Assembly: GCA_027886175.1 (NCBI GenBank)
Contig: JAJNNQ010000011.1
Location: forward strand, 2,976,001 to 3,040,000
Source: Phylloscopus collybita
Lineage: Eukaryota; Chordata; Aves; Passeriformes; Phylloscopidae
DNA length: 64,000 nucleotides
Direction of reading: 5' to 3'
The position numbers and the translations under genes are program-made. The notes beneath the pieces are model-generated. The model had not been told where the DNA came from. It made no database searches and worked only from the letters and a program-made list of their open reading frames with translations. Below are positions 1 through 64,000 of the stretch, piece by piece (the first letter of the stretch is position 1; each line of letters begins with the position of its first letter).

Positions 1-560
1 CACCCCGTGCTGTTTGAGACAGTTTATGTGGCACTGACAGAAATGGCAGCGTGATAAATCGATTTTATATCCTAGGCATTAGCAAAATCCTGAAATGGAG
101 ACTGCACAATGCTAAAATGCTTTTGTAATGTAACAATTTTACATGATTTTTATATTATAACCGACTCAGAGAATGGTGTAAAACAATTCTGTCATTTCCC
201 ACACCTGCAGACTGGTGATAACAGTGACAGAAACCAAAGAAACAGAAACAAAAGCCAGGGAAGAATTTATTGATTTCCCAGGGATTGTGGAACAAGAGGG
301 TGGGACCAGGAGATGAAATAAAATAAATGGATCTGATCTACGGGATGTCCTGCAGACAAGTCAGAGGTTAAAACCAAACAAGAGAGTTCCTGGAACATCC
401 AAAGCTCACAGGAATGTTTGAATGATGCCCGAACTCACGGATGTGTGTGTGCCCCAGCAATGGAGCCATGCACAGAGAACATTGTTCTAAAACACCCCAG
501 CCCTGGATATTGTCCCTTTTCCATCCCTGGTTAAACTTGTAACAATTCCAAAGAGTGAGC
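1..560. repeat. AT-rich flank, inverted copy of 52.6-52.8 kb
   Basis: No gene is visible. Bases about 20-180 match the reverse complement of about 52600-52790 (shared words around CAGTTTATGTG, AGAAATGGCAG, GATTTTATA and GAGACTGCA), so this is one arm of a dispersed or inverted duplicate, probably an old ERV fragment. The rest (200-560) is unique-looking intergenic sequence in which I see nothing. Confidence 0.5.
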
Positions 561-948
561 TTTGTTTTTCACCCCCGGCTGTGATTTGGGGGGCCGAGGG
601 GGTCCCGGGCAGCCCCCGCCACCCCGATCACGGCCCCGCTGCTGAGCACTGACCCCGCCCCGGGGGGCACCGGGACCCCCCAAAATCTGCACCCGCAGCC
701 CCTGCAGTGGAGCTGGGGCCTGGAGAGGCTCCTGGAACAGAGGCCCTTGTGCCCTGTGCCCGTCCCCTCCCTGGCTCTAGGGCGGTGCTGTGCCTGCACA
801 CTCTGCCTGTCCCTGTCCCTGTCCCCCCCTTGCTGTCACCCCGGCTGTGGCAGTGGCGGGCGCGGGGGCTGAGGGGCCGCACCTGGACCCGTCTGTTCCT
901 CGAGTGTCACCCGGGCGTGTCCCCTCCCCCGGAGTGTCCCCAGCGGCC

Positions 949-2233
949 ATGGAGCCTCGAGTGGTGCGACAATCCCGGCGCGGGGAGGGGGAGGAGACGG
1001 GGAGCGGGGACAGAGGGGACACGGGGTCGGCAGGAGGGGACAGGGGTCCCAAAGGGAGGGTGTGGCGAGAAGAGGGGAGGTGACAGAGGGGTGGAGGGCA
1101 CCGAGAGTGGCAGAGGGGACAGAGAGGGTGGCAGCGGGTGGCACAGGGGACAATGGAGGTGGCAGAGGAGTGGGGGACAGCAGGGGGTGGCAGGGGCATG
1201 GCAGAGGGCACAGGGGGTCGCAAAGGGGACAGGAGGGTGTGGCAGGAAGGGAGGAGGTGACAGAGGGGTGGAGGGGACCAAGGGTGGCAGAGGGGACATT
1301 GGGGTGTGGCAGGGGGTGGCAGATGGGATGAGAAGGTGGCAGATGTGACATGGGGGGTGGCAGAGGGGAGAGCAGGGGGTGGCAGAGGGGACGAGGAGGA
1401 GACAAAGTGTCAGCAGGGACAGCTGAGCTCTCCAGGGAGGGGACAAAGGGCATCCCTGGAGGGGACAGGGGCCACCCCAGGAGGCCACAAATGCCACGAG
1501 GTCCCTGCCACCTCCCCTGTCCCCTCCCCAGGTGCTGGAGGTGGTGGTGGCTGTGGTGGCCACCCTGGGCGAGCTGGCAGCCACCGTGACCGGGCCACAT
1601 GGGGACCTGCTGCGGGCCGTGTCCCCAAGGTCCCTGCGCGCAGCCCTGAAGAAATTCACCTGGACCCTCCGTTGCACCCTGTGCCACTGCAGTGACACCT
1701 CCCTGGGCCAGCGCGATGCCACCTCCCTACACCAGGTCCTGGCCAACCTCGAGGCCAACCCGGGGGCCACCTGGGCCCACGATGGAATGAGAGCTGCGGT
1801 CAGAGCCGAACGAGACTCGGTGGCCGCGCTCAGGGAGAGCTGGGACCGGCTGGCCGGGGAGGCCACCGAGCTCCAGGAGCTCTGGGAGGATGCAGACACC
1901 AGGGGTGTGCAGCGGCCAGAGGTGGCCCTGGAGCTGCTGGGGCGCTTGGAGGCCTCGTGTGACAAAGCCAGCCTGCTCCCCTGGGAGCTGCTGCGCTGGC
2001 TCGGGGACATCCAGGCTGCCCTGAAGGGGACAGGGGAGGTGACTCCTGATGTCTTCAAGGACTTGGTGGGTGTGGTGGTCGAGGCTGAGTGGCTGTGTGA
2101 GGCCAGCGCCCGCCTGGCGACGTGTCACCTGCTGGGGACACTTGGGGACATCCGCACCCTCCTCTCAAGTCCCTCTGCTGGCTCCGGTGGCCCTGGTGGC
2201 CCTGCTCACCACAAGGTGTCTGAGTGGTGCTAA
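949..2233 (+). CDS. Unknown songbird-type gene family, copy 1
   Basis: I do not recognise this protein. The main exon starts after a polypyrimidine tract and AG acceptor at 1530-1531 and is open for 233 codons to TAA at 2231-2233. A possible first exon is ATG GAG CCT CGA GTG at 949-963, followed by GTGCGA. The same short exon, in the same phase, precedes copy 2 on the minus strand (35608-36964), which supports the model. The protein is helical and Leu/Ala/Glu-rich, with heptad-like stretches (TLGELAA, ELLGRLEASCDKASLLPWEL, EWLCEASARLATCHLLG) and no signal peptide or membrane span. It ends SGGPGGPAHHKVSEWC, losing the longer tail seen in copy 2. Conservation of frame between diverged copies argues for past or present coding. 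The function is unknown, and the weak donor of exon 1 makes the start uncertain. Confidence 0.5.
1040..1440 (+). repeat. GGTGGCAGAGGGGACA minisatellite in intron
   Basis: Imperfect tandem repeats of a 14-17 bp G-rich unit (core GTGGCAGAGGGGAC) fill the intron between the candidate exon 1 and the main exon of the unknown gene. The same minisatellite lies in the matching intron of copy 2 at about 36770-36950. Long open frames here on both strands are products of this repeat, not genes. Confidence 0.8.
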
Positions 2234-2239
2234 GAAGCC

Positions 2240-2480
2240 ATCCAGGACATCCCAAGGCTGCTGCAGGGACAGTGATGTCACCGCTGTGACATCATTGGGG
2301 TGATGACATCATCCGGAACATCGCTGGTGTCACTTGTCCCCTCCCCTCTCCCTGCACGGTGTTTGAGACAAATTTGGGGAATTTTCTGGAAATTTTCATT
2401 GAAACTGTTCCAAATCCTGATGGGAATTCCTGGGGTGACCTCACTGGGGACACTCAGTGTGATAAACAGCAATGATAAAT
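2240..2480 (+). other. Conserved 3' flank of the unknown family
   Basis: About 200 bp (GTGACATCATTGGGGTGATG, later TTTGAGACAAATTTGGGGAA) recur at about 35510-35690 after copy 2 and at about 52940-53195, both in reverse orientation. The block behaves as the 3' untranslated region of the family. The 53-kb copy has lost its gene. Confidence 0.6.
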
Positions 2481-2683
2481 AGCTATGCTGACAAAACTGA
2501 AATGTTAATCAATATTTTAAAATAAAATTGTAATTAAAAGTACAGTGTTAAAGAGAAGAGGGAAGGGGTCCCTCCTTTCTCCTGCAGATGTTCATGAGAG
2601 AGTAGAATAAAGGAAGAAACTAAAGATAAGATGAGGTAAATTTATCCATAAAACAGGGAAAGTTGGGGAAACTCCAGGAAAAT

Positions 2684-3169
2684 TGTTAATTATATGAGAT
2701 TTACTGCTTTAATGTTCAAACTTGGTATTGGCTTACATAATACAAGCTTAATACACATGTGTAATAAGAGAGGTTATTCAGAGAACAACGAGGAATACTG
2801 TCAGCCTTCATCCCAAAGAGCACCCAAAGAAGGCAGAAGAGCCCCTGGCAACAAGTGAAGCATGTGCCATGAAGTGCAGTGATGTAGATTTTAAAAATCA
2901 GAAATAGGAGGAAGCTCACAGGAAACATTGATGGATCTGTATCAGCAGACAGTAGATCAGTGTAGTTTGAATTGCTCTGTTTTGTGCCTGAGGTGGGGTG
3001 AGAAGCCCTCCCCATACCCGGATCAGTTTTGCTTCTGCCTTATCAGAACCTTAACCAGATTTAAACAAGCATTGCCAAATTTTTGTATATGCTTAATATT
3101 ATATTAGATGGTTATTAAAATTGCTACTAAATTTTGTATTTGTTGTTTATTTTATTCACATTTATAACA
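2684..3169 (+). mobile_element. Solo LTR, TGTTAATT family
   Basis: It begins TGTTAATTATATGAG and ends TTATAACA, giving TG...CA with short inverted ends. It is preceded by a purine-rich tract (GGGAAAGTTGGGGAAA) like a polypurine tract. A second plus copy is at 33529-34058 and a related minus copy at about 34793-35461. No internal retroviral genes adjoin it. Confidence 0.65.
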
Positions 3170-3715
3170 CTTCCATGCCTTACTTAGGGGATTTTTTTAA
3201 AATCTCCTCTTTATAATAATCCCATGGTCTCTGTCCACATTGCCTGCAGACACACCTGCTGTTTGAATGACACCAATCACAACTTGATTTCTTTAAATTC
3301 CTTCCTCCTTCTTGTTTAATTTATTGATTTGTGTCATGCTTCAAACCTGGCTAAAATTTGTGAGATCTGAGCTTCTTTTTTGTCTTTCCTCAATTTCATT
3401 ATTTTGGATATTTTTGATGTTTTCCCAAAATGACTTAATTCTTTTGCAGCCAGTTTGGAGCCTACAGGCATCGCTGCAACTTGCATTGCCTTCAGTCACA
3501 GAGTGAATGAGCTTAATAAAGCATGGAACTAGGCAAGGTAAAAATGGTAACCCCGTTAAGGAACATAATATTATAAATCCCACTTTCTTCCAGCCAGCCC
3601 CTCCCCCAAACCACTGCTCCTACTAGGAATCCTGAAGGATAGAATTCCATTTCTGAACAGGCACACATCCTGCTACTCTTTTCATATCTTCTACTATTTT
3701 TGTGAAAGAGTTTCC
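3170..3715. other. AT-rich stretch, no gene
   Basis: Low-complexity, T-rich sequence. It contains GCTTAATAAAGCATGG near 3510, a polyadenylation-like remnant resembling the one at 43025, so an LTR 3' end is possible. I see no coding feature. Confidence 0.4.
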
Positions 3716-4357
3716 TGACGCGATGCCGGTGTCCTTCAGCCCAGCCAGCTCCCGGCACCGGCACCAGGAGTGGGCTGCCCCCAGAAAGCCAGGCAATCCG
3801 GGGTGCAGCTGCAGGGCACAGCTGCTCTATAGCACAGGTGGCACGCGTCCAGGGCAGGGACAAGGGACAGGGAGAGGCCTTCTGTGGGATTTCCAAAGGT
3901 GTTTATTGCCCAGAGGGTCAGGGACAGAAAAAGGCACAGAACCTGGGCTTGCAGGGGCTGATAAGTGGGGGAGGTCTGGGGAGAGGATACAATTTCCAAC
4001 CAATGAGGGTGACATGGGGGAGGAACATAAGGCGGGGAGTACAATGCACAGAGCAATGAAAGAACACAAGGGGAGGGAACAGTTTAAACCAACCACTGGG
4101 GCATCGAAGGTTGGGGGATTGACAGGGAAGGGTCTGGAAGAAGCGGCAGGGCCAGGGAAGGATTGACAATTCTGTAGGAGGAGGGAGGGGCAGGTCTAGG
4201 GAAGATAGACAACCAGGGCAAAGCCAACAATACAGGGGGAAAGGAAAAATCCATTAGGGATAAAATATACTGTAACAATACAAAATATGGGTGGTGTATA
4301 AAACTGACCATTAAAACTGAGCTGCAATTGGAAACACAATAAAAACACACCACAACA
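3716..4357 (-). mobile_element. Solo LTR, TGTTGTGG family, minus strand
   Basis: Read on the minus strand it runs from TGTTGTGGTGTGTTTTTATT to GGCATCGCGTCA. It carries CATTGGTTGG (CCAAT-like) and a polyadenylation signal in GGGCAATAAACACC. A second copy is at 51803-52449 on the plus strand. It sits directly upstream of, and seems to have truncated, the zinc-finger remnant at 4441. Confidence 0.7.
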
Positions 4358-4386
4358 GAAAGAGATTACTGGAACCCTGTAGTTGA

Positions 4387-4599
<213 letters not shown>

Positions 4600-5700
4600 G
4601 GGAAGCCCTGCAAGTGCCCTGAGTGCAGGAAGAGCTTCCTTTGTGCCCTGCTCCAGCTCCATCCTCATGGGAAGATCGGCGTTGGATGATCCCCAGTGAT
4701 CCCCGTTGGGCAGAGAGCCTTGGTGACCCCCATTCCTGGTGATCCCTGTTGGGTGTGGGGAAGGTCTTGGAGAGATTTCTTTCCCTTCTTGTCCCACTGT
4801 GATTTGGTTGGTATTAAATTCCCTCCCTGTTCCCAGGCTGGATCTGTTTTGCCTTTGCCGGTGCTCAGGGTGGGATTGCTCCTGGTCCTTCTCTTGACTC
4901 CTGGGCCTTTCCTTCTATTTCCTGTCCCTGTGCAGTTGCAGAGGGCAGGGGCAGAGTGGTTTTGGTGGCTCCTGGCATCCAGGCCGGGCCAGCCAGCCCC
5001 GGGGTTCCTGAGGGTCTTGTGGGCATCCCCCATTTGCGGGACATCCCCGCTGGAGGAGGGTGTCCCCCCGTGGTGCAGCCCCAGCCCTCAGGCAGCGCTC
5101 AGCCAAGCACAGAACACCCTCAGCTGGGGCCTCATTTTTTGTGCACCCCTGAGCCCCTGGAAATCTCCATCCCAATTTTGGGTTAACCTGAGCTCCTGTC
5201 TATCTGGGAGCCCATTTTTGGAGCTGTGTTGGGATTGCAGGGCCTGGTTTTGGTAGCAGGGGGTTTCAGGGCTGGCTTTTGAGAGAAGCTGCCAGAAGCT
5301 TCCTCTGTGTCCAGCAGAGCCAATCCGTGGTGCCTCCAAAGATCTGAGGTGCCGCATGCTGAGATCCACGGGGGTGCAGAGATACCCCAGAGCCCCTGGA
5401 GGAGCCCATGGCAGAGCAGGGGAATGCCTGACAGGAGGCTGTGACCCCGGGGGACACCTGCGGACAGAGGGGCCCCCACTGGAGCAGCCTGTCCTTGAAG
5501 GACGGAGCCTGTGGCAGAGTGACCCAGGCTGCAGCAGTTTGAGGGGGGCTGTTCCCCGTGGGATGGGCTGAGCTTGAAGGAGTTCCTGGAGAACTCTGCT
5601 GTGGGAGGGAGCCCAGGGTGCAGCAGGGGAACAGCTCCTGTCCCTGAGCAGCCGGAAAAGCCCCGGGGCACGAACTGACCATGGCCCCATTCCCTGTCTC
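4600..5700 (+). other. Zinc-finger 3' flank, duplicate of about 62.0-62.9 kb
   Basis: Immediately after the stop is a decayed finger (KPCKCPECRKSF). From about 4830 to 5700 the sequence parallels about 62030-62880 (shared words CTCAGGCAGCGCTCAGCCAAG, CCTGTCCTTGAAGGA). No independent coding signal is visible; the open frames change between the two copies. Confidence 0.55.
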
Positions 5701-5879
5701 CCTGCTCTGCCGGGGGAGGAGGTGGAGCTGGAAGGAGGGAGGCGTCAGGGGAGGCTGATTTTAAGGGTCTTCATTTCCTTCTCATTGTCGAGCTCTGAAA
5801 TTTTGGAGTTTTCTACCAGAAATCTCTCCCGTCTTCCACTCATCGACAGGAGATTGGGGCAGTTTTCACTTTTTCGGGG

Positions 5880-6313
5880 AAATCAAAGTGACGAACTGAT
5901 GCTCCTAGGTAGGGGGTAGGAGAAGTGGGGCTCTAGGGCTTCCCTCTGAGTCGGAGGCACCCAGCAGGCAGGGCTGGGCAAGGCGGTGGGGGAGATGCGG
6001 AGAACTTTGTTTGTGTTTTCAGCTCCATCCCGCCTCGGGCCCGGGCCCGTCCCAGGGCTGTTCCTCATCTGCGGCTTTGCCCTCAGACAGCCCGGGGGCG
6101 GGGCCTGAGAGCGCGGGGCGGGGCTGGGCCGTGTGCAGAGCCCGCCCATGGCTCGCTGCCATTGGCTAATGTTGCCGTCACTCCTGGCTCGCGCTGCACG
6201 GTGATTGGGCAGAGCGGGCAGAAGGACAGCCCTGGCTTTTCAGAGGCGCCATTTTCGGATCCTCGGTGTGGAGGAGGCGGCGGCGGCGGAGCTCGGAGGC
6301 GGCCCCGGCGCAG
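5880..6313 (+). promoter_or_regulatory. CpG-island promoter and exon 1 of zinc-finger unit A
   Basis: GC-rich island with GGGGCGGGGC boxes near 6090-6125, ATTGGCTA (inverted CCAAT) at 6161, GCCGTCA at 6174-6180 and GTGATTGGGC at 6201-6210. The order ATTGGCT, GCCGTCAC, TGATTGGG, with about 40-43 bp between the two CCAAT boxes, recurs at 45938-45986, 61131-61178 and 63911-63960. Downstream CGCCATTTT at 6247 begins the conserved exon 1, which ends CGGCGCAG at 6313 with donor GTGGGA. There is no TATA box. The copy at 63633-64000 is offset by 57752 bp. Confidence 0.75.
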
Positions 6314-6569
6314 GTGGGAGCCGCGCTGGGTTGTGCCGGGGCTCGGAGCTGGCTGCGGGCGGAGGGGGCGGCAGGGGGCTCTGGCTGTGGCTGGGTTGTG
6401 CCGTGTCCGCGCCGTGTTCCCCGTGGCCTGAGGGCGCTGCGGGAGCGGCTGCCCGCGGTCTCCTTCCCGCGGGTGCCTGGGCAGGAGCCGGGGCCGGAGC
6501 AGCGCTGGCTCGTCCCGGTTCCTGTGGGTAGGACGGAGGCGGCTGCGCTGTCCCCGGGCCTGAGCGGGA

Positions 6570-7455
6570 AAATTGGCATCGCCAGAGGTTTCTGTGCCCG
6601 AAGGAGCCAGAGGAGTCCTGTAAAAGTGACTTTATTCATGAACAAAGGGAGAGGCCATGCGGCACTTGCCGTGCGATCCCTCCAATTGTTGTGGGCAGCC
6701 TATTTCTAAAATTATTTTATTAACTCTTTACACGTTTAATTGTCATCTTTAAAGCTCTTCTCGTTTTGCAAAATGCAACGTAAAGGTGAACTTTGAAAAA
6801 CCCATATACCAAAATTTTTAGATTCCTAAGTGCCACACACAAAAACACACAAACCATTGCAAAGCAATCAAGGTTTTTCTTCTTCTCCTAAGACTAAAAC
6901 TTGGTTCTCACAGCCCTGGCACAAACCTGAGAATTCAAAAGCAGGATTATTGCAAAAAAAACTATTATTATGGTGTCATCTTGTCACTGAAACTGTGGGA
7001 AAAACAGAAATGCTCCAACAATATCTTTTGTGTTAGAGAGTCAAGGCATCACTTGATTCTGGCCAGGATGGGCAAAAGAAATCATTTCACCCACACATAG
7101 CCCGGTGTGCAGAGAAAATCATTCCAGAGGAGTCCTGTAAAAGTGACTTTATTCATGAACAAAGGGAGAGGCCATGCGGCATTTGCCATGCGGTCTCTCC
7201 AATTGTTGTAGTTCGCAGCCTCCTTTTTATCCTGATTTTCCCTTCTGCATCTCCCTCTCCCTTTGCCCGCTGGCGAAGGTCCTTGGAAAGTTCAGCCTTC
7301 CCGATCCTATTGCTGCATGTCCTCGTTAATATGCACCCCCCTTTTGTAAAACATCCGATGTTCCTGGCTCTGTTCAGGCTTTGTTCTTCTTCTCCGTGTT
7401 GAGGAATTCAGCAGAACCTTGGCTGAGCAGCAGTCCGTGTCAATGAGTAACATTT
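6570..7455 (-). mobile_element. LTR fragments in intron 1 of unit A
   Basis: Minus-strand LTR sequence with polyadenylation signal (GTTCATGAATAAAGTCACTT) occurs at about 6570-6705 and again at about 7125-7455, separated by about 420 bp of AT-rich sequence. The same LTR, whole, lies on the plus strand at 60412-60785 inside unit C, beginning TGTTACTCATTGACACGG. It belongs to the duplicated zinc-finger unit rather than being an independent insertion. Confidence 0.55.
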
Positions 7456-8312
7456 TCTGAAACTGATGAGTTTCTCTCATTTCTTCCTTATCTATAAGTC
7501 CCCGGCCCTATCTCCAAGTAGATTTCACACACTGACTCTGTTTTTTCTTCCTGGTTCCTCTTTGGTTTTGGGATTCTTCTCGGTGATCTCAATTTTGAGA
7601 AAAACGAAAATTCATTTTGAGATTATTTTCCAAAAGTGTTCCTGGCCATCAGCCAAGGAACACCCTGCACATTAAAGCAGCCTTATCTATGTACTGTTCT
7701 TTTACTCAGGTACATACATATTCATGAGTTTCATTCTTGGCAGCTTTTTATGGTTTAGAAAGTTTTCTTTGTTTTGGTTTTCTGCTCTAGCTTATCTGTA
7801 TGACATCCTGCAGATCAGGCCAATCTCTTTTATTTCTTCTTGTGGCCTCATCCTGTTGTTTCACACTTCCCAGAGAGCGAACAGTTCACAAACTCTTCTC
7901 TCCTTCTTCTCTGCTGCTCTGGTTTGTGTGGCCCTTATCTCATCCCTTGGAGAGGTCAGTCAGCAGCTGTGGGAAACACCCTGATTGCTTTATACAGTTC
8001 TCTGGGTTACACACAAGTATTTGACCATTTTCTATTTTGCCGAGGCCTACAGAACAATACATTCATCCCATGATCAGTTCTAGAAGCTGTCAGGTGTCTA
8101 CATCAACATCAAATACTCATCCCACTGCTGCTTCCATGAGTTACACGGTGCAGACTTCAAATGAGCAATGAGGTTAAATGAGCAAGCAGCTCAAAGGGAT
8201 TCTAAACTGCACTGTGCTTACAATCAATAACCACAGATAAAGACCAGCACCCAAATGTGAAAGCCAATATTCTCGGGTCATTTTCCACAATTCCCTGTCC
8301 TTTTGTAGTCGT
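7456..8312 (+). repeat. Zinc-finger unit intron, duplicated block
   Basis: No gene seen. The block is present nearly unchanged at about 46360-47160 (+) and about 60400-59560 (-), always between promoter and finger exon. It is spacer of a recent segmental duplication. Short open frames in it are not consistent between copies. Confidence 0.6.
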
Positions 8313-8755
8313 TTGTGGCTCAGGAGGCCTGGCTGCCACCTGCATCCCCTTGCTCAGCTGCTGACTGAGCTGCACTCAGCAAGGTGTCCTGCATGGCCCA
8401 AAGATGAGAGTTGCTGTAGCACAGAAGAGGAGGAAGAGCATTCGTTTAACCCCTGGTGTGCCAGGGAACCCCGACACCGTGTCCCATTCCCATCCTTTCC
8501 ACGTTTGGGCCGGAACATGAGCTGCTTTCTTATTTCCTTTGTTCTCTGTTTCACCACTTTCCCGTTGTCATCTCTTTGCCAGCAGCATCTTGAGTCATTC
8601 AATTTTCCACACTGTGCTCCTCCTCCTGCTCATGGATAATCTGACCCCATCCCACGGTGAAATGTTGTGTTCTTGGTTTGAGTGGGTTGGTGGGCCAGAC
8701 TCAGGAGCTGGATCTGTCTGCTTGGTTCTTATTTGGAGGACAGGTTGTAAGACAA

Positions 8756-9113
8756 TTATTGCTTGCAGTGTCCTTGTGGCCTGCAGCTGGCAGCCTGATT
8801 CCTTGCCAGGGGCTGTTTGGGTGGGCTCTCCCCTGCCCAGGAGGGCAATGCCTCTGCCAGGTCCTTGTGGCCGAGCCGGTGCCCTGGGTGCTGGGGCCCC
8901 CTTGGGCCCTGGGCTTGATCCCTCAGGGGCTGTAGAAACTCTGCCATGGCCTTTGCCTTCCCCTTGGCCTTTTCCTCCTCCCTTCTTGCCTTCTTCCCCT
9001 GCTGTGCCTTTGTGACCAAGTGCTGCAGGGGCTTCTTCTACCCCTCCTGCAGCCCCCCTGAGTGCCTGTGGGTGCTCATCCTCAGACAGCTGCTGAGCTT
9101 TCTGCAAAACCAT
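8756..9113 (-). other. Conserved antisense open frame in the zinc-finger intron
   Basis: On the minus strand a frame reads ...LVTKAQQGKKARREEEKAKG, KAKAMAEFLQPLRDQ and onwards, a very basic and acidic helix followed by Pro/Gly-rich sequence. The same frame is open at 47655-48012 (-), 58753-59113 (+) and about 44960-45300 (+), always antisense to its zinc-finger gene. The D-unit copy differs by one extra in-frame Lys codon. I do not recognise it. Because the whole unit is recently duplicated, openness alone is weak evidence of coding. No start context or splice sites decide it. Confidence 0.3.
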
Positions 9114-9789
9114 TCATTTCTGCAGCGCCCCAAGCAAAGTCATTCAAGGATAATCTCAATCCTTCCACGTAGAATCCGCATTTCCCTTCTTCTTCCTCTT
9201 TTCCATCATCCTTTTTCTTACCAGAGTGATTCCTGCTGCTGCTTCTTTCCTTCACCATATTCCTGCACATCCCCCTTCACCCTTTCCCTTCCCAGCACAC
9301 CAACACCATCCATCCCATGCTGTCTAAATCCCTTCTTGACTTCCCTAATTGCCCCTCTGGGTGTCCATGTCCTTAATTTCCTCTGGGAGAATGTGCAAAT
9401 TGCTTTAACAATCTCTCATGAGACCCTTCAGAGTTATTTTGGGATCATCCTCCCTTTTGCCAGGACCCCTTCCTGGCTTTCCCTTTTCCACCCTGCATGG
9501 GTGCCCTGCCATGTTTCCTCCCTGAAGATCCCAGTGTCCTCCCTGATGAGATTTTCAGTGCTCTCTCCCTGCTGACTCTTCCCAGCCCCACTGATCTGTC
9601 ACTCGTCTGTCTCCTGGACACTCTTGGGTCCCCAATCAATCCCCGGTGCCGCCAGCACCCAAGGGAGCCGATCACCCAAACTGGGTGAGGCACCTTCAGC
9701 TCCACTCACTGCCCACCTCCCCGGGCAGTGGAAGGAATTCCAGAGGAGCCCCAAGGTGGGTGGAAAAATTCCCATCACCAGAGGTTTGT

Positions 9790-10135
9790 GTCCACAGAGA
9801 AGACAGAGGAGTCCTGTACAAGTTATTTCATTCATAAACCATGGGAGAGGCCATGGGACATTTCCCATGGGGTCTCTCCAGTTGTTGGAGGACGCAGCCT
9901 CCTTTTCATCCTAATTTTCCTGGCTGCATCTCCCTCTCCCTTTCCCCATTGGCTGAAGGACTTGAGAGGTACAGACTTCCCAATGCACCTCCCACATACC
10001 CCCCTTAATATGCACCCCACTTCTGTCTGGGTAGGGATATTCACAGCTCTGTTCAGTCTTTGTTCTTCTTCTCCAAGTTCATGAATTGAGCAGGACCTTG
10101 GCTGAGCAGCAGTCTGTGTGGTCAGTGAATAACAT
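9790..10135 (-). mobile_element. Diverged LTR fragment before finger exon A
   Basis: AGAGGAGTCCTGTACAAG through CAGCAGTCTGTGTGG follows, with many differences, the LTR at 7125-7455, in the same minus orientation. It is an older related copy in the intron just upstream of the finger exon. Confidence 0.45.
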
Positions 10136-10439
10136 TTTCTGGAACTGAGGGCTTCTTCTGTCCCTTCCTTATGTCCAAGAGCCTGGCCCTATCCCCAAGC
10201 AGATTCCCAGCATCTGTTCGTCAAGACACTTTCCTCTTCTTTCTTTCATGTCTCCATTTGTGGGACATCCTGATGATTTAGCAGAAGTTTTGTCTGAGTC
10301 TTGATGTTTGGGGAGTTTTTGTTTTGTCTCTTGAAGTTTGGAGGACTTTTGGGCTTTTTATCTTGGAGGTTCTCTACAGACACATGGTTCCCAATGATTT
10401 CCTGAGATGAACTTGGGCAAGGAGGAACCCCCAGCCTAA

Positions 10440-11240
<801 letters not shown>

Positions 11241-11494
11241 GGGAAGCCCTGGGAGTGCCCTGAGAGCAAGAAGAGCTTCATGCGCTGCTCCAGCTCCATC
11301 CCCCGTGGCAGGATCGGCGTTGGATGATCCCCAGTGACCCCTGTTGGGCAGAGCCCTGGTGATCCCTGTTGGGAAGACACCTGGCTGGGGGGGTTCCACA
11401 TCTTCCTGGCTCCCCCTGGGCACCTGGATGGACGCAGAGTCAGGAACATCCATCAGGACACAGAGCAACACTGGGAGTTCCTTAAGAAGAGTGG
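11241..11494 (+). other. 3' region of gene A with a decayed extra finger
   Basis: After the TAA stop the same frame continues GKPWECPESKKSFMRCSSSI, recognisably an eighth finger that has lost Cys and His ligands. Equivalent relics follow genes D, B and C and the 4.4-kb remnant. The rest is 3' flank shared with the other units (GATCATCCAACGCC complement near 11310). Confidence 0.6.
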
Positions 11495-13587
11495 ATTTGT
11501 GGTTTTAGTCAGTTTTAGCTAGCTGAATTTATAAAGGTTTTTGGATTTTTTTTTTTTAGATGGTTTCAATTTGTTCTAGACGGAAAAATTTAGAGGAGTA
11601 GTGAGGGCTTGCAATTGCAGCCTTCTGGGGTCTGGAATTTTAGAGGGAGTGGGACTGGTGAGAGACTGAGTGAGCTGAGCTGTATTTACAGCAAAGATTT
11701 TTTTAGTTTGTTATTTTTTCTCAGAGCAGCGAAAACTTTTATTGGTTTATAATATTCATTCTTTGGGCTTGTGGGCATCTTGTTTGTTAAGTAAATATTT
11801 TTTTCTACTTTTCTCTTAAGAAGTTCTTTTCTTTTTTGGACTGAGAGAAGGAGCTGTTTAAGATTGCTTTCCAGAGGAACCCCCTTTGGAGTTTTCCTCC
11901 CAAATTTGCCCTAAACCAAGACATACATTGTTATTGGCGCCCAAGTGGGGCTCCAAAAAAAATATATTAGTGACATTTTAGTTATACTTTATAGAAAAAT
12001 AAAATAGTCAGTAGCCATGTTGCACCTTAAATCCCCAATGTCTCTTAAAATCCTTTCTGTTTTTTTGTTCCTGTAAGCTTTTTTAAAAATTTTAATACCT
12101 TTCTAGTCCCTAAATTTGTTTTCTTACCCAAAAACAGCTTCAATGGTGCCCCTAACACATAACTTTGACACTAAAAATGCACAGATTTAAAGAGCTATTC
12201 TCCTAAGCTCAGTAATTTTAATTTATAAAAGGCTTCTACAAGTACTGCAGTTTGTGCCAAGGATATTTAGTTTATACCTTCTTCGTCCTACCCTGCATCC
12301 TAGTTCCAGTAACGTATTTAAAACTTACTAATAATTACACCTGGTTGGTTTAAAAAACAAAAAAGAAGTAAAAAATAAAGCTTTCTAGTCTTTTCTTTCC
12401 TTCTTCTCTTAAATCAGTTACATCACTTTTAAAAAATGGTCAGTATCCCCTAAATAATAAAAGAACCACTCCTAATATTTAACCTAATGATCATCCTGTA
12501 TTCAGTTTACAGCTTGTCTAAAATAAAGTCTGTGTTTTCCAGAAAGGCCAATAAAACTGCTAACCTAAAAGTAAACCCAAAAATAAACCCAAGTGTAAAA
12601 ATCCTGAATAGTTTTAAAAAAAAGAAGAAAAAAAAAACCCTGAACCTGAAGACAATTTTCTGATCCCCAACTTACAAATTTTCATGTATACAAATTCATA
12701 ACCCAAATAAAAAAAAAAAATCTAAAAAACCCCTACCATAATAATTCTAAAAAAAAATTCATAATCATATATTAAGCTGTTACATAAGCTTATCACACAC
12801 TGCTAAATACTGTAAAACAGCAAATAAAAACAGGGGGGCAGGGAGATAAATCAGCAATGACCCCAATCACTCAAATTGCAGCCATCACCCCAACTACTCA
12901 AACAGCAGCTAAACCAAACAATAAACCTAAATCAACAACTATACCAAATAAAAAACTTAAATCAGCAGTTAAACGCAATAATAAACCCAAAACAGCAGCT
13001 AAACCAGACAGGGAGCCTAAAACACCAACAGTCGCCCCGGCAAAAAAGCACACACACAAAACTCATCAACCAGGAAACAATAATCCAAACAAAACCCCTC
13101 AATACCTCCCAACACCCAATCACAAACCCAACCGACCAACAGCAGATCACAAACCCAACCAACCAGCAAAAGACCAAAAGCTGCTATTAAATCCTTTCCC
13201 CTAAAAACCCTTCAAAACCTAAAAAAAAAAAAAAAAAAAAAATTACACTCAACAACCTAATCAATGTGTATTTAATTAATTAATCCATCTTTAAAATGCT
13301 GCAAACAGAGCTACAACTCTAAACAACACTGAAGCAAAGCATTTAAAATCGCTATCACAAAACCCAGTTATCAAGCAAGAAATAATAAAAAAACCCAAAC
13401 ACTTGCAGTCTCTGGGAAGAGGTCCTGGGAAGTGTAGCACAAAAAAAAATCTGTGTACAAACAATCTCTATATACAGGAAATCCAATAAAAAACCATAAA
13501 ACAAAAAATACAACGCTTAAAAAAAATGGCAGTAACAAAAATTATCTTCTCAAATAACCTAAACACTAAAAAGCCAAACTTACTACC
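11495..13587 (+). mobile_element. Decayed ERVL copy, A/C-rich
   Basis: About 11495-11923 resembles the 3' half of the LTR at 32859-33481 (CAGTTTTAGCTAGCTGAA; end ...CCTCCCAAATTTGCCCTAAA). A primer-binding-site-like TGGCGCCCAAGTGGGGCT lies at 11935-11952, similar to lysine-tRNA sites. The interior to 13587 is extremely A/C-rich and G-poor. Around 12839-13200 the pattern GGGAGATAAA...ATCACTCA...GCAGC lines up with ERVL gag at 19492-19560, mostly with A where the other copy has G. The Lys/Asn/Pro/Thr-rich frame at 12857-13204 is decayed gag, not a functional gene. Confidence 0.55.
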
Positions 13588-14213
13588 TGTCTTGGGTTAG
13601 GGCACCAAAAATGTGGATTCTATTTCATTTGTTGAAAGCAGCTGGGGAGATGTTTTTCTTTATCTCTTGTAACTCCAGGGGGGAGGGGGGCTGATGCTTT
13701 CTGATAACGGGCCAGCTGTTCAAACCAGGTGGGGCAGTGTTTCTTATCTCTTTCACCACCTGTCCACCCTCCAGGGGATATCTTCTGCTGATGGGCCATG
13801 CAGGCTCAGCAGTGACAGGACACATTCCATCATCCCATTGGGAGATGCTCCACCCAGTGTGGGAGGAGCCAACCATTCCTACCTGGATAAAAACTGAGCC
13901 GTAGGAACACCAGGGATCTGGTTCCACTGGATTCCCGGAGGAAGATCAGACCCTTCTCACCATCACTGGGCCCTTTTCTCTCAGGGTCATCTCTGCCCCA
14001 ACAGCACCACATCTGCCACTCCAGGAGGACTGACTGTGGACTGCTCCCAACAGCCTGACCAGCAGGGTGTCAGGTTGTATCTCTGACTCTGTCAGGGTTT
14101 CTGGGCTTTTTGTTTGTTTCCTTGGGTTTATTTTGCACTCCTACATTTGTATTGTGAATATTCCTAGACCAGAGCTGTTATTCCTATTCCCAAATCTCTG
14201 CCTGAAAGCCCTG
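13588..14213 (+). mobile_element. LTR, TGTCTTGGG family
   Basis: Starts TGTCTTGGGTTAGGGC, contains CCTGGATAAAAACTGAGCC as a TATA-like element near 13880, and ends near TGCCTGAAAGCCCTG. The first 70 bp recur at 51732-51802, where another LTR interrupts the element. The 3' part (TTGTATTGTGAATATTCCTA) recurs at 14890-15095, so the two may flank a small internal remnant. Confidence 0.6.
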
Positions 14214-15095
14214 TAGTGGTGTGTTTGATTTTCTCTGTTCAATCTGTGCTCAGACTGTTCATTTGGTGGGTTCCATGTACCCCCGTTGAACCCCCATTGG
14301 TGTCACCCCACAGTTGTTTCCCCAGTCCCAGTTTGATGTCAGTCTCCTGCTCCCCACCCCCAAGGACCTGTCCATCTCACCGAGGCCTCTCCCTGGCTCT
14401 AGAAAGTTCCAGGGGAGGCGTGGTGTGGTAGGCCAGGATGCGAGGAGGTCCCTCCTTCCCCCAGGGATTGGCTCCTGGAGGAGTCTCTCATCCCCAGGGC
14501 CACTCCCTGGCCCTCCCTGGTTGCTCCTTCCCTGATCCTTCCCTGCGCTCCTGCCCCTGTTCAAAGCAGCTGGCCCAGGGCACTCTGTGCTCTGCTGAGG
14601 CAGACTCCCTGGGCTGAGGCTGCTCCCCTGAGCCCTCAAGAACCTTCAGTGGCCACTCCTCAGCAGAGTCCTCCTTGATTCTCCTCAGCTCCATCCCAGC
14701 TGCCAGCCCTGGAGCTGGGCTGTAAGGAACCCCCCGGCTGGGCTCAGTTGCTCAGCCTGCTGAGCTGCACCGCTCGCCTGCAGCCGCTGCCAGGGCTGCC
14801 CGGGGCAGGCGAGGGCAGAGACAGCAAGGCACGGCTCCAGAGCCCTGGGCTGCAAAATTGGAATCGTTTGGAGGGGCTGAGGGGTTCAGCTCTCACTTAC
14901 TTTTGGACTGCTTCCAACACCCTGACCAACAGCGTGTCAGGTTGTAGCTCTGACTGTGTCACGGTTTTCCAGGATTGTTGTTTGTTTATTTGCTTGGTTG
15001 GGTGGTTTGGTTTTCTACTACATTTGTATTGTGAATATTCCTAGTCCAGAACTGTTCTTCCTATTCCCAAATCTTTGCCTGAAAGCCCTGAATTG
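14214..15095 (+). mobile_element. ERV remnant ending in a second LTR tail
   Basis: 14214-14890 has no recognisable gene. About 14890-15095 repeats the last 200 bp of the preceding LTR (GGACTGCTTCCAACACCCTG against GGACTGCTCCCAACAGCCTG; TTGTATTGTGAATATTCCTA in both). The reading is a shortened provirus or two solo LTRs. Confidence 0.45.
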
Positions 15096-15796
15096 CAAAA
15101 TGATCATTCCGAGGGGTTGAGGGGTTTGCATTCCCCATTCCAAGGGAAACTGCAGCTTTCCCTGGCAGATCCCTGTCTTTCCAACCCAAGCCAAGGGGAG
15201 GTGGCAGTGGCTGGTTGGGGGTTGTGGGGAAGGGTTGGAAAAGTGGGGGATGAGAGGGGGCTGGGAGCCCCAAATTGCCTTGGGAGGGGTCCCACTCCTC
15301 CTCCTTTCCAATCCCCGGGATGGAGCCGGGGCAGGTCGGGCTGGGGCAGCGCTGGGCTCTGGGCCCGGCCTGGGCACCCCCCATGAGCCCCCTCCTCAAA
15401 TTCCCCTGGCAGCTCAGAGGGGTCCTGGTGCCATTTTGGGGTTCACTGGGGGCCGTGTTGGGGTTCAGGTGCCCCCCAAGGAGTCCCCAGAGCGGGGTGA
15501 CACGGGGGGGACACACGGGGGTCCCCATTCCCGATCCATCCCAGGGCCCGTTCTGCCCCCGCCCCCCCAGGCACGGTCACCCCGCAGGGTCCCCCCAAGT
15601 CCCTCCCCAGTGCCCCCCATGAACGGGACTGGGCTGAACTGGGAAGCTTTCCTGGGAACACTGGGAGCAGCCGGGCAGGGCCAGAGTGCCAGCGGGGCTG
15701 GGGGGACACACGACCCCCCCAAAATCAGCGCGGGGACAGAGCGGGGGGTCCCGGCCGGGCCCGAGGCCACGGGGAGGGGCTGCGGCTGCTGCTGGC

Positions 15797-17665
15797 TCAG
15801 GAGCTCTGTGGGCAGAGAAAAGGGGGTGACCCCGGGCTGGGGGGCCCCGGGGGGAGCACACACGCTCCGGGGGAGGGGGGACACCACCCCCGGGACCCCC
15901 CCTCACCTTCCTGCGCAGGCAGAAGCCGAGCCCCAGCGCCGGGAAGACGAAGCCCAACACGAAGCCCCCGATCCCCGTCAGCATCTTGCTGCGGGCAGCG
16001 TCCGGCGGCATCTCTGGGGGGTCCGCAGGGGTCAGGACCCCCCAAAACCTCGCACAGACACCCCAGGCCCCTCCAAGCTCCCTCCCAGTCTCCCCCAGCC
16101 CACCCAGGACCCCCTGAAACCTCCTCCCAATCCCTTCCCGGCCTCCCCAGGACCCCCCAAAGCCCCTCCTGTCCCTCTCAGGATCCCACAGCCCCCTCCC
16201 AGTTGCCCCCCAGGACCCCCAAAGCCTCTCCCAGTCCCTTCCCAGCCCCTCCAGGACTCACCCAGACCCCTCCCAGTCTCTTCCCAGCACAAACAACCTC
16301 ATCCCAGCCCCGCTTTCCCATCCCCCAGCTCCTCCCAGCCCCTCCAGGCTCACTCCCATCCCTCCCAGTCACACCCAGCACCCCCAAACTCCCTCCCAGC
16401 GCCCCCCAGCACCCCCGGAACCCCATCCCACCCTCCCCAGCCCCCTCCAAACTCCTGCTCCGCCCTTCCACAGCCCCCAGCCCCTCTCCCAGTTCCAACC
16501 GGGCTCTCCCCAGCTCCCTCCCAGTTGCTCCCAGCACATCCCAGTGCCTCTGCCGGCCCGGCCAGCGGCTCCCCCGTGCCCCAGTGCCGGCTCAGGGGCT
16601 GCTCCAGGCTGACGTGCTCCACCTGGCAGCTGGAGGTGACCCCGCGGGGCCGGGGGGGCGTTTCCAGCAGCACCAGCAGCTGGTGGCTCCAGTCCCCGTT
16701 GGGCACCACGGCGGTGGCCACCACGTGCCCCGAGAGCTCCTGCTGGCCCTGGAACCACCTCAGCCGGCTCTGGGCAGGGGAGAAATCCATCCCGGAGCAG
16801 AGCAGGCGGCCGGGGCCGGGCTGGGAGCTCGAGGGCAGCAGCGGGATGGAAACGCTGGGGGGCACTGGGAGAGAGAGGGGACAGACTGGGATCAGCTGGG
16901 GGGAACTGGGAGAGAGAGGGGACAGACTGGGATCAGCTGGGGGAAACTGGGAGAGAGAGGGGACAGACTGGGATCAGCTGGGGGGAACTGGGAGAGAGAG
17001 GAGAGGGGCGGTGTGGGCTTGGGAGGGACTGGGAATGGACTGGGATGAACTGGGAATGGACTGGGATGAACTGGGAATGATGCGCGCGGCGCTGGGAGGC
17101 CGAGTCCCGCGCGGGGCGCTCGGCGCTGCGGGTCTGCCTGGCAACTGATGAGTCATCAGCAACTCGCGCTCTGATTGGCTGAGAGGCGTCAGCTTCACAC
17201 ACGGCCGGGACGGACACGCGGGGGGCCTTGGGAGAGACTGGGATGGACTGGGATGGACTGGGGTGGACTGGGAGGTCCCGGGGATGGGCCCAAGGAGGGC
17301 TGAGGGCTCTGGGGTGATTCCCAGGGGGGGTTTGAGGCGCTCCAGGGTCATTGCCAGGGCAGGGCCCGAGGGGACGCGCTCTGCCCCACGCTCACCTCTG
17401 CGCTCCACCAGGAACGGGGCGATCCCCTCGTAGTTGTGGGGGCAGAGCCTGTCCGCTTGACCCCGTTTGTACTCCAGTGTTTCCGGTTGGTTGTTCCAGT
17501 ACCGGGCCTGTTTGTCCCCAAAGGGGGTGTCCCCCACGCACAGCCCCACGTCGCTGTCCAAGTGGAAGAGCTGCTCCCGGGTGTGGATTTGCCTCTCCAC
17601 GAACCTCACCCGCTCGGTGCCGTTAATGAAGTGACACTCGGACTTCATCATCAGCTGGAACACCC
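15797..17665 (-). CDS. MHC class II beta chain, exons 2-5 (exon 1 not found)
   Basis: Beta chain of the class II peptide-presenting heterodimer on antigen-presenting cells. Exons on the minus strand: 17665-17396 (beta-1, 270 bp), 16864-16580 (beta-2, 285 bp), 16013-15907 (connecting peptide and membrane span) and 15805-15797 (Ser-Ser-stop). All phases agree and no exon has a frameshift or stop. The span TGIGGFVLGFVFPALGLGF is followed by CLRRK and the very short tail. Splice sites are canonical except the exon 3 donor, which reads CACTGGG|GCACG, a GC donor. No signal-peptide exon is recognisable in the 450 bp of CT-rich sequence upstream before the ERVL LTR at 18122. The gene is therefore either truncated by that insertion or has a very distant exon 1. 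An inverted class II promoter module lies in intron 2. A locus symbol cannot be assigned among duplicated songbird genes. Confidence 0.9.
16580..16864 (-). CDS. MHC class II beta exon 3, Ig-like beta-2 domain
   Basis: 285 bp from acceptor TCTCCCAG. It encodes a C1-type immunoglobulin domain starting PPSVSIPLLPSSSQ. The Ig cysteines are in RLLCSGMDF and SSCQVEHV, and the core Trp is in LRWFQGQQEL. It is open throughout. The domain normally contacts CD4. The exon ends LSRHWG at the non-standard GC donor. Confidence 0.9.
16864..17080 (-). repeat. Two minisatellites in MHC intron 2
   Basis: About 16865-17000 holds three and a half copies of a 41-bp unit (core ACTGGGAGAGAGAGGGGACA). About 17015-17080 holds three copies of a 21-bp unit (GGACTGGGATGAACTGGGAAT). 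The end of the first repeat serves as the polypyrimidine tract of the exon 3 acceptor on the minus strand. Confidence 0.85.
17137..17180 (+). promoter_or_regulatory. MHC class II X1-X2-Y promoter module, opposite to the gene
   Basis: CCTGGCAACTGATG (X1) at 17137-17150, TGAGTCAT (X2, CRE/AP1-like) at 17149-17156 and CTGATTGGCT (Y, NF-Y site) at 17171-17180. From the start of X1 to the start of Y is 34 bp, the strict spacing needed by the RFX/CREB/NF-Y/CIITA enhanceosome. The order X then Y points transcription rightwards on the plus strand, towards and antisense to exon 2. It lies in a small CpG-rich patch (17078-17222) inside intron 2. I saw no clear W/S box upstream and no plus-strand exon 1 downstream. 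Confidence 0.85.
17396..17665 (-). CDS. MHC class II beta exon 2, peptide-binding beta-1 domain
   Basis: Exactly 270 bp between acceptor CACACCCAG and donor CAGAG|GTGAG. Translation has 89 full codons starting VFQLMMKSECHFINGTERV. The disulphide cysteines are residues 10 and 74, the N-glycosylation site is NGT at 13-15, and the conserved DTPFGDKQARYWN strand/helix junction and C-terminal PFLVERR are intact. An additional Cys at residue 42 (GLCVGD), where Tyr or Phe is usual, is odd and could affect folding. Confidence 0.92.
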
Positions 17666-18121
17666 CTGGGTGTGCCGGACACAGGTCAGGGGCTGCCCCC
17701 CCAGCACCCCCAGAGCTCCGGGCCCCCCCGGATCCCCGCTCCGCACCCCCTGTGCCCCACGGCCGCCACGGGTCCCTCCCGCCCGCGCTGCCGCTTCCTC
17801 TTTCCCACCCTTCCCCCCATTTCCCCTTTCCCATCCCCTCCCCTCCCACCTCCAGCCGCTCCCCAAATCACTCTCTGGGTCCCGTTCCCCCCTTTTCTCC
17901 CTTTCCCACCCTTTGGAACTCAATCCCCCCATCCCCAGCCCCCTCCCGCTCAGTTTGGGGGTCCCACCCTCCCCTTTTCCCCACTTCCCCACCCTCTCCC
18001 ACCCCTCCCTCGCCTTCCCCCGACCCTCAGCCCCTCCCGCTCTTCCTTCGGGGGGTCCCCTCCTCCTCCCCCGCTCCCATCCCGGGCTCCCCCCTTTTCC
18101 CCCTTTCCCCCCTTCTCCCCC

Positions 18122-18644
18122 TGTCCTGGGTTGACGGTGCCTTATATCCCATATCCGGACTGTGTTGTTATGTCTAACAGCCAACGCTTGGCTGGCTGTG
18201 GCTTCTGCTGCTCTTGCTGCTTTTGGCTTTTGGCTTGCTTGCTGCTTGCTTGCTCCTGCTTGCTAACTTAGCCACTTTTGCTTTCTGCCGCCTGTTTTTG
18301 CGCTGTTTCTGTTTTTTTTTTCCTTTTCTCCCTTTTTCCCTTTACCCCCCCTTCCCCCCCCCCCGAAGATTTGGACCGGCTCTGGACCTGAGGACCTGAC
18401 CTGAGGATCTCCGAGGATCTCGGAGCCCGCGGAAGAAGCTCTGTGCCCTCCCCCCACAGTAACTTGAGCCTTTTCCTTTTCTCTTGTGGGGGGAAGAGTT
18501 CTTGTCAAGAAATCCTTTTTTTCCACTTGTCTCCTCCAAAGAATTTCCTTCCCAAACCCAGGGCTGGGGGCGGGGAGGGGTGGTGGACGTTTGCCTTAGA
18601 GGATTTCCTCTCGGAGGCTCTTCTAATTTGCCCAAACCAATACA
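18122..18644 (+). repeat. ERVL 5' LTR
   Basis: Begins TGTCCTGGGTTGACGGTG and ends AACCAATACA, TG...CA, 523 bp, with a C/T-rich middle and a run of eight or more T. It is followed at once by TTTTTGGTGCGTTGGCTGGG, which sits where a primer-binding site is expected; I cannot name the tRNA. Its first 15 bp match the LTR at 32859, but the rest diverges. Confidence 0.65.
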
Positions 18645-19094
18645 CTTTTTGGTGCGTTGGCTGGGAAACTTGGAACCAAACAAGTGGAAAAAACCTTAAT
18701 AATAATAATATTGGTGATTCTAATTGTTTTTTTGGGTGTATTGGGATGGTTTTTTCTAGACTCATAATGTCATTTGGGGTGAAAGCCTCCCAATATTTTT
18801 GGTCCCTAGGGTCTTTTGAGATTCTACTATTTCTGTGGTACCTAGGGCTATTTCCTTACCCGGAAATAGCTCTGGTATTGCTCCTCATACGTAGTTCGTG
18901 TAGCCGTGGGGCACTAATCAGAATATTCATTGGGCTGGGCTTGTTTGTGATGATTTACAGAAAGGCTGTAAATATGTTTGATGGTTCGTTATTATGGTTG
19001 AGCACTCAGTTTGTTAGGGGAGAAGCGGGGGAGGAGCTTTTTCAGCCTCTGTTTTCCCTCTTCTCCTATGAATTGTTTATATCTCTATTAGAAA
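18645..19094 (+). other. ERVL leader
   Basis: Untranslated leader between LTR and gag. The segment around 18770-18930 (CCCTAGG, TTATTTCC..., CCGGAAATAGC) is repeated at about 32240-32400, showing that a second ERVL leader lies there. Hydrophobic open frames are present but are not conserved as coding. Confidence 0.5.
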
Positions 19095-20705
19095 ATGTTG
19101 TTTCCCCTGAGTGTTAAAGAGTCCATCTTTCTGGTATTTAATTTAGTGAGTGTCCTCTATACTGTCTGCAGCTTACATAAGATGAAAGCTGTGATTTCCA
19201 AAGGGGCTAATGAGACTTCTGATTCAGGGGCAAAACCAAGTAGGAGAAATCTTGAATGGAGTGGGAAATGGGAAGATATAGGCCAAATTTTAAAGGAATT
19301 TTCTGATCCTATAATCTGGGACCTCCCTTCTGAACAGATTCAGAACCCAGTTAAGGTGGCAAGGTACTTGAAGGAGAAGTGCCATGGTAATACTAAGGAG
19401 GAAAGGATTATTGCAGTGAGCTGGGCCTTGGCATATGTTCATCGTACTCTGCTAGATACTGAAGGACAGCAGATAGAAGACAGGGAACAGGGAGATAAAC
19501 TAGTTACCATCCCAGTCACTCAGGCTGCAGCTAATATTCCAGGCTCCAGACCAGTAGTTAAATCAGACAGCAGGCCTCAACTAAGGGCTGTTGCTGCTAA
19601 TACAAAAGGTGGAAAGTGTGCAAGGAAGACCGATCGCAAGGTGGAGGATGATGATGATGATAATCCAGGAGAAGGACCTTCACCAAAATCAGAAACCACA
19701 TCGAGGGGTGTAGATTCTGGAGCCAATATTGATTCCTTTTCTCTAAAGGACCTTAGGGGCCTAAGAAAGGATTACAGGCGACAACCCAATGAATCTATAA
19801 TTAGTTGGTTAGTTCACCTCTGGGATGCTGCAGGGGAGGCTACAGTCCTGGATGGCACTGAGGCGAGGCATTTGGGATCACTGTCACTTGATCCTGTTAT
19901 CGACCAGGGCATGATGAGGGAAGCCAATGCTCACAGCCTCTGGGAACGGATTCTGTATGGTGTAGCACAAAGATATCTGTGTGCAGATGACCTCTATCTG
20001 CAGCAGACGCAGTGGAGGACCATAGAACAGGGGATCCAACGTCTGAGAGAGATGGCAGTAGCAGAACTCATTTTTTCAGATGATGTAACAACTAGAAATC
20101 CAGACCTGGTACCATGTACACCTGTAATGTAGAGAAAACTTGTGCGACTTGGGCCAGCTGAATACGCTTCTGCTCTGGCAATAATGAAGCGAGAGGAGAC
20201 ACATGAGACTGTGCTCGATATGGCAAAAAAGCTTCGAGCATATGCTGATGCTGTACATGGCCCAACTCATGCCAGAATTGCAGCTGTGGAAACACGACTG
20301 CAGAAATTAGAAGACAAACTAGAGGAGAATCACAAGAAGCTCAGGGAAGAGATTAAGGAGGACTTCCTCCAAATCTCGGCTGTGCAAGTTAGAGGTCCTG
20401 GTATCCAACGCAGGCGTCCCTTTGATGGGGAGAGAAAGTACACCCCACGAGCTGAGTTGTGGTTCTTCTTGCGTGAGTCTGGAGAAAATATGAGGAAATG
20501 GGATGGGAAACCTACTGCTGCTCTGGCACAACGGGTGCGCAATTTGAAGGAAGGCAGGATTTACAGAGGAAGTCTCACCAAACAGAGAGCAGCTCCAGTT
20601 GTTCGCAGCCAGGATGTCAAGTATGATGTCGATGGTGACTTGTCCGATCCCCTTGAGGGAACCTCTAAGACATATACCCGAGGAAAGAAGGATAATCAGG
20701 CTTAG
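19095..20705 (+). pseudogene. ERVL gag, one nonsense codon
   Basis: One frame runs from ATG 19095 (a likelier Gag start is MKAVISKGANETS at 19182) to TAG 20703, interrupted only by TAG at 20130-20132. The first part has a charged region with DDDDD and then capsid-like helical sequence. The part after the stop has a long coiled coil (ARIAAVETRLQKLEDKLEEN). The stop follows from a C-to-T change in a Gln codon context. No zinc knuckle is visible, which is usual for ERVL Gag. Confidence 0.65.
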
Positions 20706-21945
20706 AGGGGCCCTGCCTCTAGCCAGGTAGAGGTTAGGGAAAATCGTGTTTTTTGGACAGTGTGGGTTCGTTGGCCTGGCACATTGAAGCCACAAAACTA
20801 TAAGGCTTTGGTTGACACTGGCTCGCAGTGTACATTGGTCCCATCGAGATATGTAGGGGCAGAAGCGGTTTCCATCGCTGGTGTGACTGGGGGATCCCAA
20901 GACTATACGTTGGTAGAGGCAGATGTGAGCCTGACAGGAAATGAATGGAAGAAGCACCCCATTGTGACCGGCCCAGAGGCCCCATGCATTTTGGGCATAG
21001 ATTACCTCCAAAGGGGGTATTTCAAAGACCCGAAGGGACTCAGGTGGGCATTTGGTGTGGCAACTGTGGTGACAGAGGGCGTCCAACAATTGAGTACCGT
21101 GCCTGGACTGTCCGAGGATCCACTGACAGTAGGACTCCTGAAGGGGGAAGAACAACAGGTACCAATTGCCACTTCGGTAGTGCATCGCCGGCAGTATAGA
21201 ACAACTCGAGATGCCGTGATCCCCATCCATAGGATGATCCGGGAGCTGGAGAGCCAAGGGGTGGTTAGCAAAACCCACTCACCCTTCAACAGTCCCATTT
21301 GGCCTGTGCGTAAATCTGAAGGAGAATGGAGATTAACTGTGGACTATCGTGCATTGAATGAAGTGACACCACCACTGAGCACTGCCGTGCCAGACATGTT
21401 GGAGCTCCAGTACGAGCTGGAGTCCAAGGCAGCGAGGTGATATGCCACTATTGATATTGCCAATGCATTTTTCTCCATTCCTTTGGCAGCGGAATGCAGA
21501 CCCCAGTTTGCTTTCACCTGGAGGGGAGTGCAGTACACCTGGAATCGACTGCCCCAGGGGTGGAAGCACAGTCCCACCATCTGCCATGGACTGATCCAGG
21601 ATGCACTGGAAAAGGGTGAGGCTCCGGACCATCTACAGTACATCGATGACATCATTGTGTGGGGGAACACGGCAGCGGAAGTCTTTGAGAGGGGAGAGAA
21701 GATCATTCAGATTCTCCTGGAAGCCGGTTTTGCCATCAAGAAGAGTAAGGTCAAAGGACCTGCCCGGGAGATCCAGTTCCTGGGAGTGAAGTGGCAAGAT
21801 GGACGGCGTCAGATTCCCCTTGAGGTCATCAATAAGATCACCGCCATGTCCCCACCTACCAGCAAGAAGGAAACACAAGCTTTCCTAGGGGCCATCGGCT
21901 TTTGGAGGATGCACATCCCCGAATACAGTCAAATTGTGAGCCCTC
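20706..21945 (+). pseudogene. ERVL protease and reverse transcriptase, 5' part of pol
   Basis: In the same frame as gag after its stop. Protease motif ALVDTGSQCTLVPS lies near 20805. RT follows: QGVVSKTHSPFNSPIWPVRK, TVDYRALNE, TIDIANAFFSIPL and LPQGWKHSPTICHG, with catalytic YIDDIIVWG near 21639. An in-frame TGA at 21438-21440 (AGG TGA TAT) splits it, consistent with a decayed CGA Arg codon. The frame is cut at 21945 by the inner provirus and resumes at 30269. Confidence 0.75.
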
Positions 21946-22245
21946 TGTGGGCCTGCAGGGCCTGGAGCTAGAGAGCCGAAGTGGAAGTATGGCTGCACTT
22001 ATGTCAAGAGCAGAAGAGCTAGGCCTCAAGCCTTGGCACGGCAAAGCGGGATTTTGAGAAAGTTGCTGTGATAGTGCATTTTAGGCATACCTGTGTTAGT
22101 TAGTACGAGGCATATGTTAAGCAATATCACTTGGCATGTATTACTTGTTATATAATGCGTGGGTATAAAAGCACAGCTAGGTGGATCAATAAACGGCTTC
22201 ATATGGGCAATGTATGGAGTCCACGTCTCTTTGTCATCGCCATCA
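21946..22245 (+). repeat. 5' LTR of the young provirus
   Basis: Starts TGTGGGCCTGCAGG and ends CGCCATCA. Promoter-like GGGTATAAAAGC is near 22172 and the polyadenylation signal CAATAAACGG near 22188, unusually close together, giving a short R/U5. The 3' end of env is encoded in U3 of the partner LTR. Confidence 0.92.
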
Positions 22246-22413
22246 AATGGTGCCCTCGTGTGAGGAGCGATGATCGCCTAGCTCTGCGACCGGGTGGCGA
22301 CGCCCTGCAGGACGAGACCGCTGAAAGGAAGCGGAGGCCGGCCGGCAATCAATTCCTCCGGGAAAAGGAGGTGAGCTAACCCCTGCTGGGTTGGGGTAGC
22401 GCTGCAGGGAACG
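22246..22413 (+). promoter_or_regulatory. Primer-binding site and leader with splice donor
   Basis: Two bases after the LTR, TGGTGCCCTCGTGTGAGG (22248-22265) occupies the primer-binding position; I could not assign the tRNA. A strong splice donor AAAGGAG|GTGAGC lies at about 22371-22376, upstream of the gag ATG, and is a good candidate for the major donor feeding subgenomic mRNAs for env and the two extra frames. Confidence 0.6.
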
Positions 22414-24240
22414 ATGGGTCAGGGAATTTCTGGTCCGGAAAGAGACGTTTATGAACGTATGCTTAAGCTCTTACAGCAACATGATAAAACTCTGCCTTCG
22501 CATGATTTAAAACTTATATTACGCTGGGTAGCGGCAGAAGTCCCGGGAGTAACGGAATCCACGATCTTTACGTTAGATCTGTGGGATGAGGCGGGAGTTA
22601 AGTTATGGGACTCTGCCACGAAAGGAAACAAAGCCGTTGCACAAATGCTGCCCTCTTGGAGGGTGATTTTTGAAGCCTTGAAGGCTCAGAACAATTCCCA
22701 AAAGGCAGAGAAACCTTGTACTGCTACTGCTGATTCTCAGTCTACCTTAAAAGTCGAAGACACTGCTGCTAAAAACCAGAACGCTGCTATCTCTAAAACT
22801 GCTGCTATCTCGGAAGACTCCCCGAATTCCTTGAATTCCGAGGAAACTGCATCCCAGTGCTTGTCTACTTCACCCCCCCTCCCGCCGCACAAATCCCCTG
22901 CTGCTTCTGCGTTGTGTGTTGAGGGAAAAAGGGAGGGGGGTCCCTCGCGCCGACCTGTAAAGGCTTTTGCTGCTCACTATGACGATGAAGACAGTGGTCC
23001 GGAGGAGGATCCCTTCGACCCTGGACTCATAGACCCTGACAAGGAGCCTAATTTGTTTCCCCCTGACCCCCATGACTACTGGCTCCGCTTAAAACAACAG
23101 GCATTAAGAGAGGGGGATCTTGAGGTTGCTGGGAGGATTGTGGCTCCGGTGATTTATACTGGTACTAGGAAACGTTCAGCGCACTGGGAACAGCTTTCTT
23201 TCTCTGAGATTAAAGAGTTGCGGCGAGCAGCTACAGATCATGGTATTGGGTCACCGCATTTTACAAGTTTGCTTGATTCTGTATTTGCTGCCCACACTAT
23301 GACCCCGTATGATTTAAAAACCCTCTCCAGAATACTGTTAACTCCCGTACAATACAGCTTATGGGAAAAGGAGTGGGAAAAGGGCTTGCAAAGCCTGCTG
23401 TTAACTTATATGGGCCATGCAAATCCAGCCCTGGCTGCTCTTACTATCAGGCAGCTAATGGGAACAGGTCCATTTTCTGACCCTGCTACTCAGGCGCGTG
23501 AATGCCCGCGGGAGGCTCTAGATGGGGCTCGTGATGCGGCGCGCCAGGCTTTCCTTAAGGTCCCTGATGCAAAAACACCCCTGAAGGCATTTACAACTAT
23601 TGTCCAGGGACCCCAGGAGCCGTATATGCAATTTATTGATCGCCTCAAGCAGGCACTGGAACGTCAGATTGATAATGCAGATGCTCGTGAAATCTTGCTT
23701 TTAAAACTTGCTGTTGAAAATGCAAATGCTGACTGTAAAAAACTCCTAAAGTCCCTGCCGAACCAGGAACCGACCATTGTTGAAATGGTTGAGGCATGTA
23801 ATCGTATTGGGACTCTGGAACATCAGTATGAGGCTATGGCTGCAGCTTTTGCAGCAGCTAAGGGTACGACACCCGTTTGCTATAAATGTCATAAACCCGG
23901 TCACCTGAAAAAACACTGCGTTGCTCGGGAAGGAGCCAAATCTAAGATCCCTGATATATGCCCTCGGTGTCGTAAGGGTCGTCATTTTCCTAATGAATGT
24001 CATTCTAAGTATGATTCTGAAGGTCGCCTGATCCAGGGAAACTGGAACAGGAGCGCGGATGGCCGGAGACGCGTGACGATACAAATCCCCCCCCGGCCCC
24101 CGGCACAGTACGTCCGACCACAGACGCCAGCGCCAGCTCCGCCAGCCCCGCAGCCACAGCCCAGCCAAGGACCATCTCAAGCCTACGTCCAGCAACCCCC
24201 GGCAGCTTCGCCATGGACCTGGCAACCTCAGACACAGTAA
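22414..24240 (+). CDS. gag: gag polyprotein of the young provirus
   Basis: 608 residues, intact: matrix, capsid and nucleocapsid structural polyprotein. MGQGISG gives an N-myristoylation start for membrane targeting. A variable Ser/Pro-rich region lies around 100-200, followed by capsid with the major homology region QGPQEPYMQFIDRLKQAL at about 398-415. Two CCHC knuckles for RNA packaging are CYKCHKPGHLKKHC (489-502) and CPRCRKGRHFPNEC (516-529), then a Pro/Gln-rich tail. I find no PPxY or P(T/S)AP late motif. The heptamer G GGA AAC at 24036-24042 lies in the Gag frame just after knuckle 2, so a fraction of ribosomes should shift -1 into the protease frame. The layout is betaretrovirus-like. 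Confidence 0.92.
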   Translation: MGQGISGPERDVYERMLKLLQQHDKTLPSHDLKLILRWVAAEVPGVTESTIFTLDLWDEAGVKLWDSATKGNKAVAQMLPSWRVIFEALKAQNNSQKAEKPCTATADSQSTLKVEDTAAKNQNAAISKTAAISEDSPNSLNSEETASQCLSTSPPLPPHKSPAASALCVEGKREGGPSRRPVKAFAAHYDDEDSGPEEDPFDPGLIDPDKEPNLFPPDPHDYWLRLKQQALREGDLEVAGRIVAPVIYTGTRKRSAHWEQLSFSEIKELRRAATDHGIGSPHFTSLLDSVFAAHTMTPYDLKTLSRILLTPVQYSLWEKEWEKGLQSLLLTYMGHANPALAALTIRQLMGTGPFSDPATQARECPREALDGARDAARQAFLKVPDAKTPLKAFTTIVQGPQEPYMQFIDRLKQALERQIDNADAREILLLKLAVENANADCKKLLKSLPNQEPTIVEMVEACNRIGTLEHQYEAMAAAFAAAKGTTPVCYKCHKPGHLKKHCVAREGAKSKIPDICPRCRKGRHFPNECHSKYDSEGRLIQGNWNRSADGRRRVTIQIPPRPPAQYVRPQTPAPAPPAPQPQPSQGPSQAYVQQPPAASPWTWQPQTQ

Positions 24241-24890
24241 CGTTGCTTGATTCTACTGTTCATTTACTCCCTACAGGAATTTTTGGTCCACCGGGACCCC
24301 AGACGAGTGCCTTGCTCGTGGGCAGGTCCTCAACTACCATCCAAGGACTTTTTGTTTTGCCAGGAGTCATAGACTCGGACTCTGTAGGGGAAATAAAAAT
24401 AATGGCTTGGACTCCTTTTCCACCTTGTACTGTTCCACGAGGGGCATGTATTGCACAATTGATCCCCTTTACACACAGTTTAACACCCCCTGTACCAGAG
24501 TGTAACACAAGAGAGGGAGGGTTTGGTTCCACAGGTACCCCAGAAATATTGTGGGTGCAGGAAATTTCTAATAAACGTCCTGTGTATACATGTACCTTGA
24601 CACTGCGGGGACAGCAGGTGACAGTCACCGGGATTCTGGATACGGGTGCGGACGTGAGTATAGTCTCTCAGGCCAAGTGGCCCCCCACTTGGCCCCTCAC
24701 CGAGGTATCACAAACCCTCACTGGGATTGGGGGACATAGCAACAGTCATCAAAGTCTCTGTCCCATACAGGTGACAGGACCTGATGGTCGCATAGCCTGT
24801 GTTAGGCCATTTGTGTTACCTGTGCCTATGGTGTTGTGGGGACGGGATGTGCTCTCTCAGTGGGGAATAAAAATGCAGTCAGATTTTTAA
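24009..24890 (+). CDS. pro: dUTPase-like domain and aspartic protease (pro)
   Basis: Expressed as Gag-Pro by frameshift; the frame is open 24009-24890. The N-terminal part is dUTPase-derived: GVIDSDSVGEI and VPRGACIAQLIPF match family motifs, and GGFGSTG resembles the terminal P-loop. Motif 3 has Ser where the catalytic Tyr is expected (GVIDxDYxGE), so the enzyme may be inactive. The protease follows with ILDTGADVSIVS (active Asp codon at 24639) and flap-like sequence GIGGHSNSH; it would mature Gag-Pol. dUTPase fused ahead of protease is typical of betaretroviruses. The frame ends TTT TAA, overlapping pol. Confidence 0.88.
24036..24042 (+). promoter_or_regulatory. gag/pro -1 ribosomal frameshift site, G GGA AAC
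   Basis: Canonical X XXY YYZ heptamer in the correct gag phase (codons GGA at 24037, AAC at 24040). The protease frame is closed by TAA at 24006-24008 and opens from 24009, so the shift must fall between 24009 and gag's stop at 24240; this is the only classic heptamer I found there. The GC-rich sequence downstream (AGCGCGGATGGCCGGAGACG) could fold into the required stem or pseudoknot. Confidence 0.8.
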
Positions 24891-27556
24891 TTGGGGCCAT
24901 TGCGGCGCGTAGCACCCTGAAATTAACCTGGAAAACTGAGACACCTGTCTGGGTGGATCAATGGCCCCTTCCCTTTCCCAAATTACGCGCACTCACTGAC
25001 CTTGTCCAGGAGCAGCTGGAAAAGGGACGTATAGTCCCTTCTACCAGTCCCTGGAACTCACCTGTATTTGTTGTTAAAAAACAAAGTGGCAAGTGGCGCT
25101 TGCTCCAAGATCTCCGTAAAGTTAATGATGTTATTGAGGACATGGGGACCCTTCAGCCTGGTTTACCTTCCCCTACCATGATTCCCCGTGATTGGCATCT
25201 CACAGTAATAGATTTAAAGGACTGCTTCTTTGATATTCCTTTGCACCCTGATGATGCTCCTAAATTTGCCTTTTCTGTTCCTAGCCTTAATTTACAAGCC
25301 CCCTTGCAAAGGTACCATTGGCGATTTTTACCCCAAGGAATGAAAAACTCCCCCACGATATGTATGTGGTTTGTTGCGGGGGTCCTAGCCCCCATTCGTA
25401 AGCAAATGCCCGCTGCTTTGATATATCATTATATGGATGACATTCTTGTTGCGGCAGAACAACAGGAAATCATGGAGGAAGCCCTAGCCCTTGTCACTGC
25501 TGCTGTAACCCAAGCAGGACTTTGTATTTCTCCTGAAAAAATTCAGCGTCAGCCCCCCTGGAAATATTTGGGATGGCGCATTAGGACCCAGAGTATTTCT
25601 CCTCAGCCTTTGCAAATTCATGCTGACATTCGTACTTTGCATGATGCCCAGAAACTTCTGGGAAAGATAAATTGGGTTCGTTCCTTATTGGGAATTTCAA
25701 ACACTGAATTAGCCCCTCTATTTGAGTTGCTGAAGGGGGAGTCTGATCTCCTTTCACCCCGGCACCTCTCACCAGAGGCCTGCCAAGCACTGCAATTGGT
25801 AGCTGATGCTATTTCCAGTCGGCAAGCAGCCCGATGGGCCCCTGAGTTGCCTTTTTCACTGATAATTCTGAATCCAGGTAAACAACCTCATGCTTTAATT
25901 TTTCAGTGGGATCCTAAAGCGCCCGACCCCTTGCTGATTATTGAATGGATTTTTTTGCCACATCAGATGTCTAAAACTGTAACTACACAACATGAAATGT
26001 TTGCTATGCTTATTGTTAAGGCAAGACAGAGACTTACCACACTTGCAGGTGTGGATTTCTGTTATATTTGTTTGCCTGTTACTACTTTTTATTTACAGTG
26101 GCTGATGCAACAATCTGAAGTTTTTCAAATTGCCCTTGCAGATTTTTCTGGACAGCTTTCTACACATCCCCCTAAGCACAGACTTGTAGCCACCAGTTTT
26201 AACCTCCTGATGCGTCCTAAAAGAAGTGAGATCCCTTTACAAGCTTTAACTGTTTTTACAGATGGTTCCGGACGCACTCAGAAGTCAGTACTGCTGTGGT
26301 GGAACACTGATCTCGCCCGGTGGGACTCAGATGTCGCTACAGTTTCGGGTTCCCCCCAGATTGCTGAATTAGCAGCTGTTGTTCGAGCCTTTCAACGTTT
26401 TGTTGCTCCTTTAAACTTAATAACAGATTCTGCTTATGTTGCAGGCCTTGTGGAGAGAGCTGAAGCTGCTGTTTTAAAAGATGTACCTAACAAGGATCTG
26501 TTTTACTGGTTGCAACAACTTGTTTACCTTTTAGATAACAGACAGCACCCCTATTTTGTTATGCATGTTAGGTCTCACACTACTTTGCCTGGTTTTATTG
26601 CAGAAGGAAACCGCCAGGCAGACTTGCTTACTTTAACTGTTCATTTACCAGATCGCTTCTCTCAGGCTAAACTTAGCCACTCTTTCTTTCATCAGAATGC
26701 TGCTGCACTTGCTCGCACCTTTGATTTGACTACACGCCAAGCTGCTAGTATTGTGGCTGTGTGCCCAGATTGCCAGAGGCACTCCTTCCCTGCCCTTGCT
26801 GGAGGTGTTAACCCTAGAGGACTCGAAAGCCTCCAGATTTGGCAAACAGATGTAACTCACTTCCCTGAATTTGGGAGACTCAAGTACATTCACTCCTCTA
26901 TTGATACCTTTTCAGGTGCCTTATTTGCCTCCTGCCACACAGGAGAATCAGCAAAGGACGTGTGTCGTCACTTTTCAAATGCTTTTGCAGTTCTTGGTGT
27001 TCCCTTACAGGTTAAAACTGATAATGGGCCAGCATACATTTCCCAGAGAGTTGCGAACTTTTTCGCTCTCTGGGGAGTAACACACAAGACGGGGATTCCT
27101 CACTCTCCCACAGGACAAGCTATTATTGAAAGGGCTCATGCTTCACTTAAACGCCTTTTGTTGCAACAGAAAGGGGGAATGGGGAATTCCACCCCGGCAG
27201 AGCGATTGCAGAAAGCATTGTATGTGTTTAACTTTTTAAATTGCTCACTCATGGATCCGAATCCACCGATTGTAAGGCATTTTGGCAGCAGCCCCAAGCT
27301 GGAAGTAAAGCAGAAAGCCCCGGTTTTAATTAAGGATCCTGAGACGGGTAAAATTATGGGACCCTATCCCCTTGTCACATGGGGAAGAGGTTTTGCTTGT
27401 GTCTCCACAGAGATCGGCCCCAGATGGCTTCCGGCCAAGAATGTGAGACCTTTCAGAGAACCTCTGCAGACCTCCCCTGAGGATCCTAATCAACCTGGCA
27501 CTCCACCTGCAGTTTCGCCTGCTCCACCCTCGCCTTCTCCCCTCTCAGACAGCTGA
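24836..27556 (+). CDS. pol: pol: reverse transcriptase, RNase H, integrase
   Basis: About 890-906 residues, in the -1 frame relative to pro; entry is probably by a second -1 shift close to the pro stop (A GAT TTT TAA region, 24881-24890), so the ATG at 24836 need not be used. RT: VIDLKDCFFDI and catalytic YMDD at residue about 199. RNase H: FTDGSG (Asp about 476), AELAAV, LITDSAYV and GNRQADLL. Integrase: zinc ligands His615, His619, Cys643 and Cys646, and catalytic Asp672, Asp729 and Glu765 with exactly 35 residues between the last two. The Pro-rich C-terminus ends 33 bp before the next ATG. Every catalytic residue I can identify is present. It copies the RNA genome and inserts it into host DNA. 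Confidence 0.92.
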   Translation: MGTGCALSVGNKNAVRFLIGAIAARSTLKLTWKTETPVWVDQWPLPFPKLRALTDLVQEQLEKGRIVPSTSPWNSPVFVVKKQSGKWRLLQDLRKVNDVIEDMGTLQPGLPSPTMIPRDWHLTVIDLKDCFFDIPLHPDDAPKFAFSVPSLNLQAPLQRYHWRFLPQGMKNSPTICMWFVAGVLAPIRKQMPAALIYHYMDDILVAAEQQEIMEEALALVTAAVTQAGLCISPEKIQRQPPWKYLGWRIRTQSISPQPLQIHADIRTLHDAQKLLGKINWVRSLLGISNTELAPLFELLKGESDLLSPRHLSPEACQALQLVADAISSRQAARWAPELPFSLIILNPGKQPHALIFQWDPKAPDPLLIIEWIFLPHQMSKTVTTQHEMFAMLIVKARQRLTTLAGVDFCYICLPVTTFYLQWLMQQSEVFQIALADFSGQLSTHPPKHRLVATSFNLLMRPKRSEIPLQALTVFTDGSGRTQKSVLLWWNTDLARWDSDVATVSGSPQIAELAAVVRAFQRFVAPLNLITDSAYVAGLVERAEAAVLKDVPNKDLFYWLQQLVYLLDNRQHPYFVMHVRSHTTLPGFIAEGNRQADLLTLTVHLPDRFSQAKLSHSFFHQNAAALARTFDLTTRQAASIVAVCPDCQRHSFPALAGGVNPRGLESLQIWQTDVTHFPEFGRLKYIHSSIDTFSGALFASCHTGESAKDVCRHFSNAFAVLGVPLQVKTDNGPAYISQRVANFFALWGVTHKTGIPHSPTGQAIIERAHASLKRLLLQQKGGMGNSTPAERLQKALYVFNFLNCSLMDPNPPIVRHFGSSPKLEVKQKAPVLIKDPETGKIMGPYPLVTWGRGFACVSTEIGPRWLPAKNVRPFREPLQTSPEDPNQPGTPPAVSPAPPSPSPLSDS

Positions 27557-27588
27557 ATCCAGAGACTGCTGAGAGCCTGCACCCACCT

Positions 27589-28224
27589 ATGCCAAGCGAA
27601 GAACGACGAAGGCACCTACATCGTCTTCGACTGTTGACACAGAAACCCCTACAACAACTCGAACAGCTTTTGCAACGACGCTTGCGTTGGACAAATGAGG
27701 AAGATTTGGGACAGATAATAACTGTATTTACTTGTGGTGATAATCCTATTCCATATCACACCTGTTTGCATTGCGGAAAACGTGATTGTGCTGCTTGGAT
27801 AAAAATCTATTGTGGGGGTTGTGGCCATAAGGTGTGGGTGTTTCAGAACCATTGGAGAAATTACCTCCTTTGTGGGACTTGTTTTCATAATTGGAGCAGA
27901 GATACTTGGTACAATGCTATAAGTAAGTACACTGGATTACCTTGGTATAAAGGGTTAAGCTTGATTGAAGATCTAGCGGCCCGAGAGAGATTGCATTTGG
28001 CTTGGCGCCTGGATCGCCTTGTGAATCGGTTAACAGCAGAAAAGAATACTCAAGTATTAGAACATAGGTGTAAGGTAGGCTTAAAGATTCCACAAATTTG
28101 GCAGATAGAGGATAGTGAGTGGGAAGCTACATGCCGCAGGCATGCTGTGATACCTGCTGATCTGCAAACTGGAAGACCCAGAAGCAGTCGAAAGACACAT
28201 TCAAAGAACTCGCAGAGTGCTTAG
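27589..28224 (+). CDS. Unrecognised cysteine-rich accessory frame X1
   Basis: 211 residues between pol and env, which simple retroviruses do not have. It starts at ATG 27589; the same frame is open upstream into the end of pol and is -1 relative to pol. An Arg/Leu-rich N-terminal helix (to about residue 35) is followed by a zinc-binding-like core: Cys49, CLHC 59-62, Cys67, CGGC 75-78 (then GH) and CGTC 95-98 (then FH). Next come aromatic sequence (HNWSRDTWYNA, GLPWYKG), a charged helical region and a basic Ser-rich tail. No signal peptide or membrane span is seen. Spacing of CLxCG and CxxCF resembles X2, suggesting paralogy. Position recalls lentiviral accessory genes, but I recognise no homologue. 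Being intact in a young provirus argues it is a real viral gene. Function unknown. Confidence 0.75.
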   Translation: MPSEERRRHLHRLRLLTQKPLQQLEQLLQRRLRWTNEEDLGQIITVFTCGDNPIPYHTCLHCGKRDCAAWIKIYCGGCGHKVWVFQNHWRNYLLCGTCFHNWSRDTWYNAISKYTGLPWYKGLSLIEDLAARERLHLAWRLDRLVNRLTAEKNTQVLEHRCKVGLKIPQIWQIEDSEWEATCRRHAVIPADLQTGRPRSSRKTHSKNSQSA

Positions 28225-28699
28225 TTCGCTATTGCAGAAACATAGTGATGGTAATGTTGATGATATAATACATGAATTGCTTTATGCTCAAGTTCGTGCA
28301 GAAAGACGTGTAGAAAAGGTAGCACGGTGTCGGTCACATAATTTTAGCTGTTACCCTGTTGTGACTGCTGTTTGTCTACAGTGTGGTGCACGAACTACTC
28401 GTAGAATTTCATATATTGCTAGTATTTTATGTTTCTTTTGCTTTCGAGATATTAATACAACATTTACTCCACTTGCATTTATTAGGGATCAATTAGGGCC
28501 TGAAGTGCTTCGACAGCACCTGTCTGGTCCTAGACATTTTTCACGCTTTAATTTACAGAGATTTTTGCAGAGAATAGAATCGTTAGATCAACGTGCTTTA
28601 GCTATTACTGTGTATAATCAAACAAGAGATAACCTGATCGTTAAGTTGTGGGATAAGCAAACTATAATCAAAACAAAATGTGGAAAATTCATATATTAA
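28151..28699 (+). CDS. Unrecognised cysteine-rich accessory frame X2, no AUG
   Basis: Open from 28151 (after TGA 28148) to TAA at about 28699, overlapping the end of X1 and the first 22 bases of env. The frame contains no ATG at all. A product would need a start supplied by splicing, a non-AUG codon (GTG at 28217) or a +1 shift from X1. It is helical at the start (VDDIIHELLYAQVRAERRVE), then Cys-rich: counted from GTG 28217, Cys38, His41, Cys45, CLQC 53-56 and CFFC 72-75, with a hydrophobic stretch between the last two pairs, then Leu/Phe/Arg-rich helices. The order of a CLxCG pair and a CxxCF pair parallels X1, consistent with an old tandem duplication within the virus. I recognise no family. 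Confidence 0.6.
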   Translation, partial: YLLICKLEDPEAVERHIQRTRRVLSSLLQKHSDGNVDDIIHELLYAQVRAERRVEKVARCRSHNFSCYPVVTAVCLQCGARTTRRISYIASILCFFCFRDINTTFTPLAFIRDQLGPEVLRQHLSGPRHFSRFNLQRFLQRIESLDQRALAITVYNQTRDNLIVKLWDKQTIIKTKCGKFIY

Positions 28700-30075
28700 C
28701 TCTTTTATACTTAAGGATTCTTTATATAGAGGAAGTGACTGCCATGCCACCCCTTCCTGAACGCAATGTATGGCTTACGCTTGCTGAAGCTTTGAATGAG
28801 TCTACACTGTGCCTGTCCATGACCTCTCCTGGTGATCCTTTCCAGACTTGCCTGATAGCTATACCTTTGGGGAAAACTGAATGGGATACCCTATACAATG
28901 AAACAATGCACAGGGATTGTACTGCCCCAGGCCGAATTGAGCCATTGTGGTGGTGTTATGATAGATATCGAAAACAAAATAATAGAAATGCTGGGTGGTA
29001 CTTTGTTAATGATAAAGGGTTGGGGGTGAACAAGGTTTCTGATTTCTCCCCCCTTTCCTTGCCACCCCAGGAATTGGACATTTTTGGATCCATGCAAGCT
29101 TTTGCATGTTTTTACTTAAACTACACCGCTGGGCCTTTTCAGGAAGTTTCAGGCACGGGGATTTATGCCAATGCCTCTGCCTGGTGCAATCATACCCTGC
29201 CGCAGCCCATTACACCTGGGACTGCTTCTATTGGCCTGATGGATAATATATTTATGATATGTGGAAACAGAGCTTGGAAGGGAATACCAGGAAGGTCTGT
29301 AGGAGGACCTTGTACCTTTGGGAGGCTAACCATGTTTCACTCTTTTCGGGATAACTTGCCAATGCTGCGCAGCTTAGTAAGAGCAAAACGTAGCACACAC
29401 ACATACAGCCCTGACTGTAATGATAATGTGGAGTTCTGGAACCTTGGAGCCCGAATCTTTGCCTCTATCATTCCAGCTATAGGTACAGCACATGCATTGA
29501 AGACTTTGAATAATCTTGGCTGCTGGCTTGCGAAACAAACTAATGCTACTAGCTCTGCTTTAACAGGCTTGCTAACAGATGTTGACAGTATTAGGCATGC
29601 AACCCTTCAGAACAGGGCTGCGATTGATTTTTTGCTTTTAGCCCATGGACACGGTTGTGAAGATTTTGAAGGCTTATGCTGTATGAATCTGTCGGACAAC
29701 TCCTTGTCTATTCATGCTAGCATACAGGCTCTTCGGGACAGCGTGACCAAATTAAGAGTAGTAGATGATAGTGACTGGCTTGGACACTTGCTTGGCGGAT
29801 GGGGACTCACTGGCTGGCTTAAACATTTAGCTAAAACAGGAATTTATATTTTAGCCATATTGTTGCTGATGATGATTTGCTTGCCATGTATCTTGCAATG
29901 TGTGCAGAGACTGATTGACAAGACCACCAAGAAGATCCTCTTGGTAGAACAGAAAGGGGGAGATGTGGGCCTGCAGGGCCTGGAGCTAGAGAGCCGAAGT
30001 GGAAGTATGGCTGCACTTATGTCAAGAGCAGAAGAGCTAGGCCTCAAGCCTTGGCACGGCAAAGCGGGATTTTGA
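28678..30075 (+). CDS. env: env glycoprotein of the young provirus
   Basis: 465 residues, intact: surface and transmembrane envelope glycoprotein that binds receptor and fuses membranes. The hydrophobic start MWKIHILTLLYLRILYI serves as signal peptide. A furin site RAKR at 235-238 separates a short surface subunit from the transmembrane subunit. The latter has the LQNRAAIDFLL immunosuppressive-type region and the disulphide motif CX6CC (Cys327, Cys334-335), so the subunits are probably covalently linked as in gamma/alpha types. The membrane span is about 388-408 (ILAILLLMMICLPCIL). The cytoplasmic tail runs across the polypurine tract and 112 bp into the 3' LTR. Several N-glycosylation sites are present. 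The transmembrane half is clearly alpharetrovirus-like, the surface half is short and unfamiliar. Its mRNA must be spliced. Confidence 0.92.
   Translation: MWKIHILTLLYLRILYIEEVTAMPPLPERNVWLTLAEALNESTLCLSMTSPGDPFQTCLIAIPLGKTEWDTLYNETMHRDCTAPGRIEPLWWCYDRYRKQNNRNAGWYFVNDKGLGVNKVSDFSPLSLPPQELDIFGSMQAFACFYLNYTAGPFQEVSGTGIYANASAWCNHTLPQPITPGTASIGLMDNIFMICGNRAWKGIPGRSVGGPCTFGRLTMFHSFRDNLPMLRSLVRAKRSTHTYSPDCNDNVEFWNLGARIFASIIPAIGTAHALKTLNNLGCWLAKQTNATSSALTGLLTDVDSIRHATLQNRAAIDFLLLAHGHGCEDFEGLCCMNLSDNSLSIHASIQALRDSVTKLRVVDDSDWLGHLLGGWGLTGWLKHLAKTGIYILAILLLMMICLPCILQCVQRLIDKTTKKILLVEQKGGDVGLQGLELESRSGSMAALMSRAEELGLKPWHGKAGF
29951..29963 (+). promoter_or_regulatory. Polypurine tract
   Basis: AGAAAGGGGGAGA directly before the 3' LTR, in the position that primes plus-strand DNA. 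It lies within the env reading frame (EQKGGD). Confidence 0.85.
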
Positions 30076-30263
30076 GAAAGTTGCTGTGATAGTGCATTTT
30101 AGGCATACCTGTGTTAGTTAGTACGAGGCATATGTTAAGCAATATCACTTGGCATGTATTACTTGTTATATAATGCGTGGGTATAAAAGCACAGCTAGGT
30201 GGATCAATAAACGGCTTCATATGGGCAATGTATGGAGTCCACGTCTCTTTGTCATCGCCATCA
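29964..30263 (+). repeat. 3' LTR of the young provirus
   Basis: 300 bp, identical by eye to the 5' LTR, followed by the target duplication CCCTC (30264-30268) and resumption of the interrupted ERVL pol at CTGTACTTGG. It encodes the last residues of env and the TAG-bounded frame end at 30075. Confidence 0.92.
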
Positions 30264-31167
30264 CCCTCTGTACTTGGTTACCCGCAAGAAGAATGATTTC
30301 CACTGGGGCCCTGAACAGCAGCAAGCCTTTGCCCAGATCAAGCAGGAGATCTTGGCCGCCTACGAAGGAGTTCAAGCCGCCTCGGAGGTGATTGGCACGG
30401 AAGCACAACTCCTCCTGGCACCCCGACTACCGGTGCTGGGATGGATGTTTAAAGGAAAGGTTCCCTCCACCCACCATGCCACCGATGCTACCTGGAGCAA
30501 GTGGATTGGTGTCATGACACAACGCGCCCGAGTTGGGAGACTGAATCGCCCTGGAATTTTAGAGGTAATTACAAACTGGCCCGAAGGTGAAAGTTTCAGT
30601 GTGGCAGATGAAGAACAAGAACCAGTGACCCGGGTGGAGGAAGCTCCGCCATACAACCATCTGCCAGCAGAGGAAGCACGTTACGCTTTATTCACCGACG
30701 GTTCCTGCCGTGTCATAGGGATGAGTCGGAGGTGGAAAGCAGCTGTATGGAGCCCCACACGACAGGTCACAGAGGCCACTGAAGGAGAGGGTGGATCCAG
30801 TCAATATGCTGAACTCAAGGCCATTCAACTGGCCCTAGATATTGCAGAGAGGGAAAAGTGGCCAAGGCTCTATTTGTATACTGATTCGTGGATGATAGCC
30901 AATGCTCTGTGGGGATGGCTGAAGAAATGGAAAGAGGCGAACTGGCAGCGTAGAGGCAAACCAGTTTGGGCTGCTGAAGAATGGAAAGATATTGCTGCCC
31001 GGTTAGAGAACCTACTTGTGAAGATTCGCCATGTAGATGCCCATGTCCCCAGAAGCAGAGCTAATGAGGAGCAGCAAAACAATCAGCAGGTAGATCAAGC
31101 TGCAAAGATTGGGGAGTTAAAAATAGATCTTGACTGGGAGCACAAGGGAGAGTTGTTCCTAGCATGA
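30264..31167 (+). pseudogene. ERVL pol continued: RT end and RNase H
   Basis: Continues the ERVL polymerase after the insertion (YLVTRKKNDFHWGPEQQQAF). RNase H motifs are YALFTDGSCR near 30680, AELKAIQLALD and LYLYTDSWMIAN, followed by VRHVDAHVPRS-like sequence (IRHVDAHVPRS). In-frame TGA at 31165-31167 stops it; integrase continues in the same frame. Confidence 0.75.
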
Positions 31168-32010
31168 TGGGCCCATGATGCCTCAGGTCACCAAGGTAGA
31201 GATGCCACCTATAAGTGGGCACGAGACCGAGGGGTGGATCTAACCATGGACAGCATTTCTCAAGTTATCCGTGACTGTGAGACGTGCGCTGCCATCAAGC
31301 AAGCCAAGCGGGTGAAGCCCCTCTGGTATGGAGGGTGGTGGTCTAAGTACAAGTATGGGGAGGGCTGGCAGATTGATTACATCACACTGCCTCAAACCCG
31401 CCAAGGCAAGCGCCATCTGCTGACCATGGTAGAAGCCACCACGGGATGGTTGGAAACCTACCCTGTGTCCCATGCTACAGCCCGTAACACCATCCTGGGC
31501 CTTGAAAAGCAGGTCCTTTGGAGGCACGGTACGCCCGAGAGAATTGAGTCAGACAATGGGACTCACATTAAAAATAATTTTATTAAAAACTGGGCTAGGG
31601 AACATGGCATTGAGTGGGTGTACCATATCCCCTACCATGCACCAGCTGCAGGTAAAGTGGAGAGGTACAATGGGTTGTTAAAAACCAACCTGAAAGCATT
31701 GGGTGGGGGGTCCTTAAAAAATTGGGAGCAGCATTTAGCAAAGGCCACCTGGTTGGTCAACACCTGAGGCTCCACCAACCGAGCAGGCCCTGCCCAGGCT
31801 GAACCTCTGCATGCAGTAGATGGGGATAAAGTCCCAGTGGTGCATGTTCGGGGTTTGTTAGGAAAGACAGTGTGGATTAAGTCTGCTACATGTACAGACA
31901 AACCCATTCATGGAGTTGTCTTTGCTCAGGGACCAGGTTGTATCTGGTGGATAATGCAAAGAGATGGGACAACACAGTGCATGCCTCAGGAAGATCTGAT
32001 TGTTGGGTGA
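31168..32010 (+). pseudogene. ERVL integrase
   Basis: Same frame after TGA 31165. Zinc-ligand Cys pair is in DCETCAAIKQ; catalytic motifs are WQIDYITLP, ESDNGTHIK and GKVERYNGLL, so all three acidic residues survive. A second in-frame TGA at 31765-31767 (ACC TGA GGC, a decayed CGA) precedes the C-terminal domain (LLGKTVWIKSATCTDKPI), which ends at TGA 32008-32010. No env follows, as expected for ERVL. Confidence 0.75.
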
Positions 32011-32858
32011 TAATCATATGTAACCATCACTGTTTGCTGGCTCTGGGAGAGGGGAGGGGGGGAGAGTTTTCCCTCGGAGTTCTCCTCCCAAGTTGGCCTT
32101 AAACCATCACAACTTTTTGGTGGCCCGTACGGGAAGGGGGCAGAGAGAGTGGAAAAAACCCTGCACTGGTTGTATTTCTTGTTGCAAGTACTTTGTATTG
32201 GTATAAAGCAATTAGTAGCTATGTTGTTTGAATTCTTGTCTGTCGGGGCGGGAACCTTAATGTGTTTTGGGTCCCTGGGCTTCTTTGAGGTCCTAATACC
32301 TTTGTGGTCCCTAGGTTTATTCTCATATCCGGAAATAGCCCCGGTATTGTCGCTAATATGTAGTTCTTACCGCAGAGGGACATGAACTAGAGTAGCTATT
32401 GGCCTTGGCTTGGTGATAATGATTTGTAGGAAGTTTATAAAGGTGCTGGAATCTACTCCAGGTATATATAGTTCATGGTTATGGTTATTTACCCTGTTTG
32501 CTGGATGTCACAGCCATGATTTGTAACTTAAACCATACAAATACGAAATAGAAGGAAATGTATACGTGAGAGGGTAAGAGCAAGTGCTGAAGGTACGAGC
32601 AAGTGCTGGAGGTATGGGTAAGTGGTATTGAAGGTATGAGTAAGTGGAAGAGGGAGTTTTGGGTGAGCAAAATAAGAGAATGGAGAATCCTGTAGCTCTG
32701 CCTGGGGCCTGGATTCAGTGGCTTGGTGTGGGACGTAACAGGGATATGATGGGTATTGCACTTTGTGGGGAGAATGAATGGACATTTTATAAATGCTTGA
32801 TGCAGAATGTATACTGGCTTTGGTCATATGCTGACGATATGGGGATATGGGGTGGTAA
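32011..32858 (+). mobile_element. Truncated LTR end plus second ERVL leader
   Basis: About 32043-32111 matches the last 70 bp of the LTR at 32859-33481 (GTTTTCCCTC, CCTTAAACCATCACA). It is followed by a primer-binding-like TTTTTGGTGGCCCGTACGGG and a leader homologous to 18770-18930. No gag follows; another LTR starts at 32859. This is the residue of a tandem or recombined provirus. Confidence 0.55.
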
Positions 32859-33481
32859 TGTCCTGGGTTGACATTTCCTACACTGTATCCCCAGTCGTCT
32901 GTTTGGTTTATGTTGGATCTGAGAGTAACGGGGAGAAAGTGCACAGTTTGTTTTCAGGAATCGCACAGACTGGCCTTGAGAACGTGAGTCACTGGTGCAG
33001 AGATGCAGTTTTTTTTCCTTGCAGCTCTCACTTTCACTTTGCTTTGCCTGTAGCTAGTTTAGCTTAGTTAGGGCTGAAAAGCTTTGCAATTTTTTTTTCT
33101 TTCTTTTTTTCCTTTTTCTTTTTTCCTTTTCTTTCCACCTGTTTTTTTGGATCAGTTCAAACCTCCCCCACTGAGGACCCGGAGGGCACCGGGGGAGCTG
33201 ACACCTGGACCCACTAGAAGCTACCCTTCGCAGCAACATCCACCACTGCTGAAAAGAACCGAGAGCAGAGACCATCTACAAGAGGGACTTTGCTTTCCAT
33301 AATTCATCATCTGGTATTGTTTGATCTATTGTGCTGGGGGAGTGTTTTGCTGGTTTAATAAACAGGTTTCTTTCCACTTTCTCTCTCTCTGATGAGTTTT
33401 CTCCTGAACCGGCTGGGAGAGAGGAGGGGGGGAGGGTTTTCCCTCCGAGTTCTCCTCCCAAATTGGCCTTAAACCATCACA
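32859..33481 (+). repeat. ERVL LTR, TGTCCTGGG family
   Basis: TGTCCTGGGTTGACATTT to TTAAACCATCACA, 623 bp, with a T-rich middle and polyadenylation signal in GTTTAATAAACAGG near 33355. A minus-strand solo copy is at 55814-56488, and a decayed piece at 11495-11923. Confidence 0.7.
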
Positions 33482-33528
33482 CTAAATTTGTCTGTGAAAT
33501 GGGAAAGTTGGGGAAACACCAAGAAAAC

Positions 33529-34058
33529 TGTTAATTATATGAGATTTATTGCCAAAATGTTCAAACTTGGTATTTGTTTATATAATACAAGCTCAGTACG
33601 CATGTGTAACTAAAGAGGTAACTTAATATGCATGAGCAATAAGAAAGGTTATTCAAAGGACACGTGATGAAGAGGATGAGCCTTCCTCTGGAGACCCCCA
33701 AAAAGTAGAACGACCCCCTAAAAGAGAAGATGAAGCATGCATAGTAAAGGTGGTGATGCAAACAAGTGATGCAAATCTTACGAATTCGAAAATAGGAGGA
33801 GATGGGTGGTGGCACACATTGGCTCACACTATAAAGGGACCAGCCCGAGGTTATTTCGTTTGTACGTGACGTGGGATTCCAAGGTCCTGCTCCGTACCCC
33901 ACGGTTTATATTTTTGCTTATGCATTATTAACCGAACCAATTTATTTTGTATATTGTATTCAATTTTGTATAATCAAGCTGCTTAATTAAGATTGCTGCT
34001 ACATTTAAATTTTGTTTGGCTTTTAATTATTGGATAATTGGGCAGCACATTTATAACA
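33529..34058 (+). mobile_element. LTR, TGTTAATT family, second copy
   Basis: Begins TGTTAATTATATGAGATT and ends TTATAACA, preceded by the purine tract GGGAAAGTTGGGGAAAC, like 2684-3169. It contains an AATATGCATGAGCAATAAG segment and a promoter-like CTATAAAGGG near 33828. Confidence 0.65.
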
Positions 34059-34792
34059 CTAGTCTGTTTGCAAGGCTGTTGTTTGAAGCTTGTTTCGAGC
34101 TCCATTTCTCTCTCAACAATGTCTGTCCAATTCCATGGCATTTCTAAGCCAGCACACTTTATCTCAAGAGTTTGCATACGGATGCATCCTATGTGAGCCT
34201 TCTGTCAGGCTTTGAGAACTCTCTACAAATCCCTTTCCCACAAAGGACTGCTTATGAGTATTGATGAGGCTGATGCACTCTCAGGGTAGAAAAGGAGGAG
34301 ATGCCATTTTGTGAGGGAGCCTCTGGTGGGCAGAAGGAGCTCCCATCAAACTCCCAGTGCTGTTCCCCCCCTTTGCTTGGAAATTTTCATGGGTTCAAAT
34401 TAAATTTTATTTACTCATTCCTGCCCGAGTTTTGAGCCTTTTACAACAATTTTTGGGACCTCGTCCAGGATATTTCCACCAGTTCCAAGGACCCCTGGGG
34501 GCACTTGTGTGGGGAGGCCAGCCCTGCATATTTTGTCCACCCACCCCAGGCCTCTGGTGGCCCTTGGACCCGAGCTGGATAACTGGGAACGAGGAGAACC
34601 CACAAAGCAAAGGTAAAATTCCCCCGTTTCATTGTTTTTTGTTTGTTTGTTTATTGGTTTTTCCTGTGGTCGTTTTTTTGACATGCACATTGACCCGACA
34701 GGGATGGGCAGGAGAGGTTTGGCCCCTAATCCAGGTGTGGGAGCCGCAGCGCCGGTGGCCTCGCACGGGGCTCGTGCCAGAGTCCATCAGAG
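34059..34792 (+). mobile_element. Class I-like ERV piece: LTR end, primer site, leader
   Basis: An LTR-like 3' end (about 34192-34448, ending TTTTACAACA) is followed by TTGGGACCTCGTCCAGGA at 34453-34470, close to the proline-tRNA primer-binding site of gammaretroviruses. A leader with possible donor AAAG|GTAAAA near 34610 follows. The element is cut at 34793 by a minus-strand LTR; no gag is visible. Confidence 0.5.
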
Positions 34793-35461
34793 TGTTATAA
34801 ATGATGTCAAACAACTAAGTCTATTGAGTTAGCAGCAATCTTAATTGAATAACAATTCCATGGCACATATAAATTAATACAATTTAATAAATATATCCAA
34901 GTATATATATTTGGCAGTAATAATTAAGTATGATTAAGGTTTGGATAAAGCATAAGCAAAACCAACCAGGGTACAGGGAGGGCTTTTCACCCTACCTCAT
35001 GTACAAAACAAAACAATTCTGACTATACTTATATACTATGTACTGATACATATTCATCAGTGTTTCCCATAAATTCCCTCCTATTTCCAGTTTTAAAAAT
35101 CTACATCACTATATTTCATGGTGCCCGCTTCACTTGTTGTCAGGGGGTCTTCTATCTGCTTTGGGTGGTCTTTGGGATGAAGGCTCACAGTCTTCCTCAT
35201 TGTCCTCTGGATGACCTTACAGGTTGCACGTGCATGCTAAGCGTTGGGTTATGTAAGCATTATGTTCCAAAAATATTAGCCTTAAACCATAACTTCAGAT
35301 CTTGTACTTGAAACCGTCCCAGCTTTGTCCATCCCCAGGTTGATTCTGTCTTGGGACAATACGTATCTCAAAACTATATCCCGTATCCTATTTTTACATG
35401 TAACATCTGCAAAAGTGCCCGTCTGCTTTATAATGCTGATTTCCTTTATTGCTTTATAACA
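34793..35461 (-). mobile_element. LTR, minus strand, TGTTATAA ends
   Basis: Plus-strand ends are TGTTATAAATGATGTC and GCTTTATAACA, so it has matched terminal inverted repeats. Internal sequence such as TCTTTGGGATGAAGGCTCA is the reverse of words in the LTR at 2684-3169 (GCCTTCATCCCAAAGAG). The outer limit on the right is uncertain. Confidence 0.5.
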
Positions 35462-35607
35462 ATTATTTTCTAAATAGTTACAATTTAGTTAGCACGAATC
35501 ATTTCCATTTATCACACTGAACGTCCCCAGGGGCGTCAGCCCAGGAATTCCCATCAGGATTTGGGACAATTTCAATCAAAATTCTCGGAAAATTCCCCCA
35601 ATTTATC

Positions 35608-36964
35608 TCAAATCCTGCGCAGTGAGGGAGAGGGGACAAGTGACACCGGTGATGTTCCCAATGATGACATCATCCTGGTGACATCAGTGACATCACTGTC
35701 CCCCAGCAGCCTCGGGATGTCCTCGATGGCTCTTTGGCACCGCTCGGCCACCGCACGGCCACGGGTGCCACCAGGGCCACCGGAGCCGCCATAGACACCG
35801 AAGAGGAGGTTGACAATGTCCTCAATTATCCCCAGCAGGTGACACCTTATGAGGCAGGAGCTGGCCTCCCACAGCCGCTCAGCCTTAGCCACTGTGGCCA
35901 CCAAGGTGTGGGGGACATTGAGGGACACCCCCTTTGTCCCCTCCAGGGTGGCCTCGATGTCCACGAGCAGGTCATGCAGCTCCAAGGGGAGAAGGGATGC
36001 TCTGTCATACGCAACCACCAAGCGCCCCAGCAGCCCCTGGACCACCTTTGCCCGCTGCCCTCTCCTGGCAGCCGCCCCCACCTGCCTGGTGGCCGCCACG
36101 GCCTCTTCCACGGCTTTGGTGGCCGCCGCCACCCGGGCCTCGTGTGCGGCCACCAACAAGGCCGCCTTTCTCTCAGCCAGGGTCACCCGTGGCTGCGGGG
36201 CCGTGGCCACTGACCTGGTGGACAACCCCACGTTGTCCCCAGCTGTCCTCCCGCTGGCAGTCTCGTCCTGCAGGTCCTTGGCCAGGCCAGTGACAGTGGC
36301 CTTGGCGGTGGCCTTGGCGGTGGCCTTGGCTGCCTCCTTCCAGTCATCGAGGAGATTGGCGGCCTCCTCGAGCCGCCAGAACCAGGTGTCTTCGAGCGCG
36401 TCCACCTGCTCCTGCCAGGCTCTGGCTGAGGCTCTCACGTTGGCCCAGTCGCCCCCCGGGGTGGCCAGGGCCTGGCTGAGGGGGGTGACACCGCGCTGGC
36501 GCAGGGAGGTGACACCGCCGTGGTCCAGGGTCTCCCGGAGGCTCCAGGTCAATCTCCTCAGGTCTGCGTGCAGGGACTCTGGGTACAGCACCGGCCACGT
36601 GTCCCTGCGTGGTGCGGTCACGATGGCTGCCAACTCACCCAGGGTGGCCACTATGTCCACCAGTGCCTCCAGCACCTGGGGAGGGGACAGAGGAGGTGGC
36701 AGGGACCTCATGGCCTCCTGGGGTGGCCCCTGTGCCCTCCCAGGGTCCCCTTTGTCCCCTCCTTGGAGAGCTCAGTTGTCCCATCTGTCCCTTTGTCACC
36801 CCCTCGTCCACTCTGCCACTTCCACCCCCCACTGTCCCCCCTGCACCCTCGGTCCCCTCCACCCCTCTGTCACCTCCCCCCTTCCTCCCATGCCCTCCTG
36901 TCCCCTCCTGCCACCCCCACGTGTCCCCCCCGCGCCGCGATTGTGGCACCTTGTGTGGCTCCAT
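35608..36964 (-). CDS. Unknown songbird-type gene family, copy 2
   Basis: Inverted relative of 949-2233. The main exon 36675-35608 follows CCCCTCCCCAG and encodes 355 residues starting VLEALVDIVATLGELAAIV. The candidate exon 1 (ATG GAG CCA CAC AAG at 36964-36950, donor GTGCCA) would add MEPHK in phase. The protein is Ala/Leu/Arg-rich and mostly helical, with a short AKAT repeat (encoded near 36300-36330) and a C-terminal half (LLGRLVVAYDRASLLPLEL and onwards) clearly matching copy 1. A glycine-rich hinge GGSGGPGG precedes the tail. Copy 2 has about 100 extra internal residues and a longer C-terminus. No domain is recognised; no signal peptide or membrane span. The two copies differ widely yet both stay open, which favours a real, fast-evolving gene family. 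Confidence 0.55.
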
Positions 36965-37310
36965 GGCCGCTGGGGACACTCTGGGGACACTCGGGGGGGT
37001 GAACAGGACCTGGTGACAGTGGCAGACACGCAGGGATGTGGCACAGCTGGGAGGAAACAGGAAGAAGTGACATCACTGCCCCCTTATCTTCAGATCAAAG
37101 TCCCCATCTCAGTGCCACCGCCCCATTGTCACCATAGCAATGTCACCAGCCCGGTGTCCCCAGTTTCACCCCAGTGTCCCCACCCCCACTGTCACCCTGC
37201 CAGTGCCACCACCCCAGTGAGCCATCCCAGAGGCACCCCAGTGTCCCCAGTGCAATCTATGGCATCAGCCCAGTGTCCCCAGTCCCCTCCCAGTGTCCTC
37301 ATCCCAGAGT
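36770..37310. repeat. G/C minisatellites upstream of copy 2
   Basis: 36770-36950 is the reverse counterpart of the 1.0-1.4 kb minisatellite (TGTCCCCTCTGCCACC-type units). About 37090-37305 carries irregular repeats of CCCCAGTGTCCCCA. Open frames here are repeat artefacts. Confidence 0.7.
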
Positions 37311-37535
37311 AGGGTAGGTCTGAACTGGTCTGAACTGGTCCATACTGGTCTCTACTGGTTTATACTGGTCCCTACTGGTCTAAACTGGCCTAAAGTGGTC
37401 AGGGCAGGTAGAAATCTCTACTGGTCTGTATATATACATACTGGTCTGAACTGGTTTATACCACTCTATACTGGCCCATACTGGTCCACACTGGTTCACA
37501 CTGCTCTATACTGGTCCACACTGCTCTACACTGGT
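37311..37535 (+). repeat. ACTGGTCYRT decamer minisatellite
   Basis: About twenty imperfect copies of a 10-bp unit such as CTGAACTGGT or CATACTGGTC. It ends exactly where the LTR at 37536 begins, so the element inserted at the edge of, or into, the array. Confidence 0.85.
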
Positions 37536-38282
37536 TGTCACGACCCACTAATGCAGGCGAGTTCGTGATGGTTTGAGTGATCTCAAAGTGCAAAAGATAC
37601 GACAAGGGACAACAACAATTTGCTCAAAAAGCAGTGCACTTTATTGAGTGCACACAGCACTTTATGCAATGGAGGAGAGAGAGAGAGAGAGAAAGAGAGA
37701 GAAAGGGAAAGAGAGAAAGAGAGAGAGAAAAGAGGTACAGCTACTGACGGAGCGACGAAGTCCTCATGGTGCACGCAGACCAATAGACGACGTCTTCTTC
37801 CGTGGGGAGATCTCAGAATTCAGGCCATCTCGAGGGGTCTCTTACAGTCCTTTCCGAAGAACAGGCAGTTGGCCAAGAAGGTGAGCTCAGCATCAGCAGG
37901 TGCGCTGAAACAGAACGAAGCGCTCCGGCGCTGAGAGCAGATGTCCACTCAGGGAACAGTACAGGGCAAATACAGGACAGACCAGTCCAAAACCAGTCTG
38001 CCGTGGAGTGTCCATTGTTTCCACTGGGTTCCCATGGGGATGCATCGGTCCAACGAGTGCATCTGCAGGCAAGGGTTGGCAGACATCCCACCTCAGCCAG
38101 GCCAGAACTCCTGTCTTGGGATCTCCTGTTTTAGTCCCAGTCCTTTTGGAGTCACCAGTCTCCATCCTTGGCGATGATCGTGAGGCAGATGAGGATCTTA
38201 GGGACCGTCTCTTACACCACCCCGTGACTCACGATTGTCGACAGGAGAGCTCCATCAGCAAGATTCTTCTGTAGTGTTGTCA
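37536..38282 (-). mobile_element. LTR of the minus-strand ERV
   Basis: Plus-strand ends are TGTCACGACC and GTGTTGTCA. On the minus strand it carries CTCAATAAAGTGCAC as polyadenylation signal (about 37640). A (GA)n-rich tract at 37671-37735 lies inside. This should be the 3' LTR of the ERV whose env and pol remains lie to the right. Confidence 0.6.
37671..37735 (+). repeat. (GA)n / GAAA purine microsatellite
   Basis: GAGAGAGAGAGAGAAAGAG-type purine run within the LTR; a simple repeat that generates spurious Glu/Arg or Leu/Ser open frames. Confidence 0.9.
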
Positions 38283-41200
38283 CGAAGCCTTCAGGACTCA
38301 TCAACGTTGGTAGCATAACCCAGGAAAGACAGAAACGAGAGAGAGAAAGAAAGCAATAGAGGAGAAGGAAAATCAAATGCAATTAATATAATCACAATGA
38401 TTATTATAACAATTTCCTTTCTCTTTTTCAAAATAATCGTAATCAATCATACAAACAAATCAAACATACAGCAATCACAAAATTAAACATACAAAATCAA
38501 CTCAAAATGTTAAAAGCAATTACAATTTTCAAATAGTCATAATAAATCAAAACAAAGTCAATTTAAATGATATCCAAAGTTTTATAATTCAAGTTACAGA
38601 TGACTCTGGTTCACGTCAATGGCTTTGGGCACATCTATAGGAAAAGGAACACAAATTGTGTGCATTCATTGCAGTGGTCAATCTTGTCAGTCGTTTCATC
38701 ATTTTCCAAATTACCATGTATAAGATTGTCTGTAAAACAAAACCAATCAAAACCAAAATCAAGAGAACAACAATGGGATGACACAATCTGTTCAGGATAC
38801 CTGTAGCAGTAGGTGACCACCTGAAAAGAGTATCCCACCACCTGTGCTCAGTATCCTTTATTACTCTCTCCGAGATGGAATGGATTTCTTTTACATCATG
38901 TCAGACTATCACTAAGGTCTTTTGCCCATCTTCCTTGACTTTTTCTAAAATTCGAATTAAATCTTGGTGGGAAAGCCATTGCTTTACCAAAGTTAGGTCC
39001 ATCCCAATGGGTGTAGGCAGTAATTTGTGTATCAGAGTATAATTGGATTGTATGAGTTGATGAGAAATAACGAACCAAATAAGAAAAATCACATCCAGTA
39101 ATTTTAGTAAAATTGCAAACACAGAAATTTGAATGATTTTTGGTATCTACCAGCATGTCTTCTACAAATATAGCATCACAAGCAGTTCTTAAGCATGCAC
39201 ATCCATGGCCTATGTATATAAGCACTGTTTCAGGAGTTTCATTAGGATGAACCTCAAAATGACAGATGTTTTGTTCTGTGTCCAAACAAATATCTTGAGC
39301 TATGAATCCTTGTTGCCCCTGAGCAATACAAGCTTCCAAGTTAACAGTTTGCCATTTCCCATTTCCCATTAACTTGACAGGCCCATTCTCTATGTTCTAA
39401 AGGATAGAGAACAGCTCTGTCATGGTTCAATCCCAAGGCAATGATAGGGAATATCAAATGCACTGAGGCATTATGTATGGCTAACACAAAGGCTGTGGCT
39501 GTGTTTGTAACAGGGTTGTAAGTGAAATTCACTAGTTTCCACCAGGACTGGAATTCTCTTTCAAAATCAGTGGCACTATCCCAGATTATTTTTTGAATTT
39601 CAGTAGGGAAAATACCTTCTTCCCCTTCTCTTATAATTGAAGCAGTAACTGACTGCATCCATATTGAGCCTGGATGCAGCTGACAGCCCAAGAAACATTG
39701 GTTTGTGTAGCACTGAGTGCATCAATTATCAATTTGGAATAGTTTATATTTATTTTCTCCCAATTTGGTAATGCGTTTGATAACAGCCACTGATGGGTTC
39801 CCAAGGCTGTTAGGGATGACTGCAATGGTTGTTGTAATTTGGCCAAATCTCTAGTCGTGGCAGTCAATTTATTCATCAGTACCTCTGAATCAATGCTATT
39901 TAGAATTCCCAGTCCTGTTCCCGGAACACCAGTGACATCTCTTGGCATTGGCACCTTCGAAGGGGTACACCTCTGCAGCCAGGTAGTCCATCCTTCAAAG
40001 GAGGTTTGTAGGAAAGGTGAGCAGGCTGGCTGTATTTCTGAAACATTGTTTTGCATTAGTAGCTTAACCTTTTTAAGAGACCACGATGGATTAGACATTA
40101 TTTGTACTTGGCCTGTTTTCCTAATAATGTATGATCCAACACCATAAATGTTTGGGCTAAGAACCACAGGTGGTTGTGCTTGACTAGTGGTAGGGGTCAT
40201 AACGGATTCTGTTATGGTGTTTATTTTGAACTTAAAAGAAAGCCCTTTATCATTACGAGCCCAGAGACAAACTACTTTCACAGTTTGTGTTAATGTAAGG
40301 TTATGCCAGCATTCTTGTGTGTTCAAATGTGCACAGATTTCTTCATTCTCATGTGTCTTATTTATCTTAACATTAATCGTGCTTGCTTTTATATAGGTGG
40401 TTCCATTAATCATTTGACATTCTATTTTAATTTTTTCTCCTATTACCCCTTGAAGTTGCCAAGTTCCTTGCTTTTCCCATTCTTGCCTGGTATATATTTG
40501 ATCTCCATACATAACAACAGTTGATAGGTTTAGGTTCTTTATCTCATCATAGTTTCCCATGTATCCAGTAAATTGAACAAAAGCTTGGGACCAGGGCCAT
40601 TCAGTGTTATATTCTCTTTCTTTTAGGAGTACAGTCACTGTATGTGATGTAGGCCTTGCTACAGTGTCTATTTTAAATCTATGAATTAGGCCTTTCAAAA
40701 TTGATTGATTTGCTGGATTATTATACCAACTGCATGTTACCTAAGTCAGTTTGGTTACGGTGAAATTATACCAGCAGTCAGATGCAAATTCATGATCACA
40801 TTCCTTTGTGATTGCGACATTGTCGGTTCTTAGGCTCAGGAGGTGGTTACCAATATACTCTTGTTGACAACACAATTCTAAGGGTGTTTGTTTGGCACAC
40901 GTCCATCTCTTTGTGGGACAAACTTCTGCTGAAATGTTGGGGTGAGAATCGCTTTTCCCATCTGGTTCTAGAAAATTACCAGCGATTCTAATGGTGGAAG
41001 CCTTTCCATAAAGGGACTAGTCTACTTTTCTGCATCCTATATTTATTTTTTCACCAATTGTTCCGGTTAAAGTTCCAATCCACTCCCTCGGATCCCACTC
41101 CCATTCATTTGAGCAGTATACCTTCAGAGCTGTGCAGCACCACTGCTGGGTGGTGATCTCTGGGATATGTTCCTAGAATATGAGTGTACCTGATGGTGGC

Positions 41201-41344
41201 TTCAGAGCACGGCCATTCAGCTGGGTTTTGGCCATGGTGTTGTGGTAGGATACAGAAAAGTATCACTAGTCCTATCATGGTTGTGTAGTTTTCATGTCCC
41301 ATGGAGTTCTCCTGTAAACAGGAAACACAACAGTCTGCCAACAA
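38283..41344 (-). pseudogene. env remains of the minus-strand ERV
   Basis: Envelope pieces in several frames: 41344-41105 (start with signal-like TTMIGLVILFCIL), 40698-39631 (longest, 355 residues, with many N-x-S/T sites and Cys), 39691-39341 and 39369-38896 (Cys-rich, DSDTQ-like ectodomain sequence). At least three frameshifts or stops separate them, so no glycoprotein can be made. 38283-38890 is AT-rich with no gene. The lineage is not certain; from the linked pol I favour a class I-like ERV. Confidence 0.65.
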
Positions 41345-41373
41345 GAGGCAGAAGATTAGAATTTAGAGTGTAC

Positions 41374-42530
41374 TTATCCGATGCTCTCTCTCCAGAGCAT
41401 CAAAGGCTCCACTGAAACAGGTTGTCCAGGGTAAGGTATTGGATTTTTAGAATCATTTGGTCTCTGTAGTGAGGGAATTATGCTTGGAGCTGTTGGGCGA
41501 AAAGCAGTGGTTATAGGGCACCCATTTACCCCCCCATCTATCCTGTTAGCTTGAGGGTAGTAAGGGGTGTGAAAAGTCCATTTAATTACTTCACCTTTTG
41601 CCCAGTCTTGTACAACTTTGTCAGTAAAGTGGGACCCGTTATCAGATTGAATTTCCTGTGGTTTTGGAAAAGTTCCAAACCATTCCTGCAATGCTTTAAC
41701 AGTATTATCACCTGTAGCTCTTTTAAAAGCTTCTGCTTGAACCAGTCCAAATATAATCTCCACTCCTACTAACACAAAATGTTTACCACTTGACTGCTTA
41801 AAGGGACTGATATAATCTACCTGCCACACGTCCCATAGACCTTTACCTTTTCTCAAGTGCAGAGGGTCATCCTCCAGAGGATGTCTCTCCAGCCGTTTAC
41901 GGCACTGTTCACAGGCAGATACACATGTACTACACATTCCTCTGGTAACGGGCCAACCACGGGCATGAGCTCCTCTGTACAAATCTTTCACACCTGTGTG
42001 TTGTTTTTTTCCATGCAGCCACTCAGTACACCCTTTAAACACAGCATCTTGGGAAGGGTTTTGAATTTTCTCCAGGGGAACCTGCAAACCAAGACTGTCT
42101 ATATGGGAAATTATTTTCTGTTGAGTATCCCCCACTACTTCTATTTCATCTCTTCCTACAAGAAAATCATCAATACACTGATAAACAGCTACATTTTCAG
42201 GTTTAGGTATTGTTTCTAATTCTCGAGCTGGAGCATGATGAGCTGAAGTGGGCGAGTGTCTGTACCCCTGTGGCAGTCGTGTGAAGGTGCATTGCTGCCC
42301 TGCCCATGTAAAAGCAAAGCGGTCCATGTCCTCTGGCTGTAAGGCAGATCTTTGGGCTCCAGTGTCAATTACAAAAGTTACCAATGCGAGTTTAGGGCCC
42401 ATTGTAGCTGTAATCAATATATCTCCAGTTTTAGGATTTTTAGTGAGCTTTCTAAGATTAATCCACCCTCCGTCTCTCTGCCCACTAGTGAGAGACGGAG
42501 TGTCTAGTTTAACTGTGGATTAGGGTGGTT
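41374..42530 (-). pseudogene. protease/RT/integrase remains of the minus-strand ERV
   Basis: One open stretch (42417-41374) that is internally deleted. Protease VTFVIDTGAQRSALQPEDM runs directly into late RT sequence (FTRLPQGYRHSPTSAH, QCIDDFLVGR), so the first part of RT is missing. It then jumps to integrase (CEQCRKRLERH, VDYISPFKQ, IQSDNGSHF). RNase H is absent. Where the integrase glutamate should be the sequence reads QANRIDGGVNG, so the active site is lost. It lies in the same orientation as the env remains. Confidence 0.65.
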
Positions 42531-42643
42531 TCTTGGAGGTTGAGAAGAAGGTGGGTTTGGCTCATTTCCCAGAACAGGTGAAAGGGGTTGCCTTGGCTCA
42601 GTGCCCCGGACCTGTGGAGGGAGTCTAAAGACTAGAATCCCCT

Positions 42644-43114
42644 TGTTACAGCCAATTTAAAAACGGAGAAGTTGTGGATTCCATTCTACCATTAAAGGAA
42701 TTTCCAACTGCCTTGCCCTGGAAAAGTGACCCCTCCCAGATGTAACAAAGGTCCAAAGTTCCCCACAAACATTGTGTAATCTTCTCCCTGGGTTTCTCAA
42801 GTCCATCACCCCTGCTCATGGTATCCCCTTTCCCTATTTCCCCATTGGTTATGGGGGCCTGGTGTCCAGTTTGTGTCTCCCTATGGTCAATTGCCCCCTG
42901 CCCTGCCCCCTGTACCACCCACAAACCTCAGGCACTACATAACTGAGAAAAACCACACAATCAACTTCTTCATCCTCACCCCCTCCCTGGTTTGGGGTGG
43001 GAGAAAAAAAAATGGATTGTAGAGCTTAATAAAGAGACTTGCCTTGTTTGCTTCCCTGCCAGCGGGTGAACCTCCCTGGACACGATGATCACTGCTGCCA
43101 CACCTGCTGCTACA
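42644..43114 (+). mobile_element. Solo LTR between the ERV and gene D
   Basis: TGTTACAGCC to CTGCTACA, with near-matched inverted ends, CCCCATTGGTTATGG (CCAAT-like), CACTACATAACTGAG and the polyadenylation signal GCTTAATAAAGAGAC near 43025. It directly abuts the shared zinc-finger 3' flank that resumes at about 43115. Confidence 0.5.
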
Positions 43115-43382
43115 GAAAGTCAACAAATGCACACTCCCAAAGGAATTCCCAATGCCAGTCTGTGTCCCGATGGATGTTCCTGCCCCTGGGTTCATCCAGG
43201 TGCCCACAGGGAGCCAGGAAGATGTGGAGCCCCCCCAGACAGGTGTCTTCCCAACAGGAATCACCAGGGCTCTGCCCAAGGCGGGTCACTGGGGATCATC
43301 CAACACCAATCCTCCCACGGGGGATGGAGCTGGAGCAGCGCACGAAGCTCTTCCCGCTCTCAGGGCACTCTCAGCGCTTTCC

Positions 43383-44300
<918 letters not shown>

Positions 44301-44829
44301 TCAGGAAATCATTGGAACCTTGTCTCTGTAAGAACCTCTAAAACATCAGGATTCACCCCAAAAATCCTACAAACACCATGAAACAGCGAAAATTAAATGA
44401 CTTGTACAGGACTTCTCTGCCATCTCTGCAGAAAAAAACCTCTGGTGATGTGAATTTTTCCACACACCTTGGGACTCCTCTAGAAGTCCTTCCACCCGGG
44501 GCAGCGGGCAGTGAGTGCAGCTGAAGGTGCCTCACCCAGTTTGGGTGATCGGCTCCCTTGGGTGGCGGCGGCACCGGGGATTGATTGGGGACCCGAGAGT
44601 GTCCAGGAGACAGACGAGTGACAGATCAGGGGGGCTGGGAAGAGTCAGCAGGGAGAGAGCACTGAAAATCTCATCAGGGAGGACACTGGGATCTTCAGGG
44701 AGTAACCATGGCAGGGCATCCATGCAGGGTGGAAAAGGGAAAGCCAGGAAGGGGTCCCGGCAAAAGAGATGATGATCCCAAAATGTCTCTGAAGGGTCCC
44801 TTGGGAGAATGTTGAGGCAGTTTGCACAT

Positions 44830-45475
44830 TCTCCCAGAGGTAATTAAGGACATGGACACCGAGGGGAGGGAAATTAGGAAAGTCAAGAAGGGATTTGGAC
44901 AACAGGGAATGGATGGTGTTGGTGTGCTGGGAAGGGAAAGGGTGAAGGGGCTCAGCAGCTGTCAGAGGATGAGCACCCACAGGCACTCAGGGGGGCTGCA
45001 GGAGTGGCAGAAGAAGCCCCTGCAGCACTTGGTCACAAAGGCACAGCAGGGGAAGAAGGCAAGAAGGGAGGAGGAAAAGGCCAAGGGGAAGAAGGCAAAG
45101 GCCATGGCAGAGTTTCTACAGCCCCTGAGGGATCAAGCCCAGGGCCCAAGGGGGCCCCAGCACCCAGGGCACCGGCTCGGCCACAAGGACCTGGCAGAGG
45201 CATTGCCCTCCTGGGCAGGGGAGAGCCCACCCAAACAGCCCCTGGCAAGGAATCAGGCTGCCAGCTGCAGGCCACAAGGACACTGCAAGCACAGACAGCA
45301 GCAAGTCCACCCCTGCAGGGACATGGACTGGGAGGGGTGGCAGAGCTCCCATCACACCAGGGACCCACCGCACTGGAGCCCTGGAGAACATTCAGGGTGG
45401 CTCTGCATCGACAGGAGGCCTTTCCTCACAGACACAGGGGCCTCTCCAGCCACTCTCAATCTCACACCTAAGGGG
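44830..45475 (+). other. Intron of unit D with conserved antisense frame
   Basis: Reverse-orientation copy of the 8.6-9.1 kb segment. Frame LVTKAQQGKKARREEEKAKG continues with GKKAKAMAEFLQ, one Lys more than other copies (AAGGGGAAGAAGGC against AAGGGGAAGGC, a 3-bp difference). Same reservations as the other copies. Confidence 0.3.
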
Positions 45476-45479
45476 GGAA

Positions 45480-45870
45480 AAGGCCAAAAATGTCTTTGAT
45501 TATTCAGGGGGTAAGTGGGAAAGATGAGCAGCTGTGTTTTATTCAACCTCTATTAGCAGATGTGGGGATGGAAATGCAGGAATTTACAATTGCTTCTAAA
45601 TGTGATTGTCATTGACTGGGAAGGGATTTGATGGCTAATTTGGGACCGGGACTCTCCCATTGTCTGCCACCCCTCCTTCAACGACCCCCCCAAAGCTCTA
45701 GGACCCTTCCCACCCTTGAGCCCCCCCAGTGCGCCAGGACCCCCCACTCACCGCCCCTCTCCCACCCATGGGAACCCCCCCTCACCGCGTCCCCCCCAAT
45801 CACCAGGACCCTCCCAATCCATGGGACCCCCGCACTCACCACGCACCCCCCTCAGAGCCCCCCGGGCCCA
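45480..45870. repeat. C-rich irregular tandem region
   Basis: Units like CAGGACCCCCCACTCACC repeat irregularly between about 45670 and 45850. No gene is seen. The D-side promoter copy diverges from the others exactly at the edge of this block. Confidence 0.5.
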
Positions 45871-45871
45871 G

Positions 45872-46102
45872 CGCCGGGGCCGCTCCGCAGCCGAGGTACC
45901 CGAGAAATGCCGCCTGCAGAGCCCGCCACTCGCCGCGATTGGCTGGTTCTGCCGTCACTCCTGGGTCTGACTGCGCGCTGATTGGGCAGAGCAGAGCAGG
46001 GACACGCCCACGTCTCGCCCCCATCGCGTAGAAGAGCCGCCATTTTTTGGATCCTCCGTGCGGAGGAGGCGGCGGCGGAGCTCGGAGGCGGCCCCGGCGC
46101 AG
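45872..46102. promoter_or_regulatory. Divergent CpG-island promoter between genes D and B
   Basis: Same module as at 5.9 kb: GATTGGCTG at 45938, GCCGTCACTCC at about 45951 and TGATTGGGCAG at 45979. To the right is exon 1 of B (CCGCCATTTTTTGGATCC to CGGCGCAG at 46102, donor GTGGGA). To the left, on the minus strand, is a second exon-1-like sequence (CATTTCTCGGGTACCTCGGC to GGCCCCGGCG at about 45881). With finger exons pointing away on both sides this is a head-to-head promoter. Confidence 0.7.
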
Positions 46103-46212
46103 GTGGGAGCCGCGCTGGGTTGTGCCGGGGCTCGGGGCTCGGGGCTCGGGGCTCGGGGCTGGCTGCGGGCGGAGGGGGCGGCAGGGGGCTCTGGCTGTGG
46201 CTGGGTTGTGCC

Positions 46213-46361
46213 GTGTCCTCGTTAATATGCACCCCCCTTTTGTATAACATCCGATATTCCTGGCTCTGTTCAGGCTTTGTTCTTCTTCTCCGTGTTCAGG
46301 AATTCAGCAGGACCTTGGCTGAGCAGCAGTCCGTGTCAATGAGTAACATTTTCTGAAACTG
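46213..46361 (-). mobile_element. LTR fragment in intron of B
   Basis: CCTCGTTAATATGCACCCCC to AATGAGTAACATTTT equals the 5' part of the unit-A LTR at 7320-7455; the polyadenylation half is missing. It is joined directly to promoter-proximal sequence (GTGCCGTGTCC), so a deletion removed about 1.1 kb relative to unit A. Confidence 0.55.
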
Positions 46362-48540
46362 ATGAGTTTCTCCCGTTCCTTCCTTATCTCCAAGTCCCCG
46401 TCCCTCTCTCCGAGCAGATTTCAGTCACTGACTCTGTTTCTGCTTCCTGGTTCCTCTTTGGTTTTGGGATTATTGTCAGTGACCTCAATTCTGAGAAAAA
46501 CGAAAATTCAATCTTAGAATATTTTCCAAAAGTTTTCCTGGCCATCAGCCAAGGAACACCCTGCACTTTAAGGCAGCCTTATCTCTGTGCTGTTCCTGTA
46601 CTGAGGTACATCCATATTCATGAGTTTCATGCCTATTCAAACATTCCTGGCGGCTTTTGATGGTTTAGAAACTTTTCTTTTTTATTTTTCTGCTCTGGCT
46701 TATCTACATAACATCCTGCAGATCAGGTCAATCTCTTTTATTTCTTCTTGTGGCCTCATCCTGTTGTTTCACACTTCCCAGAGAGCGAACAGTTCACAAA
46801 CTCTTCTTCTTCTCTGCTGCTCTGGTTTGTGTGGCCCTTATCTCTTCCCTTGGAGAGGTCAGTCAGCAGCTGTGGGAAACAACCTGAGTGCTTTATACAG
46901 TTCTCTGGGTTACACACAAGTATTGGACCATTTTCTATTTTGCCCAGGCCTACAGTACAATACATTCATCCCATGATCAGTTCTAGAAGCTGTCAGGTGT
47001 CTACATCAACATCAAATACTCATCACACTGCTGCTTCCATGAGTTACACGGTGCAGACTTCAAATGAGCAATGAGGTTAAATGAGCAAGCAGCTCAAAGG
47101 GATTCTAAACTGCAGTGTGCTTACAATCAATAACCACAGATAAAGACCAGCACCCAAATGTGCCAATATTCTCGGGTCATTTTCCACAATTCCCTGTCCT
47201 TTTGTAGCCCTTTGTGGCTCAGGAGGCCTGGCTGCCACCTGCATCCCCTTGCTCAGCTGCTGACTGAGCTGCACTCAGCAAGGTGTCCTGCATGGCCCAA
47301 AGATGAGAGTTGCTGTAGCACAGAAGAGGAGGAAGAGCATTCGTTTAACCCATGGTGTGCCAGGGAACCCCGACACCGTGTCCCATTCCCATCCTTTCCA
47401 CGTTTGGGCTGGAACATGAGCTGCTTTCTTATTTCCTTTCTTCTCTGTTTCACCAGTTTCCCGTTGTCATCTCTTTGCCAACAGCATCTTGAGTCATTTA
47501 ATTTTCCACACTGTGCTCCTCCTCCTGCTCATGGATAATCTGATCCCATCCCACGGTGAAATGTTGTGTTCTTGGTTTGAGTGGGTTGGTGGGCCAGACT
47601 GAGGGGCTGGATCTGTCTGCTTGGTTCTTATTTGGAGTACATCCTGTAATGTAATTATTGCTTGCAGTGTCCCTGTGGCCTGCAGCTGGCAGCCTGATTC
47701 CTTGCCAGGGGCTGTTTGGGTGGGCTCTCCCCTGCCCAGGAGGGCAATGCCTCTGCCAGGTCCTTGTGGCCGAGCCGGTGCCCTGGGTGCTGGGGCCCCC
47801 TTGGGCCCTGGGCTTGATCCCTCAGGGGCTGTAGAAACTCTGCCATGGCCTTTGCCTTCCCCTTGGCCTTTTCCTCCTCCCTTCTTGCCTTCTTCCCCTG
47901 CTGTGCCTTTGTGACCAAGTGCTGCAGGGGCTTCTTCTGCCCCTCCTGCAGCCCCCCTGAGTGCCTGTGGGTGCTCATCCTCTGACAGCTGCTGAGCTTT
48001 CTGCAAAACCATTCATTTCTGCAGCGACCCAAGCAAAGTCCTTCAAGGATAATCTCTATCCTTGCAGGTGGAATCCACATTTCCAGTCTTCTTCCTCTTT
48101 TCCATCATCCTTTTTCTTCCCACAGCGATTCCTACTGCTGCTTCTTGCCTTCACCATATTCCTGCACATTCCCCTTCACCCTTTCCCTTCCCACCACACC
48201 CACACCATCCTTCCCCTGTTGTCCAAATCTCTTCTCGACTTCCTTAATTGCCCCCCTGTCCATGTCCTTGTCCTTAATTACCTCTGGGAGAATGTTCAAA
48301 CTGCCTCAACATTCTCCCAAGAGACCCTTCAGAGTTATTTTGGGATCATCCTCCCTTTTGCTGGGACCCCATCCTGGCTTTCCCTTTTCCTCCCTCGAGG
48401 GGTGCCCTGCCATGTTTCCTCCCTGAAGATCCCAGTGTCCTCCCTGATGAGATTTTCAGTGCTTTGTCCCTGCTGACTCTTCCCAGCCCCCCCTGATCTT
48501 TCACTCGTCTGTCTCCTGGACACTCTTGGGTCCCCAGTCA
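46362..48540 (+). repeat. Intron of unit B, duplicate of 7.46-9.6 kb
   Basis: Nearly collinear with unit A. It includes the antisense frame at 48012-47655 (MVTKAQQGKKARREEEKAKG on the minus strand). Beyond that I see nothing gene-like. Confidence 0.55.
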
Positions 48541-48760
48541 ATCCTGGGGGCAGGAGGAGAAGGGAAGGAGAAGCAGGGATGAAGAACAAAATGGTGGAAG
48601 AATGCACGTGGGAGGAGAAGGTGGGATTGTGCAGGAGAAGGAGGAATAGTAGGAGGAAGAGGAGTGTGAGGAAGAGTAGGGTCACAAGAGGAGGAGGAGG
48701 AGCAGCAGGAAGAGGAGGCAGCACAAGGTTCCACCCCTCCCTGGATCTGCAGCCTCCCCC
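48541..48760 (+). repeat. Purine-rich (GAGGA)n tract
   Basis: Irregular GGAGGAGAAGG/GAGGAGGAGGAGCAGCAGG tract about 200 bp before finger exon B; the reverse counterpart lies at 58030-58230 before exon C. Absent from units A and D, so B and C are the closer pair here. Confidence 0.65.
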
Positions 48761-48998
48761 AGCCCTGGGAGCGTTGCCCCCCCACATGCAGCAGGTGAGC
48801 GGGGAGGGGCATCCAGGATTTTCCTGGGAGTGAATCTTTATTGGGCTATATGTTGGTGCTTTGGGTTTTTGCAAGGGGCTGAATCTTTATGATTTAGAAA
48901 AGGTTTTAATCTGTGTCTTGATGTTTGGAGGACTTTTGGTCTGAATCTTGGTGTTTTGGAGATTCTTAACAGACAGAAGGTGCCCAATGTTTTTCTGA

Positions 48999-50417
<1,419 letters not shown>

Positions 50418-51050
50418 GGGAAGCCCTGGCAGTGCCCTGAGAGCGGGAAGAGCTTCGTGCGCTGGTCCAGCTCCATCCCCCGTGGGAGGATCGGCGTTGG
50501 ATGATCCCCAGTGACCCGCGTTGGGCAGAGCCCTGGTGATCTGTGTCCATGGTGATCCCGGTTGGAAATACACCTGGCTGGGGGGGGCTCCACATCTTTC
50601 TGGCACCCCATGGGCACCTGGATGAACTCAGGGGCAGGAACATCCATCGGGACACAGACAAACACTGGGAATATCTTTGGGGAGAGTGGATTTGTTGACT
50701 TTCAATCCCAGAAAATCTTTTGCATTCAATTCTATCTTCTGGAGCCTCAAGCAATACTGGATCGTCTTGGAGGCCTTTTCCAACATCTGTGATTCTGCAA
50801 TTTCGATTTCCTATTGCTTGAGGCGGTCTTCCACAGCCAGATGGTGATGATCTGGGGCAAAGATCAAGGTTTTGGAGACAGTGGGGTGGAAATCCTTCCA
50901 AAAAAGGTTCTTCCTTCCACCTAAGCACATGAATTCTCAGCTGGCATAGACACAGAAATCCTTTTCTTTTGGCCTTGATTTGCTTTTCATTTCTCTTAAT
51001 CCCTTAAAAAAATCTCACACTGGGGTAAAAATAGAGACATTGAACTAAGA
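50418..51050 (+). other. 3' region of gene B
   Basis: After TGA the frame continues GKPWQCPESGKSFVRWSSSI, a decayed finger, then flank shared with the other units. From about 50830 to 51050 nothing is recognised. Confidence 0.5.
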
Positions 51051-51054
51051 CTTG

Positions 51055-51300
51055 GGTGAGGACATGGGGGGACATAGACATGGAGAGTGACACGGGGACA
51101 CATGGACATGGAGGGGGACGTGGCCATTCCTGGGGACACAGGGGGACCCAGGCTCAGATGGAGATGTGGGGGACAATGACAGGGATGGAAATGTGGTGGG
51201 GAGACAGCCATGGGTGAGGAGGCCATGGTGAGACATGGCCAGTGACATGTGGGGACATGGCCATGGCCGGTGCCATGGGGGGAACTTGCAGGGGCTGTGG
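51055..51300 (+). repeat. GGGGACATGG-type minisatellite
   Basis: Irregular repeats of ACATGGGGGGACA/ACACGGGGACACATGG. Open frames on both strands follow from the repeat. Confidence 0.7.
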
Positions 51301-51374
51301 GGGATGCTGGGTGTGAGGGAGTTGAGGGTTCCTGGGAGGGATTTGGGGCTTCCTGAGGCCTTTGGGGACCCCAG

Positions 51375-51449
51375 GCCGAGTGGCTCCGGCAGCGCTGGGA
51401 GACCCTGGTGGAGGTTCTGGGGCAGCTGCTCAAGGAGCCCCTGACCTGA
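51375..51449 (+). CDS. Exon-like terminal fragment of unknown gene
   Basis: After a GGACCCCAG acceptor at 51374, 24 codons and a TGA: AEWLRQRWETLVEVLGQLLK then EPLT. The amphipathic Leu/Trp helix resembles in style the unknown family at 949 and 35608 and may be the last exon of a third member, whose 3' flank lies at 52.9 kb. No further exon was found upstream, where a minisatellite stands as in the other copies. Tentative. Confidence 0.3.
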   Translation, partial: AEWLRQRWETLVEVLGQLLKEPLT

Positions 51450-51731
51450 CACCCCAGCTGGGCATTGGGGTCCTGGAAGGGAATGAAGGTCCTTGTCCCC
51501 AGGAGGGAAATCCCAGCAGCCCCAGGGTGTTGTGGGCAGCTGAGAGGCCACAAGAGGGAGAGGAAAGCCAGACAGAACTGTCCTTGTCCAAAACTGTCCC
51601 CCTAAAAATTCCCAAACTCATGGATTCTTTGCAGGAAAAAGCTGCCAGGAGGTGCCTGAAATAAGGCAAAGGAGGGATGGGACACCCAGACTGAGCAAGA
51701 GGGGCTTGGAACCCCCAAACCCAAGCATGGA
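51450..51731. other. No feature recognised
   Basis: Unique-looking sequence; one 100-codon frame (51362-51664) has no support. I see nothing in it. Confidence 0.3.
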
Positions 51732-51802
51732 TGTCTTGTGTTATGCAACCAAAAATGTGTATTCTGTTTGATGTGTTGAAAGCAGCTGGGGAGATGTTTA
51801 TC
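51732..51802 (+). mobile_element. 5' end of a TGTCTTGGG-family LTR, interrupted
   Basis: TGTCTTGTGTTATGCAACCA to GGGGAGATGTTTATC matches the first 70 bp of the LTR at 13588, then stops where a second LTR begins. Sequence after that second LTR (TTTGCCTGAGCGCCCCAGAA) resembles 3' sequence next to the 14.9-15.1 kb copy. Confidence 0.6.
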
Positions 51803-52449
51803 TGTTGTGGTGGATTTTATTGTGTTTCCAATTGCAGCTCAGTTTTCATGGTCAGTTTTATACACCCCCCCACCCCATGTTTTTAATTGTTACAGTATAT
51901 TTTATCCCTAATGGATTGTTCCTTTCCCCCTGGTTTTATTGTTGGTTTTGCCCTGGTTGTCTTCCCTCGACCTGCCCTTCCCTCCTCCTACAGAATTGTC
52001 AATCCTTCCCTCACCCTGCCCCTTCTTCCAGACCCTTCCCTGTCAATCCCCCAACCTTCGATGCCCCAGTGGTTGGTTTAAACTGTTCCCTCCCCTTGTG
52101 TTCTTTCATTGCTCTGTGCATTGTACTCCCCGCCTTATGTTCCTCCCCCATGTCACCCTCATTGGTTGGAAATTGTATCCTCTCCCCAGACCTCCCCCAC
52201 TTATCAGCCCCTGCAAGCCCAGGTTCTGTGCCTTTTTCTGTCCCTGACCCTCTGGGCAATAAACACCTTTGGAAATCCCACAGAAGGCCTCTCCCTGTCC
52301 CTTGTCCCTGCCCTGGACGCGTGCCACCTGTGCTATAGAGCAGCTGTGCCCTGCAGCTGCACCCCGGATTGCCTGGCTTTCTGGGGGCAGCCCACTCCTG
52401 GCGCCGGTGCCGGGAGCTGGCTGGGCTGAGGGACACCGGCATCGTGTCC
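51803..52449 (+). mobile_element. Solo LTR, TGTTGTGG family, plus strand
   Basis: Near-identical to 3716-4357 in the other orientation. It has CATTGGTTGG, the polyadenylation signal in GGGCAATAAACACC and the end GGCATCGTGTCC. The 3' terminal CG of the other copy is TG here, consistent with CpG decay. Confidence 0.7.
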
Positions 52450-53195
52450 TGTCCCCATTTCTTTGCCTGAGCGCCCCAGAATTTTCTAAGTTATAATAAT
52501 TTGGAGAGAGGGAGTTTACATTCTCCACTCCAAGGGAGTCTCTGGCTTTCCCTGGCACACACCTGTCTTTCAAACTAACACGATTCTCTTGAGTTAGTTA
52601 CAACGTAAAAGTCAGTTATTATATAAAAGTTAGCTATAATAGTTACACTATAAAATTATTTCAGCATTTTGCAGTCTCTATATTAATATTTTTCTAAGGT
52701 CTATGGTATAAAATCAAGTTTTTATTCTGCCATTTCTGCCGGCTAGGCAGTGCACACATAAACTGATAGATTGTGTTATACCAGAAAGCAGCTGGAAGGA
52801 ACTATAAATTGCACTGTTTCAAAATAATTGTGATGACAACGTGCAAAAGCTGACATGTGCATGCAGAAGGCAATATTGTATTGTCATTGATATTTTTACA
52901 TTGTCATTTATAACCGCCTCTGCTTCAGGCACCAAGGGGGCTCATTCACCCCCTGCCCCTGCATCCCTGAGAGTCCTCAAGTGCCCCTGAGTGTCCCCGA
53001 GTGTCCCTGCATGTTCCCTGAGTGTCCCCAGTGAGGTCACCCCAGGAATTCCCATCAGGATTTGGGACAGTTTCAATGAAAATCTCCGGAAAATTCCCTG
53101 GTTTTGTCTCAAACACCGTGCAGGGAGAGGGGAGGGGACAAGTGACACCAGCCATGTTCCCGATGATGCCATCACCCCAATGATGTCCCCAAGCT
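52450..53195 (-). other. Inverted remnants of the unknown-family 3' flank
   Basis: 52560-52800 is the inverted counterpart of bases 1-200. 52940-53195 is the reverse of 2280-2480 (CATCAGGATTTGGGACAG, CACCGTGCAGGGAGAGGGGA). No exon of the family is left next to it; a retroviral segment starts at 53197. Confidence 0.5.
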
Positions 53196-53196
53196 G

Positions 53197-54274
53197 TTAA
53201 GAATGGGGCCAGCAGACCAGCTCCTTTGAAAAGGCCTTTATTGAAAAACAGCGCTGGGTGGGGGCCCGAGGGGTCGCGCACACGGCCACTGCTCCCGCTG
53301 GACGGCGCCGAGGAGGACACGGCAGAGCTGGGGCTCCCGTCCCCACCAGAGTCCCTGGGAAGTCACTTGTAGGGTCGTGGTCCGGGGCTGTCACACTGGC
53401 CCGGTACTGTCCGGTCATGGCGAGGAGTCGGAGGTCTTTAGTTGGTAGCCGGATGTTCACCACTGTTTTCCTCAGCTGAAGAAGTCACTTTCAGTCTTTG
53501 GTGTTGTAATGGCTCGTTGCCTTTGGGGTCTTTACCCTGAAATATTGTCCCATCGTTCCCTGGTGTCTCCTCATTTGCATCTGCGCCATCTTGGGGAGCA
53601 GTGGCAGTGGTTCCCGACGGGAAATGGATTCCGGTGTACAATGGAAGGGGATCAATGGAGTGAAATCATCAATAACAGGTAAGTAATTAATGTCCTTTAA
53701 CATGAACAGGTGTTGTGGTCTGCCTTTAAGGTTTTCAAGGTGGGCTCCCTTTTGGAGATTCTTCCCCTCCCCCAGGGTAGGTTTTTCCCAGCCAACCCTG
53801 AGGGAATGATTATAATACACCGGGTTTACCAAGCAACCTGAGATCCTGCAGGGGCTGCCCATCGAAGGAATTGGCCCCGGCAGAGAGGGCCCACCCCTCC
53901 TCACAGGTGATTTGACCTTTAGGCTGCCCTTTAGCCCTCGGGTCACGCCCTGTCCCTCTCTGGTAGGTAGGCTGTGTGCCCTCCCCCTTCCCCCTCTCCC
54001 AGGTGAAAACCCAGCACAGGCACATGGTCGGGGTTCTGCTCAGGGCAGTCACATGGTTCAGAAGTGCTGCTGTAACTGGAATAAAATCTCTGGACAAGAC
54101 TCCTGAGGCAGATCCGTTTCCTTTCTCCACTGATTCATCCAACCCCTCTGAAGGAGCCATGCAGGATTCATCTTGCTACATTTACCCTGGGTCCTACGCT
54201 GCCTGAAACAAGCCTGGACTTGTCCCAGGGGTCTGTGCCTGTGTTAGCAGTGCAGGGAGAGGATCCTTTTGGGA
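53197..54274 (-). mobile_element. Unclassified ERV-like segment
   Basis: The left end TGTTAAGAATGGGGCC with AAAGGCCTTTATTGAAAAAC (AATAAAGG on the minus strand) looks like an LTR. Further right a minus-strand frame 53946-53491 holds YLPVIDDFTPLIPFHCTPES, not recognised. No gag, RT or integrase motif is visible, and 54210-54274 is plain. Confidence 0.35.
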
Positions 54275-54804
54275 CTGTTATAAATGCACATTTTGGAGTT
54301 GGCTTTTCGCAAATATTGAAATGAATGTTATACATATAGTGTAAGAAGGTTGTACTGTATTTCCTTTTATTTGTGGAATTTAAAAATGTAACGAAGGTAT
54401 ATTTTCAGATAGTAACAAAGTAGAGATGGGGATTGTTGGTTTTCTTTTTTAACTCCTCAACGAGATAGAAGACAGAAGGGCCATTTGGTATTCCTCAACT
54501 AAAGATTTCTGATAAAGAACAATTAAGCCTTTGAAAGTTTGAATCTTCAGAAGACAGATTTACAACATACCTCTAGACTGCGTGCTATCCCACAGATAAA
54601 CTGTATGCTTAGGGGGATCTTGAAACCAAAATTAATATTTGAATCATGCATTAGCTTATTTAAATATGTAACACCAAGACTTTTAAATACCAAGAAATCT
54701 GGAATGGGCAGTGTGTTGCTTTGCACCCTCAGCTGAGAAGCTATCTTTTTTGTCTCCCTATCTATTTTATTTTATTTTTATTAAACTTATAAATTAATAG
54801 AACA
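54275..54804 (+). mobile_element. Solo LTR, AT-rich
   Basis: TGTTATAAATGCACATTTTG to TTAATAGAACA, TG...CA, about 530 bp, AT-rich, with TTTTATTTTTATTAAAC near the end. No internal genes are attached. Confidence 0.45.
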
Positions 54805-55320
54805 AGGTGAAACGCCGTTTTTCACACTGCTGGGACATCTTGCTGGCCCAGCTTGCTGCTGCCGAGAGTCCTGCAGGGGCACTGGGATGGGCAGCCCCAG
54901 GGCTCTGGGAAGCAAAGCCTCTCCTCCATCCCTTCCCGTCCCGGACAAAGCCGCCATCACCGCGCGCTCCCCGAGCCCGCGCCACAGCGCCCCCTGCAGC
55001 CGCGGGGGGATCATCGCACCTGCCCTGCCCACCGGGAGCCACCAGCGCCCCTGCCGGCTGTGCCCGGAACTGCACCCCAGGGGAAAGTGCCGCGCTCGGG
55101 GAAGCTGTTCCTGGGCTCCTGGTTCTGTTTGTTATCAATGCTGTGGGTGGTGGGGTTTGTTTGCCTGGTTATACACACCAGGAAAGAACTGTGATTCCTG
55201 ACCCCATAGCTGTGCCTGAGAGCCCCTGAATTTTCAAAATTATAATAATTCACAGGAAGGGGGTTTGAATTCTCCTCTCCAAGGAAGGCTCCTCTTTCCT
55301 CAGCAGACACCTGTTGTTCA
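54805..55320 (+). mobile_element. LTR tail-like GC-rich segment
   Basis: The last part (GCCTGAGAGCCCCTGAATTT, TTCTCCTCTCCAAGG) resembles the sequence after the LTR tails at 15.07-15.15 kb and 52.47-52.55 kb. Probably another member of the 13.6-kb LTR family; the 5' end is not defined. Confidence 0.35.
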
Positions 55321-55812
55321 AACCTAGACACCATGAGATGATCATGACCATGCGATGACTGTGACTGTGACCCTGCCCAGGAGATGATCATGACTGTGAG
55401 AGGGCTGTGACCATAAGATGACCACAACACAGCTCTGAGGTGATCGAGATCATGAGCTGACCATGAGATGAACATGACACAACCTATGGCGATGAGGTCA
55501 TCATGGCCATGAGAAGACCGTGACCATCAGATGACCATGACACAGCCATGAGCATGAGATCGTGCCCATGAGAGAACCATGAGTATGAGGTGATTGTGAT
55601 CAGGAGACAACCATGAACATGAGATGATGGTGCTCAGGAAATGACCATGACATGACTACAACTGTGACCATGAACGTGACTGTGGCAATGTGTTGACCAC
55701 AAGATGACCATGACCATTTGATGACCATGAGCATTTCATGACCATGACCATAAGGTGACCATGACCTAACCATGGCCATGGGGTCATAAAGACCATGAGA
55801 TGAGCAAGAGAT
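55321..55812 (+). repeat. GACCATGA-type degenerate simple repeat
   Basis: About 490 bp of variants of ATGACCATGA / GAGATGACCATGA with interspersed CATGAGC. No other copy is in the window. It ends at the LTR at 55814. Confidence 0.85.
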
Positions 55813-55813
55813 G

Positions 55814-56488
55814 TGTAGTGGTTTAGGGCAAATTTGGGAGGAAACCTCCTAAGGGGCTCTCCCTCCCCTCCCACAACTGGTTCAGGAGTGACCTCCTCAG
55901 AGAGAAGTGGAAAGAAACCTGTTTATTAAACTGGCAAAGCACTCCCCAGCACAATAAATTCAACAATACAAGATGACAAGAACTTTGTGCCGCTCTGGAG
56001 AGATGACAAATTCGGAAAGAAGTCTCCCCTGTAGGTTGTTGCTCTACTCTCAGTAACTCCAGCACTGGGAAAAGTTGCTGCGCAGGGTGGATCTTGGTGG
56101 GTCCCAGGTGCAAGCTCCCACGGAGCCCCCCAGGTTCTCAGTCTGGAGAGGTTTGAACAGTTCCAAAGACAGGCAAATAAAAAGGGAAAGAAAGAAAAAA
56201 AACAGGAAAAAGAAAACTGAAGCTTCTCCGCCTCAGCCAGATTCACTAACTAAACAAAAAGAAGGGAAAAAGAAAGAGGGGAATAAAACCCTTCACTGTC
56301 TCATGTCTCTGTGTTATTGACTCCCACTCTCAAGGCCAGCACAGAAGGGGAAAATTTCTGAAAACAAACTGTGCGCTTCTCAACAGATTTTTACTCTCAG
56401 ACCTCATATTAAAGGTACAGAGTGTAATATCCAGCATAAACCCAACAGACAATTGGGGATATAAACAACGTAACATCACACTAGGACA
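55814..56488 (-). mobile_element. Solo ERVL LTR, minus strand
   Basis: Minus-strand ends are TGTCCTAGTGTGATG and CCTAAACCACTACA. It shares the T/A-rich middle, the TTTAATAAACAGG polyadenylation signal and the GAACC(A/G)G-TTGTGGGAGGGG-like end with 32859-33481. 675 bp. Confidence 0.65.
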
Positions 56489-56894
56489 CCCCTGGAAAAT
56501 AGGAAATCAAAATTGTGGAATCCCTGAGGTTGAAAAAGACCTCCAAGACCATCCAGTATTCCTTGAGGCCACCAGAAGAGAGGATTGAATGCAAAAGATT
56601 TTCTGGGGTTGAAAGTAAACAAATCCACTATGCCCAAGGAATTCCCAATTTTGGTCTGTGTCCCAATGGATGTTCCTGCCCCTGTGTTCATCCAGGTGCC
56701 CACAGGGAGCCAAGAAGATGTGGAGCCCCCCAGCCAGGTGTCTTCCCAACAGGGATCACAAGGACCACGGATCACCAGGTCTCTGCCCAACAGTAGGTCA
56801 CTGGGGATCATCCAACGCCGATCCTCCCATGGGGGATGGAGCTGGAGCAGCGCACGAAGCTCTTCCCGCTCTCAGGGCACTCCCAGGGCTTCCC
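56489..56894 (-). other. 3' region of gene C
   Basis: Shared zinc-finger 3' flank with the decayed finger complementary to 56830-56890. An LTR marks its outer edge. No gene seen. Confidence 0.5.
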
Positions 56895-60411
<3,517 letters not shown>

Positions 60412-60785
60412 TGTTACTCATTGACACGGACTGCTGCTCAGCCAAGATCCTGATGAATTCCTGAACGTGGAGAAGAAGAACAAAGCCTGAACAGAGCCAG
60501 GAATATCGGATGTTATACAAAAGGGGGGTGCATATTAACGAGGACATGCAGCAGGGGGATCGGGAAGGCTGAACTTGCCAAGGACCTTCGCCAGTGGGCA
60601 AAGGGAGAGGGAGATGCAGAAGGGAAAATCAGGATAAAAAGGAGGCTGCGAACGACAACAATTGGAGAGACCGCATGGCAAATGCCGCATGGCCTCTCCC
60701 TTTGTTCATGAATAAAGTCACTTTTACAGGACTCCTCTGGCTCCTTCGGGCACAGAAACCTCTGCGATGCCAATTTTCCCGCACA
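60412..60785 (+). mobile_element. LTR in intron 1 of unit C
   Basis: TGTTACTCATTGACACGG to TTTTCCCGCACA, with TAAAAAGGAGG as TATA-like box and GAATAAAGTCAC as polyadenylation signal. The most complete copy of the LTR carried by all units; antisense to gene C. Confidence 0.55.
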
Positions 60786-61029
60786 GGCCCGGGGACAGCG
60801 CAGCGCCTCCGTCCTACCCACAGGAACCGGGACGAGCCAGCGCTGCTCCGGCCCCGGCTCCTGCCCAGGCACCCGCGGGAAGGAGACCGCGGGCAGCCGC
60901 TCCCGCAGCGCCCTCAGGCCACGGGGAACACGGCGCGGACACGGCACAACCCAGCCACAGCCAGAGCCCCCTGCCGCCCCCTCCGCCCGCAGCCAGCCCC
61001 GAGCCCCGGCACAACCCAGCGCGGCTCCC

Positions 61030-61200
61030 ACCTGCGCCGGGGCCGCTCCTCAGCCGAGGTTTCCGAGCAATGGCGGAGTCAGCGAAATGGAGGCGAGTCC
61101 GTGCCGTGCAGCAGAGCCCGCCACTCCTCGTGATTGGCTGGATCTGCCGTCACTCTTGTTACTCGTGCGCTGATTGGGCAGCGTGGGGAGAAGCACAGCC
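61030..61200. promoter_or_regulatory. Divergent CpG-island promoter between genes C and E
   Basis: TGATTGGCTG at 61131, GCCGTCACTC at 61146 and TGATTGGGCAG at 61171. The minus-strand exon 1 of C runs from about 61085 to 61032. The finger exon of E starts 230 bp to the right, so both genes appear to be driven from this island. Confidence 0.65.
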
Positions 61201-61431
61201 CCCAGCCGCCATTGGCAGAGTCTCTGTGCCGGGATCTCCTTTCCCTTCCTTCGGGCACGGAGGCAAATCCCATCCTCTCCTCCGCCCTCTTTCCTCTCCT
61301 CATTCTGTCCTTCGCCCTGCCTCGTTCCTTCATCTTCTTCTGTTTCCTCCCTTATTTCTTCTTGCTCCTTCCTCTCCTTCTGTCCTTTCCCTTCTCGCTG
61401 TCTCTTCCTCTCCTTTTCCCTCCTCCCTCAG

Positions 61432-62000
61432 GCGCTGAGCTGCAGATGGAGCCCGGGGAGAACAAAGCCCTGCCAGAGAACCTTGTGGGAGAGGCTGTTT
61501 GGAGCAGCCCCACTGCACAGGGACGATGCCATGGGGAGGAAAAGCCCCGGAGGTGCAGGAGGAGGGGCTGTAAACCCAGCCCAGGGAGCTGCGAGGAGGA
61601 AAAGCCCTTCCTGTGCTGGGAAGGCAGCCGCAGATCCAGCCGGAGCTCAGAGCTGGTGGAGAAGCCTCAGGGCGGGGAGAAGCCCCACAAGTGCTTGGGA
61701 TGTGGGAAGGGCTTCAGCCGGAGCTCCAGCCTCATCAGTCACCGCCAGAGCCACACTGAGGAGAGGCCCTGCAAGTGTGGGGGGTGTGGAAAGAGCTTCA
61801 GGGAGAATTCCAGCCTTACCTGGCACCAGAGCATCCACAGAGTGGAAAAGGCCGGTGAGCTTGGGGAATGTGGGAAGAGCTTCAGGGAGAGTTCCAGCCT
61901 GATCCAGCAGCGCTGGATCCACACCGGGGAAAAGCCCTGCAAATGTGGGGAATGTGGGGAGGGCGTCAGCCAGAACTCCCACCTGAAGGCACACGAGCAC
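61432..62000 (+). pseudogene. C2H2 zinc-finger gene E, degenerate
   Basis: The exon follows TTTTCCCTCCTCCCTCAG at 61431; ATG 61446 starts MEPGENKALPENLVGEAVWS, an extra N-terminal segment not seen in the other finger exons, then [20 protein letters not shown]. Fingers 1-2 are complete (RSSSLIS, ENSSLTW). Finger 3 has lost its first Cys (GELGEC) and a His (QQRWIH). Finger 4 has Val for the core Phe and ends EHIQ for the last His. No stop follows; the frame reads through former 3' flank to 62516 with a Cys/Leu-rich tail. Probably a decaying gene, though a short protein with two working fingers is possible. Confidence 0.65.
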
Positions 62001-63632
62001 ATCCAAAACCACTACACCGGGCTGGGTCTCTTGTTCCTGTGCTGCTGCTCGGGGAAGGATCTCTCCCGATCCTTCTCTCAGCTCCTGGGCCTTCCCTTGT
62101 ATTTCCTCTCCCTGTGCAGCTGCAGAGGGAAGGGACAGAACAGTTTTGGTGGCTCCCAGGCATCCAGGCAGGGCCAGCCCAGCCCCAGGGGTTCTGAGGG
62201 GCTTCTGGGGGTCCCGTGTCTGTGGGACATCCCCGCTGGAGGGTGTCCCCCCCTTGCTGCAGCCCCAGCCCTCAGGCAGCGCTCAGCCAAGCAGAGAACA
62301 CCCTCAGCTGGGGCCTCATTTTTGGGCACACCTGAGCCCCGAGACATCTCCATCCCCATTTTGGAATGCACCAGAGCTTTTGATTATCTAGGAGCCCATT
62401 TTGGGGGCTCTATTGGGTTGGCACAGCCTGGTGTTGGTGGTGGCCGTGCTACGGGGTGGATTCTGAGAGAAGGTTCTGAAAGCTCCTCCGTGTCTGGCAG
62501 ATCCAATTGCTGGTAGCTGCAAAGATGGGGACACTGGGTGCAGAGATCTGTGGGGATGCAGAGATTCTCCTGCAGCCCCTGGATATCCGGGAGGATGCAG
62601 AGATCCACCCACAGCACCTGGAGGAGCCCAAGCTGGAGCAGGGGGATGTCTGAGAGGAGCCCGTGACCCTGTAGACAGAGGGGCACCCACTGGAGCAGCC
62701 TGTCCTTGAAGGACTGAGCCCGTGGCACTTTGAGGGGAGCTGTTTCCCCTGGGATAGACTCAGGGTGGGGAAGTTTCTGGAGAACTCTTCTGTGGGAGAG
62801 ACCCCAGAATGCAGCAGCAGAATGACTCCTGTCCCTGAGCAGCAGGAGAAGCCACGTGGGATGAACTGACCATGGCCCCCACTCCCTGTTTCCCTGAACT
62901 GCCAGGAGAGGAGCTAGGGCTGGAAGGATTGGGAGGAAGGTGTTTTTGAGGGGATTCTTTTACTTCTCGTTATCCTGATCCGAGATTGTTAGGAATAAAC
63001 TCAATTCATATCTCCAGTTTCAAGCCTCTTTCGCCTGTGATGGTGTTCTTTGCTGAGGGATCTCTCCGATCCATAGGTCAGCTCCTGAATCGTTGGTGAC
63101 ATTTCCTCTTCCCTGGGCGGCTGTGGAGGGCAGTGCCTGAGCGGCTTTGCTGAGTGCCTGGCACGGGGCCAGTGTCACCCCACTGGAACGGGACATGTCC
63201 TTGTGTGGCCCTGTGCTGTGGTGCCACAGTTGCTGTTGCTTTTGTCTCCGTTATGATTTTATCTTTCGCATTAAATGCCTGTGCAGTGCCCCCGGTGTCC
63301 CCTGGTGTTCCCTCGGCGCCGGCAGCCCCGTCCCTTGCCCTGCTCCCCCTGCCCCGTTCCATCCCGGCTGGCGGAGCCTTGGAGCTGCCGTGGGGGCCGT
63401 GGGGCTGCCCCGGGGGCTCCGTCCCGAGCCGGGGCCCCTTCCCAGCGCTCCCAGCCCGCCCGTCCAGCCTGGAGCAGCCAGCGAGGGCTTCAGCTGGGGG
63501 GCCCCACCTCACTTGGGTTGGGGTTGTTCCTCCCAACGCGGGGAAAAACGACTCTGGGAGTTTTCTGCCAGAAATCTCTGCCCTCCTTCACTCAGCCGAA
63601 GGGGTTTGGGGCAGGTTTCCCTTTTTCGGGGA
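62001..63632 (+). other. 3' flank of E and spacer
   Basis: 62030-62880 duplicates 4830-5700. 62900-63600 includes CAGGAATAAACTC at about 62990 (a possible polyadenylation signal for E) and GC-rich sequence. No separate gene is supported, although frames of 150-170 codons exist on both strands. Confidence 0.45.
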
Positions 63633-64000
63633 AATCAAAGTGACGAACTGATGCTCCTAGGTAGGGGGTAGGAGAAGTGGGGCTCGAGGGCTTCCCTCTG
63701 AGTCGGAGGCACCCAGCAGGCAGGGCTGGGCAAGGCGGTGCGGGAGGTGCGGAGAACTTTGTTTGTGTTTTCAGCTCCATCCCGCCTCGGGCCCGGGCCC
63801 GTCCCAGGGCTGTTCCTCATCTGCGGCTTTGCCCTCAGACAGCCCGGGGGCGGGGCCTGAGAGCGCGGGGCGGGGCTGGGCCGTGTGCAGAGCCCGCCCC
63901 TGGCTCGCTGCCATTGGCTGATGGTGCCGTCACTGCTGGCTCTCACTGCGCGCTGATTGGGCAGAGCGGGCAGAGCGCGGTCCTGCCGTAGGAGCGGCGC
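63633..64000 (+). promoter_or_regulatory. Next zinc-finger promoter at the right edge
   Basis: Near-identical to 5881-6240 (AATCAAAGTGACGAACTGAT at both). Modules CCATTGGCTG at 63911, GCCGTCACTG and GCTGATTGGGCAG at about 63952. The window ends before exon 1. Another zinc-finger unit should follow to the right. Confidence 0.65.

What the first reader, a model, noticed from the sequence alone, without database searches (positions are those of the whole stretch)
27589..28699. Two overlapping cysteine-rich accessory frames in an intact avian provirus
Seen: between pol and env there are 1.1 kb of coding-looking sequence in two overlapping frames, X1 (CLHC, CGGC, CGTC) and X2 (CLQC, CFFC). Known: simple alpha-, beta- and gammaretroviruses have no gene pair here; lentiviruses place accessory regulators at this position. 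Inference: these are small zinc-binding accessory proteins, perhaps counter-defence or regulatory factors, that arose by duplication inside this retroviral lineage. I recognise no homologue, so this may be an undescribed retroviral gene module.
Basis: partly seen in the sequence, partly recalled or inferred. Interest (0 to 1): 0.88.

Follow-up and report, generated by a model that had tools for sequence, protein, structure and literature searches.

The report
Unrecognised accessory genes in bird retrovirus
A young, well-preserved retrovirus inserted in what looks like a bird genome carries two extra cysteine-rich coding stretches between its enzyme and envelope genes that matched no described gene in our searches, which suggests that this bird virus group has accessory proteins of its own.

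Summary
Between pol and env of a young provirus (identical 300-bp LTRs, 5-bp target duplication, nested in an older retroelement) lie two long open frames: X1, 27589-28224, and X2, 28151-28699. Second-longest open run: 175 codons, against at most 103 in 2000 shuffles. X1 looks like a subgenomic gene: the best-scoring donor (22370) and a top acceptor (27549) give an mRNA whose first AUG is X1's. X2 is supported by third-position bias and by one relative (P0001: 87 of 116 residues identical, CxxC-x15-CxxC and end kept). X2 has no AUG and lies in the +1 frame relative to X1, so it needs splicing, a +1 shift or a non-AUG start, or has lost its start here. No relative of X1 was found. No family, solved-structure sequence or confident model explains either. 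Gag-pro-pol is betaretrovirus-like (dUTPase in pro), Env alpharetrovirus-like. Duplication is only weakly suggested. Best reading: a lineage-specific accessory module of basic zinc-binding proteins, like Vif/Vpr-class late proteins in position and predicted expression, not a member of those families. Function is inferred. The decisive comparison with other copies in bird genomes could not be run.

The parts
21946..22245 (+). 5' LTR, 300 bp, TG...CA, TATAAA at 22164, AATAAA at 22188
   Evidence: identical to 29964-30263
22248..22265 (+). probable primer binding site (begins TGG two bases after the LTR); tRNA not identified
   Evidence: sequence; inference
22370..22371 (+). predicted major splice donor (exon ends 22370)
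   Evidence: highest-scoring of 409 GT sites in about 21900-30300
22414..24240 (+). gag
   Evidence: Gag_p24 E 7.6e-32, Gag_p24_C, zf-CCHC_5; gag/pro slip heptamer GGGAAAC at 24036
24021..24890 (+). pro with dUTPase
   Evidence: dUTPase 6.2e-14, RVP 8.1e-21; frame open from 24021
24806..27556 (+). pol (RT, RNase H, integrase)
   Evidence: best solved-structure matches 7sr6, 7usf, 3jca
27549..27549 (+). predicted splice acceptor for X1 mRNA (exon starts 27549; first ATG 27589)
   Evidence: score 7.6, level with the best of 534 AG sites
27589..28224 (+). X1, 211 aa, pI 9.5, 10 Cys (CxxC at 59, 75, 95)
28074..28382 (+). possible intron inside X1/X2 (exon ends 28074, exon resumes 28382) whose ends are in phase between the X1 and X2 frames
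   Evidence: donor score 4.5, acceptor 2.7; phase from coordinates; hypothetical
28151..28699 (+). X2 open frame, 182 codons, no ATG, pI 9.7, CxxC-x15-CxxC at residues 75-97
   Evidence: relative P0001
28559..28559 (+). predicted env splice acceptor (exon starts 28559; first ATG 28678)
   Evidence: score 3.7, 24th of 534
28678..30075 (+). env, 465 aa, avian gamma-type TM with CX6CC
   Evidence: Avian_gp85 2.9e-11, TLV_coat 7.8e-12; ASLV fusion TM 4jpr 3.4e-22
29964..30263 (+). 3' LTR
21941..21945 (+). target-site duplication CCCTC (other copy 30264-30268)
   Evidence: flanks joined at the duplication read through in one frame as an RT-like peptide of the older element

Best explanation
X1 and X2 are a real accessory-gene module of an avian class II ('alpha-beta') retrovirus. 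Shown by sequence: two long open frames, coding bias in X2, one X2 relative from another source with the four CxxC-x15-CxxC cysteines and the end conserved, and a donor and acceptor placed so that X1's AUG is the first on a spliced mRNA. Inferred: X1 is translated from a singly spliced mRNA that still contains the env acceptor; X2 is reached from X1 by alternative splicing or a +1 shift, or from a non-AUG start. Both are small basic proteins folded around zinc. Production from incompletely spliced mRNA resembles lentiviral Vif/Vpr-class late proteins more than early Tat/Rev-class regulators (recalled), so the most likely job is binding host proteins to remove or block an intrinsic restriction. 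My estimates: real coding module about 0.85; zinc-binding about 0.7; host-factor antagonism about 0.4.
For: ORF lengths beyond shuffles; GC3 depletion in the X2 frame, 0 of 5000; P0001, E 2.4e-53, 87 of 116 ungapped identities, same CxxC-x15-CxxC spacing and same end; splice-site layout; rest of the provirus open with identical LTRs, so the frames have had little time to decay; no credible match to other families in Pfam, PHROGs, NCBIfam or solved-structure sequences; basic pI 9.5 and 9.7.
Against: No relative of X1 in two protein searches. X1's own coding bias is weak. X2's bias is absent in 28151-28225 and slight in 28559-28696. X2 lacks an AUG. P0001 shows a frame-changing difference upstream of the cysteine block. 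Only one relative and no DNA for it, so no dN/dS. Structure models are low confidence (pLDDT 43.0 and 41.2). Splice scores come from a simple matrix and other AG sites in pro and pol score as high or nearly so (24364 also 7.6, 26696 7.3). No transcript data. The function step has no direct evidence.
Confidence: 0.45

Rival explanations
1. X1 and X2 are two parts of one gene: one continuous product made through splicing or a +1 shift, or a single frame that was split by a length change in this copy or its parent.
For: X2 has no AUG; the frames overlap only over 28151-28224; donor 28074 and acceptor 28382 are in phase by coordinates; both parts are basic with CxxC pairs.
Against: LTRs are identical and the other genes open, so a recent break would have had to hit this spot; no +1 shift signal recognised by eye and no unusual RNA structure over 28140-28260 (z -0.10); P0001 is reported as a separate 132-aa frame, though its contig is only 943 bases.
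Confidence: 0.35
2. X1 or X2 is a transcription or RNA-export regulator (Tat/Tax- or Rev/Rec/Rem-like).
For: Betaretroviruses export unspliced RNA by Rem/Rec or a CTE (passages of PMC3621094); X1 has a short basic N-terminal run, 6 R/K in 9; no Rfam export element was seen in 21900-30300 at E<=1, the only match being a sub-threshold RSV_RNA hit inside pol.
Against: No match to the leucine-rich export pattern in X1; two loose matches in X2, one kept in P0001. X1 would be made from an mRNA that itself retains the env intron (inference), which does not suit an early regulator.
Confidence: 0.25
3. The stretch is captured or drifting non-coding DNA, open by chance or by composition.
For: Lower GC than pol: X1 0.44, X2 0.37, pol 0.46; no X1 homologue; weak codon-usage signal.
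Against: Shuffle and GC3 tests; the protein-level relative of X2; no second copy in the window.
Confidence: 0.06

Closest known systems
Lentiviral accessory genes between pol and env (vif, vpr and kin)
   Same: Genome position; small basic proteins; predicted use of partly spliced mRNA; cysteine or zinc motifs (lentiviral side recalled)
   Different: Vif H-x5-C-x17/18-C-x3/5-H and SLQ[YF]LA (recalled patterns) absent in X1, X2 and P0001; no Pfam match; the virus has a dUTPase in pro and an alpharetrovirus-like Env
Rem (MMTV), Rec (HERV-K) and Sag of betaretroviruses
   Same: Accessory proteins in viruses with betaretrovirus-like Pol
   Different: The Rev-like protein is encoded within env and sag in the 3' LTR (PMC3621094 passages; rec/np9 named in PMC1224870 passages); X1/X2 lie before env
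Unassigned extra ORFs of bat beta-ERVs and ORF-x of JSRV
   Same: Extra open frames of unknown function in betaretrovirus-like genomes; the bat ORFs had no database hits
   Different: Placed upstream of gag, inside core genes, or at the end of or downstream of env (PMC3621094 passages); none in a dedicated pol-env interval in the passages shown
Avian 'alpha-beta' ERVs and alpharetroviruses
   Same: dUTPase in pro in some, -1/-1 frames (PMC1224870 passages); avian gamma-type TM said to be specific to birds (PMC3758190 passages)
   Different: No pol-env accessory pair was described in the passages I saw; TgERV-F (recalled) differs in carrying a mammalian gamma-type env

Membership tests
Class II avian retrovirus with betaretrovirus-like gag-pro-pol | dUTPase fused in pro; gag, pro and pol in successive -1 frames | tested here: met
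   dUTPase 6.2e-14 and RVP in one frame; frames by coordinates; GGGAAAC at 24036; pro/pol slip site not found by the pattern used
Alpharetrovirus-type (avian gamma-type) Env | TM related to ASLV with CX6CC and a cysteine-flanked internal fusion peptide | tested here: met
   4jpr and 5h9c E 3.4e-22; CX6CC and flanking cysteines read by eye in the translation; definition from PMC3758190 passages
Lentiviral Vif | HCCH zinc motif and BC-box SLQ[YF]LA (recalled patterns) | tested here: not met
   absent in X1, X2 and P0001
Rev/Rec/Rem-type export factor | Arg-rich RNA-binding run plus leucine-rich export signal (recalled patterns) | tested here: inconclusive
   X1 6 R/K in 9 but no NES pattern; X2 two loose NES patterns, one kept in P0001, at most 4 R/K in 9
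Retroviral CCHC knuckle or C2H2 finger proteins | C-x2-C-x4-H-x4-C, or C2H2 spacing | tested here: not met
   no match in X1, X2 or P0001; best Pfam hits of X1 and X2 at E 0.33 and 0.28
Complex retrovirus (accessory genes expressed from spliced mRNA) | accessory mRNA and protein | not testable with these tools
   only sequence-level splice prediction
Tandem duplication of one accessory gene (Vpr/Vpx-like pair) | significant, colinear X1-X2 homology | tested here: inconclusive
   36 of 2000 (whole; best alignment not colinear), 50 and 51 of 2000 (cores), 163 of 2000 (X1 core against P0001); BLASTP E 0.002 and 0.031; hhalign probability 3.8%, E 0.011

The most novel reading that the evidence does not exclude
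An avian alpha-beta retrovirus lineage is a complex retrovirus: it evolved its own two-part accessory module between pol and env, independent of lentiviruses, encoding zinc-folded basic proteins of a new family, with the second part expressed without an AUG of its own (splicing to X1, +1 shift or CUG start).
Probability: 0.5. Interest if true: 0.75.

Novelty: new variant of a known kind. Interest (0 to 1): 0.6.

Why it matters
Alpharetroviruses and their bird relatives are the textbook simple retroviruses (recalled). A dedicated accessory module at the lentiviral position would mean that complexity arose again in a bird lineage, and would point to a host pressure in birds that demanded it. Because the provirus is young and open, related copies in bird genomes could date the module, show which frame is under selection, and show how X2 is expressed.

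Tried and rejected
Protein searches with X1 whole (171 candidates, none E<=0.01) and X1 core (4 candidates, none). Viral-contig scans with X1, pol, env, the X2 alignment and part of gag and a prokaryote-genome scan with the X2 alignment: no relatives; I expect these collections to hold few or no bird sequences, so this is weak negative evidence. AlphaFold models of X2 (alignment of 2) and X1 (single sequence) are below pLDDT 45, so no fold search was made. Vif membership rejected on motifs. Ribosomal_S27e (E 0.33, X1) and DUF3618 (E 0.28, X2), L27_2 (0.12) and DUF7685 (0.15) for P0001, solved-structure hits at E 1 or more such as trypsin, Cdd, SCM3, NUP214 and RLI1 and PHROGs hits at E 0.098 and 0.054 rejected as chance. 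A structured frameshift stimulator near the overlap was not found. Paper searches listed no paper that I could recognise as describing such a pair; I judged most from titles and abstract starts; one search was swamped by unrelated 'alphabeta' papers; the mBio 2012 avian ERV paper that I recalled is not held. So 'not in print' is not established.

Full report
What is there. Window 21946-30263 is a provirus: two 300-bp LTRs, identical to each other, with TATAAA at 22164 and AATAAA at 22188, flanked by CCCTC on both sides. The older element around it has RT on the left and RNase H and integrase on the right. When the two flanks are joined at the duplication, one of three frames reads through as an RT-like peptide (likeness judged by eye), so the provirus inserted into that RT gene. 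gag, pro, pol and env are open. Gag has p24 and knuckle domains, pro carries a dUTPase before the protease, pol has RT, RNase H and integrase, env has Avian_gp85 and TLV_coat matches. The gag/pro overlap (24021-24240) holds GGGAAAC at 24036 in the right phase; no pro/pol heptamer was found in 24806-24890 by the pattern used. Among solved structures the best Pol matches are 7sr6, 7usf and 3jca; I recall 7sr6 as a HERV-K RT and the other two as MMTV integrases, the table itself saying only Polymerase and Integrase. The best Env matches are 5h9c and ASLV TM 4jpr (both E 3.4e-22). An avian gamma-type TM was reported as specific to birds (PMC3758190, passages), and alpha-beta ERVs, some with a dUTPase, and a -1/-1 pattern were reported in chicken (PMC1224870, passages). 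I take the host to be a bird from this; no call named the host.

The finding. Between pol (stop 27556) and env (ATG 28678) lie X1 (27589-28224) and X2 (frame open 28151-28699). In 27557-28677 the two longest open runs on the + strand are 221 and 175 codons; in 2000 dinucleotide shuffles the longest run was at most 182 and the second-longest at most 103. In the X2 frame GC at third positions is 33 of 150 over 28226-28675 (0 of 5000 permutations as low) and 11 of 52 over 28226-28381 (5 of 5000). For X1, 27589-28149, it is 70 of 187 (133 of 5000), which is weak. Piece by piece the X2 bias is clear in 28226-28381 and 28382-28558, absent in 28151-28225 (third-position GC 0.44 against 0.36 at second) and slight in 28559-28696 (0.33, 0.30, 0.28). 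A codon-usage comparison with gag, pol and env gave little for X1 (0.049 in frame against -0.042 and 0.041) and a modest preference for the X2 frame (0.002 against -0.133 and -0.115).

Conservation. One protein in a database of about 5.8 billion was found related to X2 (63 candidates scored): P0001, 132 aa, from a 943-base contig of unnamed source labelled 'lgn' (I recall this as Logan). From the first cysteine of the block to the end it aligns without gaps, 87 of 116 identical, with the same CxxC-x15-CxxC spacing and the same end. Its first 16 or so residues do not match the X2 frame but another frame of the window DNA (score 30, 8 of 2000 shuffles; the other two frames 897 and 1575 of 2000). 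So the two lineages differ there by a length change that is not a multiple of three. The window's own X2 frame is open and biased on both sides of this place, which suggests that the window copy keeps the older frame; this is inference. X1 found no relative in two searches. Because the DNA of P0001 is not available, dN/dS could not be computed.

Expression. The X1 acceptor (exon 27549) scores 7.6, level with the best of 534 (24364, also 7.6), and the first ATG after it is X1's. The env acceptor (28559) scores 3.7, 24th of 534, and the first ATG after it is env's. Many AG sites inside pro and pol score better than the env site, so the ranking alone proves little; the placement relative to first AUGs is what fits. 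X2 contains no ATG. X2 lies in the +1 frame relative to X1, so the -1 slippage expected for gag, pro and pol cannot reach it. Options left open: splicing 28074>28382, which is in phase by coordinates (162 whole X1 codons, then an X2 codon boundary); a +1 shift in 28151-28224, for which no RNA structure is evident (z -0.10); a CTG at 28169 with A at -3 and G at +4 (read); or a lost start in this copy. An ATG at 28142 in the X2 frame is closed by a stop at 28148.

Proteins. X1: 211 aa, pI 9.5, ten Cys, CxxC at 59, 75 and 95. X2: 182 codons, pI 9.7, eight Cys. Zinc binding is inferred from CxxC pairs and, for X2, their conservation in P0001. Pfam, PHROGs, NCBIfam and solved-structure sequences give nothing credible. 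AlphaFold gave mean pLDDT 43.0 (X2) and 41.2 (X1), too low for a fold search. The X1-X2 comparison is equivocal. Over whole lengths the best alignment pairs X1 residues 4-35 with X2 residues 118-153 (36 of 2000 shuffles reach it; BLASTP E 0.002), which is not what a tandem copy would give. Between the cores it is the cysteine stretch FTC..P..CLHCGKR versus FSC..P..CLQCGAR (50 and 51 of 2000; BLASTP E 0.031), and X1 core against P0001 is weaker (163 of 2000). hhalign gives 3.8% on the same stretch. Duplication remains possible, not shown.

Mechanism. I commit to a late accessory role. X1 would be translated from a singly spliced mRNA that still contains the env acceptor, which is how Vif and Vpr are made (recalled), whereas early regulators of the Tat/Rev kind come from fully spliced mRNA (recalled). 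Small, basic proteins at this place in lentiviruses bind host factors (recalled). The regulator rival is kept at 0.25 because betaretroviruses use an RNA export protein or element (PMC3621094 passages) and none was recognised here: at E<=1 Rfam showed only a sub-threshold RSV_RNA hit at 24987-25275, inside pol, 40.3 bits against a gathering score of 105.

Known or new. Nine paper searches listed no paper that I recognised as describing such a module. Bat beta-ERVs have extra ORFs of unknown function elsewhere in the genome (PMC3621094 passages). [quoted passage not shown] The passages shown of PMC6523648, PMC8310711, PMC11334065 and PMC4977317 mention none in birds; in the first three the word 'accessory' does not occur. 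Most subscription journals and the bioRxiv library are not held, so absence from print is not established.

Limits.

Noticed in passing
window 20760-21945 and 30264-31767: An older element with protease-like, RT, RNase H and integrase domains (RT on the left, RNase H and integrase on the right of the provirus) surrounds the provirus; it is a nested insertion whose empty site reads through.
   Followed up: partly
window 24987-25275: Sub-threshold match (40.3 bits, gathering 105, E 4.4e-9) to the Rfam RSV_RNA stability element inside the start of pol; probably RT coding similarity to alpharetroviruses.
   Followed up: no
window 10650-11195, 43394-44049, 49239-50377, 56857-57485, 61676-61979: Tandem arrays of 84-base units, read by eye as C2H2 zinc-finger repeats, on both sides of the provirus; the region looks like a zinc-finger gene cluster.
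   Followed up: no
window 22246-22266: The primer binding site begins TGGTGCCC two bases after the LTR; from memory it resembles a Met-tRNA site with an extra base, not the Trp (alpha) or Lys (beta) sites; not tested.
   Followed up: no
window 29964-30075: The env frame runs 112 bases (stop included) into the 3' LTR.
   Followed up: no
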